This document shows positions 1 to 64,000 of a stretch of DNA of 64,000 nt, in pieces. This stretch comes from Kineococcus endophyticus (lineage in GTDB: Bacteria > Actinomycetota > Actinomycetes > Actinomycetales > Kineococcaceae). Every line of letters begins with the position of its first letter. Positions within the stretch are counted from its first letter, which is position 1. The stretch spans positions 1 through 64,000 of the forward strand of contig NZ_JBFNQN010000009.1 in NCBI RefSeq assembly GCF_040796495.1, given 5' to 3'. The notes below the pieces were generated by a model. The model made no database searches and was not told where the DNA came from. It saw only the letters and a program-made list of their open reading frames with translations. The translations under genes were made by a program, and so were the position numbers.

Positions 1-85
1 CCACCGCCGTCGCCGGCAGCAGGCGCTCGGTCGCCTGACCCCCATCGAGTACGAGACACTTCTTCAAGCCGCTGCCGCGGCCTGA
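1..85 (+). CDS. IS3-family transposase, C-terminal end (partial)
   Basis: Only the last 27 codons are visible, ending at TGA 83-85. The peptide reads H-R-R-R-R-Q-Q-A-L-G-R-L-T-P-I-E-Y-E, then a Leu/Gln/Ala tail. This matches the usual end of IS3-family integrase-core transposases, where an N-R-x-R-x-x-x-L-G-x-L-x-P-x-x-Y-E pattern closes the rve domain. The catalytic DDE residues lie upstream of the window. The function would be DNA cleavage and strand transfer for the element. The identification rests on this short signature and on the IS-like terminus just downstream. Confidence 0.6.
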   Translation, partial: HRRRRQQALGRLTPIEYETLLQAAAAA

Positions 86-122
86 CCGCCCCTAACGACG
101 AGGGTCAACGAGACTGGGGGCA
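1..122 (+). mobile_element. Right end of an IS3-family insertion sequence (cut by window edge)
   Basis: The stretch holds the last codons of an IS3-type transposase followed by about 37 noncoding bases. These end in ACTGGGGGCA, whose reverse complement TGCCCCCAGT resembles terminal inverted repeats common in IS3-family elements. The left end is outside the window, so the paired repeat and target duplication cannot be checked. The boundary near base 122 is estimated from the CA-3' convention. Confidence 0.55.
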
Positions 123-123
123 G

Positions 124-345
124 ACCCCCCGGTGGAAGCGCGGCACTGCCCCCAAGCACGGAGCCTTCGTCGCCGTCCACGTCATCCTGGCGATCATGAT
201 GCCTGCCCTGGCCTTGCTCGCCTGGCTGAACCACTTCGGCTGGTGGCTGAGCATCCCGGCGGCCATCGCCGGCGCCGGATCCATCGCGACCGCAGTCCAC
301 GAGGTGCACCTGCTCCGACGCGGGGAGGGCTCGCCCTCCTCCTAG
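124..345 (+). pseudogene. Membrane-protein remnant downstream of the IS end
   Basis: This frame is open into the IS end and closes at TAG 343-345. It encodes about 70 residues with two hydrophobic stretches (one around the codons at 175-235, one around 250-300) and a short charged tail. No convincing start codon with a ribosome binding site is visible. The first in-frame ATG (196) falls inside the first hydrophobic segment. The simplest reading is a small membrane-protein gene whose 5' part was removed or displaced by the IS insertion. It could instead be a short intact gene starting at 196. No family is recognised. Confidence 0.35.
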
Positions 346-492
346 GGCATCTCAGCTGCCCTCTGGCCAACCACACGGTCATCTCGCCTTCCACGCGCTC
401 GACGACTTCGCGGACAGGACGTCGACCGTGTGGTCGTGGACGTCTGCTGCTGAACCTCCACGGTCGAGGGAATCGCGTCCTCCTCCACTCAG

Positions 493-1005
493 GTGCGGGA
501 CCATCGTCAGGTGCAGTTCACCTCCACCGACGGCGCCGCCTTCGAGCTGCGCCCCACCGGCTACGAGTACCCGGCGACCAACACCCCCGGCGACTGGGAT
601 GCGAACTGGCTCATCGTCCACGGACAGGTGCACACTGCCGCCGGCGAGTCGTGGACGTTCCACGACCCGAGCCTCACGACCTGGGAGGCCCGCGAACTGC
701 ACCGCTGGCTGAAGAGAACTGCCCGGGGCAGGGTCGAGCCGACCGACAACCCTGGCCAGGACGCTGCGGACGTGCTCGCCTTCACCGAGCCGAACCTCGC
801 CTTCAGCGTGGCCTCGGTGATCGACGGGGAGACCGTGCTGCGTGTCCACCTCTCCCTGGAGGCGGTCGCGGGCAAGGCCGGCTGGACGAGGGAGACCGGG
901 CCCAGGCTCTACGAGTACAGCGTTCTCCTCAAGCTCGACCAGCGTCAGCTACGGGCAGCCGCAACACAGTGGAACCGTGACATCTCGACCTTCCCACCTC
1001 GTTGA
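493..1005 (+). CDS. WapI-type immunity-like / hypothetical protein
   Basis: The 170-residue soluble protein has a GYEYP segment, a W-L-x-V-x-G-x-V stretch, then S-W-T-F-H-D-P and T-T-W-E-A-x-E-L-x-x-W-L. I associate this pattern with the small actinobacterial family annotated as WapI immunity-like proteins. No signal peptide or membrane segment is visible. The GTG at 493 gives the longest form. A second GTG at 511 matches the usual start of the family better, and neither has a strong ribosome binding site. No toxin gene lies next to it in the window, so an immunity role is only inference from the family name. Confidence 0.55.
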   Translation: MRDHRQVQFTSTDGAAFELRPTGYEYPATNTPGDWDANWLIVHGQVHTAAGESWTFHDPSLTTWEARELHRWLKRTARGRVEPTDNPGQDAADVLAFTEPNLAFSVASVIDGETVLRVHLSLEAVAGKAGWTRETGPRLYEYSVLLKLDQRQLRAAATQWNRDISTFPPR

Positions 1006-1108
1006 CAAGGGCCGAGATCGATCCCGATGGACACGGTCCGCCCGCCGCTGATGTCACGCGCATCCCGCGGTCCGAGCGAGGACGGCCACCAGCGACCCAC
1101 TGAGGGCC

Positions 1109-1606
1109 CTACTCGAACGGGACCGTCTCGACGTGGTCCCACGGGCCCCCCGCGTAGCGGTGCACCGCCAGGCCCGTGACGGTGAACTCCCACGGCGTGA
1201 TCTCCGCGCTGAGCCGTTCCACGGTGGCGCGGGCCGTGGCCGGATCCACGAAGTTCTGCACCGTGACGTGCGGGGAGAACCCGTGCCCGTCCTGACGGGT
1301 CAACCGGCCGGCGAAGTCCGTGGCCACGGCGGCCCGCGCGGCGACCAGGCCGGGGCTCGCGACGACGAGCGCGGCGCCGCGCCCCAGGGACCGCACGCCC
1401 GTCACCTCCGCCGTCGGGGCGGGCCGGGCGCAGGCCCGGCGTACGGCGTCCAGCACGTCGCCGAGCGCGTCGCCCGGGAGGGCGTGGAACAGGGTCAGGT
1501 GCGCCGCGAGCCGGTTCCGCTCGGGCGGGAAGTGTCTGCGGCGCAGACGGTCGAGGGCGTCCTGCGTGGGTTCGTCGACCTCGGCGGCGACGATGAACGG
1601 GTTCAC
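1109..1606 (-). CDS. 2'-5' RNA ligase family / 2H phosphoesterase
   Basis: The 165-residue protein has the two H-x-T-x motifs of the 2H phosphoesterase superfamily: HLTL near residue 36 and HVTV near residue 122. In that family the two histidines act on cyclic or 2'-5' phosphodiester bonds of RNA or small nucleotides; the actual substrate here is unknown. The GTG start at 1606 overlaps the stop of the upstream membrane protein by four bases (GTGA), so the two are probably translationally coupled. Length fits the bacterial ThpR/LigT group. Family assignment is good; the specific reaction is not. Confidence 0.8.
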   Translation of the reverse strand: MNPFIVAAEVDEPTQDALDRLRRRHFPPERNRLAAHLTLFHALPGDALGDVLDAVRRACARPAPTAEVTGVRSLGRGAALVVASPGLVAARAAVATDFAGRLTRQDGHGFSPHVTVQNFVDPATARATVERLSAEITPWEFTVTGLAVHRYAGGPWDHVETVPFE

Positions 1607-1875
1607 AGGACGACGACGGCCGTCGCCACGACCCCCACGACGACGCACACGACGGAGAGCGCGAGGCCGGCCGTCCACCACCCGCGGTCGGGGTGCCCGG
1701 CGCGCAGCGCCCGCACCGCGAAGCCCACCACGACGAGGCCCATGACGATCGACAGCGGGGCGATGACGAGCGAGACGACGAGGCCCGCCAGGGAGGCGAC
1801 GACCCCGCCGATGGCACCCGTGTTCGTGGGCTGGTTCGTGGGCTGGTTCCCCCGCGGGTTCCCGGGCTGCTGCAC
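1603..1875 (-). CDS. Small DUF4190-like membrane protein
   Basis: The 90-residue protein has a Pro/Asn/Gln/Thr-rich N-terminus of about 20 residues containing a duplicated NQPT unit, then two hydrophobic segments (about 22-52 and 68-90) joined by a short basic loop. This layout is typical of DUF4190 proteins, small two-helix membrane proteins of unknown function in actinobacteria. It is first in a two-gene unit with the 2H phosphoesterase, whose start overlaps its stop. A larger protein of similar architecture occurs at 62593-63360. Confidence 0.65.
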   Translation of the reverse strand: MQQPGNPRGNQPTNQPTNTGAIGGVVASLAGLVVSLVIAPLSIVMGLVVVGFAVRALRAGHPDRGWWTAGLALSVVCVVVGVVATAVVVL

Positions 1876-1928
1876 CGGGCCACTGTGCCACGCGTCCTCC
1901 CACGGGGCCGCTCGCGCCCCGCACGCGG

Positions 1929-1965
1929 CACGGCCCGGCCACCTCCGAGAGGTGACCGGGCCGTG
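1929..1965. terminator. Hairpin terminator after the subtilase gene
   Basis: A 10-bp perfect stem (CACGGCCCGG with CCGGGCCGTG) is extended inward by ACCTC/GAGGT around a 3-base loop. It lies about 20 bases past the minus-strand subtilase stop and 54 bases before the next minus-strand start. There is no clear T-tract, as is common in high-GC actinobacteria. Confidence 0.6.
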
Positions 1966-1986
1966 GTCCGAGGGGGTCGCGCCGGG

Positions 1987-4900
1987 TCAGCCGACCGTGA
2001 CGACCGTCCGCAGCGGGGTGTCGCCGTAGGCGATCGTCCCGAGGTACCGCTTGGACGGGTCGACGCCCTTCCACGACGCGGTGACGGTCGCCGGGCGGCC
2101 CTGCGTCAGCTGCAGCGGGTCCGGACGGACCGTGAAGCTGCCGGCCCCGGCGCCGGCCCCGAGGACGTACGACGTCACCGAGTACCCGACGTCGGAGGCC
2201 CCGCCGGCCCCGGTGTAGCCGGAGACCTGCAGCACGTACCGGCCGGGTTCGACGAACCCGTCGATCCGTTCGTCGGCGGCGGTCGTCGCGGACTGCGCGA
2301 CGAGGGTTCCACCGTCGGTGTAGAGGAACAGGTCGACGTCCGACCCGGCCTGCCCGACGAGGTCGAAGCGGGTGAACGTCGTCCCCTCGGGGATCGTGAC
2401 CGGGAACTCGCGGACGTCGCCGACGGGCACGCGACCGCTGCGGGTGTCCCCGGCCACCAGACCCGTGGCCGTGAGGTCCAGCGCACCGGTCGTGCCCGGC
2501 AGCACGGTCGCGCGGACCGAACCCGACGCCGCCGCGGGGGCCGTGAGGTCCGCGGGCACACCGCCGAGCGTCAGCGGCTTGAGCGCCACGGGCGAACGGA
2601 CGGTGAGGCGCTGACCGCCGGTCCACGTCAGCCAGCCCGAGGACCACTGGTCGACCGGCGCGGTGGTCCGCGAGAACGTCACCCGGAACTGGCCGGTCTG
2701 GCCCGGCTGCAGGTTCAGGACGCTCGGCTGCACCTGGACGTCGAACCCGGGGACGGAGGCCTTGGCGTAGTACAGCCCGCCGGTGACCGCCGTGACCGAC
2801 CGGGTCACGGTCCGGGTCCCGACGAGGTCGCCGACCGCGATGGAGGCCTGGTTGAGGTCGCTCGGGTCGACGGCGGGAAGACCGGTCCCGGTGTCGACGC
2901 CCGAACCTTCCAGCCAGCTCAGCCAGTCGACCGGCGTGGAGTCGTAGACCAGACCGGGCGAGGACATCTTCGTCGGCTCGACGAAACCCGCCCCGGCCGA
3001 CAGGACCTTGCGGACGGCCTTGCCGTCGGACCCGACGATGTCGCGCGCCGTGGTCATGAGGGCCGACTTGACCATCATGGGCGTGAACTCGGGGTGCGCC
3101 GCCATGTACAGGGCCGCGAGCCCGGTGACGTGCGGGGCCGACATCGACGTGCCCGACTCGGGGGCGAACAGGTCCTTGCCGTTCGTCGAGGCGACCGGCG
3201 AGTACCCGGCGATGACGCCGGAACCGGGCGCCGTGACGTCGGGCTTGAGGACGTCGCCGTCGTCGACGAGGGCCGGACCGCGCGAGGAGAACGCCGATAT
3301 CTGCGGCGTCGCCGTCGCGCGGCCCGTGGTGTTGCCGACCTGGAAGGAGGCCGTGGCGTTCCGGTTCCCCCGGACGTACGCGACGACGCGCTGGCCTGCG
3401 GTGGTGTCGAGGTGGACCGTGGGCACGGAGTGCGCGTCGGGTTCGAGGGAGTTCGAGACGGGGTTGTAGAGGACCATCCCCACCCCGCCGACCCGGGCGA
3501 CCTCGGCGGACTTCGCCACGCGGGCGGTGATCGCGCGTTCGCAGACGACGATCTTGCCCTTGGCCTTGGCCGGGTCGAGCGAGCCGTCGAGGCACTTGTC
3601 GGCGTCGTCGGCCGGTGCCTGCCGGATCCGCACGGCCGACCCCAGGACGATCGGGGCCGAGGCCAGCGGCTTCTGCTGCAGGCGCGCACCGACGAGCTTG
3701 GTGCCGTCCCCGAGGACGACCGTGCCCTCGTGCAGGACGGACGTGGCGGCGGCGACGGTGGTCACCCAGGGGCTCTGGTGGTCGACGGTCGAGGCGGCCG
3801 GCCCGGAGTTCCCGGCCGAGGCCGACACGAAGATCCCCGCGGAGGCCGCGGACAGGAACGCCAGCTCGACCGGGTCGGCCGGGTCGGGCGAGGGGTCGGA
3901 GCCGATGGAGTAGTTGATGACGTCGACGTTGTCGGCGACGGCCTGGTCGATCGCGGCGACGAGGTCGGAGGTCTGGCAGCCGTTCTGCCCGTCCTCGCCC
4001 GTCCAGCACACCTTGTAGACGGCGAGGGCGGCGGCGGGCGCGATGCCGGTGACGTCGCCGTAGGAGTCGCCCTGGATCGTCGCGGGCACCCCGTTGCGGC
4101 CGACGGCGGTCGTGCCCGTGTGGGTGCCGTGCCCGTCGCTGTCGCGGGCCGAGTCGAACTCCTCCGGCGCGAGGGCCTGCGCCTGGAGGAAACCCTCGTT
4201 GAAGGAGCGGGCCCCGACGACCTTCGTCGAGCAGTTCGAGGCGCTCCACTGCTGGCCGGTCTGGCAGATCCCGGTGTAGGTGCCGCCGTCGGCCTTGGTC
4301 ATGCGGATCGTGGACCCGCTGCGGTACGGCCCGTAGGGGTCGTTCGCGGGTGCCTTCGTGGGCAGCTTCGCGCCCGCGACCGACGGGTGCTCGGGCCACA
4401 GGCCGGTGTCGAGGTCGGCGACGACGACGCCGCGGCCGGCCTGGGCGACCCCGCCGAGCTGGTCCCACACACCGCCCTTGCCGGTGAGGCCGAGGTAGTC
4501 GGCGGTGGTCCTCGTGGACGCTGCGGTCGGCGCCGCCGACGCGGTGGTGCCGGAGGCCGCGGCAGAACCCTGGCTCTCGCTCGTCGTGTCGGCCAGGTGC
4601 CGGGTGACGTCGGGGGCGACCGAGACGACGCCGGCCGTCGCGGCCAGCCGCTTCGCCTGCGCCGCGGACAGGTGGGCGCTGAACCCGTTGAGCGCCACGG
4701 TGAACCGCTGCTGCGGCCTGGCACCGACGACGTCGGCGACCTTGGTCTGGGCCGACAGGAGCAGGTCCCGGTAGCGGCGGGTGGTGGACCGGGTCATGTC
4801 CAGCTCCCCGCCCGCGGACTTCAGCCTCGGGATGCCGGGAACGGAACCGTCGTAGTTCGCGATGGGGTCCTGGGCGAGGGTGACGACGTAGTTGCCGTCG

Positions 4901-5022
4901 GCGAAGGTCGTCGCCGGCGCGGAGGGTGGGGCGGCGGTCGCAGGGAGCGCGTGCGCGACGGCGAGGAGGATCCCCACCCCCGTCGCGAGCGCTGTGGTGG
5001 TGAGTGGACGTCGGGCGACCAC
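1987..5022 (-). CDS. Secreted S8 subtilisin-like serine protease with PA domain
   Basis: The 1011-residue preproprotein has a signal peptide (residues 1-31), an inhibitor I9-like propeptide (about 45-143) and a subtilase domain. The catalytic triad is Asp205 (in DLDTG), His298 (in DGHGTH) and Ser626 (in SGTSMSAPH), with the oxyanion Asn405. A protease-associated domain is inserted at about 455-560, as in cucumisin-type subtilases. After the catalytic domain come Fn-like and pre-peptidase-like beta modules (about 700-950). It is expected to be exported and to degrade proteins outside the cell. It is transcribed divergently from the CopC-like gene across a 177-base spacer and is followed by a hairpin. 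Confidence 0.93.
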   Translation of the reverse strand: MVARRPLTTTALATGVGILLAVAHALPATAAPPSAPATTFADGNYVVTLAQDPIANYDGSVPGIPRLKSAGGELDMTRSTTRRYRDLLLSAQTKVADVVGARPQQRFTVALNGFSAHLSAAQAKRLAATAGVVSVAPDVTRHLADTTSESQGSAAASGTTASAAPTAASTRTTADYLGLTGKGGVWDQLGGVAQAGRGVVVADLDTGLWPEHPSVAGAKLPTKAPANDPYGPYRSGSTIRMTKADGGTYTGICQTGQQWSASNCSTKVVGARSFNEGFLQAQALAPEEFDSARDSDGHGTHTGTTAVGRNGVPATIQGDSYGDVTGIAPAAALAVYKVCWTGEDGQNGCQTSDLVAAIDQAVADNVDVINYSIGSDPSPDPADPVELAFLSAASAGIFVSASAGNSGPAASTVDHQSPWVTTVAAATSVLHEGTVVLGDGTKLVGARLQQKPLASAPIVLGSAVRIRQAPADDADKCLDGSLDPAKAKGKIVVCERAITARVAKSAEVARVGGVGMVLYNPVSNSLEPDAHSVPTVHLDTTAGQRVVAYVRGNRNATASFQVGNTTGRATATPQISAFSSRGPALVDDGDVLKPDVTAPGSGVIAGYSPVASTNGKDLFAPESGTSMSAPHVTGLAALYMAAHPEFTPMMVKSALMTTARDIVGSDGKAVRKVLSAGAGFVEPTKMSSPGLVYDSTPVDWLSWLEGSGVDTGTGLPAVDPSDLNQASIAVGDLVGTRTVTRSVTAVTGGLYYAKASVPGFDVQVQPSVLNLQPGQTGQFRVTFSRTTAPVDQWSSGWLTWTGGQRLTVRSPVALKPLTLGGVPADLTAPAAASGSVRATVLPGTTGALDLTATGLVAGDTRSGRVPVGDVREFPVTIPEGTTFTRFDLVGQAGSDVDLFLYTDGGTLVAQSATTAADERIDGFVEPGRYVLQVSGYTGAGGASDVGYSVTSYVLGAGAGAGSFTVRPDPLQLTQGRPATVTASWKGVDPSKRYLGTIAYGDTPLRTVVTVG

Positions 5023-5199
5023 GGTGGCCTCCAGCGGGGCAGGAGCGAAGGATTACTAGAAGTGTGCATCGTGTGACAGTCGGTGAAGACGTGACGCGGG
5101 GCAGCCAATCGGGTGACGGACGAACCGTCAAGACCGACACGACCTCCGGTGCTCGGGGCCGCAACACCGGCCGTCTCCGACGCTCCGTAGTCTTGGGAC

Positions 5200-5838
5200 G
5201 TGCCGACCACCGACGTCCCCCGGTCCACCACCGCCGCCCCGACCCGCCCGGGTCCTCGCCGTGCGCTGCTGGCGACCGCGGCCGGGGTCTTGGCGCTCAC
5301 CGGCGGACTGGTCACGGCCGGCCCCGCGGCCGCCCACGACCGCCTCGAGTCCACCAACCCCGCGGACGGCGCCACCGTCGCCACCGCCCCGGACGCCGTC
5401 GTCCTCACCATGTCCTCGACCCCGCTCGCGCTGGGGACCCTCGTCCGCGTGACCGGCCCCGACGGGGCCGTGGTCTCCAGCGGGGACCCGCAGATCGTCG
5501 ACGCCGACGTCACCGAACCGCTCACGGGGGCCCGCCCCGCGGGCACCTACACGGTCGACTGGCGGATCACGTCCTCCGACGGCCACCCCGTCTCGGGCAC
5601 CTTCTCGTTCACGGCGACCGGCGCGGCGGGCGGCTCGGCCAGCCCCACCACCTCCGCGCCCGACGCCACGGCGAGCGACTCCCCCAGCCCCTCAACGAGC
5701 TCGAGCGCAGCGGTCGTCGACCCGTCCAACCCGGTCGCCTCCGAGGGCAACGGGGGCCTCATCGCCGCCGGCATCGCCGTCGTCGTGGTGGTCGGCGGCA
5801 TCGGCGGGCTCATCGGGTACCGGCGCCGGCAGCGCTGA
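5200..5838 (+). CDS. CopC-domain secreted, membrane-anchored protein
   Basis: The 212-residue protein has an N-terminal signal peptide ending near A-A-A-H. The mature protein starts with His, the copper ligand typical of CopC/YobA/YcnJ domains. A second conserved SSDGHP segment follows near residue 127. After a Ser/Thr/Pro-rich linker (about 145-180) comes one transmembrane helix (about 185-206) and a basic RRRQR tail, so it is probably anchored on the outer face of the membrane. Its likely role is extracytoplasmic copper binding. No CopD gene follows. Its 3' end overlaps the convergent MFS gene by 29 bases. Confidence 0.85.
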   Translation: MPTTDVPRSTTAAPTRPGPRRALLATAAGVLALTGGLVTAGPAAAHDRLESTNPADGATVATAPDAVVLTMSSTPLALGTLVRVTGPDGAVVSSGDPQIVDADVTEPLTGARPAGTYTVDWRITSSDGHPVSGTFSFTATGAAGGSASPTTSAPDATASDSPSPSTSSSAAVVDPSNPVASEGNGGLIAAGIAVVVVVGGIGGLIGYRRRQR

Positions 5839-7018
5839 GCGCCCGTCCCGACCGTTCCAGGCGCAGGTCGAGGAACCACACGAGCACGACCAGGACCCCG
5901 AAACCCGCGCCGACGGCGCTGACGAGGGGCCACCCGCCCGCCCCCCACGCCGCCGAGCCGACGGCCGACCCCAGCGCGCCGCCGGCGAAGTAGGTCGTCA
6001 TGTAGACGGAGTTCAGCCGCGCCCGGGCGTCCGGGCGCAGCGGGTAGACCACGTTCTGGTTCGACACGTGGACGGCCTGCAGGAACATGTCCGCCAGTCC
6101 GAACCCGAGGACGAACAGCAGCAGCGACGTCAGCCACACCGAGCTCGACAACCCGAGCAGGCCCCAGGTGGCGACGAGACCCACGGCGCCGATGCCCGTC
6201 GCCCACTGCCCCTTGCCCGCGTCCGCCATCCGGCCGGCGAGGGAGGCCATCGATGCGCCGGCCACCCCCGCCAGCCCGACGAGCCCGATCTGCAGCTCGG
6301 ACAGGCCGAAGCGGGGACCGGCCAGCAGGAACGTCGTCGTCGCGAACAGGACCGAGACGCCCGCGAAACCCAGCCCGCCGAGCAGGGCGCGCGTGCGCAA
6401 CCGCGGCAGTTCGGCGACCAGCCGCGCCCCCGACGCGAGCGTCGCCAGGTACCCGCCGGGGGCGGACGGGACGCTGCGCGGGAGCCTGCGGCGCAACAGG
6501 ACCGCGATGAGGAGCAACCCCACCGCGACGAGCGCGTAGGGGGCGTGCCACCCACCCACCTCGGCCAGCGCTCCGGACACGCTGCGCGCCAGCAGGGCCC
6601 CGATGAGCAACCCGCTCATCACGGTGCCGACGGCGCGGCCCTCACGGCCCGGTTCGGCCAGTTCCGCGGCGAACGGGACGAGGACCTGCGCGGCGACCGA
6701 GAACACGCCCGCCACCGCCGTCCCGACGACGAGCACCGCGTACGAGGGGGCGAGGGCGCACACGGCGTGCCCGGCCGCCGCCAGCAGGGCGAGGGTGACG
6801 AGGAGCCGGCGCCGTTCCAGCAGGTCGCCGAGCGGGACGACGAGCAGCAGGCCGAGCCCGTAGGAGACCTGGGCGACGGTCACGAGCGCCGCGGCGCGGC
6901 CGTCGGAGACCCCGAGGTCGGTGGCGATCGTGTCGAGCAACGGCTGGTTGACGTAGTTGCCGCCGACGGTCAGACCGGTCGTGACGGCCATGAGCAGCAG
7001 CAGCGGGCGGGTCAGCAC
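5810..7018 (-). CDS. MFS transporter (drug/metabolite exporter type)
   Basis: The 402-residue protein has about 12 hydrophobic helices with the MFS loop signature G-D-L-L-E-R-R-R between helices 2 and 3. The GTG at 7018 is preferred because translation from the upstream ATG at 7054 would only add a polar leader. The gene is divergent from a LysR regulator at 7126, with an operator-like palindrome between them, so regulation by that protein is likely. The substrate cannot be told from sequence. Closest in style to YgaY/SotB-type exporters. Confidence 0.85.
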   Translation of the reverse strand: MLTRPLLLLMAVTTGLTVGGNYVNQPLLDTIATDLGVSDGRAAALVTVAQVSYGLGLLLVVPLGDLLERRRLLVTLALLAAAGHAVCALAPSYAVLVVGTAVAGVFSVAAQVLVPFAAELAEPGREGRAVGTVMSGLLIGALLARSVSGALAEVGGWHAPYALVAVGLLLIAVLLRRRLPRSVPSAPGGYLATLASGARLVAELPRLRTRALLGGLGFAGVSVLFATTTFLLAGPRFGLSELQIGLVGLAGVAGASMASLAGRMADAGKGQWATGIGAVGLVATWGLLGLSSSVWLTSLLLFVLGFGLADMFLQAVHVSNQNVVYPLRPDARARLNSVYMTTYFAGGALGSAVGSAAWGAGGWPLVSAVGAGFGVLVVLVWFLDLRLERSGRALSAAGAGTR

Positions 7019-7073
7019 CGGCCCATCGTGCGCCGGGGCCCATCCCCTGTCCAAGCGATCGGACGACCCGCAC

Positions 7074-7092
7074 CGATCGCGATCCGCGATCG
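7074..7092. promoter_or_regulatory. LysR-type operator candidate (ATC-N9-GAT palindrome)
   Basis: CGATCGCG and CGCGATCG form a perfect 8-bp inverted repeat around a 3-base spacer. Within it sits ATC-N9-GAT, a form of the T-N11-A motif that LysR proteins bind. It lies in the 107-base gap between the divergent MFS gene and the LysR gene, 33 bases before the regulator start. Confidence 0.6.
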
Positions 7093-7125
7093 ACGGGTGG
7101 GGGCGTTCCGGGGAGACTGTACGCC

Positions 7126-8019
7126 GTGACCCCGTTGCAGCTGCGGTGCGTCCTCGCGGTCGCGCAGGACCTGCACTTCACGCGCGCCGCGGCCGCGCTC
7201 GGGATCGCCCAGTCCGCGCTGAGCCACCAGGTCGCGACGCTGGAGGCCGAACTCGGGGCCCGCTTGTTCGAGCGGACGAGCCGGCGCGTCCGGCTGACGG
7301 CCGCGGGTGCCGCCCTGCTCCCCCGCGCCCGGTCGGTGCTCGCCGAGCTCGACCGGCTGCGCACGGACGTCGTCGCCGCCGGTGGCGCCGTCGCGGGGCG
7401 CCTGCGCATCGGGACCGTGCCGACCCTGCCGGAGGTCCGGCTGGCCGACGTCGTGGCCGGTCTGCACCGCCGCCACCCGGCGGTCCGGGCGTCCGTGGTG
7501 GTGCAGGGCAGCGACGCGACCCTCGCCGCCGTCGCGGACGGGTCCCTCGACGTGGGGTTCGTCGGGCTGGCGCTGACCGAACCCCCGGCGGGGGTCGAGC
7601 GGCGGCTGCTCGCGGTCGAACGGCACGTCGCCGTCGTCGCGGCCGACGACCCGTGGCGCGCCCGGCGCCGGGTCCGGCTCCGCGACGTGGCCGCCCGGCC
7701 GTGCGTCGACTTCCCCGCCGGCACCGGTGGCCGCCGGCAGACGGACGCCGCCTTCGCCGCCGCCAGCCTCGTGCGCGACGTCGTCGTGGAGTCCGACGAC
7801 GTCGGCCTCGTGCTCGACCTCGTCCGCCGGGGCGTGGGGACGGCACTGCTGCCCGCGTCCACCGTGCCCGGTTCCGCGGGCCTGCACACCGTCGCGGTCG
7901 TCGACGGCCCGGCCCGGCGCACCTCCGTCCTGCACGCCGGCGACGGCGCCTCGGCCGCGACGCGCGCCTTCCTCGCCGAGCTCGACCGGCACCTGCCCGC
8001 CGGAGGCGCAGCGGGGTGA
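7126..8019 (+). CDS. LysR-family transcriptional regulator
   Basis: The 297-residue protein has the classic LysR N-terminal winged helix (about 1-60), including F-T-R-A-A-A-A-L-G-I-A-Q-S-A-L-S-H-Q and a G-A-R-L-F-E-R segment. A type 2 periplasmic-binding-like effector domain follows (about 88-290). The GTG start at 7126 puts the helix-turn-helix at its usual position. It is divergent from an MFS exporter with a palindromic T-N11-A site in between. The likely model is control of that exporter plus autoregulation. The effector is unknown. Confidence 0.9.
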   Translation: MTPLQLRCVLAVAQDLHFTRAAAALGIAQSALSHQVATLEAELGARLFERTSRRVRLTAAGAALLPRARSVLAELDRLRTDVVAAGGAVAGRLRIGTVPTLPEVRLADVVAGLHRRHPAVRASVVVQGSDATLAAVADGSLDVGFVGLALTEPPAGVERRLLAVERHVAVVAADDPWRARRRVRLRDVAARPCVDFPAGTGGRRQTDAAFAAASLVRDVVVESDDVGLVLDLVRRGVGTALLPASTVPGSAGLHTVAVVDGPARRTSVLHAGDGASAATRAFLAELDRHLPAGGAAG

Positions 8020-8037
8020 GGGCGCAGCGCACGCACG

Positions 8038-8142
8038 GGGACACCCACGGGGGAACTCACGTGGAGTGAGACGCGGGTGTCCCGAACCGGTCGCCCCGAC
8101 GACGCCGAGCGGCCACCCACGGGTGTTCCCACGCCCGGTCCC
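8038..8142. repeat. Intergenic dispersed repeat, copy A
   Basis: This copy of about 105 bases differs from copy B (8244-8348) at roughly five positions. It begins GGGACACCCAC, contains an inverted-repeat hairpin with an inner CTCAC/GTGAG stem, and ends near GGGTGTTCCCAC and GGTCCCAC. A third, inverted copy is split by the IS110 element at 27586-29213. The repeats lie between genes and have no credible coding content. Confidence 0.8.
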
Positions 8143-8243
8143 ACCTGGTGGCAGCCGTCGGACCGGCCAGCCGGTCGTCAGGACGACGCGCGCCCCGGTC
8201 CCACCCCCGGTCCGACGTCGCGCCGGGCCGCAGGACACCCATC

Positions 8244-8348
8244 GGGACACCCACGGGGGAACTCACGTGGAGTGAGACGTGGGTGTCCCGAACCGGTCGC
8301 CCCGACGACGCCGAACGGCCACCCACGGGTGTTCCCACCTCCGGTCTC
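8244..8348. repeat. Intergenic dispersed repeat, copy B
   Basis: Copy B follows copy A in direct orientation with a 206-base period. GGGACACCCAC (8244-8254) and GTGGGTGTCCC (8280-8290) form a perfect 11-bp inverted repeat. Nested inside is CTCAC/GTGAG, giving a two-tier hairpin. Upstream, GGACACCCATC is an extra partial unit. The gap of about 423 bases between the LysR and superoxide dismutase genes holds only these repeats and a terminator. Confidence 0.8.
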
Positions 8349-8383
8349 ACGGCCCGTGCCGCGCGACGGCCACGGACGCAGCA

Positions 8384-8413
8384 AGGGGCGGGACCCGGTC
8401 GGGTCCCGCCCCT
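8384..8413. terminator. Terminator of the superoxide dismutase gene
   Basis: A perfect 13-bp GC-rich stem (AGGGGCGGGACCC with GGGTCCCGCCCCT) encloses a 4-base loop. It lies 30 bases beyond the minus-strand sod stop. It separates sod from the repeat-rich intergenic region. Confidence 0.8.
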
Positions 8414-8442
8414 CGCTCACCGCTGTCCGGCGCGCGTCCTGG

Positions 8443-9066
8443 TCAGGGGACGATGAGGCCGTTCGTCTGCGTGCGGGCGCGGTCGAAGCGGGCCTGGGCG
8501 TCGGCCCAGTTCACGACGTTCCACCAGGCCTTGACGTAGTCCGGCTTGACGTTCTTGTAGTCCAGGTAGAACGCGTGCTCCCACATGTCCAGCACGACGA
8601 TCGGGACCAGGCCCAGGGCCAGGTTGCCCTGCTGGTCGTACAGCTGGACGTTGATGAGCTTCTGGCCGATGGAGTCCCAGGCCAGGATCGACCAGCCCGA
8701 GCCCTGGATGCCCAGGGCGGTGGCGGCGAAGTGCTTCTGGAAGCCGTCGAAGGAGCCGAAGTCGGCGTCGATGGCGGCGGCCAGTTCGCCGGTCGGCTTG
8801 TCGCCGCCGTCGGGGGACAGGTTGGGCCAGAACACCGAGTGGTTGACGTGCCCGCCGAGGTTGAACGCGAGGTTCTTCTCGTGCAGGTTCACCGTGGCCA
8901 GATCGTCCTTGGAGCGGGCCTCGGCCAGCTTCTCCAGGGCGGTGTTGACCCCGGCCACGTAGGTGGCGTGGTGCTTGTCGTGGTGCAGCTCCATGATCGC
9001 CCCGGAGATGTGGGGCTCGAGCGCGGAGTAGTCGTAGGGCAGATCCGGAAGGGTGTACTCAGCCAT
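8443..9066 (-). CDS. sodA: Superoxide dismutase (Fe/Mn type)
   Basis: The 207-residue protein is full length for the Fe/Mn superoxide dismutase family, which converts superoxide to oxygen and hydrogen peroxide. The metal ligands are visible: His28 in MELHHDKHH, His76 in GHVNHSVFW, and the Asp and His of [11 protein letters not shown] near residues 167-171. There is no signal peptide, so it is cytoplasmic. Metal choice (Mn or Fe) cannot be settled by eye. The gene stands alone with its own terminator hairpin downstream and a 187-base spacer upstream shared with the divergent HAD gene. Confidence 0.97.
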
Positions 9067-9253
9067 GCCTTCTCCTCGTCAGCGATCCTCGGCGCGCGGC
9101 GGGCGGCGGCTCGCGACCGCTCACGACCGCCTCGCACCCGTGACCTTCGCGCAGCTCCCAGGGGTGCGCAACCGGCGTCCGCAGCCTCTCACCGCGTGAT
9201 CACCGACCTGCGTCCGGGGTCAGCCCCGGAAGGCGCCCCGTAGGGTCGCCCCC

Positions 9254-9988
9254 ATGACGTCCGCGCCGGCCTCCGCGCCCGAGCCCCGCACCGACGGCGT
9301 CGCACCGGTGCCCGTCGTCGGGTTCGACCTCGACATGACGCTCGTCGACTCCAGCGACGGCATCGCGACGACGTTGCGGGCCGTGCTGGGTGAGGTGGGC
9401 GTGACGATCACCGCGGCCGACACCTGGCCCTACGCCGGGATGCCCCTCGACCTCATCCTCGCCGGACTGGCCCCCGGGACACCGGCCGAGGAGATCGAGG
9501 CCCTGCAGGCGCGGTACCGCCACCTCTACCCCTCCCTGGGCATCTCCTCGGTCCGCCCCTACACCGGAGCCGCCGCCGCGCTCGCCGCACCCGCCGCGCA
9601 CGGGGGGCGCAGCGTCGTCGTCAGCGCCAAGCACACGCCCAACGTCCACCGCGTCCTGGCGGTCGCGGGGCTGGCCGGAGCGGTCGACGACGCCGACGTC
9701 GCGGGCGACCTGTTCGCCGAGGAGAAGGGTGTCCGGCTCGCCGAGCTCGGGGCCACCGCCTACGTCGGCGACCACCCCGGCGACGTGCGGGCGGCCGCCG
9801 TGGCGGGGGCGGTCGCCGTGGCCGTCACGACCGGGTCGCACGACACGGCCGCCCTCCTCGAGGCCGGCGCCGACGTCGTCCTGTCCTCCCTCACGGACTT
9901 CCCGGAGTGGCTGGCCACTCACGTCGAGGACCTGCGCACCGGCGCGGCCGGGCCGAACGGTGAGCGGACGGCACCGCTGCCCGGTTAA
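9254..9988 (+). CDS. HAD-family hydrolase (phosphoglycolate phosphatase-like)
   Basis: The 244-residue protein has the four HAD motifs: DLDMT near residue 25 (nucleophile and acid Asp), VVVSAK near residue 119, the Lys of EEKG near residue 157, and GDHPGD near residue 171. A helical cap lies between motifs 1 and 2, as in the Gph/PGP class. It should be a cytoplasmic phosphatase acting on a small phosphorylated metabolite; the substrate is not evident. The ATG at 9254 follows a plausible spacer after the divergent sod gene. Confidence 0.88.
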   Translation: MTSAPASAPEPRTDGVAPVPVVGFDLDMTLVDSSDGIATTLRAVLGEVGVTITAADTWPYAGMPLDLILAGLAPGTPAEEIEALQARYRHLYPSLGISSVRPYTGAAAALAAPAAHGGRSVVVSAKHTPNVHRVLAVAGLAGAVDDADVAGDLFAEEKGVRLAELGATAYVGDHPGDVRAAAVAGAVAVAVTTGSHDTAALLEAGADVVLSSLTDFPEWLATHVEDLRTGAAGPNGERTAPLPG

Positions 9989-10116
9989 CCTGGACCGACG
10001 GCCCACGGACCGCCGACCCCACGGTCGGCCGGACGCCGGGCCCGCTCAGACACTGGACGCACCCGCCGGTGCGCGCGGCCCCCCGCGGCGCCCGGCACCG
10101 CAGGCTGGAGAAGTTC

Positions 10117-10506
10117 GTGCCGACTGGCAAGGTCAAGTGGTTCGACGCCGACAAGGGGTTCGGCTTCCTCGCCGCCGAGGGCGGTGAGGAGGTCTTCGTG
10201 CACGCCTCGGCGCTGCCGACGGGCACCGCGACCCTCTCGAAGGGCACCCGCGTGGAGTTCGGCGTGGTGCAGGGCAAGAACGGCAACCAGGCGCTGTCCG
10301 TGCGTCTGCTGGAGCCCGTGCACTCGGTGAGCCGCGCCACCCGCAAGAAGCCCGACGAGATGGTCCCGATCGTCGAGGACCTCATCAAGCTGCTCGACGG
10401 CGTCTCCGGCTCGTTGCGCCGCGGCCGCTACCCCGACGCCTCCGGCGCGCGCAAGACCGCCGCCGTGCTGCGGGCCGTCGCCGACGACCTGGAGGCGGGA
10501 GCGTGA
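10117..10506 (+). CDS. Cold-shock-domain protein with C-terminal extension
   Basis: The 129-residue protein carries a cold-shock domain in residues 1-67, with the RNA-binding motifs K-G-F-G-F-L (RNP1) and V-F-V-H-A-S (RNP2). A basic-to-helical extension of about 60 residues follows, absent from ordinary 67-residue Csps. The GTG at 10117 is chosen because a GGAG lies six bases upstream and the protein then starts in the conserved V-P-T-G-K-V-K-W-F form; a longer reading frame upstream is not credible. Its stop overlaps the start of the DUF3027 gene, so the two are coupled. It likely binds single-stranded RNA or DNA; it is distinct from the canonical CspA at 49933. Confidence 0.92.
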   Translation: MPTGKVKWFDADKGFGFLAAEGGEEVFVHASALPTGTATLSKGTRVEFGVVQGKNGNQALSVRLLEPVHSVSRATRKKPDEMVPIVEDLIKLLDGVSGSLRRGRYPDASGARKTAAVLRAVADDLEAGA

Positions 10507-11426
10507 GCGTGGACTCGGTCGAGGACGAGACGACCACCACCCCGGGGACCACGACCGCCAAGCGCGTCCGCAAGCCGCGCAAGCCCACCCTGGACGCCGC
10601 CGCGGCCGGTGCGGTCGACCTGGCCCGCGCCGCGGCCGAGGAGGTCGCCGACGAGGGCACCGTCGGGGAACACCTCGGCACCGTCCCCGAGGGCGACCGC
10701 ATCGTCAGCCACACCTTCGCGTGCCTGCTGCCCGGGTACCGCGGCTGGCGCTGGACGGTCACCGTCACCCGCGCCTCCCGCGCCCGCAACGTCACCGTCA
10801 GCGAGGTCTGCCTCCTGCCCGGCGACGACGCGCTGCAGCCGCCCGTGTGGCTGCCGTGGGCCGAGCGGCTCGCCCCGGGCGACGTCGGACCGCAGGACAC
10901 CCTGCCGCGCAAGGCGGACGATCCCCTGCTCGAACCCGGCTTCGAGGAGACGGGCGACGAGGACCTCGACCGCGTCGCGCTGCACGAGCTGGGCCTCGGC
11001 CGCGAGCGCGTGCTGTCCCCGCTGGGCCGGGACGAGGCCGCGACCCGCTGGTACGAGGGCGACCGCGGCCCGCGCACCGAGATCGCCGAGAACGCCAAGG
11101 CCCAGTGCTCCACGTGCGGCTTCTTCCTCGCGCTCGCGGGCTCGCTGCGGCAGGTGTTCGGCGCGTGCGCGAACGAGTGGTCCCCCGAGGACGGCCGCGT
11201 CGTGAGCGTGGACCACGGTTGCGGCGCGCACAGCGAGACCGACGTCGAGGTGACGCCGGACGAGCCGTCCGTGACGGTCGTCGACGACCTGTCCTCCGAC
11301 GCCTTCGAGGTCGTCGAGACGGCCTCGCTCGTGGACGACTCCAGCTCGTCGACGCTGGAAACCGTTGCCGGCGACGACGCCACGCAGACCGACACGCAGA
11401 CCGACACGGTCGAGGCGACCAGCTGA
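10503..11426 (+). CDS. DUF3027 family protein
   Basis: The 307-residue protein has a basic Lys/Arg/Pro segment (about 20-30), a conserved central domain (about 45-245) and an acidic, Thr/Ser-rich tail. Near residues 200-243 there is a C-x-x-C pair followed by two more spaced cysteines and a His, which looks like a zinc-binding ribbon. I recognise the family as DUF3027, widespread in actinobacteria without a known function. It starts with a GTGA overlap on the cold-shock gene and ends with a CTGA overlap on the ATPase gene, so all three are probably made together. Confidence 0.85.
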   Translation: MSVDSVEDETTTTPGTTTAKRVRKPRKPTLDAAAAGAVDLARAAAEEVADEGTVGEHLGTVPEGDRIVSHTFACLLPGYRGWRWTVTVTRASRARNVTVSEVCLLPGDDALQPPVWLPWAERLAPGDVGPQDTLPRKADDPLLEPGFEETGDEDLDRVALHELGLGRERVLSPLGRDEAATRWYEGDRGPRTEIAENAKAQCSTCGFFLALAGSLRQVFGACANEWSPEDGRVVSVDHGCGAHSETDVEVTPDEPSVTVVDDLSSDAFEVVETASLVDDSSSSTLETVAGDDATQTDTQTDTVEATS

Positions 11427-14400
11427 CCACGCCCGACCCCTTCGGGACCGCGGCGCTGCGCGACCGCGTCCTCGCGGCCTGGAACGCCTCGCCGGCCCGG
11501 CTGCGCGAGGACGCGAACGCCGAGGAGGACGCGGCCCTCGGCGCCTACCGCGACCGGCTCGTCGTCGAGCTGGCGCAGAACGCGGCCGACGCCGCGACCG
11601 CGGCGGGCGTGCCCGGCCGGCTGCTCCTGCGCCTCGTCGACGACCCCGCGGGCGGAGCCGGCACGCTGCTGGCCGCCAACACCGGCGCCCCGCTGACCGC
11701 CGCCGGCGTCGAGGGCCTGTCGACCCTGCGAGCGAGCGCGAAGGCGGACGCCGACGGGAGCGGGTCCGTCGGACGCTTCGGCGTCGGGTTCGCCGCCGTC
11801 CTGGCCGTCACCGATGCCCCCGCGCTGCGGTCGACGGACGGCGCGGTCCGCTTCTCCCGCAACGACTCCGTCGACCTCGTGCGGCAGGCGGGCAGCCCCG
11901 GCGCCGTCGCCGAGCTCGCCACCCGCGACGGTCACGTCGCCGCGCTGCGCCTGCCCTTCCCGGCCCCCGACGCCGCCGCCGTCCCCACCGGCCACGACAC
12001 GGTCGTCGAGCTGCCGCTGCGCGACGCCGCCGCCCGCACCCTCGTGGAGGCCCAGCTCGACGAGCTCGCGGCCGGCGGGGGCGACGTGCTGCTGCTGGCC
12101 CTGCCGGGGCTGGCCGAGGTCGTCGTGGAACGCCCCGGCGCGTCGCCCGTGCGCACCGGCGACGTCACCGACCGCTGGCGGGTGCTGCGCCGCAGCGGCC
12201 GGTTCGACCCGGCCGACGTCGCCGACCGCGGCGTGGAGGACCGGCGCCGGCTGGGCTGGCAGCTGACGTGGGCGCTGCCCGTCGAGGGCTCCGGTGCGCG
12301 CGCGCCGGGCGTGCTGTGCAGTCCGACCCCGACCGACGAGGACCTGCCCTGGCAGGCACTGCTCGTCGGCACGTTCCCCCTCGGCCCGGACCGGCGACGG
12401 CTCGCCCCGGGCCGGGCGACGGACGTCCTGCTCGACGCGGCCGCGGAGGCCTACGGCGAGCTGCTCGCCGGCGTCGCCGCGGACGGCGGCGACGCGCTCG
12501 AGCTCGTCCCGTACGGCGCCGCCGCGGGACGCGTGGACGCCGAGCTGCGTCGCCGTGTCCTGGACCGCGCGCGTGACGTGCCGCTGCTGCTGTGCGTGGA
12601 GCGCGTCGACGGCGCTCCCCTGCCGGTGCGACCGTCGTCGGCCGTCGCGCTCACCGGGCCGGGTGCCGACGACCCGAGCCTGCTGGCGGCCCTTGCGCCC
12701 GCGCTCGCCGGTCTCGTCGCCGCGCCGCGGACCGCGGACCGGGTGCTGACCGAGCTCGGCGTCGTGCGCATGGGCCTGGCCGAGGTCCTGGACGTCCTGC
12801 CCGGTCAGGACGCCGCGGGCAGCCGCGCCCTCTTCGCCGCGCTCGCCCCGCTGGCGGCGGCCGACCCCGTGGCCCGGGAGGCGATGAGCGGTCTGGCCGT
12901 GCCGCTGCTGGACGGCCGCGGCGTCCACGGGGCGCGCGGGCTCGTGCTGCTCGACGCCCTGCCGGACGGGGCGACCTCGCTCGACCCGGACACCGCAGAG
13001 GTGCTGGCGCAGCACGGGTTGCGGGTCGTCGACCCCGCCGTCGCCGACGGTCCCGCCCGTGACCTGCTCGTGCGGCTCGGCGCCCGTGAGGGCGGTTCGT
13101 GGGCGCTGCTCACCGACCCGGCCGTCCGCGCGGCGGTCGCCGCCTCCCCCGACGCCGAGGACCCCGACGCCGTCGCCGAGGCGGTGCTCTCCGTCGTCGA
13201 GGCCGTCGTCGGGGCCGACGCGCCGGACCGGGCGACGGCGGACCGGGTGGCGCGGGACCTGCCGTGGCTCGCCGACCTCGCGCTGCCCGACGACGCCGAC
13301 GACCTGGCCCCGGCGGGGTCCCTGGTCGTCCCCGGCACCCTCGCCGAACGGGCCTACGACCCCGCCGAGGTCACCGCGGTGCACCCGGACCTGCTGCAGG
13401 AGTGGGGGTGCGACGTCCTGCGCGCGGTCGGTGTGCTGACCGGACCGGCGCTGGTGGCGCTGCCCGCGCTGGACCTCGCCGACCCCGCCGCCCTCGAGGA
13501 GGCCGGCGAGCGGGGGCTCGCGGACGTCGCGCAGTACGTCGAGGAGGTCTGGGCGGACGTGGTCGAGGGGGTCGACGAGTCGCTGGAGGGGACGACCGTC
13601 GAGGGGGTCGTCGCCGTGCGCGACCTCGACCTCGTCGCGGCCGCGTGGCCCGAGGTGCTCGTGGCGCTGACCGAGGACCCGGCGGGGACGCAGGCGATCA
13701 CGGCGGACTGGGTCCTCGGCCCGCACCGTCGTCCGGGGCTCACCGCGTGGTGGCTGCGCCGGCACGGTCCGTGCGCCGACGTCGTGCGCGACCCGGCCGG
13801 CTCGGCCCCCGCCTGGCTGCCGCCCGCCCCCGACTGGCTGGCCGGGTTGCCCGGTCCCGTCCGGCGCGCGCTCGGCGTCCTGGACGACCTCGCCACCGCG
13901 GGCACCGCCGACCTGGGAGGTCTGCTGCGGCGCTCCGCCCACGAGGTCGGCAGGCCCGGCGGTCCGTCGGCCGCCGACCTGCTCAGCCTGTGGAGCGCAC
14001 TCGCCCGCGCCGTCGACGAGGCCGCGGAGCTCGACGTCCCGCGGCTGGCCGCCCTCGGTGCGGACGGTGTGCCGGTCGCCGCGGACACCGCCGACGTCGT
14101 CGTCCCCGACGACGCGGTGTGGGCGCAACGCACCGACCTCGGGCCGCGTCTGCTCGTCCCGGCGACGCACGCCGCCCGGGTGGCCGACCTGCTCGACCTC
14201 GACCTCGCCTCCGACCGCGCGGACGGCGAGCTCACCCACCCCAGAGGCACGGTCCGCGGGGTGCCCGCCGCCGCCCACGCCCTCGTGCCCGGCCTGTCAC
14301 GGACGTGGACCGAGGTGGCGGAGCTGTCGTGCGACGGCGTGCCCGTGGGGTTCTGGGTGCGGGACGGCGAGCTCCTGGCGACGTCGGTCGCCGGTGCGGC

Positions 14401-14521
14401 CGCGGGACTCGCGGCGTCGGCGGGCGCCTGGTGGGCACGGACGGCGCTGGCCGGACTCCTCGGCGACGACACCGCCGTCGCGGCGCGGGTGCTCGCGGAG
14501 GAACTGCCGGGGCTGGGCTGA
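11423..14521 (+). CDS. Sacsin-like GHKL ATPase-domain protein, CTG start
   Basis: The 1032-residue protein opens with an Hsp90/histidine-kinase-type ATP-binding fold. The N-box V-E-L-A-Q-N-A-A-D-A is near residues 48-57 (Glu49, Asn53). A-A-N-T-G-A-P stands at the G1 position (84-90), and G-R-F-G-V-G-F lies at 117-123. This resembles the sacsin N-terminal ATPase-like family. The remaining 800 residues are an Ala/Leu/Asp-rich helical region with no recognised domain. No ATG, GTG or TTG occurs in frame near the start. The best start is CTG at 11423, overlapping the upstream stop as CTGA with GAGG seven bases before it. Function unknown; chaperone-like or NTP-driven remodelling is inferred from the fold. 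Confidence 0.82.
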   Translation: MTTPDPFGTAALRDRVLAAWNASPARLREDANAEEDAALGAYRDRLVVELAQNAADAATAAGVPGRLLLRLVDDPAGGAGTLLAANTGAPLTAAGVEGLSTLRASAKADADGSGSVGRFGVGFAAVLAVTDAPALRSTDGAVRFSRNDSVDLVRQAGSPGAVAELATRDGHVAALRLPFPAPDAAAVPTGHDTVVELPLRDAAARTLVEAQLDELAAGGGDVLLLALPGLAEVVVERPGASPVRTGDVTDRWRVLRRSGRFDPADVADRGVEDRRRLGWQLTWALPVEGSGARAPGVLCSPTPTDEDLPWQALLVGTFPLGPDRRRLAPGRATDVLLDAAAEAYGELLAGVAADGGDALELVPYGAAAGRVDAELRRRVLDRARDVPLLLCVERVDGAPLPVRPSSAVALTGPGADDPSLLAALAPALAGLVAAPRTADRVLTELGVVRMGLAEVLDVLPGQDAAGSRALFAALAPLAAADPVAREAMSGLAVPLLDGRGVHGARGLVLLDALPDGATSLDPDTAEVLAQHGLRVVDPAVADGPARDLLVRLGAREGGSWALLTDPAVRAAVAASPDAEDPDAVAEAVLSVVEAVVGADAPDRATADRVARDLPWLADLALPDDADDLAPAGSLVVPGTLAERAYDPAEVTAVHPDLLQEWGCDVLRAVGVLTGPALVALPALDLADPAALEEAGERGLADVAQYVEEVWADVVEGVDESLEGTTVEGVVAVRDLDLVAAAWPEVLVALTEDPAGTQAITADWVLGPHRRPGLTAWWLRRHGPCADVVRDPAGSAPAWLPPAPDWLAGLPGPVRRALGVLDDLATAGTADLGGLLRRSAHEVGRPGGPSAADLLSLWSALARAVDEAAELDVPRLAALGADGVPVAADTADVVVPDDAVWAQRTDLGPRLLVPATHAARVADLLDLDLASDRADGELTHPRGTVRGVPAAAHALVPGLSRTWTEVAELSCDGVPVGFWVRDGELLATSVAGAAAGLAASAGAWWARTALAGLLGDDTAVAARVLAEELPGLG

Positions 14522-14551
14522 CGCGCTCGCGTCGGCTGCACCGGCGGTGGG

Positions 14552-15658
14552 TCACCGCGGACGGGTCGTCCTCACCGCGGTGCCCTGGTGGTGGACCGCC
14601 TCCCACCCCTGCGCCGCACGCCGCCACAGGGTCATCCGCTGCGACGTCCTCCCGCCGCGGCGCAGCTCGTACGTGACCAGGAAGGTGTCCTCACCCAGAG
14701 CGCGGCAGTGGAAGTCGTCGGCCTGCCACGTCTGGTGCTCGCGCGCCTCACGGCGGCGCGACAGCACGCCGACGACGGCGTCCCGGTCGAGGCGCCGGCC
14801 GGTGGGTCCGACGGCGATGAAGTCGGCCGCCAGGTACGCGTACGGGTCACCGCCCTCCGGTCGCCGGGTCAGGCGGTGCAGGAGCGGTTCGCGGGCCTGC
14901 AGCTCCAGGAGCACCGGCACGACGTCGGGGTCCGTCGGCGGGGGCCACGTGCTGCCGTCCGCGGCACCGGCGGGCTCCTCGTCGTGGGGTGTCGACGGGT
15001 CGGGGGTGGGCTGACCGCTGCCGCTCCCCGGACGTCCTGGCTCGCTGCGGCGGACCGTCTGCCCCAGCGGGCCGGTGCCCTCAGCCAGCACCTCCCCGTC
15101 GGCGGCCACGGCTCGCCAGGAGGTGCGCTCGATCGCTTCCTGCGCGGTGACGTCCAGCCAGACCGCCGTCCACCACAGGCCCGCCGCCGTGGGAGCGAAG
15201 TGCTCGGTGCCGTCGGGTGTCCTGAGCACGACGGCGATGACGGACGGGTCGGCGTGGCCGAAGAAGTGTGCGATGCCCCCGTCGGGGTCCCCGCTGGGAT
15301 CGACGCGGTCCCAGGTGGCGGCCGCGTGCTGCGACGGTGCGGCCAAGGGGGCAGCGAACCAGCTGCGCCTGCGGGCGCTGCGGTGTCCGTAGGAGAGGTA
15401 GGTCCGGTCGTGCCCGGGGGCGCGGAACGCGGTGGCGTGGGCGACCGGCGTGGGTTCGCCGGGGACGTGGCCGGCGAAGACCGCCCGCAACCCCTCGGGT
15501 GCGGGGGTGTGGGACCGCGGCACCTCGTCGGCCGAGGGGGCCCTGCGCCGGTGGGAGTTGACGACGGCGTCGAAGCAGATGGCGGCCGCTCGTTCGGAGA
15601 CTGTCGCCGGGTCCAGCAGCCGGGGAACGGGCAGTTCCACCGGCTCGGAGGTGGCCAC
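14552..15658 (-). CDS. Uncharacterised protein with NTF2/DUF4440-like C-terminus
   Basis: The 368-residue protein has two parts. Residues 1-200 form an unrecognised domain with several Trp and His residues. After a Gly/Ser/Pro/Asp-rich linker (about 205-245) comes a C-terminal part (about 250-368) that looks like an NTF2/DUF4440 fold: two alpha-helical stretches followed by strands containing D-D-F-H-C-R and T-Y-E-L. No signal peptide is seen. It is convergent with the ATPase gene, 30 bases away, and is preceded on the same strand by a DUF2530 gene four bases upstream. No function can be assigned. Confidence 0.6.
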   Translation of the reverse strand: MATSEPVELPVPRLLDPATVSERAAAICFDAVVNSHRRRAPSADEVPRSHTPAPEGLRAVFAGHVPGEPTPVAHATAFRAPGHDRTYLSYGHRSARRRSWFAAPLAAPSQHAAATWDRVDPSGDPDGGIAHFFGHADPSVIAVVLRTPDGTEHFAPTAAGLWWTAVWLDVTAQEAIERTSWRAVAADGEVLAEGTGPLGQTVRRSEPGRPGSGSGQPTPDPSTPHDEEPAGAADGSTWPPPTDPDVVPVLLELQAREPLLHRLTRRPEGGDPYAYLAADFIAVGPTGRRLDRDAVVGVLSRRREAREHQTWQADDFHCRALGEDTFLVTYELRRGGRTSQRMTLWRRAAQGWEAVHHQGTAVRTTRPR

Positions 15659-15662
15659 GGGG

Positions 15663-15902
15663 TCAGCGCGAGCGGCGCTCGCGGCGGTGCACGTACGCCA
15701 GGCCGATGAGCCCGAGCACGATCCCGGCGATGCACGAGCCGAGCCAGCGGCCCTCCCCCGTCGCCCGGACCTCCGGCACGACGAGCGCGACGACGAGCAG
15801 CAGCACCCACACGCCCAGCCCGACGAGGACGGCGCGGCGGTCGTCGGTCGTCAGCGGCGGCGGGGGTGGTTTCGCCTTCGACGGCGGCAGGAACAGCGGC
15901 AC
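15663..15902 (-). CDS. DUF2530 small membrane protein
   Basis: The 79-residue protein has a proline-rich cytoplasmic leader (K-P-P-P-P-P near residue 10), two transmembrane helices (about 25-45 and 52-70) and a basic RRERRSR tail. This is the layout of actinobacterial DUF2530 proteins. The GTG at 15902 is chosen because the frame upstream is a long shadow without a ribosome binding site. It probably shares a transcript with the NTF2-like gene four bases downstream. Function is not known. Confidence 0.75.
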   Translation of the reverse strand: MPLFLPPSKAKPPPPPLTTDDRRAVLVGLGVWVLLLVVALVVPEVRATGEGRWLGSCIAGIVLGLIGLAYVHRRERRSR

Positions 15903-15956
15903 GCGCCCAGTGTCCCCCACCGTCGGGTCTGCTGGGGAGTCTGCTGGGATGGGCGC

Positions 15957-16730
15957 ATGGCCTCCTCCTCGTCCCAGCCCTTCCCCCCGCACACCGGGAA
16001 CGCCCCCGGCCGCACGGCCCTGGTGACGGGTGCGAGCAGCGGCATCGGCGCCGCGACGGTGCGGGCGCTGGCCGCGGCGGGGTTCCGGACGATCGCGGCG
16101 GCCCGGCGGGTGGACCGGTTGCAGGCGCTGGCGCAGGAGGTGGGCGGCCAGGCCGTCGCCCTCGACGTGACCGACCCGGAGTCGGTGGCCGCGATGGCCG
16201 AGCAGGTCGGTGACGTCGACGTGGTCGTGCACTCCGCCGGTGGCGCCCTCGGCAGCGACACCGTCGAGCACGGCGATCCCGAGGGCTGGAAGACGATGTA
16301 CGACACCAACGTCGTCGGCGTCCTGCGCGTCCACCAGGCCCTGCTGCCCGGGATGCGCCGCGGCGGCAACGCGCACGTGGTGGTGATCGGCTCGATCGCC
16401 GGGTTCGAGGTGTACCCCGGCGGCGGCGGGTACACCGCCGTCAAGCACGGCGTGAACGCCCTCGTCCGGACGCTGCGGCAGGAACTCCTCGGCGAACCCG
16501 TCCGCGTCACCGAGATCGCGCCCGGCATGGTCGAGACGGAGTTCTCGCTCGTGCGGCTCGGTTCGCAGGAGGCGGCCGACAAGGTCTACGACGGCCTCGT
16601 CCCGCTGAGCGCCGAGGACGTCGCGGACGTCATCGCCTTCGCCGTGACGCGCCCGCCGCACGTCGACCTCGACAAGATCGTCCTCCGGCCGATCGCGCAG
16701 GCCGACGCGGCGCACGTGCACCGGGCCTGA
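15957..16730 (+). CDS. Short-chain dehydrogenase/reductase (YdfG-like)
   Basis: The 257-residue protein has the Rossmann motif T-G-A-S-S-G-I-G near residues 22-29, a D-V-T cofactor segment near 62, and the SDR active site with Ser of I-G-S-I-A-G and Y-T-A-V-K-H-G near residues 161-167. It resembles the YdfG/serine-3-dehydrogenase group that reduces or oxidises small hydroxy acids with NADP(H), but the substrate is not determined. The ATG at 15957 follows the divergent DUF2530 gene by 54 bases. The frame upstream lacks gene-like features. Confidence 0.9.
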   Translation: MASSSSQPFPPHTGNAPGRTALVTGASSGIGAATVRALAAAGFRTIAAARRVDRLQALAQEVGGQAVALDVTDPESVAAMAEQVGDVDVVVHSAGGALGSDTVEHGDPEGWKTMYDTNVVGVLRVHQALLPGMRRGGNAHVVVIGSIAGFEVYPGGGGYTAVKHGVNALVRTLRQELLGEPVRVTEIAPGMVETEFSLVRLGSQEAADKVYDGLVPLSAEDVADVIAFAVTRPPHVDLDKIVLRPIAQADAAHVHRA

Positions 16731-16864
16731 ACCCCACGCCCGGGCGGGCGTAGGATCCCCGCCAGCGTTCCGCACCCCGGTCGCGTCCCACCGTCCTCCC
16801 GCCGGCGTCACCATCGCCCGCGCGGGACGGTTCCGCCGCACACCACCGTCCCGGGGAGCCCGTC

Positions 16865-18046
16865 GTGACCGCACCCTCGTTGAACCCCCGCCTGGCCGGG
16901 GTCCGTTCCTCCCCCGTCCGCGACCTGCTCGCGCTCACGGGCGTCGAGGACGTCATCTCCTTCGCCGGCGGCCTGCCCGCGCCGGACCTGTTCGACGTCG
17001 ACGGTCTGCGTGCCGCCTACGACCGCGCCCTGTCCGGCCCCGCGGCACGCCGGAACCTGCAGTACGCCGCGACGGAGGGCGACCCGCGGTTGCGCTCCCT
17101 CGTGGCGGACCGGCTCACGCGGCGCGGTCTGCCGACGGACCCGGACGACCTGCTCGTCACGACGGGATCGCAGCAGGCGCTGACGCTGCTCACGACGGCC
17201 CTGCTCTCCCCCGGCGACGTCGTGGCGGTGGAGGAACCCAGCTACCTCGCTGCGCTGCAGTCGTTCACGCTCGCCGGCGCCGAACTCGTGGGCGTTGCGA
17301 GCGACGACGACGGAGCCCTGCCCGAGGCCGTCGAGGAGGTGTTCCACACCCGTCGGCCCGCGGTCCTGTACCTCGTCCCGAACTTCGCGAACCCCACCGG
17401 GCGGACCCTCACCCTCGAACGCCGCGTCCGGATCGCCGAGCTCGCCGCCGAGCACGGCGTGTGGGTCGTCGAGGACGACCCCTACGGGGAACTGCGCTAC
17501 ACCGGAGACCCGGTCCCGGCGCTGGCCGCGCAACCCGCTGCGGCGCAGAACGTCCTGCACCTCGGCAGCTTCTCGAAGATCGGCGCTCCGGGGTTGCGGC
17601 TCGGGTGGGCGCGGTTGCCGCGAGCGGTCCGGCCGGCGGTCGTCGTGGCCAAGCAGGCCGCCGACCTGCAGACGTCCACCGTGGACCAGGCCGCCGCCGC
17701 CGAGTACCTGGCTGCGACCGACCTCGACGCGCACGTCGCCGGCGTCGTCGCGGCGTACTCCGCGCGCCGGGACGCGATGCTCGCGGCGCTGGAGGACGCG
17801 CTGCCCGTGGGCAGCACGTGGTCGCGCCCGGACGGCGGGATGTTCACGTGGGTCGACCTGCCGGGAGGGGTCGACTCGGCGCAGTCGCTGCCGGCCGCGC
17901 TCCGCGAAGGCGTCGCGTTCGTGCCCGGGGAGTCGTTCTTCGCCGGGGAACCGGACCGTTCGACGCTGCGCCTGTCGTTCACGACGCACTCCCCCGAGCG
18001 CATCGCCGAGGGGGTGTCCCGGCTCGGCCGCGCGCTACGGGCGTGA
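16865..18046 (+). CDS. PLP-dependent aminotransferase (2-aminoadipate/MocR-type fold)
   Basis: The 393-residue protein is a fold-type I aminotransferase. The motif N-F-A-N-P-T-G-R is near residue 176, E-D-D-P-Y-G-E near 204, and the Schiff-base lysine lies in L-G-S-F-S-K-I-G near residue 238. The sequence is closest in style to LysN/2-aminoadipate transaminases and MocR-type catalytic domains, without the DNA-binding part. A GGGACGGT/ACCGTCCC hairpin (16824-16852) sits just before the ribosome binding site and GTG start. The amino-group donor is unknown. Its 3' end overlaps the convergent GGDEF-EAL gene by 12 bases. Confidence 0.88.
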   Translation: MTAPSLNPRLAGVRSSPVRDLLALTGVEDVISFAGGLPAPDLFDVDGLRAAYDRALSGPAARRNLQYAATEGDPRLRSLVADRLTRRGLPTDPDDLLVTTGSQQALTLLTTALLSPGDVVAVEEPSYLAALQSFTLAGAELVGVASDDDGALPEAVEEVFHTRRPAVLYLVPNFANPTGRTLTLERRVRIAELAAEHGVWVVEDDPYGELRYTGDPVPALAAQPAAAQNVLHLGSFSKIGAPGLRLGWARLPRAVRPAVVVAKQAADLQTSTVDQAAAAEYLAATDLDAHVAGVVAAYSARRDAMLAALEDALPVGSTWSRPDGGMFTWVDLPGGVDSAQSLPAALREGVAFVPGESFFAGEPDRSTLRLSFTTHSPERIAEGVSRLGRALRA

Positions 18047-20275
18047 GAGCGCGATCGGGCCGGACGGGAGCCGGTGCGCCTCCACGGGCCGACCGAACAA
18101 CCACCCCTGGGCCCGGTCGCACCCCATGTCCCGCAGCATCTTCGCCTGCAGTTCGGTCTCCACGCCCTCGGCCGTGACGACCATGCCGTGGGCGTGGGCG
18201 AGGCTGATGAGCGCCCGCACGACGGCCTCGGCCCGATCGGAGGAACCCAGGGGTCGCACGAAGCTCATGTCGATCTTGAGGAAGCTCAGCGGGAACTTGT
18301 CGAGGTAGGACAGCGAGGAGTACCCCGTCCCGAAGTCGTCGAGACCGACGCGGGCTCCGATGCTCCGCAGTTCGCCCAGGCTCGCGCGCGTCGACGTCGA
18401 CAGGTCGATGAGCGTGCGTTCGGTGACCTCGGCGAGCAGGGAACTGCCGGAGGCACCGGTCGACTCGACGCTGTGCGCGAGGCGGTGCGCGAACGCGGGG
18501 TGCTCGAGCGTCTTGCCGGAGACGTTGAACGAGACCTGCAGGCCGACCCCGTCGCGCCGCCACTCGCGCAGTTGCCGCAGGACCTCACCCAGCACCCACG
18601 TGTCGACGTCGACGATGAGGCCGGTGTCCTCGGCCGTGTCGACGAAGTGCTTGGGTTCCAGGATGCCCTCGACCGGGTCGTCGAGCCGGACGAGCGCCTC
18701 GGCGGCGACGAGTTCGGACGACCGCAGGTCGACGATCGGCTGCCAGACCACGCGCAACCCGTCCGTGCGCAACGCACGGCGCACGCGGTGCTCGGCGACG
18801 TGGCGGGCCTGCGCCTCCTCGCGCATGGCCGAGTCGTAGACGGCGACGCGGTCGCGGCCGCCGTCCTTGGCCCGGTACAGCGCCATGTCGGCGCTGCGGA
18901 ACAGGTCGTCGGCCGTCCCGTCGTGACCGATGGCGATGCCGGCGCTGGAGGTGCACACGAACGGCTCGGGCAGGCCGGGCAGGAGCATCGGGGTGCGGAG
19001 TCGGCGCAGGACGTCGCGCGCCATGATCGAGGCGGCCTCCACGCGGCTGACGCCGGGGACCATGACGACGAACTCGTCGCCGCCGAGGCGGGCCAGGACG
19101 GCACCGGGCGGGGCGGCGTCCTCGAGGCGGACGGCGACCTGGCGCAGCAGCGCGTCGCCGATCTGGTGCCCGAGGGTGTCGTTGACGAGCTTGAACCGGT
19201 CGAGGTCCAGCAGCACGAGGGCCACGGCGTCCTGCGGCGTCGCCCGCTCGAGGGCCTCGGCGAGGCGGACGTCGAGCACGGACCGGTTGGCCAACCCGGT
19301 GAGGGAGTCGCACTGGGCGAGGCGGACGAGTTCGCCGGTCGACTTCTCCCCCGCGGACACGTCGAGCACGAGGCCCTGGACGACGCTGGTGCTCGTCGTG
19401 GACAGCGGGACGCTCATCCCGAGGAAGGTGCGTTCGGTGCCGTCGGCGGAGGCGACGCGGAACGGGTACGGGGCGGAGGTCCCGGCGTGGGCCGCGGGGT
19501 CCTCGACGCCGGTGAAGGGTCCGCGGTCGTCGGGGTGGATGCGGGAGCGCCACGTCTCCAGGTCCGGGTCGGGCTCGGCGGCCGGCAGGCCGAGCATCTC
19601 CCGCAGGCGGTCGTCGAGGGTGACGACGCCGCTGGCCGGGTTCCACGACCAGGACCCCAGGCCCGCGAGGCGCAACGCCCCGGACAGCAGCAACCGCGCG
19701 CCAGCGGACTCGCGGTCCGCGCGCGCAGCGTCCGCCGTGGCGACCAGGGCGCGCCAGGCGGCGCCGGCCGAGGCCGTCAACACCTCCAGCCGCGGGAAGC
19801 GGGCACCGCCCACCCCTTCGCCGCCGCCCCAGACCGCGAGCCGCGGGGCGCGGGGGTGGCCCGGGACGAGTTCCACGACGGCGGACGGGCACATGCGCGT
19901 GAGGTCGGCTCCGGCGAGGCGGGACCCCGGGACGAGCAGCAGGTCGCCCTCCGCGGCGATCACCTCCAGCTCGCGGTGCCGGGACCGCGCCACGGTCTCC
20001 AGCAGCAGGACGCGCGCGTAGCCGGCGTCGTGCACCTCGGCGACGAGCTCCTCGGCGAGCGCCGTGACGTCCGAGCACTCGGTGAAGCGGCGCTGCGCCC
20101 GCAGGACGGCCGCCCCGAGGTCCACCGGGGGAACGGCGGCGGCGGAACCTGACAGGTCGACGCCGAGGCGCACGTCCTCCACGTCCCGCGAGGGGTCCTC
20201 GGCGACGGCCGCGGCCGCGCGCTCGCGGGCCCGTCGCGCGCGCAGGGTGGCCGACGACGCTGGCAATCCGCTCAC
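18035..20275 (-). CDS. Cyclic-di-GMP signalling protein (PAS-GGDEF-EAL)
   Basis: The 746-residue protein has an N-terminal sensor-like region (about 1-180, possibly GAF), a PAS domain (about 190-285), a GGDEF cyclase domain with intact R-L-G-G-D-E-F, and a C-terminal EAL phosphodiesterase domain with E-A-L and D-D-F-G-T-G-Y-S-S. Both catalytic signatures are intact. I see no RxxD inhibitory site before GGDEF. No membrane segments are visible. GTG 20275 is preferred over GTG 20356 because the extra leader uses TTA and other codons rare here. It is expected to make and/or break c-di-GMP in response to an unknown signal. Confidence 0.9.
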   Translation of the reverse strand: MSGLPASSATLRARRARERAAAAVAEDPSRDVEDVRLGVDLSGSAAAVPPVDLGAAVLRAQRRFTECSDVTALAEELVAEVHDAGYARVLLLETVARSRHRELEVIAAEGDLLLVPGSRLAGADLTRMCPSAVVELVPGHPRAPRLAVWGGGEGVGGARFPRLEVLTASAGAAWRALVATADAARADRESAGARLLLSGALRLAGLGSWSWNPASGVVTLDDRLREMLGLPAAEPDPDLETWRSRIHPDDRGPFTGVEDPAAHAGTSAPYPFRVASADGTERTFLGMSVPLSTTSTSVVQGLVLDVSAGEKSTGELVRLAQCDSLTGLANRSVLDVRLAEALERATPQDAVALVLLDLDRFKLVNDTLGHQIGDALLRQVAVRLEDAAPPGAVLARLGGDEFVVMVPGVSRVEAASIMARDVLRRLRTPMLLPGLPEPFVCTSSAGIAIGHDGTADDLFRSADMALYRAKDGGRDRVAVYDSAMREEAQARHVAEHRVRRALRTDGLRVVWQPIVDLRSSELVAAEALVRLDDPVEGILEPKHFVDTAEDTGLIVDVDTWVLGEVLRQLREWRRDGVGLQVSFNVSGKTLEHPAFAHRLAHSVESTGASGSSLLAEVTERTLIDLSTSTRASLGELRSIGARVGLDDFGTGYSSLSYLDKFPLSFLKIDMSFVRPLGSSDRAEAVVRALISLAHAHGMVVTAEGVETELQAKMLRDMGCDRAQGWLFGRPVEAHRLPSGPIALSRP

Positions 20276-20416
20276 TTCCCGGTTCCACCCTCCGCCGTGC
20301 GGGCCGACAGCCCGCCCTTCATCACGCAACGTGACTGACTCTAACGCCGAGTGCACGTCTTTGGTACCTCGACCGGCGTCTCGACAGATCGTTCGCAGTG
20401 GTAATTAGCGAGAGCA

Positions 20417-20432
20417 AGGACTATGGTGTCCT
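20417..20432. promoter_or_regulatory. MarR-type operator candidate before the marR-MFS pair
   Basis: AGGAC and GTCCT form a 5-bp inverted repeat with a 6-base spacer, ending one base before the MarR start codon. An AT-rich stretch (GTAATTA, 20401-20407) lies just upstream and could belong to the promoter. Short palindromes overlapping the start are typical of MarR autoregulation; the match is suggestive only. Confidence 0.35.
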
Positions 20433-20433
20433 C

Positions 20434-20940
20434 ATGCCACCATCTCCCTCCCCCGACGTCCGGGGCGCGGGCGCCGTGAGCACCACCGACCGCCCGGTCG
20501 ACGACCACGACACCCCCGGCGCCCCCCTGGACCGCCTCGCGGTCGACCTGCGGGTGTCGCTGCTGCGCACCGCCCGGCGGCTGCGGGCCCAGAAGAGCGT
20601 CGACGACCTCACCGACGGCCAGTTCTCCGTCCTCGCCCAGCTCGTCAACGGCGGGCCGCGCACGCCCGGCGAACTCGCGGACGCCGAGCACGTGCGGCCG
20701 CCGTCGATGACGCGGACCATCGCCGCCCTCGCCGACGCGGGGCTCGTCTCGCGCACCGACCACCCGGTCGACGGCCGTCAGGTGCTCGTCGCCGTCACCG
20801 ACGCCGGCCGCGACGTCGTCCTGGAGACCCGGGCCCGCCGGGCGGCGTGGCTGAGCCGCCGCCTGGAGGACCTCAGCCCCGCCGAACGCGCCACCCTGGC
20901 CGAGGCCGCCGCCATCCTCACGCGGGTGATCAGCGCGTGA
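20434..20940 (+). CDS. MarR-family transcriptional regulator
   Basis: The 168-residue protein has the MarR winged-helix core: a helix starting L-T-D-G-Q-F-S-V-L, the recognition segment V-R-P-P-S-M-T-R-T-I near residues 88-97, and the wing D-H-P-V-D-G-R-Q near 109-116. The ATG at 20434 is one of three possible starts (20398, 20434, 20479). The stop overlaps the start of the MFS gene by four bases, so regulator and transporter form a unit. The usual mode is repression of the pair until a small ligand binds. Confidence 0.88.
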   Translation: MPPSPSPDVRGAGAVSTTDRPVDDHDTPGAPLDRLAVDLRVSLLRTARRLRAQKSVDDLTDGQFSVLAQLVNGGPRTPGELADAEHVRPPSMTRTIAALADAGLVSRTDHPVDGRQVLVAVTDAGRDVVLETRARRAAWLSRRLEDLSPAERATLAEAAAILTRVISA

Positions 20941-22223
20941 ACCAGACCTTCCGCTCGCTGCGGCACCGCGACTACCGCCTCTGGGCCGGCGGCGCGATCG
21001 TCTCCAACACCGGCACGTGGATGCAGCGCGTGGCCCAGGACTGGCTCGTCATCCAGGTCCTCACCCACGGCTCGGGCACCGCCGGCGGCATCACCACCGG
21101 TCTGCAGTTCGGCCCGATCCTGCTGCTCGCCCCCGTCGCGGGCACGATCGCCGACCGCTTCGACCAGCGCCGCACGCTCATGGTCACCCAGGCCGTCATG
21201 GGGTTCCTCGGGCTCGTCCTGGGCGTCCTCGTCGTGAGCGGGACCGCCCAGCTCTGGCACGTCTACGTGCTCGCCGTCCTGCTCGGGTCCGCCTCCGCCA
21301 TCGACGGCCCCGTCCGGCAGACCTTCGTCGGCCAGCTCGTGCCGCGGGAGGACCTGCCCAACGCCATCGGGCTGAACTCGGCGTCCTTCAACTCCGCCCG
21401 GCTCATCGGCCCGGCTCTGGCCGGCGTCCTCATCGCCTGGGTCGGCACGGGCCCGGTCTTCCTCATCAACGCCGCCTCGTTCGTCGCACCCCTGGTGATG
21501 CTGCACCTCATGCGGCCCGCGCAGCGCGCGCCGCGGGTGAAACCGGCGAAGGGCAGCGGAGGCATGCGGGAGGGCCTGGCCTACGTCCGGGCCCGGCCGG
21601 ACCTGCTCGCGATCTTCGTCCTCGTCGGGGTCATCGGGACGTTCGGGCTGAACTTCCAGCTCACCAGCGCGCTCATGACGAGCGTGAAGTTCGGGACCGA
21701 CTCCGCCGGGTTCGGCCTCGCCGGCACCGTGCTGGCCGTGGGGTCCCTCGCCGGTGCCCTCGTGGCCGCGCGCCGGGGACGTCCCCGGTACCGGCTCGTC
21801 GTCGGTGCCGCCTTCGCCTTCGGGGTGCTGGCCTCGGTCGCGGCACTCATGCCGACGTACGCGCTCTACCTCGTGGTCCTGCCGTTCATGGGCCTGGCGT
21901 CGCTCACGCTCATGACGGCCGCGAACGCCACGGTCCAGATGAGCACCGAACCCGCCATGCGTGGGCGGGTGATGGCGATGTACATGTCGCTCATGCAGGG
22001 CGGCACCGTCGTCGGCGGGCCGTTCGTCGGGTGGATGGGCACCCGGTTCGGCCCCGAGTGGTCGATCCTCGTCGGCTCGATCCCCTCGGCCGTGGTCGGC
22101 GTCCTCGTCGGGGTGTACTTCCTGCGGCGGGCGCGGGTGCGGGTCACCTACTCGTGGAAGCAGTCCCCGCACGTGCGGCTCGTCCCCGTCCGCGACGACG
22201 AGCGGGATGCCGCCGCGGCGTGA
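20937..22223 (+). CDS. MFS transporter (DHA3/EntS-like)
   Basis: The 428-residue protein has 10-12 hydrophobic helices. It begins with the F-R-S-L-R-H-R-D-Y-R-L-W-A-G-G segment found at the start of EntS/DHA3-type exporters, and carries D-R-F-D-Q-R-R in the helix 2-3 loop. It is translationally coupled (GTGA) to the MarR gene, which suggests an inducible efflux pump for a toxic or signalling compound. The substrate is unknown. The C-terminus is a basic cytoplasmic tail. Confidence 0.9.
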   Translation: MNQTFRSLRHRDYRLWAGGAIVSNTGTWMQRVAQDWLVIQVLTHGSGTAGGITTGLQFGPILLLAPVAGTIADRFDQRRTLMVTQAVMGFLGLVLGVLVVSGTAQLWHVYVLAVLLGSASAIDGPVRQTFVGQLVPREDLPNAIGLNSASFNSARLIGPALAGVLIAWVGTGPVFLINAASFVAPLVMLHLMRPAQRAPRVKPAKGSGGMREGLAYVRARPDLLAIFVLVGVIGTFGLNFQLTSALMTSVKFGTDSAGFGLAGTVLAVGSLAGALVAARRGRPRYRLVVGAAFAFGVLASVAALMPTYALYLVVLPFMGLASLTLMTAANATVQMSTEPAMRGRVMAMYMSLMQGGTVVGGPFVGWMGTRFGPEWSILVGSIPSAVVGVLVGVYFLRRARVRVTYSWKQSPHVRLVPVRDDERDAAAA

Positions 22224-22254
22224 ACCGCCTCGGGCGGGGCGGAGAATGGAACCC

Positions 22255-23469
22255 GTGCCCACCGACCTGACCACCGCCCTGGCCGACGTCCGGACCCTGC
22301 TGCTGGACACCCCGCACCTGGCCCGGGCCGTCGCGGCGGGACGGCGCAAGGGCCTCGAACCGCCGGCGGCCGAGCGGGTCGAGGTGCGCCCCGTGCAGCT
22401 CAAGGCCGGTCCGCACCTGCAGTTCACCGCCCGCACCGGGCCGGTCGTCTCGACCCGCAACGTCCCCGTGGACGAGGCCGCCGCGGCCGTCGACGACCTG
22501 CTCGCGCAGCCCTACGGCAACCTGCACGTGGAGACGGCGACGGAGGTCGTGCAGGTCCGCGTGACGAAGAAGGGCGACGCGCAGGTCCACCGCGCCGCCG
22601 CCGCGCACGAGGCGGGACCGGCCGGGCACGACAAGGCCAAGAACCGTCTCGTGGACCCCGACGACCCGCTGTTCCGCGTCCTGGGCGCCGGGGGCGACAA
22701 GCGGCGCCAGGTGGAGGCGTTCGTCCGCCAGCTCGCCCCGCTCGCGCCGACCGTGCTGTCCCGGCCCGGCGACCGGGTGCGGGCCGTGGACCTCGGCTGC
22801 GGGAACGCCTACCTGACCTTCGCGGCCCACCGGTGGCTCGGGGACGCAGCCCGCGCCGAGGGCAAGGTCCTGACGACCGTCGGCGTGGACGTGCGCGAGG
22901 ACGTGGTGGCGACCGGTCGCCGCGCGGCGGCCGAGGCGGGCCTGACGGGCCTCGAGTTCGCTGTCGGCTCGATCGCCGGCGCGGACCCGTACGCCGACGG
23001 CGGGCCCGACGTCGGGCCGGACGTGGTCATGGCCCTCCACGCCTGCGACACCGCGACCGACGAGGCGCTCGCGCGGGCCGTGCGCTGGGGCGCTCCCCTC
23101 GTCCTCGCCGCGCCGTGCTGCCACCGCGACGTCCAGCGGCAGCTGCACGGGAACCGCGCCCCGCTCGTCCGCCACGCGATCCTGCGCGAGCGGTTCGCCG
23201 ACGTCCTCACCGACACCCTGCGCTCGCTCGTGCTGCAGCTCCTCGGGTACCGGGTCGAGGTCGTCGAGTTCATCGACTCCGCGCACACGCCGCGCAACGC
23301 GATGATCCGCGCGGTCCGGACCGGTTCGGGGCCGCGCCCCGCCGCCCGCGCCGATCTGCTGGCCGAGTTCGACGAACTCACCCGCACGTGGGGCGTCTCA
23401 CCGGCCCTGGCCCGGATGCTGGAACCGGAGCTCGCCGCCGTGCGCGCAGGGGTTCAGGCCGCGCTGTAG
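22255..23469 (+). CDS. SAM-dependent methyltransferase (Methyltransf_32 type)
   Basis: The protein has about 404 residues. An N-terminal region of about 165 residues without clear similarity precedes a class I methyltransferase domain. Motif I (D-L-G-C-G-N-A-Y-L) is near residue 178 and A-P-C-C-H-R-D near residue 285. The latter pattern is typical of the Methyltransf_32 family, whose substrates are mostly undefined and may include RNA. GTG 22255 has GGAG ten bases upstream; ATG 22246 is an alternative but touches that site. Its end overlaps the convergent DUF1540 gene by 16 bases. Confidence 0.82.
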   Translation: MPTDLTTALADVRTLLLDTPHLARAVAAGRRKGLEPPAAERVEVRPVQLKAGPHLQFTARTGPVVSTRNVPVDEAAAAVDDLLAQPYGNLHVETATEVVQVRVTKKGDAQVHRAAAAHEAGPAGHDKAKNRLVDPDDPLFRVLGAGGDKRRQVEAFVRQLAPLAPTVLSRPGDRVRAVDLGCGNAYLTFAAHRWLGDAARAEGKVLTTVGVDVREDVVATGRRAAAEAGLTGLEFAVGSIAGADPYADGGPDVGPDVVMALHACDTATDEALARAVRWGAPLVLAAPCCHRDVQRQLHGNRAPLVRHAILRERFADVLTDTLRSLVLQLLGYRVEVVEFIDSAHTPRNAMIRAVRTGSGPRPAARADLLAEFDELTRTWGVSPALARMLEPELAAVRAGVQAAL

Positions 23470-23753
23470 GTCAGGCACTCCGTCCCGCCGCCGGCCGACG
23501 TCCCGACCTCGATCGTCGAGGCCGTGCACGTGAGGTCGGAGTTGTGCGAGCAGTCCGAGAGCTGGCACGCACCCACGTGGCCGTCGCTCGTCGGGGAGTG
23601 CTTCGTCGGGATCCCGAGGAACGTCGCGCAGTGGTTCGCGCCGTGGTCCCCGACGGTGATGGCCGGGGCGTGGCAGGACGCCGAGGCGTTGAACGTGCAG
23701 CCGTCGGCGGAGCACTGGTGGATGGGGGTCAGGTCCAGGTTCACGGTCGCCAT
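23454..23753 (-). CDS. Two-repeat DUF1540 cysteine-rich protein
   Basis: The 99-residue protein contains two copies of a cysteine pattern C-x4-C-x8-C-x14-C (about residues 14-43 and 62-94), the mark of DUF1540 domains. These are thought to bind metal through the cysteines; the role is unknown. The ATG at 23753 is well placed by homology, although there is no clear ribosome binding site before it. A strong hairpin lies 36 bases upstream. The gene follows serC on the same strand but may have its own promoter. Confidence 0.82.
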   Translation of the reverse strand: MATVNLDLTPIHQCSADGCTFNASASCHAPAITVGDHGANHCATFLGIPTKHSPTSDGHVGACQLSDCSHNSDLTCTASTIEVGTSAGGGTECLTYSAA

Positions 23754-23788
23754 GGTTCGAAAGTAACCGCGGAAATCCCGCACGGCTA

Positions 23789-23809
23789 GCCAGGAATGCC
23801 TTTCCTGGC
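23789..23809. terminator. Perfect 8-bp hairpin between serC and the DUF1540 gene
   Basis: GCCAGGAA and TTCCTGGC pair perfectly around a 5-base loop. It is 19 bases past the serC stop, so terminating serC is the simplest role. Its position 36 bases before the DUF1540 start also allows a regulatory role. Confidence 0.5.
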
Positions 23810-23827
23810 CGCTTCGGGAAATGCAGG

Positions 23828-26297
<2,470 letters not shown>

Positions 26298-26318
26298 GGT
26301 CCACTCCGTCGTCGTCGC

Positions 26319-26334
26319 TGGAATGCGCTTTCCC
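26319..26334. promoter_or_regulatory. LacI-family operator candidate before the sugar isomerase
   Basis: On the minus strand the site reads GGGAAAGCGCATTCCA, one or two bases from the LacI-family consensus TGGAAAGCGCTTTCCA, with the central CG. It lies 22 bases before the isomerase start. The LacI regulator at 29299-30309 is a nearby candidate, but its own upstream site has a different core. Confidence 0.6.
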
Positions 26335-26459
26335 GCACCTTGGCACAGGCCGGTGCCCCGGTCAACGCCGAGCTCTCCCGGGCGGGTCACAGGCCCGTCT
26401 TGTGACCCCACGGTCCGTCCCCGGTTCCGCGGCCCGCCCCGGGGGCGCAGGCTGAGAGC

Positions 26460-27473
26460 GTGCTCCGCGCCCTGCCCCGCCCCACCTCCCCGATCGCCGC
26501 GCTCGTCCCCGGTCTGCTCGTCGTCGCTCTCGCCACGGTGGTCGCCCTCGGCCTCGAACGTCTGACGCACGTCCTGACGGCCTCCACGGTCGCCGTGGCG
26601 CTGGGGGCCCTCGTCCGCTCCACCGGCGCGTTCCGGCCGTCCTGGAAGCCGGCGACCGGCTTCGCGTCCAAGCGGCTGCTGCGGATCGCGGTCGTCCTGC
26701 TCGGGCTGCAGCTGCCGCTCTCACAGGTGCGGGACCTCGGGTGGGGCGGGGTCGTCCTCGTCGTCGGGGTCGTCGTCGTGACGTTCACCGGCACCCAGGT
26801 GCTGGGCCGCGCGCTCGGGCTCGGCCGGGACCGCTCACTGCTCGTCGCGACGGGGTTCTCGATCTGCGGGGCGTCGGCCATCGCCGCGGTGCGGCCCGCG
26901 ACGGACGCCGACGAGGAGGACGTCGCCACCTCCATCGCCCTGGTGACGCTCTGCGGATCGCTGGCCATCCTGCTGCTGCCGTTGCTGCGCAGTCCGTTCG
27001 GCCTCGACGTCCACGCCTTCGGCGTGTGGGTCGGAGCGAGCGTCCACGACGTCGGGCAGGTCGTCGCCACGGGCGACCGGGTGCCCGGAGCGCTCGAGAC
27101 CGCCGTCGTCGTGAAGCTCTCCCGCGTGCTGCTGCTGGCACCGCTCGTCGCCCTCGTCGTGCTGCACCGCCGCCGGACAGTGCCCGCCACCGACTCCACC
27201 GCCCGCCCCCCGGTCCTGCCGTTCTTCGTCGCCGCCTTCGTCGCCGCCGTCCTCGTGCGCGCCACCGGCGTCGTGCCCACCGCCGCCCTCGACGCCGTGC
27301 AGCACGTGCAGTCCGTTCTGCTCGTCGCCGCGCTGTTCGCGCTCGGGACGGGGATCGACGTCCCGCACCTGCTGCGGACGGGCGGGCGGTCGCTGGTGCT
27401 GGGCCTCAGCTCGTGGGTGCTCGTGGCGGGGGTGTCGCTCGCCGGGGTGCACCTGCTGCACGTCGGCGGCTGA
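26460..27473 (+). CDS. YeiH/UPF0324 family putative transporter
   Basis: The 337-residue protein has about 10 hydrophobic segments and the family marks F-S-I-C-G-A-S-A-I-A-A near residue 140 and A-S-V-H-D-V-G-Q-V near 193. YeiH (UPF0324) proteins are often annotated as sulfate exporters, on weak evidence. GTG 26460 follows the divergent sugar isomerase gene by 162 bases. Downstream lie the split third repeat copy and the IS110 element, so no operon partner is visible. Confidence 0.85.
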   Translation: MLRALPRPTSPIAALVPGLLVVALATVVALGLERLTHVLTASTVAVALGALVRSTGAFRPSWKPATGFASKRLLRIAVVLLGLQLPLSQVRDLGWGGVVLVVGVVVVTFTGTQVLGRALGLGRDRSLLVATGFSICGASAIAAVRPATDADEEDVATSIALVTLCGSLAILLLPLLRSPFGLDVHAFGVWVGASVHDVGQVVATGDRVPGALETAVVVKLSRVLLLAPLVALVVLHRRRTVPATDSTARPPVLPFFVAAFVAAVLVRATGVVPTAALDAVQHVQSVLLVAALFALGTGIDVPHLLRTGGRSLVLGLSSWVLVAGVSLAGVHLLHVGG

Positions 27474-27502
27474 CCGCGGCCGGTCCCGCGCCTGCACCCA
27501 CG

Positions 27503-27585
27503 TCTGACCGGGCGTGGGACCAGGCGTGGGAACACCCGTCGGTGTCCTCCCCGCGTCGTCGGGGCGACCGCCTCGGGACACCCAC
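27503..27585. repeat. Intergenic repeat copy C, left half (interrupted by IS110)
   Basis: In reverse complement this reads GTGGGTGTCCC, then CGGTCGCCCCGACGACGC, then ACGGGTGTTCCCACG and GGTCCCAC, aligning along its length with copies A and B. It ends at GGGACACCCAC (27575-27585), where the IS110 element begins. The remaining half resumes at 29214. Confidence 0.75.
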
Positions 27586-27629
27586 ACCTAATGGGCCTTA
27601 CCGGCACCGGAAGTAGTTCTAGGGTCCGG

Positions 27630-27815
27630 TACCGGTAGCGACTGGTGGGTCAGCACTCACCACATCTGGAGCGCGTGAGGCCTGGAGTGAGACCGTGCGC
27701 CCATCAGCCGCGAGAAGGCGCGCACTACTGCTGGGATGACGTAGCCCCCCAGGAGGCCCCGACGGGGGCCGCCCTCCGGTGAGCACTCGACCATTAGGTC
27801 GTCAGCAGCCTTCTC
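27630..27815 (+). ncRNA. Putative IS110 bridge RNA
   Basis: The leader before the transposase can fold into two loops. First: stem CTGGTGGGT (27642-27650) with GCCCATCAG (27699-27707) encloses GGAGTGAGAC (27684-27693), the exact complement of the target half GTCTCACTCC in repeat copies A and B. Second: CTGCTG (27728-27733) with CAGCAG (27803-27808) encloses CTGGGATG (27731-27738), identical to the right end of the element (29207-29214). Then come a GGCCCC-gac-GGGGGCC hairpin and CCATTAGGT (27791-27799), complementary to the left end ACCTAATGG (27586-27594). This order matches known bridge RNAs: a target loop, then a donor loop with left and right guides. RNA limits are estimated. Confidence 0.65.
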
Positions 27816-27892
27816 CTCGCTACCGGGCACGACCTGGCACCGCCCCTCGGTGCCGGGCAGGAGCGCAGACGAGCAGATGGAGGCGAACACCG

Positions 27893-29194
27893 ATGGCGCT
27901 GTTCATCGGGGACGACTGGGCCGAAGACCACCACGACATCCTCATCACCGACGAGCACGGCAAGAAGCTGGCCAAAGCCCGCCTGCCCGAAGGCCTGGCC
28001 GGGATCGAGCGGTTGCACGCCCTGGTCGCCGAGCACCTCACCGACGCCGACGTCGACCCAGTCACCGGCCACCTGGCCAGCGATCGGGTCGTCGTCGGCA
28101 TCGAAACCGACCGCGGCACCTGGGTCGTAGCACTGGCCGCGGCCGGCTACACCGTCTACGCCCTGAACCCGATGCAGACCGCCCGCTACCGCGAGCGGTA
28201 CTCCACCTCCGGAGCCAAGTCCGACGCCGCCGACGCCGCGGTCCTGGCCCGCATCGTGCGCCAAGACCGTGAGCACCACCGGCCGTTGGCCGCCGACAGC
28301 ACCGACGTGGTCGGGCTGAAGATCGCCACCCGCGCCCATCAGTCGCTGATCTGGGACCGCACCCGGCACCTGCTGCGGCTGCGCTCGACCCTGCTCGCCT
28401 TCTACCCCGCTGCCTTGCAGGCTTTCGGTGAGGTCGGTATCGAGCTGGGTGAGGCGGACTGCCTGGAGCTGCTGGCCGCTGCGCCGGACCCAGACCGGGC
28501 CCAGGCCCTGTCCCGCTCGAAGATCGCTGCGATGCTGCGCCGGGCCGGGCGACGGGAGGTGGAGGCCAAGGCCGAGGCGATCCAGGCCGTGCTGCGGGCT
28601 GCGGCGTTGCGTCAACCCGACCCGGTCCAGCGGGCCTACGCCGCCTCGGTCAGCGCCTCGGTCAGCGCCTCGGTGGGGTTGCTGGTCGCGCTGCGGACCC
28701 AGATCGGTGAGCTGGGGCAGGTGGTGGGGCAGGGTTTTGGTCAGCACCCGGCCGCTGAGATCTACCTCAGCCAGCCGGGCCTGGGACCGGTCCTGGGAGC
28801 GCGGATGCTGGCCGAGTTCGGCGACGCCCCCGGCCGCTACCGCGACGCGCGGGCGCGGAAGAACTACGCCGGGACCTCCCCGATCACCCGGCGTTCTGGG
28901 ACTCGCAAGAACGTCCTGGCCCGCTACGCCCGTAACCGCCACCTGGCCGACACCGCCTACCAGCAGGCCTTCTGCGCCCTGCAGGGCTCACCCGGAGCTC
29001 GGGCCTACTACGACATCTGCCGGGCCCGCGGGGCCAACCACAACGCCGCCTTACGGCAGCTGGCCAACCGGCTGATCGGGATCCTGCACGGCTGCCTGCG
29101 CCACGGCACGCTCTACGACGAGGCCACCGCCTGGCCCTGTCCTGCCGGGCGAGCACCGGTGCCGACTCCCCAGCCGGCAGCTGCCGCCGCTTGA
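27893..29194 (+). CDS. IS110-family transposase (recombinase)
   Basis: The 433-residue protein has an N-terminal RuvC-like DEDD domain (I-G-D-D-W-A near residue 5, G-I-E-T-D near residue 78, K-S-D-A-A-D-A near residue 110), a helical middle, and a C-terminal Transposase_20 domain. That domain has Q-P-G-L-G-P-V-L-G near residue 295 and S-P-I-T-R-R-S-G-T-R-K near residue 330, with the probable catalytic serine. It is intact and full length, so the element may be active. A short in-frame duplication gives the repeat S-V-S-A-S-V-S-A-S-V near residue 255. The ATG at 27893 follows GGAGGCG. Confidence 0.95.
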   Translation: MALFIGDDWAEDHHDILITDEHGKKLAKARLPEGLAGIERLHALVAEHLTDADVDPVTGHLASDRVVVGIETDRGTWVVALAAAGYTVYALNPMQTARYRERYSTSGAKSDAADAAVLARIVRQDREHHRPLAADSTDVVGLKIATRAHQSLIWDRTRHLLRLRSTLLAFYPAALQAFGEVGIELGEADCLELLAAAPDPDRAQALSRSKIAAMLRRAGRREVEAKAEAIQAVLRAAALRQPDPVQRAYAASVSASVSASVGLLVALRTQIGELGQVVGQGFGQHPAAEIYLSQPGLGPVLGARMLAEFGDAPGRYRDARARKNYAGTSPITRRSGTRKNVLARYARNRHLADTAYQQAFCALQGSPGARAYYDICRARGANHNAALRQLANRLIGILHGCLRHGTLYDEATAWPCPAGRAPVPTPQPAAAAA

Positions 29195-29213
29195 CGCCGC
29201 CAAGCCCTGGGAT

Positions 29214-29280
29214 GTCTCACCCCACGTGGGTGTCCCGATGGGTGTCCCCGTGGGTGTCCCGATGGGTGGCACCGTGGGCG
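29214..29280. repeat. Intergenic repeat copy C, right half
   Basis: The sequence resumes with GTCTCACCCCACG, matching the inner part of copies A and B in reverse orientation. It then repeats GTGGGTGTCCCGAT twice in tandem, each followed by a further partial GGGTG unit. This end is more degenerate and more reiterated than in copy B. It fills the gap between the IS110 element and the LacI gene. Confidence 0.7.
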
Positions 29281-29298
29281 CACCGTGACGAGCGGCCC

Positions 29299-30309
29299 TC
29301 AGTCCCCGAACTCCGCCAGCACCACCGGCACCGTCGTCCGGCGCGGCGGCGCCTCCGACCCGCCCATCCGCTCCACGAGCAGCCGCGCGGCCTGGCGGCC
29401 GACGTCGACGGGGTCGTAGGTGGCGAGGGCGACGCGGTCGACGAGCACCTCCGCGAGCTCGACGGCGTCGAACCCGCCGATGACGACGTCGGCGCGGGCG
29501 CGGTGGACGGCCAGGAGCGCGCCGACGGTCATGCGGTTGTTGTCGCAGAACACCGCGGTCGGCGGCTCGGGCAGGGCCAGCAGGTCCTGGGTCGCGGTCC
29601 GGGCCTCCTCGCTGCTGTGCTGGTTGAACCGCAGCAGGTCCCGCTCCTCGCGCACCCCGGCGGCGCGCAGGGCGGCACGGAAACCGGAGTAGCGCTTCGC
29701 GCCCGTGCCGGACCCGCGGTCGCCGCCGACGTAGGCGATGCGCCGGTGCCCGCGGTCCAGGAGGAGCTGCGTCAGCCGGCGGCTGCCCCCGGCGTTGTCG
29801 AGGAGCACGACGTCACCGCGCACGCCCTTGGGCAGGCGGTCGACGAACACGATCGGCGCCCGCTCGGCCAGCGCCGCGTACCGGCCCTCGGCGTCGTCGT
29901 CGCCGGGCACCATGAGGACGCCGTCGACCCGGCGGCGCAGCAGCTCCCCGACGATCTCCTTCTCCCGCACCTGGTCGCGGTCGCCGAGGGCGTCGCGGCC
30001 GGTCGAGAGCAGCAGGACGACGTACCCGGAGGCGGCGGCGACGATCTCGACGCCGTGGGCGAGCTCGGCGGAGAACGGGTTGGTCAGGTCCTCCACGACG
30101 AGCGCGATCGTCGCCGTCCGCTGACCCGGCCGCAGCGTGCGGGCGCTCTCGTTGCGCAGGAAGCCGAGGGCGGCGACGGAGGCCTCGACGGTGGCCCGCG
30201 TGACGGGGTCGACGTACTTCTCGGCGTTGACGACCCGCGACACCGTGGAGATGCTGACCCCGGCGTGCTCGGCGACGTCCCGCATCGTGGGGGGCCGGCC
30301 CTGTCCCAC
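29299..30309 (-). CDS. LacI-family transcriptional regulator
   Basis: The 336-residue protein begins with the LacI helix-turn-helix T-M-R-D-V-A-E-H-A-G-V-S-I-S-T-V-S-R-V-V-N (about residues 8-28) and hinge helix, then a sugar-binding domain of periplasmic-binding type (about 65-330). There is no membrane segment. A palindromic LacI-type site lies 43 bases upstream, suggesting autoregulation. Its other targets might include the sugar isomerase at 25482 or genes outside the window. The ligand is probably a sugar, not specified by the sequence. An alternative start is the ATG at 30285. Confidence 0.92.
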   Translation of the reverse strand: MGQGRPPTMRDVAEHAGVSISTVSRVVNAEKYVDPVTRATVEASVAALGFLRNESARTLRPGQRTATIALVVEDLTNPFSAELAHGVEIVAAASGYVVLLLSTGRDALGDRDQVREKEIVGELLRRRVDGVLMVPGDDDAEGRYAALAERAPIVFVDRLPKGVRGDVVLLDNAGGSRRLTQLLLDRGHRRIAYVGGDRGSGTGAKRYSGFRAALRAAGVREERDLLRFNQHSSEEARTATQDLLALPEPPTAVFCDNNRMTVGALLAVHRARADVVIGGFDAVELAEVLVDRVALATYDPVDVGRQAARLLVERMGGSEAPPRRTTVPVVLAEFGD

Positions 30310-30351
30310 GTCGACCTCCTCGTCGCGCGTCCCTGTGAACCCTGGGCGTGC

Positions 30352-30365
30352 TGTGAACGTTGTCA
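30352..30365. promoter_or_regulatory. LacI-type operator candidate upstream of lacI gene
   Basis: TGTGAACGTTGTCA has the symmetrical form TG-N2-AACGTT-N2-CA, the core of many LacI-family operators. A partial copy TGTGAACCCT lies about 20 bases nearer the gene. The site fits autoregulation of the adjacent regulator. Confidence 0.5.
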
Positions 30366-30422
30366 GCGCACAGTAGACGACCCCCGGTGCCGCGTCACGA
30401 CTCCGGGCCCATCACCCACTCC

Positions 30423-31874
30423 TCACCGCAGGACGCGGGTGAGCCGGTCCACGCGGCCGATCGTCCGCAGGGCCGCAGCCACCCCCGCCGGCGGGTCGGA
30501 CACGAACGTGTCGCGCCGCCGCAGCTCGTCGAAGTCGATCCGGTCGCCCCGCGGGAAGTCCACCCCGGCGCCGGCGAGGACCGCCGCGAACTCCTGCGCG
30601 ACGAGCCCGTACCCGCACGACGTGGGGTGCAGGCCGTCGAGGCCGATGAGACCACCGGCCAGCAGCCGGCCCGCGTCGTCGGTGGCGGGGAACCGGGTGT
30701 CCAGCCCGCGCAGGGCGTCCGGCAGCGGGTAGGGCGCGAACTCCGGCGGACGCGCACCCAGTTCGTCGTTGCGGCGCACCGCGAGCCGGTCGAGCATCGC
30801 GCCCACGTCCACGACGCGCCAGTCCCGCCCCTGCTCCCGCGCGGCGCCGACGACGTCGAGCAGGGCCCGGTTGTAGCCGTCGATGGCCTGGTCCACGGCC
30901 CACGCGTCGAACCCCGTGAGGTGCCCGTCGCGGTCGGGGTCGAAGGTCTCCTCGGTCGCCCACGGACGGCCGTACCAGCGGAAGTACCGCCCGCACTCCG
31001 GCAGCGGCCCGCCGAGTCCGTGGACGATGGGCGGGATCGTCACGTGCGGGACGGTCCCCCACAGCACGCGGTCGGTGTCGACGTCGGCCACCGCCCGCGC
31101 GACCTCGGCCAGCTCGGCGGTGAAGTCGGGGACCGTCCACACCGTGTAGGCGTCCTTGGCGTCCAGCTCGCGGAAGCGCGGTCCGCTCGCCACGACCCGC
31201 AGCTGCACGACGCTGCGCAGCGCGTTGTTCGCGCCGAGCCACACGCAGAGCGACTCGACACCGCCGTCGAGGTCGCGCACGGCCCGCAGCGACGTCAGGG
31301 CCTCCCCCGTGACCGAGCGGGAACCGTCGAGCACCTCGACGGCGGCCCGGGCGTTGGGCGCCTGGACCAGGGGGTTGAGGCGGTGCCACCACCCGGACCG
31401 CACCCGGGCGCGCTCGGTGTCCGCCGTCCGCGCGAGGTGGTCGCGCAGGTCCCAGCCCCAGACCGCGAGGTCCTCGTAGCGGGGGCCGCCGCGCGCGCCC
31501 GGCGGCCGCTCGTAGGCGCGTTGCACCTCCAGCGCGTACCTCAGCCCGCCGACGAGGGTGGGCACGAGCGGGCGACCGAGCGCGCGGCGGGCCAGGAACT
31601 CCAGGTTCAGCGGGTAGCCACCGGGACCGTCGTCCTGCGGGCGGGCGAACGGCACACCGAGGAGGTCGGCGACCAGCGCCGGCCAGGACAGGGCGCGGTC
31701 GTGGACGGCGTAGTGCTTGAACCCCTGCGTGAGGGAGTCGCCCACCGCGGCGAACCGGTGCGTCCGCGGTCGCGGGGGTCGCGGTGGGACGTCGACGCCG
31801 AGCGTCGGGTCCTGGACCGGGGGCCGGACGGCCGTCGTCAGGGTCAGCCCGAGGTCGGACGCGGCGGTCGGCAC
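30423..31874 (-). CDS. SGNH/GDSL-family hydrolase
   Basis: The 483-residue protein has the blocks of SGNH hydrolases: A-V-G-D-S-L-T-Q-G near residue 43 (nucleophile Ser), W-L-G-A-N-N-A near residue 209 (oxyanion Asn), and D-G-L-H-P-T near the C-terminal third (catalytic Asp and His). No signal peptide is visible, so it may act inside the cell. The substrate could be an ester of a lipid or a sugar; it is not indicated by neighbours. The GTG at 31874 is chosen because the frame further upstream is antisense to pdxH. The start is 57 bases from the divergent pdxH gene. Confidence 0.83.
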   Translation of the reverse strand: MPTAASDLGLTLTTAVRPPVQDPTLGVDVPPRPPRPRTHRFAAVGDSLTQGFKHYAVHDRALSWPALVADLLGVPFARPQDDGPGGYPLNLEFLARRALGRPLVPTLVGGLRYALEVQRAYERPPGARGGPRYEDLAVWGWDLRDHLARTADTERARVRSGWWHRLNPLVQAPNARAAVEVLDGSRSVTGEALTSLRAVRDLDGGVESLCVWLGANNALRSVVQLRVVASGPRFRELDAKDAYTVWTVPDFTAELAEVARAVADVDTDRVLWGTVPHVTIPPIVHGLGGPLPECGRYFRWYGRPWATEETFDPDRDGHLTGFDAWAVDQAIDGYNRALLDVVGAAREQGRDWRVVDVGAMLDRLAVRRNDELGARPPEFAPYPLPDALRGLDTRFPATDDAGRLLAGGLIGLDGLHPTSCGYGLVAQEFAAVLAGAGVDFPRGDRIDFDELRRRDTFVSDPPAGVAAALRTIGRVDRLTRVLR

Positions 31875-31931
31875 GCGCGCAGTGTGCCCTCCCGCGGGTC
31901 CCGGACGAGGACCGGGCCTACGCTCGGCCCC

Positions 31932-32612
31932 GTGGAGGATCCGGCGGGACGACGGGTGGACTACGGGCAGCGGCACCTCGCGGAGTCCGACCTCGCGGCG
32001 ACGCCGCTCGAGCAGTTCGAGCGGTGGTACCAGCAGGTCGTGGACGCGGGCACCGCGGCGGTGCCCGAACCCAACGCGATGACGCTGTCCACGGTCGACG
32101 AGGACGGCGTCTCGGCCCGGACGGTGCTCCTCAAGGGGGTCGACGCGCGGGGTTTCGTCCTCTACACCAACCTGCGCTCGCGCAAGGCCCGCGGGATCGC
32201 CCACGACCCCCGGGTCTCCCTCGTGTTCGGGTGGTTCGGCGTGCAGCGCCAGGTGTGCGTGCGCGGCCGGGCCGAGGAGGTGCCGCGCGAGGAGACGGAG
32301 GCGTACTTCACCTCGCGCCCGTACGGTTCCCGCATCGGCGCGTGGGCGAGCGAGCAGTCCGCCCCCGTCGACGCCGCGACCACGCTCGATGAGCGCGCCG
32401 CGCAGTTGCGGCAGCGCTGGCCGGACACCGGTTCGGCCGCGGACGTGCCGACCCCGCCGCACTGGGGGGGTTTCCTCGTGCGTGCGCACGAGGTGGAGTT
32501 CTGGCAGGGGCGGACCTCACGGCTGCACGACCGCCTCGTGTTCTCCGCCACCGGCACGGGGACCGCCCTCGACGTCGCGGGGAACTGGTCGGTCGCACGG
32601 CGCCAACCCTGA
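31932..32612 (+). CDS. pdxH: Pyridoxamine 5'-phosphate oxidase
   Basis: The 226-residue protein has the full PdxH layout: an FMN-binding split-barrel with R-T-V-L-L-K-G and Y-T-N-L-R-S-R-K (about residues 66-90), and the C-terminal signature V-E-F-W-Q-G-R-x-S-R-L-H-D-R, which binds substrate. It oxidises pyridoxine or pyridoxamine phosphate to PLP with FMN and oxygen. It is cytoplasmic. GTG 31932 gives the usual N-terminus with the R-V-D-Y-G segment. The rhamnose-mutarotase-like gene follows 48 bases downstream on the same strand. Confidence 0.95.
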   Translation: MEDPAGRRVDYGQRHLAESDLAATPLEQFERWYQQVVDAGTAAVPEPNAMTLSTVDEDGVSARTVLLKGVDARGFVLYTNLRSRKARGIAHDPRVSLVFGWFGVQRQVCVRGRAEEVPREETEAYFTSRPYGSRIGAWASEQSAPVDAATTLDERAAQLRQRWPDTGSAADVPTPPHWGGFLVRAHEVEFWQGRTSRLHDRLVFSATGTGTALDVAGNWSVARRQP

Positions 32613-32660
32613 ACCCGCGACTCCGGAGCCGGCTGGGGTTCCGGCGAGTATCGTCGGGGG

Positions 32661-32996
32661 ATGGAGAGGACCCTGCACACCCGGCTGCACGCCGACGCCC
32701 TCGAGGCCTACGACACCCTGCACGCCCAGGTCCCCGCCGACCTGCTCCAGGCCCTCGCCGACGCGGGCGTGCGGGACTGGCGGATCTGGCGCGACGGCCG
32801 CGACGTGTTCCACTGGCTCGACGTCGAGGACTACCAGGCCATGCGCGCCCACCTGCGCGACCACCCGGCGAACATCGCCTGGCAGGCCCGCGTGACGCCC
32901 CTGCAGACCACGCCGGACGACTACTCGGGGGACGACGAGGGACTCCCGTTCGTGTGGGGTTTCCGCGAGCAACGCGCTGCGGCGCAGCAGGACTGA
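32661..32996 (+). CDS. L-rhamnose mutarotase family protein (likely L-fucose mutarotase)
   Basis: The 111-residue protein matches the RhaM/L-rhamnose mutarotase family in size and pattern: a first helix with L-H-A-D-A-L-E-A-Y near residue 9, W-R-I-W-R near residue 40, and F-H-W-L-D near residue 50. These enzymes interconvert anomers of 6-deoxy-hexoses. Because it sits next to a complete L-fucose catabolic operon, beta/alpha L-fucose is the more likely substrate here; that is inference from context. It is followed five bases later by the FadR-type regulator. Confidence 0.8.
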   Translation: MERTLHTRLHADALEAYDTLHAQVPADLLQALADAGVRDWRIWRDGRDVFHWLDVEDYQAMRAHLRDHPANIAWQARVTPLQTTPDDYSGDDEGLPFVWGFREQRAAAQQD

Positions 32997-33001
32997 GCAC
33001 C

Positions 33002-33715
33002 GTGGCGGTCACCGACGACGCGATCGAGCGCATCAAGGGGATGATCCTGGGCGGCGAGCTGCGCCCCGGTGACCGCCTGCCGCGGGAGGCCGAACTGTCC
33101 GCGGCGCTGGGGTTGTCGCGCAACTCCCTGCGCGAGGCCGTGCGCGCCCTGGCGCTCATCAACGTCCTCGACGTGCGCCAGGGCGACGGCACCTACGTGT
33201 CCAGCCTGGAACCGGGCGTGATGCTCGACGCCATGACGTTCGTCGTCGACGTCCAGCACGACGACTCGCTGCTGGAGTTCATCGAGGTCCGTCGTCTGCT
33301 GGAACCCCCCGCGACGTCGATGGCGACGTTGCGCATGAGCGACGAGGAGATCGCGGGACTGTCCGACCTGCTCGACGAGCTCGGCCCCGACCCCAGCGTC
33401 GAGGACCTCGTCGCCAACGACCAGGAGTTCCACCGCCGGATCGCCCTCGGCGCGGGGAACTCCGTCCTCGCCTCCCTCATCGAGACCCTGTCGGGCCCGC
33501 TGCACCGGGCGCGCGTGTGGCGCGGGCTGACCCAGGAGGCCGCGACGACGCGGACCCTGGACGAGCACCGCGCCATCCAGCAGGCCATGGCCTCCCGCCA
33601 GCACGACGTGGCCCGCGCCTGGGCGCAGGTCCACGTCGCGGGCGTGGAGCAGTGGTTGCGGTCGGTCAGTGCAACCCGTCGTGCCGCGGCGGCACCGGAC
33701 GCTCCCGCAGGGTGA
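33002..33715 (+). CDS. FadR-subfamily GntR regulator (FCD domain)
   Basis: The 237-residue protein has a GntR winged helix (about 1-65, with G-D-R-L-P-R-E-A-E-L-S and S-R-N-S-L-R-E-A-V-R-A-L) and an FCD ligand domain (about 85-225). The metal ligands are Asp/His of D-Q-E-F-H-R-R and a later D-E-H-R. The GTG start at 33002 lies five bases after the mutarotase stop, so the two are co-transcribed. It converges on the fucose operon, overlapping the last gene by 50 bases, and is its most likely regulator. The effector is probably a pathway intermediate such as L-fuconate. Confidence 0.88.
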   Translation: MAVTDDAIERIKGMILGGELRPGDRLPREAELSAALGLSRNSLREAVRALALINVLDVRQGDGTYVSSLEPGVMLDAMTFVVDVQHDDSLLEFIEVRRLLEPPATSMATLRMSDEEIAGLSDLLDELGPDPSVEDLVANDQEFHRRIALGAGNSVLASLIETLSGPLHRARVWRGLTQEAATTRTLDEHRAIQQAMASRQHDVARAWAQVHVAGVEQWLRSVSATRRAAAAPDAPAG

Positions 33716-35162
33716 TCCGGACCGTCGCCCCCGGCTCGGCCAGTCCGGCCGGCAGGTCCACCTCGAGGGCGTCCGCCGTCCGGCGCGAGGCCACCGGGCC
33801 GTCCGCGCCCAGGACGCGCAGGTCGTCGAACTCGTCCAGCAGGCCGGCCGCGCTCCCCCACGAGCGGACGCGCAGCGTCCCGGAGGTGACGGCCCCGAGG
33901 GCGGTGGCGTAGAGGTGCGTGCCGGTCGGGTCCTCGCGGACCGTGAACCGGACGTCCTCCCCCGTGTACTCGCGCGCCGTGGCGTCGACGAACGAGCCGG
34001 CGGCCAGCTGGGTCGGCCCCTCGCCCGCCAGGACCCACGGGTGCGTCCCGAAGACCGCCTCGCCGTGCACGTCCAGCCAGCGGCCGATGCCGTGCAGGAG
34101 CTCGACCTCCTCCGGGGCCAGCGTCCCGTCGGCCTTCGGCCCCACGTTGAGCAGCAGGACGCCGTTCTTGGCGACGACGTCGACGAGTTCGGCGACGAGT
34201 TCGGGCACGCTCTTGTAGTCCTGGCCCGGCACCCAGCTCCAGGAGGTCCGGCCCACCGACGTGTCGTTCTGCCACACCCGCGGGTGGATGCCCTGCAGCG
34301 CACCGCGCTCGACGTCGTAGACGGCGCTGCCGTCGGCGAAAGCCTTCCACTTGTAGTTGATGACGACCTCGCGGCCCCAGCGGGCGGCCGCGTTGTAGTA
34401 GTACGCGGCGAACAGCCTCAGGTACGGCTCGAAGGCGGGGGTCTCGATCCACCAGTCGAACCAGACGACCTGCGGGCGGTGGCGGTCGACGAGCTCGACC
34501 GTGCGCAGCAGCCAGTCCTCGAGGAACTGCTCGTTGGGCGCCACCTCCTCGCGCAGCGCGGGCCCGTAGAAGTCGGCGAACTCCGGGTCGTTGACGTCGG
34601 AGTCGAACTGCGTCCCGCCGTTCATGAACCACCAGTGCTCGGCCCGGTGCGAGGACGCACCCAGGACCATGCCGCGCGCCCGGACAGCCTCCCCGAGCTC
34701 GCCCACGACGTCGCGCCGCGGCCCGCGCTCGGCGGCGTTCCACGACGACCTGTCGGTCGCGTACATCGCGAACCCGTCGTGGTGCTCGGCGACCGGCACG
34801 ACGAACTGCGCACCCGCCCGGTGGAACACCGCCGCCCACGCCGCGGGGTCGAACTCAGGGGCGGTGAACCGCTCGACGAAGTCCTTGTACCCGAACTCCG
34901 TGTGCGGCCCGTACGTGGCGACGTGGTGCTCGAACTCCTTCGTGCCCTGCTGGTACATCGTCCGGGCGTACCACTCGTTGCCGAAGGCGGGGACGGAGTA
35001 GACGCCCCAGTGGATGAACACGCCGAACTTGGCGTCGCCGTACCACCGCGGGGACGTGTAGCGCTGCAGGGACTCCCACGTCGGCTCGTACGGACCGGAC
35101 GACGCGACCTCACGCACGCGGGCCAGTTCGGCGTCGTCCGCACCGACCGGACGGGGGCTCAC
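33666..35162 (-). CDS. Alpha-L-fucosidase, GH29 (first paralogue)
   Basis: The 498-residue protein has the GH29 fold: W-Y-G-D-A-K-F-G-V-F-I-H-W-G-V-Y-S near residue 40, H-H-D-G-F-A-M near residue 126, and the nucleophile Asp in V-V-W-F-D-W-W near residue 237. A beta-sandwich C-terminal domain follows (about 390-490). There is no signal peptide, so it acts on imported fucosides. Its start overlaps the upstream fucosidase stop by four bases. It is the last gene of the operon, and its end overlaps the convergent regulator. Confidence 0.92.
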   Translation of the reverse strand: MSPRPVGADDAELARVREVASSGPYEPTWESLQRYTSPRWYGDAKFGVFIHWGVYSVPAFGNEWYARTMYQQGTKEFEHHVATYGPHTEFGYKDFVERFTAPEFDPAAWAAVFHRAGAQFVVPVAEHHDGFAMYATDRSSWNAAERGPRRDVVGELGEAVRARGMVLGASSHRAEHWWFMNGGTQFDSDVNDPEFADFYGPALREEVAPNEQFLEDWLLRTVELVDRHRPQVVWFDWWIETPAFEPYLRLFAAYYYNAAARWGREVVINYKWKAFADGSAVYDVERGALQGIHPRVWQNDTSVGRTSWSWVPGQDYKSVPELVAELVDVVAKNGVLLLNVGPKADGTLAPEEVELLHGIGRWLDVHGEAVFGTHPWVLAGEGPTQLAAGSFVDATAREYTGEDVRFTVREDPTGTHLYATALGAVTSGTLRVRSWGSAAGLLDEFDDLRVLGADGPVASRRTADALEVDLPAGLAEPGATVRITLRERPVPPRHDGLH

Positions 35163-36517
35163 GCCCGGCCTCCGCGCACGGCGGGGTCCACCGCGAGGTC
35201 GACGACGACGGGGCCGGGGACGGCCGGCGCCGGGACGTCGACGACGACCCGGTCCCCGTCGGCGCGCGCGGCCACCGGCGTCCCGTCGGGCAGGCGGGCC
35301 GATCCGGGATCGGCCCCGGGCAGGTCGAGCGCGACCTCCCCCGCGGCGTCGACGACGGCGTGCACCACGTCACCGGTGCGGGTGAACCGCACCCAGGGCG
35401 CGTCCGAGGGGGTCGCCCCCTCGACGGTGGTGGTCCCGTGGACCGCGGAGGCGTTGACCGCCATCCAGTCGGCGATCCCCTCCAGGCACCGCCGCTGCAG
35501 CTCGGGGATCCTCCCGGCCTCGTCGGGGCCCACGTTGAGCAGGAAGTTGCCGCCGCGCGAGACGACGTCGAGCAGGTGCCGGACCGCGCCCGGTCCGTCG
35601 AGGTACTGGTCGGCGCCCTCGACCTGGTTGTAGCCGAAGGACAACCCGACCCCGCGGCAGTTCTCCCAGGCGCCCGTGCTCTCGGACTCCTTGCCCGCCT
35701 GGTACTCGCTGGTGCGGAAGTCCCAGTGGGTCAGGCCCCACCGGTCGTTGACGACCCCGTCGGGCACCGCGGCGTAGTAGCGCTCGAGGATGCGCGCGAA
35801 GGACGTCGGGCCGTCGGGTTTGCCCGCGTCGGGCCACTCGATGTCGCCCCAGAGGACGTCGGGGCGGTACCGGTCGACGAGGTCGACGACGTGGGCGAAC
35901 GCGTAGGCGTTGTAGGCCTCGTCGACGGGGCGGTTGTCCGCCAGGGGCTCACCCGTGTGCGGGCCGTGGTCGGCGACGTGCCAGTCCAGCCCGCCGGAGT
36001 AGTAGGTCCCGAACCGCAGCCCGGCGCGGCGGGTCGCGCCGGCGAGTTCGGCGACGAGGTCGCGCTTCGGCCCACGGTGCACGGTGTTGCGGGTCCCCGT
36101 GCCCGGCGCGTCCCACAGCGCGATGCCGTCGTGGTGCTTGGTGGTCGGGACCACGTACCCCGCGCCCGCACGGGCGAACAGCGCCACGAGGTCGTCGGGG
36201 TCGAACGCCGAGGCCGTCCACTGGTCGAGGAAGTCGTCGTAGGGAGCGCCGCCGTGGACGGTGCGGTGGTGCTCCTGCGCGGGGCTGCCGTCGATGCGGA
36301 TGGTGTTGGCGTACCACTCGGCGTAGGGGTTGTGCTTCATCCACTCGAGCGGCTCGACGGTGCCGAGCTCACCGGTGGGTTCGGCCCAGGCCGGCACGGA
36401 GTAGGCGCCCCAGTGGATGAAGATCCCGAACTTCACGTCGCGGTACCACTGGGGCACCTCGCGCTCGAACTTCCGGTAGAGCTCCGGACGCACCGGTGCG
36501 TCGGTGAACATGGCCAC
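35159..36517 (-). CDS. Alpha-L-fucosidase, GH29 (second paralogue)
   Basis: The 452-residue GH29 protein has W-Y-R-D-V-K-F-G-I-F-I-H-W-G-A-Y-S near residue 24, K-H-H-D-G-I-A-L-W near residue 127, and the candidate nucleophile Asp in V-L-W-G-D-I-E-W near residue 227. It is clearly divergent from its neighbour, which suggests a different fucosyl linkage or leaving group. There is no signal peptide. It is preceded by the lactonase gene with a 56-base gap, the longest gap in the operon, and is coupled by GTGA to the next fucosidase. Confidence 0.92.
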   Translation of the reverse strand: MAMFTDAPVRPELYRKFEREVPQWYRDVKFGIFIHWGAYSVPAWAEPTGELGTVEPLEWMKHNPYAEWYANTIRIDGSPAQEHHRTVHGGAPYDDFLDQWTASAFDPDDLVALFARAGAGYVVPTTKHHDGIALWDAPGTGTRNTVHRGPKRDLVAELAGATRRAGLRFGTYYSGGLDWHVADHGPHTGEPLADNRPVDEAYNAYAFAHVVDLVDRYRPDVLWGDIEWPDAGKPDGPTSFARILERYYAAVPDGVVNDRWGLTHWDFRTSEYQAGKESESTGAWENCRGVGLSFGYNQVEGADQYLDGPGAVRHLLDVVSRGGNFLLNVGPDEAGRIPELQRRCLEGIADWMAVNASAVHGTTTVEGATPSDAPWVRFTRTGDVVHAVVDAAGEVALDLPGADPGSARLPDGTPVAARADGDRVVVDVPAPAVPGPVVVDLAVDPAVRGGRA

Positions 36518-36573
36518 GCTGGTTCCTCCTGGTCGTGCGGGGGGCTGCGGGGGCGTGCGGGGTCAGGGGCGGG

Positions 36574-37371
36574 TCACAGGCGGTACGTGCGCACGGCGTT
36601 CCCGGCCAGGACGGCGGACCGTTCGTCCTCGGAGAGCCCGTCGAGGAGGGAGCGCGTGCGGGCCACCACCGCCGGGTAGTCGAGAGCGAGCGTGCTCACG
36701 GGCCAGTCCGTCCCGAAGACGAGGCGGTCCGGTCCGAAGACGGTGAACAGGTGGTCCACGGCGGGTGCGAGCAGTTCCTGGTGGTCCAGGGTGAACAACC
36801 CCGACAGCTTGCACACGACGTTCTCCCGGCGCGCCAGCTCGGTGGTGCCGGCGCGCCACGCCGCGTACCCGTCCGTGCCCACCGGGGGCTTCGCGCCGTG
36901 GTCGAGCACGAAGGAGCCGTCCGGGACGGCGTCGAGGAGGGCCGCCACGGCCGGCAGCTGGTCGAACCGCACGAGCAGGTCCACGACCAGACCGTGCGCG
37001 GACCGGACCGCGGCGACGACGTCGGGGCGGCGCAACCAGTCGGGGTCGGGTTCGTCCTCGACCTGGTGCCGGACACCGCGCAAGAACTCCGCGTGCGCGA
37101 GCCCCTCGAGCTGAGCGGGGACGTCGCGGGTGTGGTCGACCCAGCCCACCACCCCGGCGATCAACCCGTCCGAGGCGGCCGCCACGGCGCAGAACTCCGC
37201 GGTCTCGGCGGCCGAGGACACGGTCTGGACCAGCACCGTGCGGTCCACGCCGGCCAGGGCCGTCTCGCGCCGCAGGTCGTCGGTGGTGAACGGCGCCGCG
37301 AGGGCGGGCGGCATCCACGGGTACTCCCGTCGCGACGGGTCCCAGAGGTGGTGGTGCGCGTCGACGATCAC
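36574..37371 (-). CDS. Amidohydrolase, probable L-fucono-1,5-lactonase
   Basis: The 265-residue protein belongs to the amidohydrolase_2 family. H-H-H-L-W is near residue 7, a His lies in V-L-D-H-G-A-K near residue 153, and G-T-D-W-P near residue 217 supplies the metal Asp. Family members in sugar-acid clusters open aldonolactones. Here it would convert L-fucono-lactone to L-fuconate, inferred from its place between the dehydrogenase and the other pathway genes. GTG 37371 overlaps the upstream stop (GTGA); the longer frame is arginine-rich shadow. Confidence 0.87.
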   Translation of the reverse strand: MIVDAHHHLWDPSRREYPWMPPALAAPFTTDDLRRETALAGVDRTVLVQTVSSAAETAEFCAVAAASDGLIAGVVGWVDHTRDVPAQLEGLAHAEFLRGVRHQVEDEPDPDWLRRPDVVAAVRSAHGLVVDLLVRFDQLPAVAALLDAVPDGSFVLDHGAKPPVGTDGYAAWRAGTTELARRENVVCKLSGLFTLDHQELLAPAVDHLFTVFGPDRLVFGTDWPVSTLALDYPAVVARTRSLLDGLSEDERSAVLAGNAVRTYRL

Positions 37372-38336
37372 GCCGCTCCCTCCCCCGGCACGACGAGCCC
37401 GGCGGGCAGGAGGTCCTCGCGCCGCAACGCCTCCCACACCTGGAGCGGCACCTCCTCCGCGAAGAGGGCCGCGTTGTGCTGCACCTCCTCCGGGGACCGC
37501 ATGCCCAGCACGACGGAGGCGACGGCCGGGTGCGCTCCGGCGGCGTGGACGGCCAGGGCGGGCAGTGTCGTCCCGTGCTCCCGGGCGATCGCGGCGGTGC
37601 GACGGGCCCGGCCCAGCAGTGCCGGTGGCGCCTGCTCGTACCGGTACGTCGCGTCCTGCGGGGGTTCGGCGGAGGCCAGCAGACCCGAGGCGAAGACTCC
37701 CCCGAGGACGACGGCCGTGCCCGCGCGCTGCGCCGCCGGGAACAGCCCGTCGGCGGCCGAGGCGTCGAGCAGGTGGTACCGGCCGGCGACGAGGACGACG
37801 TCGAGGTCGAACTCCTCGACGACCGCCGTCAGCGGGGCGGTCTCGTTCATCCCCGCTCCCACGGCCCGCACGAGCCCCTCCTCGCGCATCCGCAGCAGTT
37901 CGGGGAACGCCCCGGCCCGCGCGTCGTCGAGGTGGTCGTCGGGGTCGTGGACGAGGGCGACGTCGACGCGGTCCAGTCCCAGCCGTCCCAGGCTCTCCTC
38001 GACCGAGCGGCGCACCCCGGCGGCGGAGAAGTCCCAGACCCGCACGCGGGTGTCCGGGACGTCGAAGCCCTCGGTGTCGCGGCCCGCGCCGGGTCCGGGG
38101 ACCAGGAGCCGACCGACCTTCGTCTGGAGGAGGAACTCCTCGCGCGGGCGGTCCCGCAGGGCGGCACCGACGCGTTCCTCGCTGAGACCGGCGCCGTAGT
38201 GCGGAGCGGTGTCGACGTAGCGGACCCCCGCGTCCCAGCAGGCGTCGACGGTCGCGCGCGCCGTCTCGTCGGAGACGGCGGTGAAGAGGTTCCCGAGGGT
38301 GGCGGCCCCGAGACCCCAGCGGGGCAGGTCGATCAC
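37368..38336 (-). CDS. Aldo/keto reductase, probable L-fucose 1-dehydrogenase
   Basis: The 322-residue protein has the AKR catalytic tetrad: Asp and Tyr in V-D-T-A-P-H-Y-G near residues 42-49, Lys in L-L-Q-T-K-V near residue 75, His in V-A-L-V-H-D near residue 120. It is similar in layout to D-threo-aldose/L-fucose 1-dehydrogenases, which use NAD(P) to make the lactone. In this cluster it fits the first oxidation step. It is joined to both neighbours by 4-base overlaps. The cofactor is not determined. Confidence 0.87.
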   Translation of the reverse strand: MIDLPRWGLGAATLGNLFTAVSDETARATVDACWDAGVRYVDTAPHYGAGLSEERVGAALRDRPREEFLLQTKVGRLLVPGPGAGRDTEGFDVPDTRVRVWDFSAAGVRRSVEESLGRLGLDRVDVALVHDPDDHLDDARAGAFPELLRMREEGLVRAVGAGMNETAPLTAVVEEFDLDVVLVAGRYHLLDASAADGLFPAAQRAGTAVVLGGVFASGLLASAEPPQDATYRYEQAPPALLGRARRTAAIAREHGTTLPALAVHAAGAHPAVASVVLGMRSPEEVQHNAALFAEEVPLQVWEALRREDLLPAGLVVPGEGAA

Positions 38337-39112
38337 GTGGTTCCCCCCGCCGGCGGCCGGGCGGGCACCCGCAGCGCGTGCATCCCGCCGTCGACGGCCA
38401 GGACGGCCCCCGTCGTGGCCCCGGACCGGGGATCGGCGAGGTGGACGATCGCGTGCGCCACCTCCTCGGGCGTCACGAGGCGTCCGGTGGGCTGGCGGGC
38501 CTGCAGTGCAGCACGTTCGGCCGCGGGGTCGGCGCTGGCGTCGAGCAGGCGCTGCACCCACGGGGTGTCGGCCGTGCCGGGGTTCACGCAGTTGACGCGG
38601 ATGCCGTCGGCGAGGTGGTCGGCGGCCATCGCCAGCGTCAGGGCCTGCACGGCGCCCTTGGTCGCCGAGTACAGCGCCCGCTGCGGCAGGCCGGTCCAGG
38701 CGGCGATCGAGCACGTGTTGACGACGGCCGCGGTCCCCCTCTCCGCCGCCGCACGGCGCAGGTGCGGAAGGGCCGCGCGCGTCGTGCGGACGAGCCCGAC
38801 GACGTTGACGTCGTAGACCCGGTGCCAGGTGTCGTCGTCGTTGGCCGCGACGTCCCCGACGGCGCCCACGCCCGCGTTGTTCACGAGGACGTCGAGCCCG
38901 CCGAGGTGGTCGACCGCGGAGGTGACGGCGGCGCGGACGGAGGCGTCGTCGGACAGGTCGGCCCGGACGGTGCGGTGCTCGGCGGAGTCGTCCCGGTCCA
39001 GGACGACGACGCGCGCGCCCTCGGCGGTGAACCGGGCCGCCGTGGCCGCACCGATGCCCGAGGCACCGCCGGTGACGAGGACGGCCAGCCCGGCCAGCGG
39101 TTCCGACGTCAC
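38333..39112 (-). CDS. SDR, probable 2-keto-3-deoxy-L-fuconate dehydrogenase
   Basis: The 259-residue SDR has T-G-G-A-S-G-I-G near residues 14-21, N-N-A-G near residue 85, the catalytic Ser of N-T-C-S-I and Y-S-A-T-K near residue 160. In known non-phosphorylating fucose pathways an SDR oxidises 2-keto-3-deoxy-L-fuconate to the 2,4-diketo acid, with NAD. Its position after the dehydratase and before the AKR supports that role. The start overlaps the dehydratase stop by four bases. Confidence 0.87.
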
Positions 39113-40455
39113 GCGGGGACCTCCCGCGTGTGCAGGTGGACGGGGTCCTCCGTGGGGACGGGGCGCCACTCGGCCCCGTCCGGGAAGGCGTAGTGCGCCA
39201 GCGTCTCCGGTCGCACCTGCGCGCTGAACCCGGGGGTCGTCGGGGCACGGTAGGCGCCCTGCGTGACGACGACGGGGTCGGTGAAGTGCTCGTGCAGGTG
39301 GTCGACGAACTCGATGACCCGGTCCTGCGTCGTGCCGGCGACGGCGACCAGGTCGAACATCGACAGGTGCTGCACCAGTTCGCACAGGCCGACACCGCCC
39401 GCGTGCGGGCAGACGGGGACGCCGAACTTCGCGGCCAGCAGCAGGATCGCGACGTTCTCGTTGACGCCGCCGACGCGGGCGGCGTCGATCTGCAGGACGT
39501 CGAGCGACCCCGCCTGCAGCAGCTGCTTGAAGACGATGCGGTTCTGGACGTGCTCCCCCGTGGCGACCTTGACCGGGCTCACCCCGCGCCGGATCGCCGC
39601 GTGCCCCAGGACGTCGTCGGGGCTCGTGGGTTCCTCGATCCACCAGGGGTCGTACGGCGCGAGCCGATTGACCCAGTCGATCGCCACGCCGACGTCCCAG
39701 CGCTGGTTGGCGTCGACCGCGATGCGGACCTCGGGCCCGACGGCCTCGCGGGCGAGGCGGAGGCGGCGCACGTCGTCCTCGACGTCCGCCCCGACCTTGA
39801 GCTTGATCTGGGAGAACCCCTCCGCGACCGCCTCGTGGGCCAGCCGGACGAGCTTCTCGTCGGAGTACCCCAGCCAGCCGGGGGTCGTGGTGTAAGCGGG
39901 GAACCCGCGCTCCAGCAGTTCCGCGCGGCGGGCGGCCCGGCCCGGTTCGGCGCGGCGCAGGAGCTCCAGCGCCTCCTCGCGGGTCAGGGCGTCGGTGAGG
40001 TAGCGGAAGTCGACGAGGTCGACGAGCTCCTCGGGGGTCATGCGGGACAGCAGGTCCCACAACGGCAGCCCGGCGCGCTTGGCCTTCAGGTCCCACAGGG
40101 CGTTGACGACGGCGGAGATCGCCATGTGCATGACGCCCTTCTCCGGTCCCAGCCAGCGCAGCTGGGAGTCGTCGACGAAGGACTTCGACGTGGCGCCCAT
40201 GTCGGCGAGGACGGCCTCGACGTCGCGGCCGAGGAGGTGCCCGGCGAGGGCGTCGATGGCGGCCACCTGCACGTCGTTGCCGCGGCCGATGGTGAACGCG
40301 AACCCGTGCCCCTCGAGGCCGTCGGGGTCGTCGGTGCCGACGACGAGGTAGGCCGCGGAGTAGTCCGGGTCGGGGTTCATGGCGTCGGACCCGTCGAGGT
40401 CGCGGGAGGTCGGGAACCGCACGTCGTGGGTCGTGAACCCGGTGAACCTGCTCAT
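39109..40455 (-). CDS. L-fuconate dehydratase (enolase superfamily)
   Basis: The 448-residue protein matches L-fuconate dehydratase of the mandelate-racemase subgroup. The base lysines lie in Q-I-K-L-K-V. The metal ligands are Asp in A-V-D-A-N-Q-R-W, Glu in W-W-I-E-E-P and Glu in A-T-G-E-H, and the catalytic His is in C-P-H-A-G-G-V-G. The enzyme removes water from L-fuconate to give 2-keto-3-deoxy-L-fuconate and needs Mg2+. The ATG at 40455 shares a base with the upstream stop (TGATG); a GTG just before is also possible. Confidence 0.93.
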
Positions 40456-41297
40456 CACGCCGCACCCATCCGCTGGCGCATCCGCCCCAGCCCCTCGATC
40501 TCGCACTCGACGACCTGCCCGGCCCGCAGGTAGGGCTTGGGGTCCGGCTGCCCCAGGGCGACGCCCGCCGGCGTCCCGGTGTTGATGACGTCGCCGGCCT
40601 CGAGCACCATGAAGCGGCTGAGGTAGTGCACGAGCTCCCCGACGCCGAACACCATGTCGGCCGTCGTGCCGTCCTGGCGCAGCTCCCCGTCGACCCAGCA
40701 GCGCAGCGCCAGGGACGTCGGGTCGGGCACCTCCTCGGCGGTGACGAACCACGGGCCGAGGGGGTTGAAGGTCTCGCAGTTCTTGCCCTTGTCCCAGGTG
40801 CCGCCGCGCTCGGTCTGGAACTCGCGCTCGGAGACGTCGTGGGAGACGACGTAGCCGGCGACGGCGGCCAGCCCCTCCTGCGCGGACTCCAGGTACCGCA
40901 CCCGCCGTCCCAGGACGACACCCAGCTCGACCTCGTAGTCGGTCTTCTCCGAGCCCCGCGGGACGAGGACCTCGTCGAACGGCCCGACGACGGTCGAGGG
41001 CATCTTGAGGAACAGCACCGGCTCACCCGGCACCTGCGCTCCGGTCTCGGCGGCGTGGTCGCGGTAGTTCAGCCCGATGCACACCACGATGCCGGGACGG
41101 GGCAGCGGGCTGCCGACGCGCTCGCCCTCCACGTCCACCGTCGGGGCGTCGGCCAGGGCCGCCCGGGCGCGCTCGAGGTCCTCGAAGCTCCAGGCCGTCG
41201 CCGGGTCGAGGACACCCGACAGGTCGGCGTGCGTGCCGTCCTCGCGCAGGGCCACGGGTCGTTCGGCGCCGGGCCGGCCGATGCGCATCAGTCTCAC
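40455..41297 (-). CDS. Fumarylacetoacetase-family hydrolase (2,4-diketo-3-deoxy-L-fuconate hydrolase)
   Basis: The 280-residue protein has the FAH fold: G-L-N-Y-R-D-H-A near residue 75, D-Y-E-V-E-L-G-V near residue 118 (metal Glu pair), S-H-D-V-S-E near residue 150 (metal Asp), and N-T-G-T-P-A-G-V near residue 247. FAH proteins in fucose clusters split 2,4-diketo-3-deoxy-L-fuconate into pyruvate and L-lactate. It is the first catabolic gene after the permeases and is joined by TGATG to the dehydratase. The specific substrate is inferred from context. Confidence 0.88.
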
Positions 41298-41322
41298 GGT
41301 CTTCTCCTGGTGGGTCGGTGGT

Positions 41323-42216
41323 TCAGCGGCCGCCGAGGCCGGACAGGGCGATGCCCCGCACGAGGTACTTCTGCAGCACCAGCACGAGCAGGACGGTCGG
41401 CGCCATGGAGATCGTCGCAGCCGCCATGAGCAGTTGCCACTCCTGGCCGTTCTGGCCGAGGAACAGGTTCAGCCCCAGCGGAACCGTCGTCGTCGACGTG
41501 TCGTTGGTGATGATGAGGGGCCACAGGAAGCTGTTCCAGTACGTGATGAAGGTGAACACCGCCAGGACGGCGAACGCGGGGGCCGCGATGGGCGCGATGA
41601 CGCGGGTGAGGATGCGCCAGTGCCCCGCCCCGTCGATCTTGGCCGCCTCCTCCAGCTCCGTGGGGATCGTCAGGAAGAACTGCCGCAGCAGGAAGGTCCC
41701 GAACGCCGTGAAGGCCCACGGCAGGATGAGCGCCTGGAAGGTGTTCACCCAGCCGAGGTTCTTCATGATGAGGAACATCGGCACGACGACGACCTCCTGC
41801 GGCACCATCAGGGTGCCGAGGTACAGCAGGAAGACCGCCTCACGGAAGCGGAACCGCAGCCGGGCGAAGGCGTACGCCGACATCGCCGAGGTGACGAGGG
41901 TGATGAGCGTCCCGGCCACCGCGACGAGGAGCGTGTTGAGCATGAACCGCCCGAAGGGCAGGTAGTCGGCGGCCTGGGTGTAGTTGGAGAACAGCAGCTG
42001 GTCGCCCAGCAGCTTCGGCGGCGTGGAGAAGACCTCCCCGCCCGACTTCAGCGAGCTCGCCACCATCCACACCAGCGGCATGGCGAACCCGAGGCCGACG
42101 AGGGTCAGCAGCACCTGCGAGACGGTGCGGCGCAGGCGGTGCCGGCCGTGCGGCCCGACGGGGGCGGCCGGTCGGCGCACGAGCGTGGGGCTCGGCGCGC
42201 GAGTGTCACTGGTCAT
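41323..42216 (-). CDS. Carbohydrate ABC transporter permease (MalG type)
   Basis: The 297-residue protein has six predicted membrane helices and the permease EAA loop L-E-E-A-A-K-I-D-G-A-G near residue 192, which contacts the ATPase. The N-terminus is short and basic. It pairs with the permease gene upstream, with which it overlaps by 11 bases. With the binding protein it should import L-fucose or fucosides. No ATPase gene is present in the cluster. Confidence 0.92.
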   Translation of the reverse strand: MTSDTRAPSPTLVRRPAAPVGPHGRHRLRRTVSQVLLTLVGLGFAMPLVWMVASSLKSGGEVFSTPPKLLGDQLLFSNYTQAADYLPFGRFMLNTLLVAVAGTLITLVTSAMSAYAFARLRFRFREAVFLLYLGTLMVPQEVVVVPMFLIMKNLGWVNTFQALILPWAFTAFGTFLLRQFFLTIPTELEEAAKIDGAGHWRILTRVIAPIAAPAFAVLAVFTFITYWNSFLWPLIITNDTSTTTVPLGLNLFLGQNGQEWQLLMAAATISMAPTVLLVLVLQKYLVRGIALSGLGGR

Positions 42217-43144
42217 AGTGGACCCACCGCTTCTGGCCGATGAACTGCACGGCCGTGATGATCATGATGAAGACGAAGAGGACCCAGGCGATGGCCGAGG
42301 CGAAGCCGAGGCGGAAGAACTGGAACCCGCTCTGGTACAGGTACATGACGAGCGTGGTCGTGCTGTTGCCCGGTCCGCCGCCGGTGAGGACGTAGGACTG
42401 CGTGAACACCTGGAAGGAGGAGATGAGCGTCAGCACCGTGGCGAAGAAGATGCTCGGCGACAGCAGCGGGAGCACCACGTTGAAGAACCGGCGGAAGGCG
42501 CCCGCCCCGTCGATCTCGGCCGCCTCGACGAGGTGCTGCGGCACCGCGTCGAGGGCGGCGGAGAAGACCAGCAGGTTGTAGCCGAAGCCCTGCCACACCG
42601 ACAGCAGGACGACGGCCGGCATGGCCCAGGCCGAGGAACCCAGGAAGTTCGGTGCCCCGACGCCGAACCAGGACTTCATCGCCGAGTCGACGAGCCCGTT
42701 CGGCGTCAGGAGCAGCGTGAACACGACGGCGTTGCCGACCATGGGCGTCACGGCCGGGATGAAGAACAGCACCCGGTAGTACCGCCGCCCCTTGATGCGC
42801 GGGGAGATCCAGACGGCCAGCCCCATCGAGACGACGATGTTGACCGGGACGTACAGCACGACGAACAGCAGGGTGTTGACGATGGCCGTGCGGAACGTGT
42901 CGTCGGTCGTGAACAGCTCGACGTAGTTCCCGAACCCCGTGAAGGTGGGGGTCCCCAGGACGGGCCAGTCGAAGAAGCTCATGACGAGCGAGGCGATGAC
43001 GGGGAAGAGCGTGAAGGCGAGGAACCCCAGGGCCCCCGGGGTGAGGAACCCCAGGGCCACCTTCCCGTCCCCGCGCCGGACCTCCTCCTTGGTGCCCCGT
43101 CGCTTCGTCCCCGGCGGGACGACCGGCGCTGCCGCTACGGCCAC
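42206..43144 (-). CDS. Carbohydrate ABC transporter permease (MalF type)
   Basis: The 312-residue protein has six predicted helices, with the EAA loop V-E-A-A-E-I-D-G-A-G near residue 206. It starts 10 bases after the binding-protein stop on the same strand. In the first helix a G-F-L-x-P-G-A-L-G-F-L-A-F segment is partly repeated at DNA level. It forms the membrane channel together with the next permease. Confidence 0.92.
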   Translation of the reverse strand: MAVAAAPVVPPGTKRRGTKEEVRRGDGKVALGFLTPGALGFLAFTLFPVIASLVMSFFDWPVLGTPTFTGFGNYVELFTTDDTFRTAIVNTLLFVVLYVPVNIVVSMGLAVWISPRIKGRRYYRVLFFIPAVTPMVGNAVVFTLLLTPNGLVDSAMKSWFGVGAPNFLGSSAWAMPAVVLLSVWQGFGYNLLVFSAALDAVPQHLVEAAEIDGAGAFRRFFNVVLPLLSPSIFFATVLTLISSFQVFTQSYVLTGGGPGNSTTTLVMYLYQSGFQFFRLGFASAIAWVLFVFIMIITAVQFIGQKRWVHYDQ

Positions 43145-43154
43145 GACCGACCTC

Positions 43155-44438
43155 CTACTTCTCGCCCTGGGCCTGGACCCGCTGGATCAGGTCGTCGACC
43201 GTGCTGTCGCCGTTGAACGCGGTGACGGCGTACCGGGAGTACGTGTCGTTGACCTGCGTCCAGTTCGCCGTCGTCTTGTAGGGGACGGAGTTCTGGATCG
43301 AGTAGTCCATGACGGTCTTCGCGTCCCCGAGGTCGTTCCCGTCGTACCAGGACTGCTGCTCCGAGACGCGGGCCGGGAACGCCCGGCCCTGCTGGCCGAG
43401 GTACTTCTCCGCGTCCACGCCGGTGAGGACGGCGACGGCCTTGGCCGCGCGGTCGGGGTCCTTGGCGGACGTCGAGACGCCGAACCCGGACCCGGCGGTC
43501 CACGTCTTGGACCCCTTCATCCCGGTCGGGACGGGGGCGATGCCGACCTCGAACTTGGCCGTGGCCTTGGCGTTGATGAGGCTCCACGGCCCGTCGAGCG
43601 TCATCGCGGCGTTGCCCGCCTGGAACTGGTTCGTGGCGGCCGAGGAGGTGTTCCCGCTGGGCAGCGGCGCGGCGACCTTCTCCTTGGTGATGAGGTCGGC
43701 GTACCACTGCAGGGTGGAACGCCAGGCGTCGTTGTCCACGTCGAGCTTGCCGGAGTCGTCGACCGCGGCGACGTCGTAGTCGGACAGGACGAACGGCAGG
43801 GCGCCGTCGATCGTGTTGTTGGCGAAGAACCCGTACTTCCCGCCCGTCGTGAGCTTGCGGGCGGCCGCCGTGAAGTCGTCCTTGGTCCACCCCTCGGCCG
43901 GCAGGGCCAGACCCGCCTCCTGGAACGCCGTCTTGTTGTAGAAGATGACGAAGGGCCCGAAGTCGTAGGGCAGGGCGAGCAGCTTCCCGTCGACCTTCAG
44001 GCCGTCGAAGATGCTCGACTCGAAGGTGTCCGAGGCGATGCCGAGGGACTCGAGCTTGTCGTCGAGGGGGACGAACAGCTCCGCGAACTGCGGGGCGCGC
44101 AGCGACTGCATGCTCAGCACGTCCGCGGAGGCACCGCTCGCGGCCTGGGAGGTGAGCTTGGTCCAGTAGTCGTTCCACGACGCGGTCTGGAACGTCACCT
44201 TGGTGCTGGAGTCGGCGGTCGTGACCATCTGGGCCACGTGCTTCCAGGCGTCGACCTCCTGGGTCGAGCCGGACCACATGAACCAGGTGAGGTCGCCGTC
44301 GGACCCGGAGGACCCCTGGGACCCGCCGCCGCAGGCGGCGAGCGCGGCCAGGGCGCCCGCTCCCCCGGCGTAGGACAGCAGGGAGCGGCGGGACAGGGCG
44401 GCGGCCTGGTGGGGCGCGGGCGTGCGGGGGTGGGACAT
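43155..44438 (-). CDS. Sugar ABC transporter substrate-binding lipoprotein
   Basis: The 427-residue protein has a lipoprotein signal: a twin-Arg-like S-R-R-S-L-L, a hydrophobic stretch, and the lipobox L-A-A-C near residue 35. It is therefore probably lipid-anchored outside the membrane. The rest is a family 1 solute-binding fold with Trp-rich ligand regions. The ATG at 44438 is chosen because GGAGG lies eight bases upstream, inside the alternative start at 44453. It is first in the fucose operon; the ligand is inferred to be L-fucose or fucosylated oligosaccharides. Confidence 0.93.
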   Translation of the reverse strand: MSHPRTPAPHQAAALSRRSLLSYAGGAGALAALAACGGGSQGSSGSDGDLTWFMWSGSTQEVDAWKHVAQMVTTADSSTKVTFQTASWNDYWTKLTSQAASGASADVLSMQSLRAPQFAELFVPLDDKLESLGIASDTFESSIFDGLKVDGKLLALPYDFGPFVIFYNKTAFQEAGLALPAEGWTKDDFTAAARKLTTGGKYGFFANNTIDGALPFVLSDYDVAAVDDSGKLDVDNDAWRSTLQWYADLITKEKVAAPLPSGNTSSAATNQFQAGNAAMTLDGPWSLINAKATAKFEVGIAPVPTGMKGSKTWTAGSGFGVSTSAKDPDRAAKAVAVLTGVDAEKYLGQQGRAFPARVSEQQSWYDGNDLGDAKTVMDYSIQNSVPYKTTANWTQVNDTYSRYAVTAFNGDSTVDDLIQRVQAQGEK

Positions 44439-44512
44439 GGGGAGTGCCTCCATGACGTCGATGTCACCGCGGCGACGCCGAACGGCTCACCACGCGAAGC
44501 ACCGAGCAGACC

Positions 44513-44524
44513 TCGGATGTCTGA
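44513..44524. promoter_or_regulatory. Operator candidate for the fucose regulator
   Basis: TCGGATGTCTGA is an imperfect palindrome of the size bound by FCD-type GntR proteins. It lies just past the promoter-like TTGACA/TACACC pair upstream of the operon, where binding would block transcription. TCGGATGTC recurs in inverted orientation at 44584-44592, inside the ydcF end. Confidence 0.5.
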
Positions 44525-44526
44525 AG

Positions 44527-44553
44527 GGTGTACCCCGCTCCAGGGCCTGTCAA
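44527..44553 (-). promoter_or_regulatory. Promoter candidate of the fucose operon
   Basis: On the minus strand TTGACA (44553-44548) precedes TACACC (44532-44527) by 15 bases. The TTGACA is a perfect -35 hexamer; the spacing is short, so the -10 assignment is weak. It overlaps the ydcF stop and lies about 90 bases upstream of the binding-protein start. Confidence 0.4.
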
Positions 44554-45194
44554 GAACCCTCGATGCCGTGTTCCTCGGAGCTGGACATCCGATGACTAGA
44601 CACCGTGCGGAGACCGACGGACCGCGCGAGGTCGTACCCGGCGGTCGCGGCCTTCAGGCCCCAGCGCTCGCCGGGGCGGTAGTCGGCGGCCGGTACGAGC
44701 CGGGCGGCGAGGTCCGGACGCAGGCGCGCGAGGTAGCGGCGGGCGCGCAGCGCGTGCACCGGCGAGGACGCCAGGGCCACGTGCCGGGCACCCTCGAGGT
44801 CGCCCAGCGTGCGGACGACGTTCTCCCACGTGGTCGTGGCCGTCTCCTCCGTCCGCAGCCGTGCGGGGTCGACGCCGAGGACGTCGCGGGCGTGGGCCGC
44901 CATGACGGCCGCCTCGCTCGGGGCGCCGGGCCGTGCGTAGCCGGAGAACACCAGGACCGGCCGGCCCGGGGTGCGGACGGCGATCTCGGTGCGCCAGCGC
45001 TGCATCCCGCTGACCGTGCCGTCCGGCCGGGGCGGGCAGCCGAGGACCACGACGACGTCGGGGGCGACCGCGCGCCGGCCTCCCGGGAACCCGCGCCGGG
45101 CCGCGAGGGCGTGGACGGCCTCGACCGACGCCCACCCGAGGACGGCCGCGCCGAGGAGGGCAGCGCCCGCTCGGGGGTCCAGGGGCGTCCGCAC
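44550..45194 (-). CDS. YdcF/DUF218 family protein
   Basis: The 214-residue protein has one N-terminal hydrophobic segment (about 9-30) followed by a DUF218 domain, with V-V-V-V-L-G-C near residue 47 and the E-E-T-A-T-T-T-W-E-N segment near 115. The family includes ElyC/SanA/YdcF, linked to envelope maintenance in enterobacteria; function here is unknown. It ends just before the fucose operon promoter, on the same strand, and is divergent from the aminotransferase gene at 45356. Confidence 0.82.
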   Translation of the reverse strand: MRTPLDPRAGAALLGAAVLGWASVEAVHALAARRGFPGGRRAVAPDVVVVLGCPPRPDGTVSGMQRWRTEIAVRTPGRPVLVFSGYARPGAPSEAAVMAAHARDVLGVDPARLRTEETATTTWENVVRTLGDLEGARHVALASSPVHALRARRYLARLRPDLAARLVPAADYRPGERWGLKAATAGYDLARSVGLRTVSSHRMSSSEEHGIEGS

Positions 45195-45355
45195 CGCCCC
45201 ACCCTGTCCCGCCGCCCTCCCCGCAGCAACAGCGACGGCGACGGGGTAGCGCTACCGCGCGACACTCCGGAGCGCCACCGGCCTCCCCTGGACCCCGGCG
45301 GACGGGGCCCGCGTGCCAAGCTGGACCGGCCCCGCACACCCCGAGAAGGCCGGTC

Positions 45356-46567
45356 ATGAACCTCGAGCAGTCGGACAAACTCGCGAACGTCCTCTACGAC
45401 GTCCGCGGCCCCGCCCTGCGACGCGCGCAGCAGCTCGAGGAGGCCGGTCACCGCATCCTCAAGCTGAACATCGGCAACCCGGCCCCGTTCGGTTTCGAGG
45501 CCCCCGACGAACTGCTCCAGGACATGGTCGCGAACCTGCCGGTCGCGCAGGGGTACAGCGACAGCAAGGGCATCCCCTCGGCGCGCCGGGCCGTCGTGCA
45601 GTCCAGCCAGCTCAAGGGCGTCCGCGACGTCGGCGTCGGCGACGTCTACATGGGCAACGGCGTCAGCGAACTCATCGTCATGGCCATGCAGGCCCTGCTC
45701 AACGACGGCGACGAGGTGCTCGTCCCGGCGCCGGACTACCCGCTGTGGACGGCGGCCGTGAGCCTGGCCGGCGGCCGCGCGGTGCACTACCTCTGCGACG
45801 AGTCGCAGGACTGGGAACCGGACCTGGAGCACCTGCGGGCCCAGGTCTCCCCGCGCACCAAGGCGATGGTCGTCATCAACCCGAACAACCCCACGGGCGC
45901 CGTGTACGGCACCCGCGTCCTGGAGGGCATGCTGCAGGTCGCGCGCGAGCACGGGCTGCTCGTCCTGTCCGACGAGATCTACGACAAGATCCTCTACGAC
46001 GACGCCGTCCACGTCTCCACGGCCTCCCTCGCGCCGGACCTGCTGTGCATCACCTTCAACGGGTTGTCCAAGGCCTACCGCGTGGCGGGTTTCCGGTCGG
46101 GGTGGATGTACCTGTCCGGCCCGAAGGCGCACGCGTCGGGTTTCGTCGAGGGGCTCGACCTGCTCGCCAACATGCGCCTGTGCGCCAACGTGCCCGCCCA
46201 GCACGTCGTGCAGGCCGCGCTGTCGGGGCACCAGTCCATCAACGACCTCGTCCTGCCCGGCGGCCGGCTCGCCGAGCAGTCGCACCGGACGTGGGAACTG
46301 CTCAACGCCATCCCCGGCGTCAGCTGCGTGAAACCCCGCGGCGCCCTCTACTGCTTCCCGCGCCTGGACCCCGAGGTGCACGCGGTGCAGGACGACTACC
46401 AGCTCATCGTCGACCTGCTGGAGGACCAGCACGTCCTCGTCGTGCAGGGCACGGGGTTCAACTGGCCGACGCCGGACCACTTCCGCATCGTGACCCTCCC
46501 CCGCGTCGAGGACCTCGAGAACGCCGTCGGGCGCATCGGGACGTTCCTGGGCGCCCGCCGCGGCTGA
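45356..46567 (+). CDS. Aminotransferase class I/II (AlaA-like)
   Basis: The 403-residue protein resembles AlaA, the glutamate-pyruvate aminotransferase. N-I-G-N-P-A-P-F-G lies near residue 38, N-P-N-N-P-T-G near residue 180, S-D-E-I-Y-D near residue 205, and the PLP lysine is in N-G-L-S-K-A-Y-R near residue 240. It likely makes alanine from pyruvate and glutamate in the cytoplasm. The ATG at 45356 follows a GAGAAGG stretch. A hairpin 24 bases past its stop probably ends the transcript. Confidence 0.9.
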   Translation: MNLEQSDKLANVLYDVRGPALRRAQQLEEAGHRILKLNIGNPAPFGFEAPDELLQDMVANLPVAQGYSDSKGIPSARRAVVQSSQLKGVRDVGVGDVYMGNGVSELIVMAMQALLNDGDEVLVPAPDYPLWTAAVSLAGGRAVHYLCDESQDWEPDLEHLRAQVSPRTKAMVVINPNNPTGAVYGTRVLEGMLQVAREHGLLVLSDEIYDKILYDDAVHVSTASLAPDLLCITFNGLSKAYRVAGFRSGWMYLSGPKAHASGFVEGLDLLANMRLCANVPAQHVVQAALSGHQSINDLVLPGGRLAEQSHRTWELLNAIPGVSCVKPRGALYCFPRLDPEVHAVQDDYQLIVDLLEDQHVLVVQGTGFNWPTPDHFRIVTLPRVEDLENAVGRIGTFLGARRG

Positions 46568-46585
46568 CGGTTCCCGGGCCCCGGG

Positions 46586-47743
46586 TCACGCGGGCCGTGC
46601 CGACAGTTCCGGCACGGCCCGTCGTGAGACGAGGACGACGAGGAGGGCGACGGTCGTGAGCCCCGCGCACACCGCGAAGACGCCCCCGTAGCCGAGGTGC
46701 GTCGAGGAGCCGACGGCGATGACCGGCCCGGCGATGACCTGGCCGACCTTGCGGACGTTCCCGAACACCCCGACGGCCAGACCGGGGCGCGGGATGATCC
46801 GCTGGAACATCGTCAACCCCACACCGGCGCTGATCGCGAAGAACCACGCGTTGAGGGCCTGCAGCGCCAGCAACGACACCGGCCCGACGGCGACGAACAC
46901 GACACCCAGGTAGTAGGCGGTGCCGGCCAGGCACCCCGACAGCACCAGCGGCAGGTCGCCGAAGCGTGCGGTCAGCCGGCCCAGGAGCAGCAACGCGGGG
47001 ATCTCGAGCCCCGCCGAGACGCCGAGGACGATCCCGGCCCACACGACGTCGAGCCCCAGGCGCTGCGTCACGAACAGGCTCATGACGCTGACGGCGGCGC
47101 TGTTGGCCGCGGCCACGGCGACGAAGGCCACGGCGACGAGGGCGGTCCCCCGCCACGGGACCCCCGGTCCGGCGGGGGCCTCCGGCGCGCCGACCGCCAC
47201 GCCCCGGCGCAGCTGCAGCGTCGTGACCACGTTGAGCGCGGCGATCACGACGACGGCCGCCAGCAACCAGTGCACCCCGTACCCCAGGAGGACCGTGGCC
47301 AGGGGCGGCCCGGCGATCCAGGCGGCCGAGAACACGGCCCGGGTCCGCACGACCTGCTCGGCCCCGGCCCCCGCGTTCTTGAGGTGGGCGAACAGGAGGG
47401 AGGACCCCACGCCCGCAGGACCACCCAGGACGACCAGCGCGACGACGGCCGGCGGCAGCGCGGTCACGAGCGCCAGCACCACCGCGAGCGCCGCGGTCAG
47501 CACCCCGCTGGCCACCATGGGCAGGACGTACTCCCCCCGCCGGTCCGCCCAGACGGGGACGACGAGCGAGGCGACGAACCCGCTGGCGTTGTAGAGGGCC
47601 AGGACGACGCCGACCTCGGTGGGGGTGGCGTCGAACAGGCCGACGAGGAGGAAGGCCAGGGCGGGGTTGAGGAAGGACAGCTGCAGACCCCACCACAGGG
47701 CGGCGGAGGGGACGAGCAACCGGCGGAACGGGGGGCGGGGCAC
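46586..47743 (-). CDS. MFS transporter (sugar-efflux SET-like)
   Basis: The 385-residue protein has 12 predicted helices and W-A-D-R-R-G-E in the first cytoplasmic loop. Its first segment (N-P-A-L-A-F-L-L) and G-N-V-R-K-V-G near residue 335 resemble sugar-efflux SetA/SotA-type transporters. Substrate unknown. It converges on the aminotransferase gene. The RidA gene is 33 bases upstream on the same strand and may share its transcript. Confidence 0.85.
   Translation of the reverse strand: MPRPPFRRLLVPSAALWWGLQLSFLNPALAFLLVGLFDATPTEVGVVLALYNASGFVASLVVPVWADRRGEYVLPMVASGVLTAALAVVLALVTALPPAVVALVVLGGPAGVGSSLLFAHLKNAGAGAEQVVRTRAVFSAAWIAGPPLATVLLGYGVHWLLAAVVVIAALNVVTTLQLRRGVAVGAPEAPAGPGVPWRGTALVAVAFVAVAAANSAAVSVMSLFVTQRLGLDVVWAGIVLGVSAGLEIPALLLLGRLTARFGDLPLVLSGCLAGTAYYLGVVFVAVGPVSLLALQALNAWFFAISAGVGLTMFQRIIPRPGLAVGVFGNVRKVGQVIAGPVIAVGSSTHLGYGGVFAVCAGLTTVALLVVLVSRRAVPELSARPA
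46591..46621. terminator. Bidirectional hairpin between aminotransferase and MFS genes
   Basis: CGGGCCGTGCCG and CGGCACGGCCCG form a perfect 12-bp stem with a 7-base loop. It lies 24 bases past the plus-strand stop and overlaps the last codons of the convergent MFS gene, so it could serve both. Confidence 0.7.
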
Positions 47744-47776
47744 GGTCCCACCCTCTCCCCGCGGACGCTCCGGCTC

Positions 47777-48178
47777 TCAGCCGGGCACGATCGCCACGGC
47801 CTCCACCTCGACGAGCTGGTCGGGCCAGCCGAGCACGGTGACGCCGAGCAGCGTGCTCGGGACGTCGTGGTCGCCGAACGCTGCGCTGACCACGTCCCAC
47901 GCGGCGACGAGGTCCTCGTGCCGGGTGGTCGCGACGAGGACCCTCGTGCTCACGACGTCCGTCAGCTCGGCACCGACCGCCGCCAGCGCGGTGCGCAGGT
48001 TCTCGACGACCGCACGTGCCTGCCCGGCGACGTCCCCGACGCAGACGGTCCTGCCGTCCCGGTCGAGGGGGCAGCTGCCGGCGAGGAAGGTCAGCCGCGC
48101 TCCGGCGGGGACCGTGGCCGCGTACGCGTACGGGACGTCGGCGAGGTCCTGGCTGCGCACGAGCCGGACGCCCGTCAC
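47777..48178 (-). CDS. RidA-family protein (Rid/YjgF/UK114)
   Basis: The 133-residue protein matches the Rid family, which hydrolyses reactive enamine/imine intermediates or acts on related compounds. Features include A-G-S-C-P-L-D near residue 33 and S-T-R-V-L-V-A near residue 77. The usual catalytic Arg near the end of the domain is replaced by V-E-V-E-A-V-A, so a RidA-type deaminase activity is uncertain and it may be another Rid subgroup. It starts with a 4-base overlap on the methyltransferase stop. Confidence 0.85.
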   Translation of the reverse strand: MTGVRLVRSQDLADVPYAYAATVPAGARLTFLAGSCPLDRDGRTVCVGDVAGQARAVVENLRTALAAVGAELTDVVSTRVLVATTRHEDLVAAWDVVSAAFGDHDVPSTLLGVTVLGWPDQLVEVEAVAIVPG

Positions 48179-48882
48179 CGGACCGCGTCCACGACGAACT
48201 CCAGCCCCGGCCGGTCCGGTGCCTGGCCCACGGCGTCCACCGAGAACCCGCGCCGCGTCAGCGCGTCCTCCAGCTCGTCGAGCTCGCGGAAGCGGAGCGT
48301 GGAGTCGGAGACGACGACCTCACCCCGCAGCCGGTAGGTCTGCCGGAAGCTCACGAACGGCGGCGCCACGTCGAGCAGCGAGAAGGCGCGCTCGACCCGG
48401 CCGACGCCGGGCACGTCGCGGTGCTCCTCGACCGGCTCCCACGTCTCCCACGCCCGGGCCTGCGGCCGTCGCGCCTCCAGGACGAACCGGCCGCCGGGAC
48501 GCACGGCCCGGGCCACCCCGGCCAGCGCGTCGTCGAGGTCGTCGTCGGTGAGGAACACCTGGGCGACGTTGCCCGTCATGACGGCCAGGTCGGCTCCCAG
48601 CGGCGGGAGGTCGGCGGCGGCGAGGTGCAGCCAGGTGACGCGGTCGCCGCGGGTCCGGGCGACGTCCACGCTGGCGGCGGCCGGGTCGGCGCCCGTCACC
48701 TCCAGACCCAGGTCCGCGAGCCGCGCCGCGAGGACCCCCGTCCCGCACCCCACGTCGAGGACCCGCCGGGTACCGGGGACGTGCGCGCGGGCCACGTACG
48801 GGTCGAGGTCGGGCCGTCGGGGGTCCTCGAAGGCGTCGTACACGACGGCGAGACGCGGGTCGGCGAAGATCGGGTCCGGCAC
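48175..48882 (-). CDS. Class I SAM-dependent methyltransferase
   Basis: The 235-residue protein has motif I V-L-D-V-G-C-G-T-G near residues 42-50, D near the end of the second strand (G-A-D-P), and a post-I region consistent with small-molecule methyltransferases. Acceptor unknown. It is coupled to the RidA gene by a 4-base overlap. A long perfect-like palindrome sits upstream of its start, between it and the next minus-strand gene. Confidence 0.87.
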   Translation of the reverse strand: MPDPIFADPRLAVVYDAFEDPRRPDLDPYVARAHVPGTRRVLDVGCGTGVLAARLADLGLEVTGADPAAASVDVARTRGDRVTWLHLAAADLPPLGADLAVMTGNVAQVFLTDDDLDDALAGVARAVRPGGRFVLEARRPQARAWETWEPVEEHRDVPGVGRVERAFSLLDVAPPFVSFRQTYRLRGEVVVSDSTLRFRELDELEDALTRRGFSVDAVGQAPDRPGLEFVVDAVR

Positions 48883-48934
48883 GTCCCGATCCTGCGCGCC
48901 TCCCCCTCTCCGGTCACCCCCTTTTCCGGCCCCC

Positions 48935-49010
48935 GTCCCGCGTGGAAAACACTCTTTCCGCCCTTCGAAGCGGCCTGCGGAGGGCGGAAGGAGTGTTTTC
49001 CACGCGGGAC
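48935..49010. repeat. Long inverted repeat (30-bp arms, 16-base loop)
   Basis: The arms 48935-48964 and 48981-49010 are complementary at 29 of 30 positions, with outer flanks (CCCCC/GGGGGG) extending the pairing with a bulge. The arms contain AAAAC, unusually AT-rich here. It lies 24 bases past the stop of the small gene at 49034 and about 50 bases before the methyltransferase start. It could be a terminator; it could also be a small mobile or regulatory hairpin. No second copy is seen. Confidence 0.8.
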
Positions 49011-49033
49011 AGGGGGGACGCGGGTGGGGGGCC

Positions 49034-49300
49034 TCAGCGGACGGCGGTGAGGAAGTCGGTGAACTCGCGGGGCTGGACGTGCACGACGATCCGACGCAGG
49101 AGCCCGTCGACGTCGAACGCCACGGCGACGTCGGGGACGTGGACGCCGTAGAGCTGCAGGTCGAGGGCGAGGGCCTCGCTGAGGAAGTCGCCCGGCTCCA
49201 CCTCGAGGACGTCCCGGCGTCCGGTGCCGTCGAGGGAGCCCCACCACCGCTCGAGGAGTTCGCGTTGCGTCACGACTGCTTCATCGCTGCGTGACGACAC
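49034..49300 (-). CDS. Small hypothetical protein
   Basis: The 88-residue acidic protein has no recognised domain. The pattern E-L-L-E-R-W-W then D-V-L-E-V-E-P-G-D-F and a C-terminal strand-rich part hint at a small alpha/beta fold. A start at GTG 49273 (79 residues) is equally possible. It is divergent from the DinB-like gene and is followed by the long inverted repeat, which may end its transcript. Function unknown. Confidence 0.55.
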   Translation of the reverse strand: MSSRSDEAVVTQRELLERWWGSLDGTGRRDVLEVEPGDFLSEALALDLQLYGVHVPDVAVAFDVDGLLRRIVVHVQPREFTDFLTAVR

Positions 49301-49374
49301 ACGTTTCGCGCCGTCCCCCGTCCGGAGCAGGGGCCCCGCGTGCAGGCCGGGACGGGGCGGCGCAGGGTGGGGCC

Positions 49375-49881
49375 ATGGACGCCAAGGACCTCCTCCTCGA
49401 CCTCTACGGCCGCATCCCCGCCGCCGCGCACGCCGCCGTCGACGGCCTGGACGAGGACACGCTCACCGCTCGGCTCGACCCGCAGGCCAACAGCATCGCC
49501 TGGCTCGTGTGGCACCTCGTCCGCGTCCAGGACGACCACGTCAGCGAGGTGGCCGGCCACGAGCAGACCTGGACGGCCGACGGCTGGGCCGGCCGGTTCG
49601 CCCTCCCGTTCGACGACGGCGAGACGGGGTACGGCTTCGACGCCGACCAGGTCGGGCGGGTCCGGGCGGGCGCCGACCTGCTGACCGGGTACCTCGACGC
49701 CGTCCAGGACCGGACGACGGCCTACCTGCGGACCCTGTCGGACACCGACCTCGACCGGGTCGTCGACGAGCAGTGGGACCCGCCGGTCACGCTCGGGGTG
49801 CGTCTGGTGAGCGTCGCCGACGACGACCTCGAGCACGCGGCGCAGGCGGCGTTCCTGCGCGGGGTGCTGGAACGGCGCTGA
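49375..49881 (+). CDS. DinB/DUF664 family protein
   Basis: The 168-residue protein has the four-helix DinB layout with metal-binding histidines, as in W-H-L-V-R-V-Q-D-D-H near residue 43, and a C-terminal helix with a His (L-E-H-A). The family includes mycothiol-dependent enzymes in actinobacteria; a role with mycothiol is inferred. The ATG at 49375 is chosen over upstream starts that would overlap the divergent gene. A perfect hairpin terminator follows. Confidence 0.82.
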   Translation: MDAKDLLLDLYGRIPAAAHAAVDGLDEDTLTARLDPQANSIAWLVWHLVRVQDDHVSEVAGHEQTWTADGWAGRFALPFDDGETGYGFDADQVGRVRAGADLLTGYLDAVQDRTTAYLRTLSDTDLDRVVDEQWDPPVTLGVRLVSVADDDLEHAAQAAFLRGVLERR

Positions 49882-49888
49882 AACGCAG

Positions 49889-49922
49889 AACGACCCCCGT
49901 CCCAGCAGGGACGGGGGTCGTT
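49889..49922. terminator. Bidirectional terminator
   Basis: A perfect 15-bp stem (AACGACCCCCGTCCC with GGGACGGGGGTCGTT) encloses a 4-base loop. It lies between convergent DinB-like and CspA genes and can end both. Confidence 0.9.
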
Positions 49923-49932
49923 CAGGCGTTCG

Positions 49933-50136
49933 TCAGAGACGGACGACGTTGGCGGCCTGGGGGCCCTTGGCGCCCTGGGTCACCTCGAACTCGACGGTGT
50001 CGTTCTCCTCGAGGTTGCGGTACCCGTTGCCGGAGATCGCGGAGTAGTGGACGAAGACGTCCGGACCACCGTCGGTGGGGGCGATGAAGCCGAAGCCCTT
50101 CTCGCCGTTGAACCACTTGACAGTTCCCTGAGCCAT
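49933..50136 (-). CDS. cspA: Cold-shock protein CspA-type
   Basis: The 67-residue protein is a standard single-domain cold-shock protein with RNP1 K-G-F-G-F-I and RNP2 V-F-V-H-Y-S. It binds single-stranded nucleic acid as an RNA chaperone. The ATG at 50136 has GAGGAGG four bases upstream. The long leader before it (50137 to about 50300) suits post-transcriptional control, though no motif is clear. The desaturase gene lies 169 bases upstream on the same strand. Confidence 0.96.
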
Positions 50137-50305
50137 GAGGCCTCCTCGGGTGTTGCGCCCCACTCGTGTGAGGCTCGCCGCCGAGGGTGCTGACCGGGTG
50201 GTGAGCGTACTGGGCCCTCGGTGATTCCCCGGGGCGCTGCGAGCACGTCGAAGAACTGCGACTAGCCCACAACGTAGCACGTCGCACGCCGGGGCGGGCA
50301 ACTCC

Positions 50306-51373
50306 TCAGGCGGCGCGGAGCTGACCGACGAGCGGGCACGAGAACGGGTCCCGCGCGGCGATCCCCACCTGGTTCAGGTAGGCGACGATGTCGGCGAAGG
50401 ACCGCGCCAGCGATGTCTCGGTGTAGGAGATGCCGTGCTCGGCGCAGAAGCGCTGCACGAAGGGACGCGCCGCGCGCAGGTTCGGTCGCGGCATGGACGG
50501 GAACAGGTGGTGCTCGACCTGGTGGTTGAGCCCCCCCATGACGAGGTCGACGAACCAGCCGCCCGAGATGTTGCGCGACGTCAGCACCTGGCGGCGGATG
50601 TAGTCGACCTTCGCCTCACGGGCCACGATCGGCATGCCGACGTGGTTGGGCGCGAACGCGCCGCCCATGGAGAACCCGAAGGCCGCCATGTGGACACCGA
50701 AGAACGCCGCACCCCGGGCGGGCCCGAGGAGCAGGACGAGGGCGCTCGCGTAGACGGCCCAGTGCACGACGATGAGCGAGGTGTCGATCCAGCGTCGCTT
50801 GCCCGCCCGGCCCTTGATCATCGTGCGGACCGAATCGGCGTGCAGGTTCAGGCCCGCGAGGGTCAGCAACGGCCAGAACCACCAGCCCTGCTTGGCGGTG
50901 GCCCAGCGCAGCAGGCCCTTGCGGCCGGCCGCGGCCTCGCCGTGGAACGAGACGACGTCGGACTCGATGTCGGTGTCCGTCCCGAGCTTGTTGGGGGCCT
51001 GGTGGTGGCGGGTGTGCTTGCCCATCCACCAGCCGTACGACAGGCCCGTCAGCAGGGCCGCGAAGATGCGCGCCGCCCACTCGTTGCCGCGGTGCGTGGC
51101 GAAGATCTGCCGGTGCGCGCCGTCGTGGCCCAGGAAGGCGAACTGCGTCAGGACGAGCGCAAGCGGGGCGGCCGTCAGCAGGACCAGCCACGAGTCGCGC
51201 AGCAGGACGGTGCCTGCGACGACGGCCGCGAAGGCCAGGGTCGTCGCGGCGATGCGCCCCCAGTAGTGCCCGGTGCGCCGGCGCATGAGACCGGCCTCCT
51301 GGACCGCCGCGGTCAGCGCCCCGTAGGGAGTGGTGCGGCGCGCTGGGCGGGCGTCGGTGGGCAGGGTCGTCAC
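50306..51373 (-). CDS. Acyl-CoA/fatty-acid desaturase
   Basis: The 355-residue membrane protein has the three His boxes of front-end type desaturases: H-D-G-A-H near residue 88, H-T-R-H-H near residue 119, and H-Q-V-E-H-H near residue 284. Four hydrophobic segments surround them. It introduces double bonds into fatty acyl chains using two iron atoms and oxygen, adjusting membrane fluidity. It is close to a cold-shock gene, fitting cold adaptation. Confidence 0.93.
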
Positions 51374-51542
51374 GGGGCTCCTCGGCGAGGTGGGGGGACG
51401 CGCCCGGTCTGGACGGGTCGGGCGGGTGCAACTGTGGTTGAACGTACAGGTCCGCCCGCTCGTGCCCCGGCGTTCCCGTCTACTCTTCTTCGGTGCCGTT
51501 CGCGGCGCGCCTGAGCCGTCCCGCCCGAGGAGAGCCGACCGA

Positions 51543-53822
51543 GTGAGCCAGTCGACGCAGTCGGACGCGGACGTCGCCGCCCAGGCGGACGCCCGCGAGG
51601 TCGCCCGGGTCGTCGCCGCCGAGGACGCGCACGTCGGCGGCCTCTACGCCCGGCTGGACCAGCTGCGGGCCCAGACCGCCGAACAGCTCGCCGAGGTGCG
51701 GCGCACCGAGGCGACCGGCACCCACCAGAACCGCTTCGAGCGGGACGCGTTCGCGACGCTCTACGAAGACCGCCTCTCCCAGCTGTGGTCGGTGGAGAAC
51801 CGGCTCTGCTTCGGGCGGCTGGACCTGCGCGAGGGCACCCAGGACCCCCGCCGGTACGTCGGCCGCCTCGGCCTGGCCGACGAGCGGGGGACGCAGGTCC
51901 TGGTCGACTGGCGGGCGCCGGCGGCGCAGGACTTCTACCAGGCCACCGCGGCCTCTCCACGCGACGTCGTGCGACGCCGTCACCTGCTGACCTCCGGGCG
52001 GCGCGTCACGGGCGTCGACGACGAGGTGCTCGTGGCCGCCGACGGGGAGCGCACGACGGGCGACGCCGCCCTGCTGGCCGCCGTCACCGCCCCCCGCACC
52101 GGCCGGATGGGCGACATCGTGGCCACCATCCAGGCCGAGCAGGACCGCGTCATCCGCGCCTCCGAGCGCGGCGTCCTCGTCGTGCAGGGCGGGCCCGGCA
52201 CGGGCAAGACCGCCGTGGCCCTGCACCGCACGGCCTACCTGCTCTACACCCACCGCGACCGGCTGGCCCGCAGCGGTGTCCTGCTCCTGGGTCCGAGCCC
52301 GGTCTTCCTGCGCTACGTCGAGCAGGTGCTGCCCGCGCTCGGCGAGACGGGCGTCGTCACGCTGACGCTCGGCGAGATGTACCCCGGCGTCGTGGGGCGC
52401 GGTGAGGACTCCCCCGCGGCCGCCCGCGTCAAGGGGTCGCTGCGGATGGTCGACGTCCTGGAGGCGGCCGTGGCCGCCCGCCAGCGCGTGCCCTCCCGGC
52501 CGATCCGCTTCGACCTCGACGGGACGCGGGTGCAGCTGCGCCCGGAGGCGATCGCGTCGGCCCGCACCCGGGCCCGCCGGACGCGCAAGCCCCACAACCT
52601 GGCGCGCGTGACGTTCGTGCGCGAGGTGCTGAACTCCCTCGTCAACTCCCTGGCCCGCGCCCGCGGCGTCGACCTCGGCGAGGAGCGCGACGACCTCGTC
52701 GCCGAACTGCGGGAGAACGTCGACGTGCGCCGCGAGGTCAACCTCTGCTGGATGCCGCTGACGCCGCAGAAGGTGCTGGCCGCCCTCTACCGGAACCCGG
52801 CGCTGCTCGCCGAGGTGGCCCCCGGCCTGTCCGAGCGCGACCGCGACGCCCTGCACCGGGAGGACCCGACCGCCTGGACCGAGGCCGACGTCCCGCTGCT
52901 CGACGAGCTCGCCGAACTCCTCGGGCCGCTGGAGGAGACGGCGACGGACGCCCGCGCCGCGGCCGAACGGGAGGAGCAGGTCGCCTACGCCCGCAAGGTC
53001 CTGGAGGACTTCGAGGCCTCCGGCGTCGGGAACCCGCTCGTCTCCCCCGAGCTCCTCGCCGACCGGTTCGCGACCGGCGGGCCCAGCGGCACCGTCGCCG
53101 AACGCGCCGCGGTGGACCGGACCTGGGCGTACGGGCACGTCGTCGTCGACGAGGCGCAGGAACTGTCCGCGATGGCCTGGCGCCTGGTGGAACGACGCTG
53201 CCCGTCGCGGTCCATGACGCTCGTCGGGGACGTCGCGCAGACGTCGAACCCCGCCGGTGCGCGGTCCTGGGCGCAGGCGCTGAAACCCGTCGTCGACGAC
53301 CGGTGGCGGCTGGAGGAACTCACCGTCAACTACCGGACCCCGGCGAGGATCTCCCGCGTCGCCGCGGACGTGCTGCGGGCCGCGGGGATCGCCGCGAACC
53401 CGCCGACGCCCGTCCGCGAGGGCGAGCACGACCCCGTCGCCCGGCCGCTCGCCGGCCCCGGGTCCGTCGTGGAGCTCGTCCGGTCGCGGTTCGACGCGCT
53501 CGAGGAGGGCCGCATCGCCGTCCTGACGGCGCACGAGGACGGTCATGTCGGCTCCGACGCCCTGCGGGCCGCGGTGACCGCGGCCCTGCCCCCCGGCTCG
53601 GTCGCGGCCTCCCCCGACGACCTGGACGCGACGGTGTCGGTGCTCGACGTCCACCGCGCCAAGGGCCTGGAGTTCGACGTCGTGGTCCTCGTCGAACCCG
53701 CGGCCGTGCTGCGGCGCCCGCGGGGGGCGAACGACCTCTACGTCGCCCTGACCCGCGCGACGCAGGAACTGCACGTGCTGCACGCCGAACCGTTGCCCAC
53801 GGGCATGGAGTCGCTCGCCTGA
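51543..53822 (+). CDS. HelD-like UvrD/Rep-family ATPase
   Basis: The 759-residue protein begins with a charged helical N-terminus with V-A-R-V-V-A-A-E and an antiparallel coiled coil (about 10-80). It has Walker A G-G-P-G-T-G-K-T near residue 216, Walker B V-V-V-D-E-A-Q near residue 534, and the C-terminal motif H-R-A-K-G-L-E-F near residue 705. HelD proteins bind RNA polymerase and release it from stalled complexes, sometimes linked to rifampicin resistance. GTG 51543 is preferred because the longer frame has no gene-like start. It is divergent from the desaturase gene. Confidence 0.9.
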   Translation: MSQSTQSDADVAAQADAREVARVVAAEDAHVGGLYARLDQLRAQTAEQLAEVRRTEATGTHQNRFERDAFATLYEDRLSQLWSVENRLCFGRLDLREGTQDPRRYVGRLGLADERGTQVLVDWRAPAAQDFYQATAASPRDVVRRRHLLTSGRRVTGVDDEVLVAADGERTTGDAALLAAVTAPRTGRMGDIVATIQAEQDRVIRASERGVLVVQGGPGTGKTAVALHRTAYLLYTHRDRLARSGVLLLGPSPVFLRYVEQVLPALGETGVVTLTLGEMYPGVVGRGEDSPAAARVKGSLRMVDVLEAAVAARQRVPSRPIRFDLDGTRVQLRPEAIASARTRARRTRKPHNLARVTFVREVLNSLVNSLARARGVDLGEERDDLVAELRENVDVRREVNLCWMPLTPQKVLAALYRNPALLAEVAPGLSERDRDALHREDPTAWTEADVPLLDELAELLGPLEETATDARAAAEREEQVAYARKVLEDFEASGVGNPLVSPELLADRFATGGPSGTVAERAAVDRTWAYGHVVVDEAQELSAMAWRLVERRCPSRSMTLVGDVAQTSNPAGARSWAQALKPVVDDRWRLEELTVNYRTPARISRVAADVLRAAGIAANPPTPVREGEHDPVARPLAGPGSVVELVRSRFDALEEGRIAVLTAHEDGHVGSDALRAAVTAALPPGSVAASPDDLDATVSVLDVHRAKGLEFDVVVLVEPAAVLRRPRGANDLYVALTRATQELHVLHAEPLPTGMESLA

Positions 53823-53826
53823 CGGC

Positions 53827-54243
53827 TCACCAGGCCACGGCGAGGGCCCCCGCCAGCGCCAGCACCGCCCCCGCGGTGCGCACGACGTCGGCCCGCAGCA
53901 GCCGGCGCAGCAGCTCCGGTCGCGGCCCCTCCCGCCCCAGCCGGGCGTGCGTGGGCGCGGCGGCCGCGGCCGTCGTCCCCAGCGCCAGGACGGTGCCGAC
54001 CGCCGCGACGACGAGACCGGCACCGACGGGCAGGGTCGCCAGCGCCCACGCCCAGGACGCCAGCAGCGCGCCGTACACGGCCGCGACGACGGGCGTGATC
54101 CGGCGGGTGTGCGCCGCGTGGACGGCGGCCCAGCGATCGGCCTCCGTCGCGACCAGGGCCGGGTACGCCACCGCCGTCACGACCGCCGAGAAGGCGGCGT
54201 GCGCGGCGGTGGCGGCCAGCAGGGCCGTGGCGGCGTCGGTCAC
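53827..54243 (-). CDS. Uncharacterised four-helix membrane protein
   Basis: The 138-residue protein has four hydrophobic segments (about 6-28, 48-70, 76-92, 115-138) and conserved-looking polar residues H-x-x-F, Y-P-x-L and W near the first helix. It resembles DUF1772-like small membrane proteins but without a firm match. GTG 54243 is the likely start; the longer frame in the same phase runs antisense to the neighbouring secreted protein. It converges on the HelD gene. Confidence 0.55.
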   Translation of the reverse strand: MTDAATALLAATAAHAAFSAVVTAVAYPALVATEADRWAAVHAAHTRRITPVVAAVYGALLASWAWALATLPVGAGLVVAAVGTVLALGTTAAAAAPTHARLGREGPRPELLRRLLRADVVRTAGAVLALAGALAVAW

Positions 54244-54284
54244 GGGGTCATGCAACCGCCCGTGCCGCGCCGGTGCCCGTCCGG

Positions 54285-56723
54285 TCAGCCCTGGGGGCCG
54301 AACGCGTCGTCGTCGAAGACCGTCAGCGTCCCGAAGCCGTCCCCGACGACCGCCCCGCGAGGCGTCGCGATGGTCACGGTGAACCGGGCCTGCTGCTCCT
54401 CGGGGACGGTGTCCCCGGTCAGGGGGACGACGGCCGAGCCCGTGAGCGCACCGGCGGGGATGGTGACCCGCGTCCACGCGGCCGGGATGCGGCCGTCGAG
54501 GGCGGCGGCCGCGGTGTCGACGTCCACGGTCACCGGGACGGCCGAGCGGTGCGAGAGCGTCAGGGGCATCCGCAGCTCCTGGGTGCCGTCGGCTTCTACG
54601 GCCTGCACGTCCCCGATGCTCACGGCGGGCAGGGTCGTGACGACCCCCGTGCCGGTCGCCGGTGTGTCGAGGGCGACGTCGGACAGGAAGACGTTCGCCG
54701 TCGGCTTCAGCGGTGTGAACGAGACCGAGGCGAGGGTGCCGAGGTCCACGCCGGGGAAGGCGTCGAGCGGGATGCGGACCGTGCGCAGCCACGTCTTCGC
54801 GGCCCCCTGACCGTCCTGCGACCACGGCGACGCCAGCACCGGCAGCGCCGTGAGCGCGGTGGAGTACCGGGAGACGGGGACGCTCGCGGTGCGGCCCTTC
54901 GCGTCCGTCAGGGTCACCTGCAGGTCGGTGCTCAGCGTCCGCGCGGGCGCGGCGCGGAACGTCAGGGCCTGGTGCACCCCCGCAGCGGCTCCCGGAGCCA
55001 CGCGCACGGTGACGGGCTTGCGCTGGCCGACGGTCCAGCGGGCGTGCAGCAGCGGGGTGGCCGGGACGGTGGGCGCGAAGGCGGCCGGCGTCCAGTGCGG
55101 CAGGGACCCCGCGTACGGGTCCTGCGAGGTGCAGCGAGCGGCCTGGCCGGGCACCGGCTCACCCGCGCCGACGCAGAACGCCGACTTCGACGCCAGGGTC
55201 ACCGAGGAGGAGGGACCTTCGAGCCGGGCCAGGTCGGTGCGCGCGGACGAGGGCTGCTGGGCCTCGGTGTGGACCACGGCGCGACCGGCCGAGGCCGCAC
55301 GCCCGCCGGTGCCGTCGAACAGCGGACGGAACTGCTCCTCGCCGCCGAGGTTGAGGCGGAAGAACCCCGAGACGTAGGCGGCCCCGACGGCGCGCTGCTC
55401 GGCCGCGGTGAGGCGCTGCGGGGAGGAGGAACCGCAGACCGGGTCGTCGTCGACGCCCCAGTCGTCGTTCGAGGGTGCCTGGGACACCCCGGGCGTCCAC
55501 TCGGAGTTGAAGAAGTTGTGGTTCGCACCCATGACGAGCAGTGACGTGCGCAGGACGTCGTCCTTCGCGGCGTATCGGGTGTCGTCGTAGAAGTGCTGGC
55601 CCTGCTGGTCGGAGACGTCGCCGTCGCAGTACGGCAGGACGACGGCCATCGCCGCGCCGGGCAGCGTCTGCCGGGCGAAGTCGACGGGGGCCAGCGGCAT
55701 GACGGCCCGGATGCCGTACGGGTCGGGGCGCTCGGCGTTGAGGAGGGCGGCGCGCACGACGCCCTCGCCCCCGCGCGAGTGTCCCATGAGGCCGACGTCG
55801 GACAGGTCGAGGCGACCCTTCAAGGGCGCTCCGGCCACGCCGCCCCGGCCCGCCGTGAAGGCCCGCAGGAGGTCGAGGTGGGCGAGGACGAGCTCGCCGC
55901 GGGCCTGGGCGCCGCCGTCCTCGGCCTGGTAGTCCAGGGCGTTGATCCCGTCGGCGCTGATCGAGACGACCGCGTACCCCTGGGAGGCCAGCGCCTCGGC
56001 GGCCTGGCCGTAGCCGAGGTGGCTCGGGACCGGCTTCGCGCCGCCCGAGCACGGCCAGCCCTCGTCGAACTGGTCCCCGTCGCCGCCGTAGCAGGCCTGG
56101 TGGCGGCCGTGCAGGAAGACGACGACGGGACGGGGACCGGTGGCCCCCTTCGGCAGGTAGACGGCGGCGCGCTCCTCGACGGCCTGCCCACCCAGGCCGG
56201 GCAGCCGGACCGCGGTGTCGCCGAGGTCGTAGTCGGCGCGGGTGACGGCGTAGCGACCCTTCGCGCCGGGGTCGTCGGCGAGGGTCCGGCTCCCCGGGTC
56301 CGGCTGGGCGGCGGCCGGCGCGGCGGCGTGCTTGAGCACGCGCGCCTCCTGACCGGCCACGACGCCGTTCCACGCGAGCCGGACGCTGCGCGCGCGGGCG
56401 ACGCGCGGGTCGGAGGTCTGGACGGTGAGGGTGCGGCGGTCGGAGTCCTCGCGCGCCGTGCCGAGCAGGACGCCGTCCACGACGAGCTGGGGCTGCGCGG
56501 CCCGCACGGGCACGCCGCCGGGCAGGGTGAGGTCGACGTCCCACGACCCGGCGCCGGCCGGGGTGACCGTCCACGGTGCCGAGGCCGTCGTCCCGCTGGC
56601 GACGGGGGCGGGGACGGCGGGTGCGGCACCGGCGGCCGGGGCGAACGCGAGCGCCGCCGCGAGGGTCAGCGCACCCCCGGTGACCCCGCGGGCCACGCGC
56701 CGCCTGCTCGATGACCTGACCAC
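54285..56723 (-). CDS. Secreted alpha/beta-hydrolase with Calx-beta-like C-terminus
   Basis: The 812-residue protein has a signal peptide (1-33), an N-terminal beta region (about 45-160) and an alpha/beta-hydrolase domain (about 165-470). The latter has V-V-F-L-H-G-R at the oxyanion strand, nucleophile Ser in G-H-S-R-G-G near residue 313, and a candidate His in G-A-N-H-N-F near 405. Two beta modules follow, the last (about 700-805) Calx-beta-like with a D-D-D-A-F ending. It is likely an exported esterase or lipase; substrate unknown. Confidence 0.85.
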   Translation of the reverse strand: MVRSSSRRRVARGVTGGALTLAAALAFAPAAGAAPAVPAPVASGTTASAPWTVTPAGAGSWDVDLTLPGGVPVRAAQPQLVVDGVLLGTAREDSDRRTLTVQTSDPRVARARSVRLAWNGVVAGQEARVLKHAAAPAAAQPDPGSRTLADDPGAKGRYAVTRADYDLGDTAVRLPGLGGQAVEERAAVYLPKGATGPRPVVVFLHGRHQACYGGDGDQFDEGWPCSGGAKPVPSHLGYGQAAEALASQGYAVVSISADGINALDYQAEDGGAQARGELVLAHLDLLRAFTAGRGGVAGAPLKGRLDLSDVGLMGHSRGGEGVVRAALLNAERPDPYGIRAVMPLAPVDFARQTLPGAAMAVVLPYCDGDVSDQQGQHFYDDTRYAAKDDVLRTSLLVMGANHNFFNSEWTPGVSQAPSNDDWGVDDDPVCGSSSPQRLTAAEQRAVGAAYVSGFFRLNLGGEEQFRPLFDGTGGRAASAGRAVVHTEAQQPSSARTDLARLEGPSSSVTLASKSAFCVGAGEPVPGQAARCTSQDPYAGSLPHWTPAAFAPTVPATPLLHARWTVGQRKPVTVRVAPGAAAGVHQALTFRAAPARTLSTDLQVTLTDAKGRTASVPVSRYSTALTALPVLASPWSQDGQGAAKTWLRTVRIPLDAFPGVDLGTLASVSFTPLKPTANVFLSDVALDTPATGTGVVTTLPAVSIGDVQAVEADGTQELRMPLTLSHRSAVPVTVDVDTAAAALDGRIPAAWTRVTIPAGALTGSAVVPLTGDTVPEEQQARFTVTIATPRGAVVGDGFGTLTVFDDDAFGPQG

Positions 56724-56868
56724 GTGCGGCTCCCTCGTCCGGGGCGCCCGGCGCCCGCCGGCGTCCGATGATCACGGGCGCCGCGCGAACGCTCCCACAG
56801 CCCGCACGCGCGCGGGGCGTCGTTCACCGGATCGCCGACATCAAGGTCGCGGTCCCGCAAAGGACCTC

Positions 56869-57648
56869 TCAGACGCGGCGGTTGCGCAGGACGGGCAGGG
56901 TCTCGCGCACCGTCCGGACCCGGTCGAGGTCGAGGTCGACGACGAGCCGTCCCGGCTCCTCCCCCAGCTCGGCGACGACGACGCCGAGGGGGTCGACGAC
57001 GCGGCTGCGGCCGATGCCCGTGGGGGCGTCACCGGACGGGCCGGGCGGGCGCGCCTGCCCGCACGCCAGCACCCAGCTCGTGCTGTCGAGGGCGCGGGCG
57101 CGGGTCAGCAGGTCCCACTGCTCGGCCTTGCCCGGTCCCTCGCCCCACGAGGCCGCCACGACGAGCACCTGCGCCCCGGCGTCGGCCAGGGCGGTGGCGA
57201 GCCCCGGGAAGCGGACGTCGTAGCAGGTGCTGAGCCCGACGCCGACCCCGTCGACGTCCAGGACGACGTGCCGCTCGCCCGCCTCGACGGTGTCGGACTC
57301 GGCGTACCCGTAGGCGTCGAAGAGGTGGACCTTGTCGTAGTGGTCGCGCACCCCGGCACCGCGGGCCAGCAGGGTGTTGCGCACCCGGCCGCCGGCCCCG
57401 GGGCTGAAGGCGCCCGCGACGACCGTCAGGCCGGCGTCCTCGGCCGTGCGTTCCAGGGAGGTCGCCCACGGGCCGTCGACGGGTTCGGCCACGGGCGCCA
57501 GCGGCACCCCGAAGCAGCACGACGTCGCCTCGGGCAGCACCAGCAGCCGCGCCCCCGCGGCGCAGGCCGCGGCGACCTCCGCCCGGACCAGGTCGAGGTT
57601 GGCGGCGGGGTCGGGTCCGCTGCTGATCTGCGACAGGGCGATGCGCAC
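56869..57648 (-). CDS. Carbon-nitrogen hydrolase (nitrilase superfamily)
   Basis: The 259-residue protein has the Glu-Lys-Cys triad: Glu in L-P-E-A-T-S near residue 40, Lys in Y-D-K-V-H-L-F near residue 106, and Cys in S-T-C-Y-D-V-R-F-P near residue 141. Members hydrolyse amides such as deaminated glutathione or omega-amides. The TauE-like gene lies 38 bases upstream on the same strand, so the pair is probably one operon. The substrate is not determined. Confidence 0.92.
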   Translation of the reverse strand: MRIALSQISSGPDPAANLDLVRAEVAAACAAGARLLVLPEATSCCFGVPLAPVAEPVDGPWATSLERTAEDAGLTVVAGAFSPGAGGRVRNTLLARGAGVRDHYDKVHLFDAYGYAESDTVEAGERHVVLDVDGVGVGLSTCYDVRFPGLATALADAGAQVLVVAASWGEGPGKAEQWDLLTRARALDSTSWVLACGQARPPGPSGDAPTGIGRSRVVDPLGVVVAELGEEPGRLVVDLDLDRVRTVRETLPVLRNRRV

Positions 57649-57686
57649 GAGGTCTGCCTACCACGGCGGTCCGACGGGCGGGCGGG

Positions 57687-58427
57687 TCAGCGGGCGAGGA
57701 ACAGCCGGACCGCGAGGGCCAGACCGGCGACGGCGACCACGACGCGCAGGTACCGGGGGTCGACCCGCCGCACGACGGGCGGGCCGAGCCGGCCACCCAC
57801 GACGCAGCCGACGCCGAGGGCGAGCGCGGCCCACCAGTCGACGGGTCCGAAGACGGCGAAGCCGACGGCCGCCACGGTGTTCGCCGCGCCCGTGAGCATG
57901 TTCTTCAGGGCGTTGTTGCGGGCGAGGGACTGCGCGTGCAGGAGTTCGGTCAACGCCAGCATGAGGACGCCTGCGGCGGCCCCGAAGTAGCCGCCGTAGA
58001 CGCCGACGAGGAACACGGCCGCCAGGACGAGCGGGTTGCGGGCCGACCACCGCCCCGGGCGCAGCTGCTGCACGCGCGGCTGGACGAGGAGGAGCAGTGC
58101 GGCCCCGGCGACGAGGAACGGGACGACCCCCTCGAAGGTCGTCGAGGGCAGCGCGAGCAGCAGCACGCACCCCAGCGCCCCGCCCGCGGCGGCGACGGGC
58201 ACGAGCCGGCGCATCCGGGCGCCCTGACCGGTGAGCTCGGGCCGCGAACCGGCCGCCGTCCCGGCCGTCACCCCCAGGAGCGCCACGGTGTTCGTCACGT
58301 TCGCCGCCAGCGGTGGCAGTCCGGCGAGCAGCAGCGCCGGGTAGGACACGAGCGAGGCCAGCCCCGCCGTGCTGCCCACGAGTCCGGCCGCGACGCCGGC
58401 GAGCAGCAGCAGCGGCACCTCGATCAC
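57687..58427 (-). CDS. TauE/SafE family sulfite-exporter-like permease
   Basis: The 246-residue protein has about eight hydrophobic helices and the family pattern G-x-x-A-G-L-V-G-S-T-A-G-L-A-S near residue 10 and G-x-Y-G-G-Y-F-G-A-A-A-G near residue 133. TauE/SafE proteins carry small organosulfur or sulfite anions, and some act on other carboxylates. GTG 58427 is preferred over the upstream start that would enter the divergent sigma-factor promoter. It shares a strand with the nitrilase gene. Confidence 0.87.
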   Translation of the reverse strand: MIEVPLLLLAGVAAGLVGSTAGLASLVSYPALLLAGLPPLAANVTNTVALLGVTAGTAAGSRPELTGQGARMRRLVPVAAAGGALGCVLLLALPSTTFEGVVPFLVAGAALLLLVQPRVQQLRPGRWSARNPLVLAAVFLVGVYGGYFGAAAGVLMLALTELLHAQSLARNNALKNMLTGAANTVAAVGFAVFGPVDWWAALALGVGCVVGGRLGPPVVRRVDPRYLRVVVAVAGLALAVRLFLAR

Positions 58428-58521
58428 GGGCCCCAGTGAACCGGCTGCCCGGACCCGACCTGCGAACCGGGCCCCGGAAGGGTCTCCCCTCGTGTCGGGG
58501 GTCTGTGCTGTGCTGGGCCCT

Positions 58522-59517
58522 GTGACGACGACCACTCCCGGGACCAGCCCCCTGACCCGTGACGAGCTCGAGCGCGAACTCGCCGCGCGCCGGGCGGAGC
58601 TGCGCGGCTACTGCTACCGGATGCTGGGCTCGGCCTTCGACGCCGAGGACGCCGTCCAGGACACGATGGTGCGGGCCTGGAAGTCCGTCGAGGGGTTCGA
58701 GGGCCGCTCCGGCGTGCGGTCGTGGCTGTACCGGATCGCGACGAACGTCTGCCTGACGACGATCGAGACGCGGGGCCGACGGGCCCGTCCGATGGACCTG
58801 TCGGCGACGGCGTGGGAGCCGGTCGAGGCGTCGCTCGTCCGCACGCGCGGCGAGGACACCTGGCTGGAGCCGATGGTGGACGAGCGGGTGCTGCCCGAGG
58901 CCGGGGACCCGGCCGAGATCGCGGTCGCGCGGGAGTCGGTGCGGCTCGCGTTCGTCGCTGCGCTGCAGCACCTCCCGCCGCGCCAGCGCGCCGTGCTGAT
59001 CCTGCGCGACGTGCTGCGCTGGAAGGCCGACGAGGTCGCCTCGCTGCTGGACACGACGACGGCGTCGGTCAACAGCGCGCTGCAGCGGGCGCGCGCCACC
59101 CTCGCCGAGCGCCCCGACGTCGGCCGCACCGAACCGCTGGGCGAGAGCCACCAGGCGCTCCTGGAGCAGTACGTGCGCGCCTTCGAGGCCTACGACATCG
59201 ACGCCTTCGTCGAACTGCTGGCCGCCGACGTCACGCAGAACATGCCGCCGTTCGAGCTGTGGCTGGAGGGCGCCGACGACATCGCCGCGTGGATGGTCGG
59301 CCCGGGCCACCAGTGCCGCGGGTCCAAGCTCGTGCCGGTGACGATGAACGGCTCCCCGGCCTTCGTGCACTACAAGCCGATCGGCGCCGACGGGGAACTG
59401 GTGCCCTTCGCCGTGCAGGCCCTCGAGCTGGCCGACGGGAGGATCGCGCGGATCACGTCCTTCCTGGACACCCGGCTCTTCGACCTCTTCGGGTTCCCGA
59501 CCGAGCCGCCGGCCTGA
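58522..59517 (+). CDS. ECF-type sigma factor with SnoaL-like C-terminal domain
   Basis: The 331-residue protein has sigma regions 2 (R-G-Y-C-Y-R-M-L-G-S, D-A-E-D-A-V-Q-D-T-M) near residues 32-55 and 4 (L-P-P-R-Q-R-A-V-L-I-L-R-D-V) near residues 153-166. A SnoaL-like domain (about 210-325) follows, as in the SigJ/SigG-like and TIGR02960 groups. Such tails can act as built-in regulators. No anti-sigma gene is adjacent. It is divergent from the TauE gene with a 94-base spacer, which may hold its own promoter. Confidence 0.88.
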   Translation: MTTTTPGTSPLTRDELERELAARRAELRGYCYRMLGSAFDAEDAVQDTMVRAWKSVEGFEGRSGVRSWLYRIATNVCLTTIETRGRRARPMDLSATAWEPVEASLVRTRGEDTWLEPMVDERVLPEAGDPAEIAVARESVRLAFVAALQHLPPRQRAVLILRDVLRWKADEVASLLDTTTASVNSALQRARATLAERPDVGRTEPLGESHQALLEQYVRAFEAYDIDAFVELLAADVTQNMPPFELWLEGADDIAAWMVGPGHQCRGSKLVPVTMNGSPAFVHYKPIGADGELVPFAVQALELADGRIARITSFLDTRLFDLFGFPTEPPA

Positions 59518-59539
59518 GGACGTGGGGGACCCGCGCGGA

Positions 59540-60067
59540 TCAGCCCATGGACTTCCGCCCGTCCACCGCCTCGCGCAGCAGGTCGGCGTGCCCGGCGTGC
59601 TGGGAGATCTCCGCCAGCAGGTGCAGGAAGACGCGGCGGGCCGACCACTCCTCCTTCTCGAACCAGGGCGCCTCGGGCAGCGGGAACGCCCGGTCGAGGT
59701 CGAGCGTGCGGACGGCCTCGTCGGTGCGGGCCGCGACGGCGGCGTAGTCGGCCAGGACCCCGGCCACGGTCTCCCCCGGCAGCAGCCGGAAGGAGTCGGC
59801 ACGCGCCTGCCAGTCGGTCTGCTCGAACGTGGGGAAGGCCGAGGTGCCCTCGCGGGCGAACCGCACCCACTGGTCCTCGGTGTCCGCGACGTGCTTGACG
59901 AGCCCGCCGAGGCACAGCTCGCTGACCGTGGTGCGCGCGGCGGCCTGCTCGTCGGTGAGGTCGGTCAGCGTGGCGGTGAACAGCCACCGGTGCTTGGCGA
60001 GGGCCGCCAGGATCGCGGCGCGCTCGTCGGACAGCGGTTCCTCGGTGCCCGGCTCGACGGTCGTCAT
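59540..60067 (-). CDS. DinB/DUF664 family protein (second)
   Basis: The 175-residue protein has the DUF664 layout with K-H-V-A-D-T-E near residue 58 and H-L-L-A-E-I-S-Q-H-A-G-H-A-D near residues 148-161, giving the three metal histidines. Many members are mycothiol-dependent transferases or of unknown role. It converges on the sigma factor, 22 bases away, and is divergent from the helicase-associated gene. Confidence 0.87.
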   Translation of the reverse strand: MTTVEPGTEEPLSDERAAILAALAKHRWLFTATLTDLTDEQAAARTTVSELCLGGLVKHVADTEDQWVRFAREGTSAFPTFEQTDWQARADSFRLLPGETVAGVLADYAAVAARTDEAVRTLDLDRAFPLPEAPWFEKEEWSARRVFLHLLAEISQHAGHADLLREAVDGRKSMG

Positions 60068-60119
60068 GGGCGAACGCTACGACCGCGCCGTGTCCGAGCA
60101 CAGCCCTAAACTCGTCCCG

Positions 60120-62507
60120 ATGCCCACGGCCCCAGCTCGCGCCCCGAAGTCGACCCCGCGCACCCTCGCCGAGGACCTGCGTGCCCGCGCGGACGAGGAC
60201 CTGCGGGCCCTGTTCGCCGCGCGCCCCGACCTCGCCGCTCCCCTGCCGACGTCGTCCTCGGCGCTGGCGACGCGGGCGACGACGCGCGCCAGCACCCAGC
60301 GCGCGCTCGAACGCCTGGACACCCCGCTGCTGCAAGTGGCCGAGGTGCTGACGGTCCTGCCCGACCCGACGAGCGTGACCGCCGTCTCGAAGGCGTGGGG
60401 CGCCAAGGCGGGCGACGTCGTCGCGGAGCTGCGCCGCCGGGCGCTGGTGTGGGGCCCGGACCGCCGGCTGCACCTCGTCTCCGCCGTCCGCGAGCTCCTC
60501 GGGCCGCACCCCGCCGGGCTGGGCCCGTCCCTGGCCGACGCGCTGGGCCGGCGCTCGCCGCAGCGGCTGGCCGAACTGCTCGAGGACCTCGGCCTGGAGG
60601 TCAGCCACGACCCGGAGGTCGCGCTGGCCCGGCTCGCCGAGCACCTGGCCGCGACCGGCACCGTGGAGACGCTCCTGGAGGCTGCCCCCGACGGCGTGCG
60701 CGCCGTCCTCGACAAGCTCACCTGGGGGCCCCCGACGGGAGCCGTGGAGCGGGCCGACCGGCAGGTGCGGGCGGCCTCGGCGAGCGGCCCGGTGGAGTGG
60801 CTGCTCTCCCACGGGTTGCTGGCCGTGTCGGGTCCGGGGACCGTCGTCCTGCCGCGGGAGGTGGGCCTGGCCCTGCGCGGCGGGCGCGTGCACCGGAGTG
60901 CGGAGCGGACGGCACCGGAGCTCAGCACGACGCAACGCCCTGTGCCGCAGGTGCTCGCGGCCTCGGCCGAGGCCGCCACCGAAGCGTGCCGGCTGGTCGC
61001 CGAGCTCGGCCGCTGGTGGGGCACGGCCGGCCCGCCGGTGCTGCGGGCGGGTGGCTTGGGCGTGCGGGACCTGCGCCGGACGGCGACCGCGCTGGAGGTC
61101 GACGACCCCACGGCGGCGCTCGTCGTCGAGACGGCGTGGGTGGCCGGGCTCGTCGCCGACGACCGCGAGGTCGAACCGCGCTGGCTGCCGACGCCGGCGT
61201 TCGACGCGTGGCTGGAGGAGGAGCCCGGGGAGCGCTGGCTGACGCTCGTCTCGGCCTGGCTGCCGTCGACCCGCGTGCCGGCGATGGTCGGCACGCGGGA
61301 CGCGAAGGACTCCCCGCGCAACGCCCTGGGCGCCGACCTCGACCGCGCGTCGGCCCCCGCGGTGCGGCAGGCGGTGCTGGCCGAGCTCGCGGCGCTGCCC
61401 GAGGGCCAGGCCGCCGACGCCGCGAGCCTCGCGGACCGGCTGCGGTGGACCGCTCCGCGCCGGGCGAGCCGGCTGCGCGAGGACCTCGTGACGTGGACGC
61501 TGCGGGACGCGAGCTGGCTCGGGGTCCTGGGTGCGGGTGCGCTCGGCGCGGCCGGGCGGGCCCTGCTCGCCGGGGACGAGGACGGGGCGCGCCGGGCGCT
61601 GGAGGCCGCGCTGCCGACACCGGTGCGCGAAGTCCTGCTGCAGGCCGACCTCACGGCCGTGGCGCCGGGTCCGCTCGAGCCGGCGCTGGCCCGGCGGCTG
61701 GAGTCCCTGGCCCGGGTGGAGAGCCGGGGCGGGGCGACCGTCTACCGGTTCGACCCGACGTCGGTGCGGCGCGGGCTGGACGAGGGCGCCACGGCCGACG
61801 AGGCCCTCGCCTTCCTCGCCGAGCTGTCCTCGACCGGGGTCCCGCAGCCGCTGGAGTACCTCCTCCGCGACGTCGCCCGCCGGCACGGGCGCGTCCGGGT
61901 CGGTCGGGCCGCCGCGTACGTGCGCGCCGAGGACCCGGCCCTGCTCGCCGAGCTGGTGACCGACAAGCGGTGCGCTCCGCTGCGGCTGCGGCTGCTGGCC
62001 CCCACCGTCCTGGCGGCGGCGGCCGAACCGGACGAGGTGCTCGCGGTGCTGCGGGAGGTCGGTGCGGCCCCGGCGGCCGAGGGCCCCTCGGGTGAGCTCG
62101 TCGTGCGCCGGCCCACGGTGGCCCGGACCGGGTCGACCCCGCCGCCGCGCCCCGTCACCGGGGAGCCGCCGCTGCCTGGTCCCTCGCTCGTGAACGCCGC
62201 GGTGCAGACCCTGCGCGCCGGGGACGAGGACATCGCGGAGCTGGAGCGCAAGCGCGACCGGCACAAGCACGCCCCTGCCCTGCCGACGATGGACCCGACG
62301 ACGTCGCTGTCGGTGCTGCGCGAGGCCGTGGCCCGGCGTCAACCCGTGTGGATCGGCTACGTCGACACCGCGGGAGCCGCGGGCCGTCACCTGGTCGACG
62401 CGCTCGGCGTCGACGGAGGGAGGATCACGGCCTTCGACCACACCGAACGGACGGTGCGGTCCTTCTCCGTCCACCGGATCACCGGAGTGGTCCAGGCCGA
62501 GCCGTGA
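60120..62507 (+). CDS. Helicase-associated (XPB-N-like)/WYL-domain protein
   Basis: The 795-residue protein has an Ala/Leu-rich helical body with a central domain like the N-terminus of Ssl2/XPB (helicase-associated). Near the C-terminus (about 720-795) a WYL-like strand region carries P-V-W-I-G-Y and F-S-V-H-R-I. No ATPase motifs are present. In actinobacteria such genes sit beside XPB helicases, as here (63398), suggesting a shared DNA-repair role, by inference. The ATG is at 60120, 52 bases from the divergent DinB-like gene. Confidence 0.85.
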   Translation: MPTAPARAPKSTPRTLAEDLRARADEDLRALFAARPDLAAPLPTSSSALATRATTRASTQRALERLDTPLLQVAEVLTVLPDPTSVTAVSKAWGAKAGDVVAELRRRALVWGPDRRLHLVSAVRELLGPHPAGLGPSLADALGRRSPQRLAELLEDLGLEVSHDPEVALARLAEHLAATGTVETLLEAAPDGVRAVLDKLTWGPPTGAVERADRQVRAASASGPVEWLLSHGLLAVSGPGTVVLPREVGLALRGGRVHRSAERTAPELSTTQRPVPQVLAASAEAATEACRLVAELGRWWGTAGPPVLRAGGLGVRDLRRTATALEVDDPTAALVVETAWVAGLVADDREVEPRWLPTPAFDAWLEEEPGERWLTLVSAWLPSTRVPAMVGTRDAKDSPRNALGADLDRASAPAVRQAVLAELAALPEGQAADAASLADRLRWTAPRRASRLREDLVTWTLRDASWLGVLGAGALGAAGRALLAGDEDGARRALEAALPTPVREVLLQADLTAVAPGPLEPALARRLESLARVESRGGATVYRFDPTSVRRGLDEGATADEALAFLAELSSTGVPQPLEYLLRDVARRHGRVRVGRAAAYVRAEDPALLAELVTDKRCAPLRLRLLAPTVLAAAAEPDEVLAVLREVGAAPAAEGPSGELVVRRPTVARTGSTPPPRPVTGEPPLPGPSLVNAAVQTLRAGDEDIAELERKRDRHKHAPALPTMDPTTSLSVLREAVARRQPVWIGYVDTAGAAGRHLVDALGVDGGRITAFDHTERTVRSFSVHRITGVVQAEP

Positions 62508-62592
62508 GCGTGAGGTGCGTGTCGGGGCCGTGGGCTAGCGTCGTGCCTCGAACCGGTTGACCCAGCGGACGAGACTCGGAGTGCGGACCACC

Positions 62593-63360
62593 ATGACTGA
62601 CAGCGGGCAGGGCGACGGACAGCGCTCCTGGTGGGAGAAGCCGGACGCGGACCCCGCGCCGCAGGACCCCTACCGCCAGGGTGAGCAGCAGGGCTCGGGC
62701 CAGGACGCGCACGACCCGTACCGCGCGGGCTCCTCGGGCGACGCCCCGACGCAGGCCCAGCCGACGGGCGCGGCGCCGACGGAGGGGCTGCCGCGCTACG
62801 GCGAGTCCTCCGGGCAGCCGGCCTCCGGCCAGTCGTCCTACGGCCAGTCCGGGTACGACCAGTCCGGGTACGGCCAGGGCCAGTCCTCGGGCCAGCAGTA
62901 CGGACAGCCCTACGGCCAGCAGTACGGCCAGCCGGCGTACGGCGCCCCGCAGCAGAACGAGCTGTACCCCGCGAGCGGGTCGTACGGCGGCTACGGCGCG
63001 CAGAGCTACAACCAGCAGTACCCGTCCTACGACGGGCCGAAGGTGACAGGCATGGCGCACGCCGTCTGCTGGACGGCGGTCGGCGGTCTGGTCCTGTTCT
63101 TCACCGGGCTCGGGTGGATCGCCGCCATCGTGGCGCTCGCCCTCACGCCGGGGGCACGCCGGGAGATCGTGGAGTCCGGAGGGACGAAGCGGGGCCTGGG
63201 GTACCTGCTGGCCGGGAAGATCTGCGCGTGGGTGAACATCGGGATCACGGTGCTGGCCATCCTCGCTGTGATCCTCGTCTTCGCCATCGGCATCGGGACC
63301 GCCAGCACGGGCGGCTCCTCGTTCGACAGCAACTCCGTGAGCGTGCTGTTCCAGCGATGA
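62593..63360 (+). CDS. DUF4190 membrane protein with Gln/Gly/Tyr-rich N-terminus
   Basis: The 255-residue protein has a long low-complexity cytoplasmic region (about 20-150) rich in Q, G, S, Y and P with repeated S-G-Y-x-Q and Y-G-Q units, then two transmembrane helices (about 155-182 and 198-235) in a DUF4190 layout, and a short Ser-rich end. The Q/G/Y composition is like that of phase-separating or prion-like segments. It lies between the helicase-associated gene and the XPB helicase on the same strand. Function unknown. Confidence 0.8.
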   Translation: MTDSGQGDGQRSWWEKPDADPAPQDPYRQGEQQGSGQDAHDPYRAGSSGDAPTQAQPTGAAPTEGLPRYGESSGQPASGQSSYGQSGYDQSGYGQGQSSGQQYGQPYGQQYGQPAYGAPQQNELYPASGSYGGYGAQSYNQQYPSYDGPKVTGMAHAVCWTAVGGLVLFFTGLGWIAAIVALALTPGARREIVESGGTKRGLGYLLAGKICAWVNIGITVLAILAVILVFAIGIGTASTGGSSFDSNSVSVLFQR

Positions 63361-63397
63361 CCGGAAGTTCCCGAGCCCGCGCGGAGTTGACCACCAG

Positions 63398-64000
63398 GTG
63401 ACCGACGGACCCCTCATCGTCCAGAGCGACAAGACGCTGCTCCTGGAGGTCGACCACCCGCGGGCCGGGGCCTGCCGGGCGGCGATTGCCCCCTTCGCCG
63501 AGCTCGAACGGGCTCCCGAGCACGTCCACACCTACCGGCTGACCCCGCTGGGCCTGTGGAACGCGCGCGCGGCCGGGCACGACGCCGAGCAGGTCGTCGA
63601 CACCCTGCTGGAGTTCTCGCGCTACTCCGTCCCCCACGCACTGCTGGTCGACGTGGCCGAGACGATGGCCCGGTACGGACGCCTGCAGCTCGTGAAGGAC
63701 GAGACCGAGGGCCTGCTGCTGCGGGCCCTCGACGCCCCCGTCCTGGAGGAGGTGCTGCGCAACAAGAAGGCGTCGCCCCTGCTCGGCGACCGCCTCGCCC
63801 CCGACACCGTGCGCGTCCACCCGAGCGAGCGCGGGAACCTCAAGCAGGTGCTGCTGAAGCTGGGCTGGCCCGCCGAGGACCTCGCGGGCTACGTCGACGG
63901 CGAGGCGCACCCCATCGACCTCGCCCAGGACGGGTGGACGCTGCGTCCCTACCAAGACGAAGCGGTGCAGGGCTTCTGGCACGGCGGCTCCGGCGTCGTG
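63398..64000 (+). CDS. XPB/Ssl2-type DNA repair helicase, N-terminal part
   Basis: The visible 201 codons carry the N-terminal domain of bacterial XPB-like helicases: P-L-I-V-Q-S-D-K-T-L-L-L-E-V near residue 5, E-L-E-R-A-P-E-H-V-H-T-Y-R near residue 36, and near the edge W-T-L-R-P-Y-Q-D-E-A-V, the Q-motif-like entry to the ATPase core. The gene runs past the window, so the Walker motifs are not seen. Enzymes of this type unwind DNA 3' to 5' and act in repair. The GTG at 63398 follows the CCAGG spacer. Confidence 0.9.
   Translation, partial: MTDGPLIVQSDKTLLLEVDHPRAGACRAAIAPFAELERAPEHVHTYRLTPLGLWNARAAGHDAEQVVDTLLEFSRYSVPHALLVDVAETMARYGRLQLVKDETEGLLLRALDAPVLEEVLRNKKASPLLGDRLAPDTVRVHPSERGNLKQVLLKLGWPAEDLAGYVDGEAHPIDLAQDGWTLRPYQDEAVQGFWHGGSGVV

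What the first reader, a model, noticed from the sequence alone, without database searches (positions are those of the whole stretch)
27586..27892. IS110 leader carries segments matching both ends of the element and its target: a readable bridge RNA
Inside the leader, CTGGGATG (27731-27738) equals the right end (29207-29214) and CCATTAGGT (27791-27799) is the reverse complement of the left end ACCTAATGG (27586-27594). They flank a strong GC hairpin, the order expected for left and right donor guides. GGAGTGAGAC (27684-27693) is the exact complement of the target half GTCTCACTCC in intact repeat copies, and lies in an upstream loop closed by a 9-bp stem. A left target guide is only weakly visible (27658-27667). 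Bridge RNAs of IS110 elements (studied in IS621) use this architecture. Applying it here is inference, but the matches are direct.
Basis: partly seen in the sequence, partly recalled or inferred. Interest (0 to 1): 0.88.

Follow-up and report, generated by a model that had tools for sequence, protein, structure and literature searches.

The report
Bridge RNA of an actinobacterial IS110
A jumping gene carries, just upstream of its enzyme gene, a guide RNA of the recently discovered "bridge RNA" kind whose loops spell out both its own ends and the chromosomal repeat it jumped into; the reading is convincing but it is a further example of a known mechanism.

Summary
An IS110-group element (27588-29215, second CT core 29216-29217) carries a bridge RNA in its left end. 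A covariance model built from 40 relatives without the window finds it at 27625-27830 (116.6 bits, E 1e-27); 29 of 48 model pairs have changes on both sides. Target guides of relatives track their own genomic flanks (37 non-redundant elements; none of 10,000 permutations reached the observed means). The right donor guide pairs with the own left end in 41 of 41. The guides' 14-nt target word points to the repeat family in which the element sits: 3 of 3 one-mismatch genome sites lie in it. The joined ends would form a TTGACG-18-TCTAAT promoter. Bridge RNAs of IS110 elements were published in 2024, so this is a new member of a known kind. Transcript and recombination were not testable.

The parts
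27588..29215 (+). IS110-group element (left CT core included; the right CT core is 29216-29217)
   Evidence: Ends set by the CT core and end motifs shared with relatives; one full-length copy in the genome
27588..27589 (+). left CT core
   Evidence: left end CTAATGG, as in relatives
29216..29217 (+). right CT core
   Evidence: right end GGGATGT-CT, as in relatives
27625..27830 (+). [quoted passage not shown] the transcript would start further upstream (inference)
   Evidence: 116.6 bits, E 1.1e-27, model built without the window
27659..27667 (+). left target guide ACCACATCT (includes core CT)
   Evidence: fixed register in relatives; against own left flank CCCACACCT 7 Watson-Crick, 1 G-U, 1 mismatch
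27684..27691 (+). right target guide GGAGTGAG (includes core complement AG)
   Evidence: fixed register; 7 of 8 with own right flank CTCACCCC, 8 of 8 with the repeat copies at 8063 and 8269
27692..27693 (+). putative handshake guide AC of the target loop; faces donor bases GT before the core (29214-29215)
   Evidence: first base A faces T in 40 of 41 elements, but is invariant, so covariation cannot test it
27731..27740 (+). left donor guide CTGGGATGAC; equals right end CTGGGATGTC with one mismatch (A27739)
   Evidence: in relatives the first position follows the right end in 35 of 44 against 18.5 expected (window not among the 44)
27741..27786 (+). GC-rich apical stem-loop of the donor-binding loop, with a longer loop insert than the model consensus (approximate limits)
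27791..27797 (+). right donor guide CCATTAG
   Evidence: pairs with the own left end in 41 of 41 elements, two of them with one G-U
27798..27799 (+). putative handshake guide GT of the donor loop; faces target bases AC before the core (27586-27587)
   Evidence: first base pairs (Watson-Crick) with the target base before the core in 36 of 41, permutation mean 23.1, max 33
27893..29194 (+). IS110 recombinase, 433 aa
   Evidence: Pfam DEDD_Tnp_IS110 and Transposase_20; solved relatives IS621 and ISCro4; D7, E71, D111, D114, S335 conserved
29191..29196 (+). -35-like TTGACG, 18 bp from the -10-like T-CT-AAT that forms when the ends are joined
   Evidence: spacer 17 or 18 in 45 of 45 non-redundant elements
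27514..27589 (-). left half of the interrupted intergenic repeat (target)
   Evidence: 27514-27583 is 89% identical to the repeat at 8034-8150
29216..29252 (-). right half of the interrupted repeat
   Evidence: 29214-29252 is 85% identical to the repeat at 8034-8150; joined flanks line up with intact copies
8034..8350 (+). two uninterrupted copies of the target repeat

Best explanation
The leader encodes a bridge RNA. After the recombinase excises the element as a circle, the joined ends form a promoter (TTGACG, 18 bp, TCTAAT across the core) that transcribes the left end. The RNA folds into a target-binding loop and a donor-binding loop. The left and right target guides (27659-27667, 27684-27691) pair with the bottom and top strand of a palindromic intergenic repeat around its CT; the left and right donor guides (27731-27740, 27791-27797) pair with the joined ends around theirs. 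The recombinase exchanges strands at the two CT cores, and two bases after each right guide then pair with the other DNA (handshake). Shown here by sequence: fold, guide-flank and guide-end covariation, target repeat, open reading frame with conserved catalytic residues, promoter parts. Inferred from published IS621 work: transcription, binding, excision, recombination, and the working of the handshake.
For: Model built without the window hits it at 116.6 bits, next best in 64 kb 7.7. Structure: 96.8% of cells paired, 29 of 48 pairs with changes on both sides; 0 of 500 shuffles as high on each of five measures, slid versions far lower. Target guides against own flanks: LTG 8.76 of 12 own, 6.13 other; RTG 8.11 of 11 own, 5.70 other; permutation maxima 7.08 and 6.46; n=37. 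With 24 elements whose guides all differ and the core left out: LTG 5.67 of 7 against 3.36, RTG 4.54 of 5 against 2.08. RDG 41 of 41 own, 747 of 1640 cross-pairs. LDG first position 35 of 44, permutation max 29. Handshake base 36 of 41, permutation max 33. Guide word CCACATCTCACTCC: 3 of 3 one-mismatch and 8 of 15 two-mismatch genome sites lie in the repeat family. Same-guide copies in one genome sit at like sites: 10 of 10 right flanks CTGACC in S. blattellae, two copies in G009.
Against: The window's right target guide has one A-C mismatch with its own flank, its left donor guide one mismatch, and LTG position 1 does not pair. By identity three other repeat copies match the guide word better (1 mismatch against 2 at the used site); with G-U counted they tie. 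The word read backwards, the tool's control, has 13 sites at up to 2 mismatches against 18 for the word itself, so the count alone is unremarkable; only the location of the sites speaks. The window keeps 2 of 4 apical pairs of the target loop, and its lone fold is modest (z -2.09; 5 of 200 shuffles fold as well). Some copies in relatives have left flanks that fit their guides less well (L076, L081, L082). Relatives are not independent, so permutation results overstate significance. End motifs used to select elements fix part of the RDG and promoter matches. No RNA data.
Confidence: 0.95

Rival explanations
1. The leader is a regulatory 5' region or sRNA that controls transposase expression, as reported for the IS110-family ISPpu9, and the guide matches are by-products.
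For: Structured leader just upstream of the gene; regulation by two sRNAs is reported for ISPpu9 (PMC8450116, start of abstract in the listing only).
Against: Regulation does not predict that loop bases track the genomic flanks of each element or pair with both ends in fixed register. Both roles could coexist.
Confidence: 0.03
2. The matches are chance similarities in GC-rich DNA.
For: A match of 8 or more to the right end occurs in 4.8% of shuffled leaders; 3 other window 15-mers reach the 13 of 15 of the real site and 53 reach 12.
Against: Fixed register and covariation in relatives; model E 1e-27 without the window.
Confidence: 0.005
3. Target choice is made by the protein recognising the palindromic repeat, and the RNA only serves donor recognition.
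For: The target is a palindromic repeat, and IS of other families also enter REPs (PMC1525189, passages).
Against: Relatives with 54-66% identical recombinases sit at different sequences that match their own target guides.
Confidence: 0.015

Closest known systems
IS621 bridge RNA system (IS110 group; Durrant 2024 PMC11208160, Hiraizumi 2024 PMC11208158)
   Same: RNA in the left end; target loop, then donor loop; left guides pair with the bottom strand and right guides with the top strand; CT core; promoter across the joined ends; positions of handshake bases after the right guides; insertion into extragenic palindromic repeats
   Different: Distant recombinase (phmmer E 1.8e-6); right target guide pairs over about 7 nt in relatives (IS621 4 in the structure); right donor guide pairs over 7 contiguous nt (IS621 discontiguous); different repeat as target
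ISCro4 transposase (PDB 9t56)
   Same: IS110-type recombinase with a solved structure, best sequence match among solved chains (E 2.3e-9)
   Different: Distant; its RNA was not compared here
ISEc21 seekRNA (IS110 type; PMC11187229, passages)
   Same: RNA from the upstream non-coding region; bottom-strand match precedes top-strand match, the order found here
   Different: A 74-nt RNA with the target matches is reported there; RNA length is unknown here
IS1111-group seekRNA elements (PMC11187229, passages)
   Same: DEDD transposase and target-matching RNA
   Different: RNA lies downstream of the gene and the order of the two target matches is reversed; not so here

Membership tests
IS110 family | DEDD RuvC-like domain plus Transposase_20 domain with conserved Ser | tested here: met
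   PF01548 E 6.9e-30, PF02371 E 1.6e-11. In 78 aligned proteins (window and 77 of 80 relatives): D7 78, E71 77, D111 77, D114 78, S335 75. D111, D114 and S335 line up with D102, D105 and S241 of IS621 (chain numbers shifted by two); D7 and E71 are assigned by motif, not by that alignment
IS110 group (against IS1111) | long non-coding left end, short right end, RNA in the left end | tested here: met
   305 nt before the ATG, 21 nt between stop codon and right core; model match in the left end
IS110 bridge RNA system | two internal loops in one RNA, first for target, second for donor | tested here: met
   consensus fold and pair counts; guides lie in those loops
IS110 bridge RNA system | left guides equal the top strand, right guides are its reverse complement, core included | tested here: met
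   LTG, RTG and RDG include the core, LDG its C only; that IS621 is alike in the last point is my reading of its base numbering
IS110 bridge RNA system | guides covary with target and donor across relatives | tested here: met
   exceptions
IS110 bridge RNA system | promoter across the joined ends | tested here: met
   TTGACN with 17-18 bp in 45 of 45, TCTAAT in 41 of 45. Elements had been selected with TTGA near the right end and with CTAAT-like left ends, so only the spacing is free of selection
IS110 bridge RNA system | RNA is transcribed and binds the recombinase | not testable with these tools
   needs RNA sequencing and a binding assay
IS110 bridge RNA system | excision to a circle and RNA-guided recombination | not testable with these tools
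   needs bench work
IS110 group | short 2-3 bp subterminal inverted repeats flanking the donor | not tested
   no call made
REP-inserting IS | insertion at one point of a repeated extragenic palindrome | tested here: met
   one insertion only: joined flanks line up with uninterrupted copies
Rfam families | match to a curated RNA family | tested here: not met
   7 matches at E up to 1 in 26500-30500, all below their gathering scores, none overlapping 27588-27892

The most novel reading that the evidence does not exclude
Handshake bases, not only target guides, decide which copy of a variable repeat is used. The element sits in a copy reading AC before the core, which pairs fully with its donor-loop handshake bases (G-C, U-A). 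The three uninterrupted copies closest to the guide word read GT, GT and AG there; GT would pair with the target-loop handshake bases AC, an arrangement that in IS621 locks the complex before strand exchange. Natural repeat families would then be ready-made tests of the handshake rule. It rests on one insertion; one uninterrupted family copy (C1:447182) also reads AC but differs just after the core; and 9 of 41 relatives have T before the core facing the target-loop A, so avoidance is not general. Probability lowered from 0.3 on recount, because with G-U counted the used copy ties with the others in guide pairing.
Probability: 0.25. Interest if true: 0.5.

Novelty: new member of a known kind. 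Interest (0 to 1): 0.38.

Why it matters
It shows that a bridge RNA can be read from the raw sequence of a single copy and then verified with relatives. It adds a clade with 44 further non-redundant elements and natural guide-target pairs, and covariation that agrees with the handshake bases proposed from IS621 (whether these relatives were in the published data set is unknown). Compact RNA-guided recombinases with naturally diverse guides are useful starting points for DNA-insertion tools. The mechanism itself is already published.

Tried and rejected
Whole-leader search for guide matches without a fixed register (n=52) gave only a modest excess (LTG 7.40 against 6.75, permutation max 7.02; RTG 7.06 against 6.38, max 6.66), because 8-9-mers match somewhere in 300 nt by chance; LTG best hits fell repeatedly at one distance from the anchor, which led to the fixed-register test. 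One search misplaced the left ends of L013, L014 and L023; one search preferred CTAAT ends. The left end of L020 is still misplaced (inside its leader); L020 is in none or A1. misread the RDG register in L034, L073 and L096 (38 of 41 there); one search corrected it (41 of 41).

Counts and drops: 82 records were examined (window, L003-L082, L096); 74 kept, 8 dropped for want of a recognisable end (L011, L012, L019, L028, L041, L044, L056, L077). Of the 74, 9 lacked the right-guide anchor; 47 had anchor and flanks; 37 non-redundant; 24 with all-distinct guides; 42 with flanks, L027 skipped, 41 counted. A1: 40 of 45 non-redundant leaders (window left out on purpose; L020, L024, L027, L035 lacked the second anchor); 44 of 45 (the window's own LDG did not fit the search pattern). 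L088 was stored reversed and its ends were only read. One search kept the best 80 of 348 relatives. One search scored 40 of 178 candidates, so its 22 rows, some overlapping on opposite strands, may be incomplete. RDG was sought with the pattern NNAT[TCG]AG and left ends with CT[ACG]AT[ACG][AG], so only the variable positions of that test are informative.

Handshake, weaker parts: the second base is above chance with Watson-Crick pairs only (19 of 41 against 9.1, max 17), not when G-U counts (22 against 18.7, P 0.12); one slid control is borderline with G-U (23 against 19.8, P 0.054), the Watson-Crick slid controls are null. LDG at the donor base before the core does not covary (28 of 44, 28.3 expected). 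Core positions of LTG and RTG pair alike in own and swapped comparisons and carry no information.

Synteny in G003 gave no empty-site allele: the stretch with the IS and most of the repeat has no counterpart between the same two genes. No Rfam family fits. Literature: PMC11208160 (outline with abstract, passages, sections 5 and 12), PMC11208158, PMC1525189 and PMC11187229 (passages); everything else search listing only. Searches; none of the listed titles is about this element, and subscription papers are not held. The host is called actinobacterial because the record titles name genera that I recall as actinobacterial; no taxonomy look-up was made. That D102, D105 and S241 are catalytic in IS621 is from PMC11208158 (passage).

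Full report
Observation. The element is an IS110-group insertion sequence with one full-length copy in the genome and an open frame of 433 codons (27893-29194) that matches DEDD_Tnp_IS110 over the whole model and Transposase_20. The matching solved chains are ISCro4 and IS621. In an alignment of 78 proteins (window and 77 of 80 relatives) D7, E71, D111, D114 and S335 are conserved in 75 to 78; D111, D114 and S335 line up with D102, D105 and S241 of IS621, D7 and E71 are assigned by motif.

Chance. In 5000 dinucleotide shuffles of the leader the donor-guide words occurred in 0.26% (CTGGGATG) and 0.5% (CCATTAG), never together. A looser criterion on the right end is met in 4.8% of 3000 shuffles. 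The joined target site scores 13 of 15 pairs with the guides, reached by 3 other 15-mers on both strands of the window, one of them an uninterrupted repeat copy (8269). The single element is suggestive; relatives were needed.

Relatives. A scan of genome contigs found 348 relatives and kept the best 80, with 54-66% identity in the best segment; a same-genus genome, G009, added two copies. Typical ends are CTAATGG at the left and GGGATGT-CT at the right. In a fixed register set by a conserved anchor, the left target guide pairs with each element's own left flank and the right target guide with its own right flank: 8.76 of 12 against 6.13, and 8.11 of 11 against 5.70, with permutation maxima of 7.08 and 6.46 among 10,000 (37 non-redundant elements). 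The right guide pairs in 95-100% of elements at its last six positions, the last two being the uninformative core. With 24 elements whose guides all differ, core excluded, the contrast remains (5.67 of 7 against 3.36; 4.54 of 5 against 2.08). The right donor guide pairs with the own left end in 41 of 41, two with one G-U, against 747 of 1640 swapped pairs, with compensating changes among CCATTAG, CTATTAG, CCATCAG, CTATGAG, TGATTAG, TCATTAG and TTATTAG. The left donor guide follows the right end at its main variable position in 35 of 44, 18.5 expected, permutation maximum 29.

Structure. RNAalifold on 40 relatives, window excluded, gives 48 pairs, 29 with changes on both sides. None of 500 shuffles is as high on any of five measures and slid versions are far lower. 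The model built from it finds the window at 27625-27830 with 116.6 bits; the next hit in 64 kb has 7.7. Among 11 same-genus genomes it matches in 4: the window's own, two copies in G009 and single weaker ones in G006 and G002. The window has a longer insert in its donor-loop hairpin and keeps 2 of 4 apical pairs of the target loop. Its lone fold is modest (z -2.09). No Rfam family reached its gathering score.

Target. The flanks are the two halves of an intergenic repeat of about 110-120 nt; the search listed 22 matches, some partial or overlapping. Joined, the flanks read CGGGACACCCACAC-CT-CACCCCACGTGGGTGTCCC and line up with uninterrupted copies such as CGGGACACCCACGT-CT-CACTCCACGTGGGTGTCC. 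The word spelled by the guides, CCACATCTCACTCC, has no exact match in the genome; 3 of 3 one-mismatch sites and 8 of 15 two-mismatch sites lie in listed copies of this repeat (positions compared). The tool's control, the word read backwards, has 13 sites, so the number of sites alone is unremarkable; their location in a family that covers a tiny part of the genome is the evidence.

Handshake. In IS621, bases just after the right guides pair with the other DNA after strand exchange, and covariation there was reported across IS110 orthologues (PMC11208158, passages). Here the base after the right donor guide pairs with the target base before the core in 36 of 41 (permutation mean 23.1, maximum 33 of 20,000). 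The next base pairs in 19 of 41 by Watson-Crick only (mean 9.1, maximum 17), but is not above chance when G-U counts (22 against 18.7). Watson-Crick slid controls are null; one is borderline with G-U (P 0.054). The AC after the right target guide likewise faces GT at the right end (29214-29215); this cannot be tested by covariation because the A is invariant.

Promoter. Joined ends give TTGACG, 18 bp, TCTAAT in the window, and TTGACN with 17 or 18 bp in 45 of 45 non-redundant elements, TCTAAT in 41. Elements had been selected with TTGA near the right end and CTAAT-like left ends, so only the spacing is free of selection. This matches the junction promoter described for IS110 elements (PMC11208160, section 5).

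Copies within one genome. In Streptomyces blattellae 10 of 10 right flanks begin CTGACC, complementary to the right guide, and 5 of 7 left flanks end CCGCCT. Two G009 copies with the same target loop sit at CCGGAACCT and TCGGTACCT, both followed by CTGTCAAGCTC. Against: in L076 (Actinopolymorpha) and L081 and L082 (Kibdelosporangium) the right flank fits while the left flank fits less well.

Known or new. Bridge RNAs of IS110 elements were published in 2024; that paper predicts one in 85.7% of IS110s (PMC11208160, section 12), and IS110 elements in REPs were surveyed in 2006 (PMC1525189, passages). This element is a new member of that kind. What is added is a further clade with natural guide-target pairs, covariation that agrees with the handshake bases, and the hint that the copy used differs from the closest uninterrupted copies at the handshake positions. 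That last point rests on one insertion and stays a hypothesis.

Noticed in passing
window 8034-8350 and genome-wide: An intergenic repeat family of about 110-120 nt with a palindromic GGGACACCCAC...GTGGGTGTCCC part; the search listed 22 matches to 8034-8150, some partial or overlapping, two full ones close together in this window.
   Followed up: partly
window 29222-29269: Direct repeats of period 12 just right of the element, made of the repeat's stem sequence (GTGGGTGTCCC and variants).
   Followed up: no
L160 (G003): In a same-genus genome the two flanking genes are adjacent without the IS and without most of the repeat, so the repeat was gained in one lineage or lost in the other.
   Followed up: partly
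L055 and L057-L072 (Streptomyces blattellae): Seventeen of the listed loci are contigs of this genome that end at or near one IS110 relative, so it is multi-copy and breaks the assembly.
   Followed up: partly
L076, L081, L082: Copies whose right flank fits the guides but whose left flank fits less well; off-target insertion or later rearrangement are possible.
   Followed up: no
L096 and L100 (G009): One G009 recombinase copy is listed as two adjacent open pieces and so looks broken, while the RNA model still matches upstream of it with 161.7 bits.
   Followed up: no
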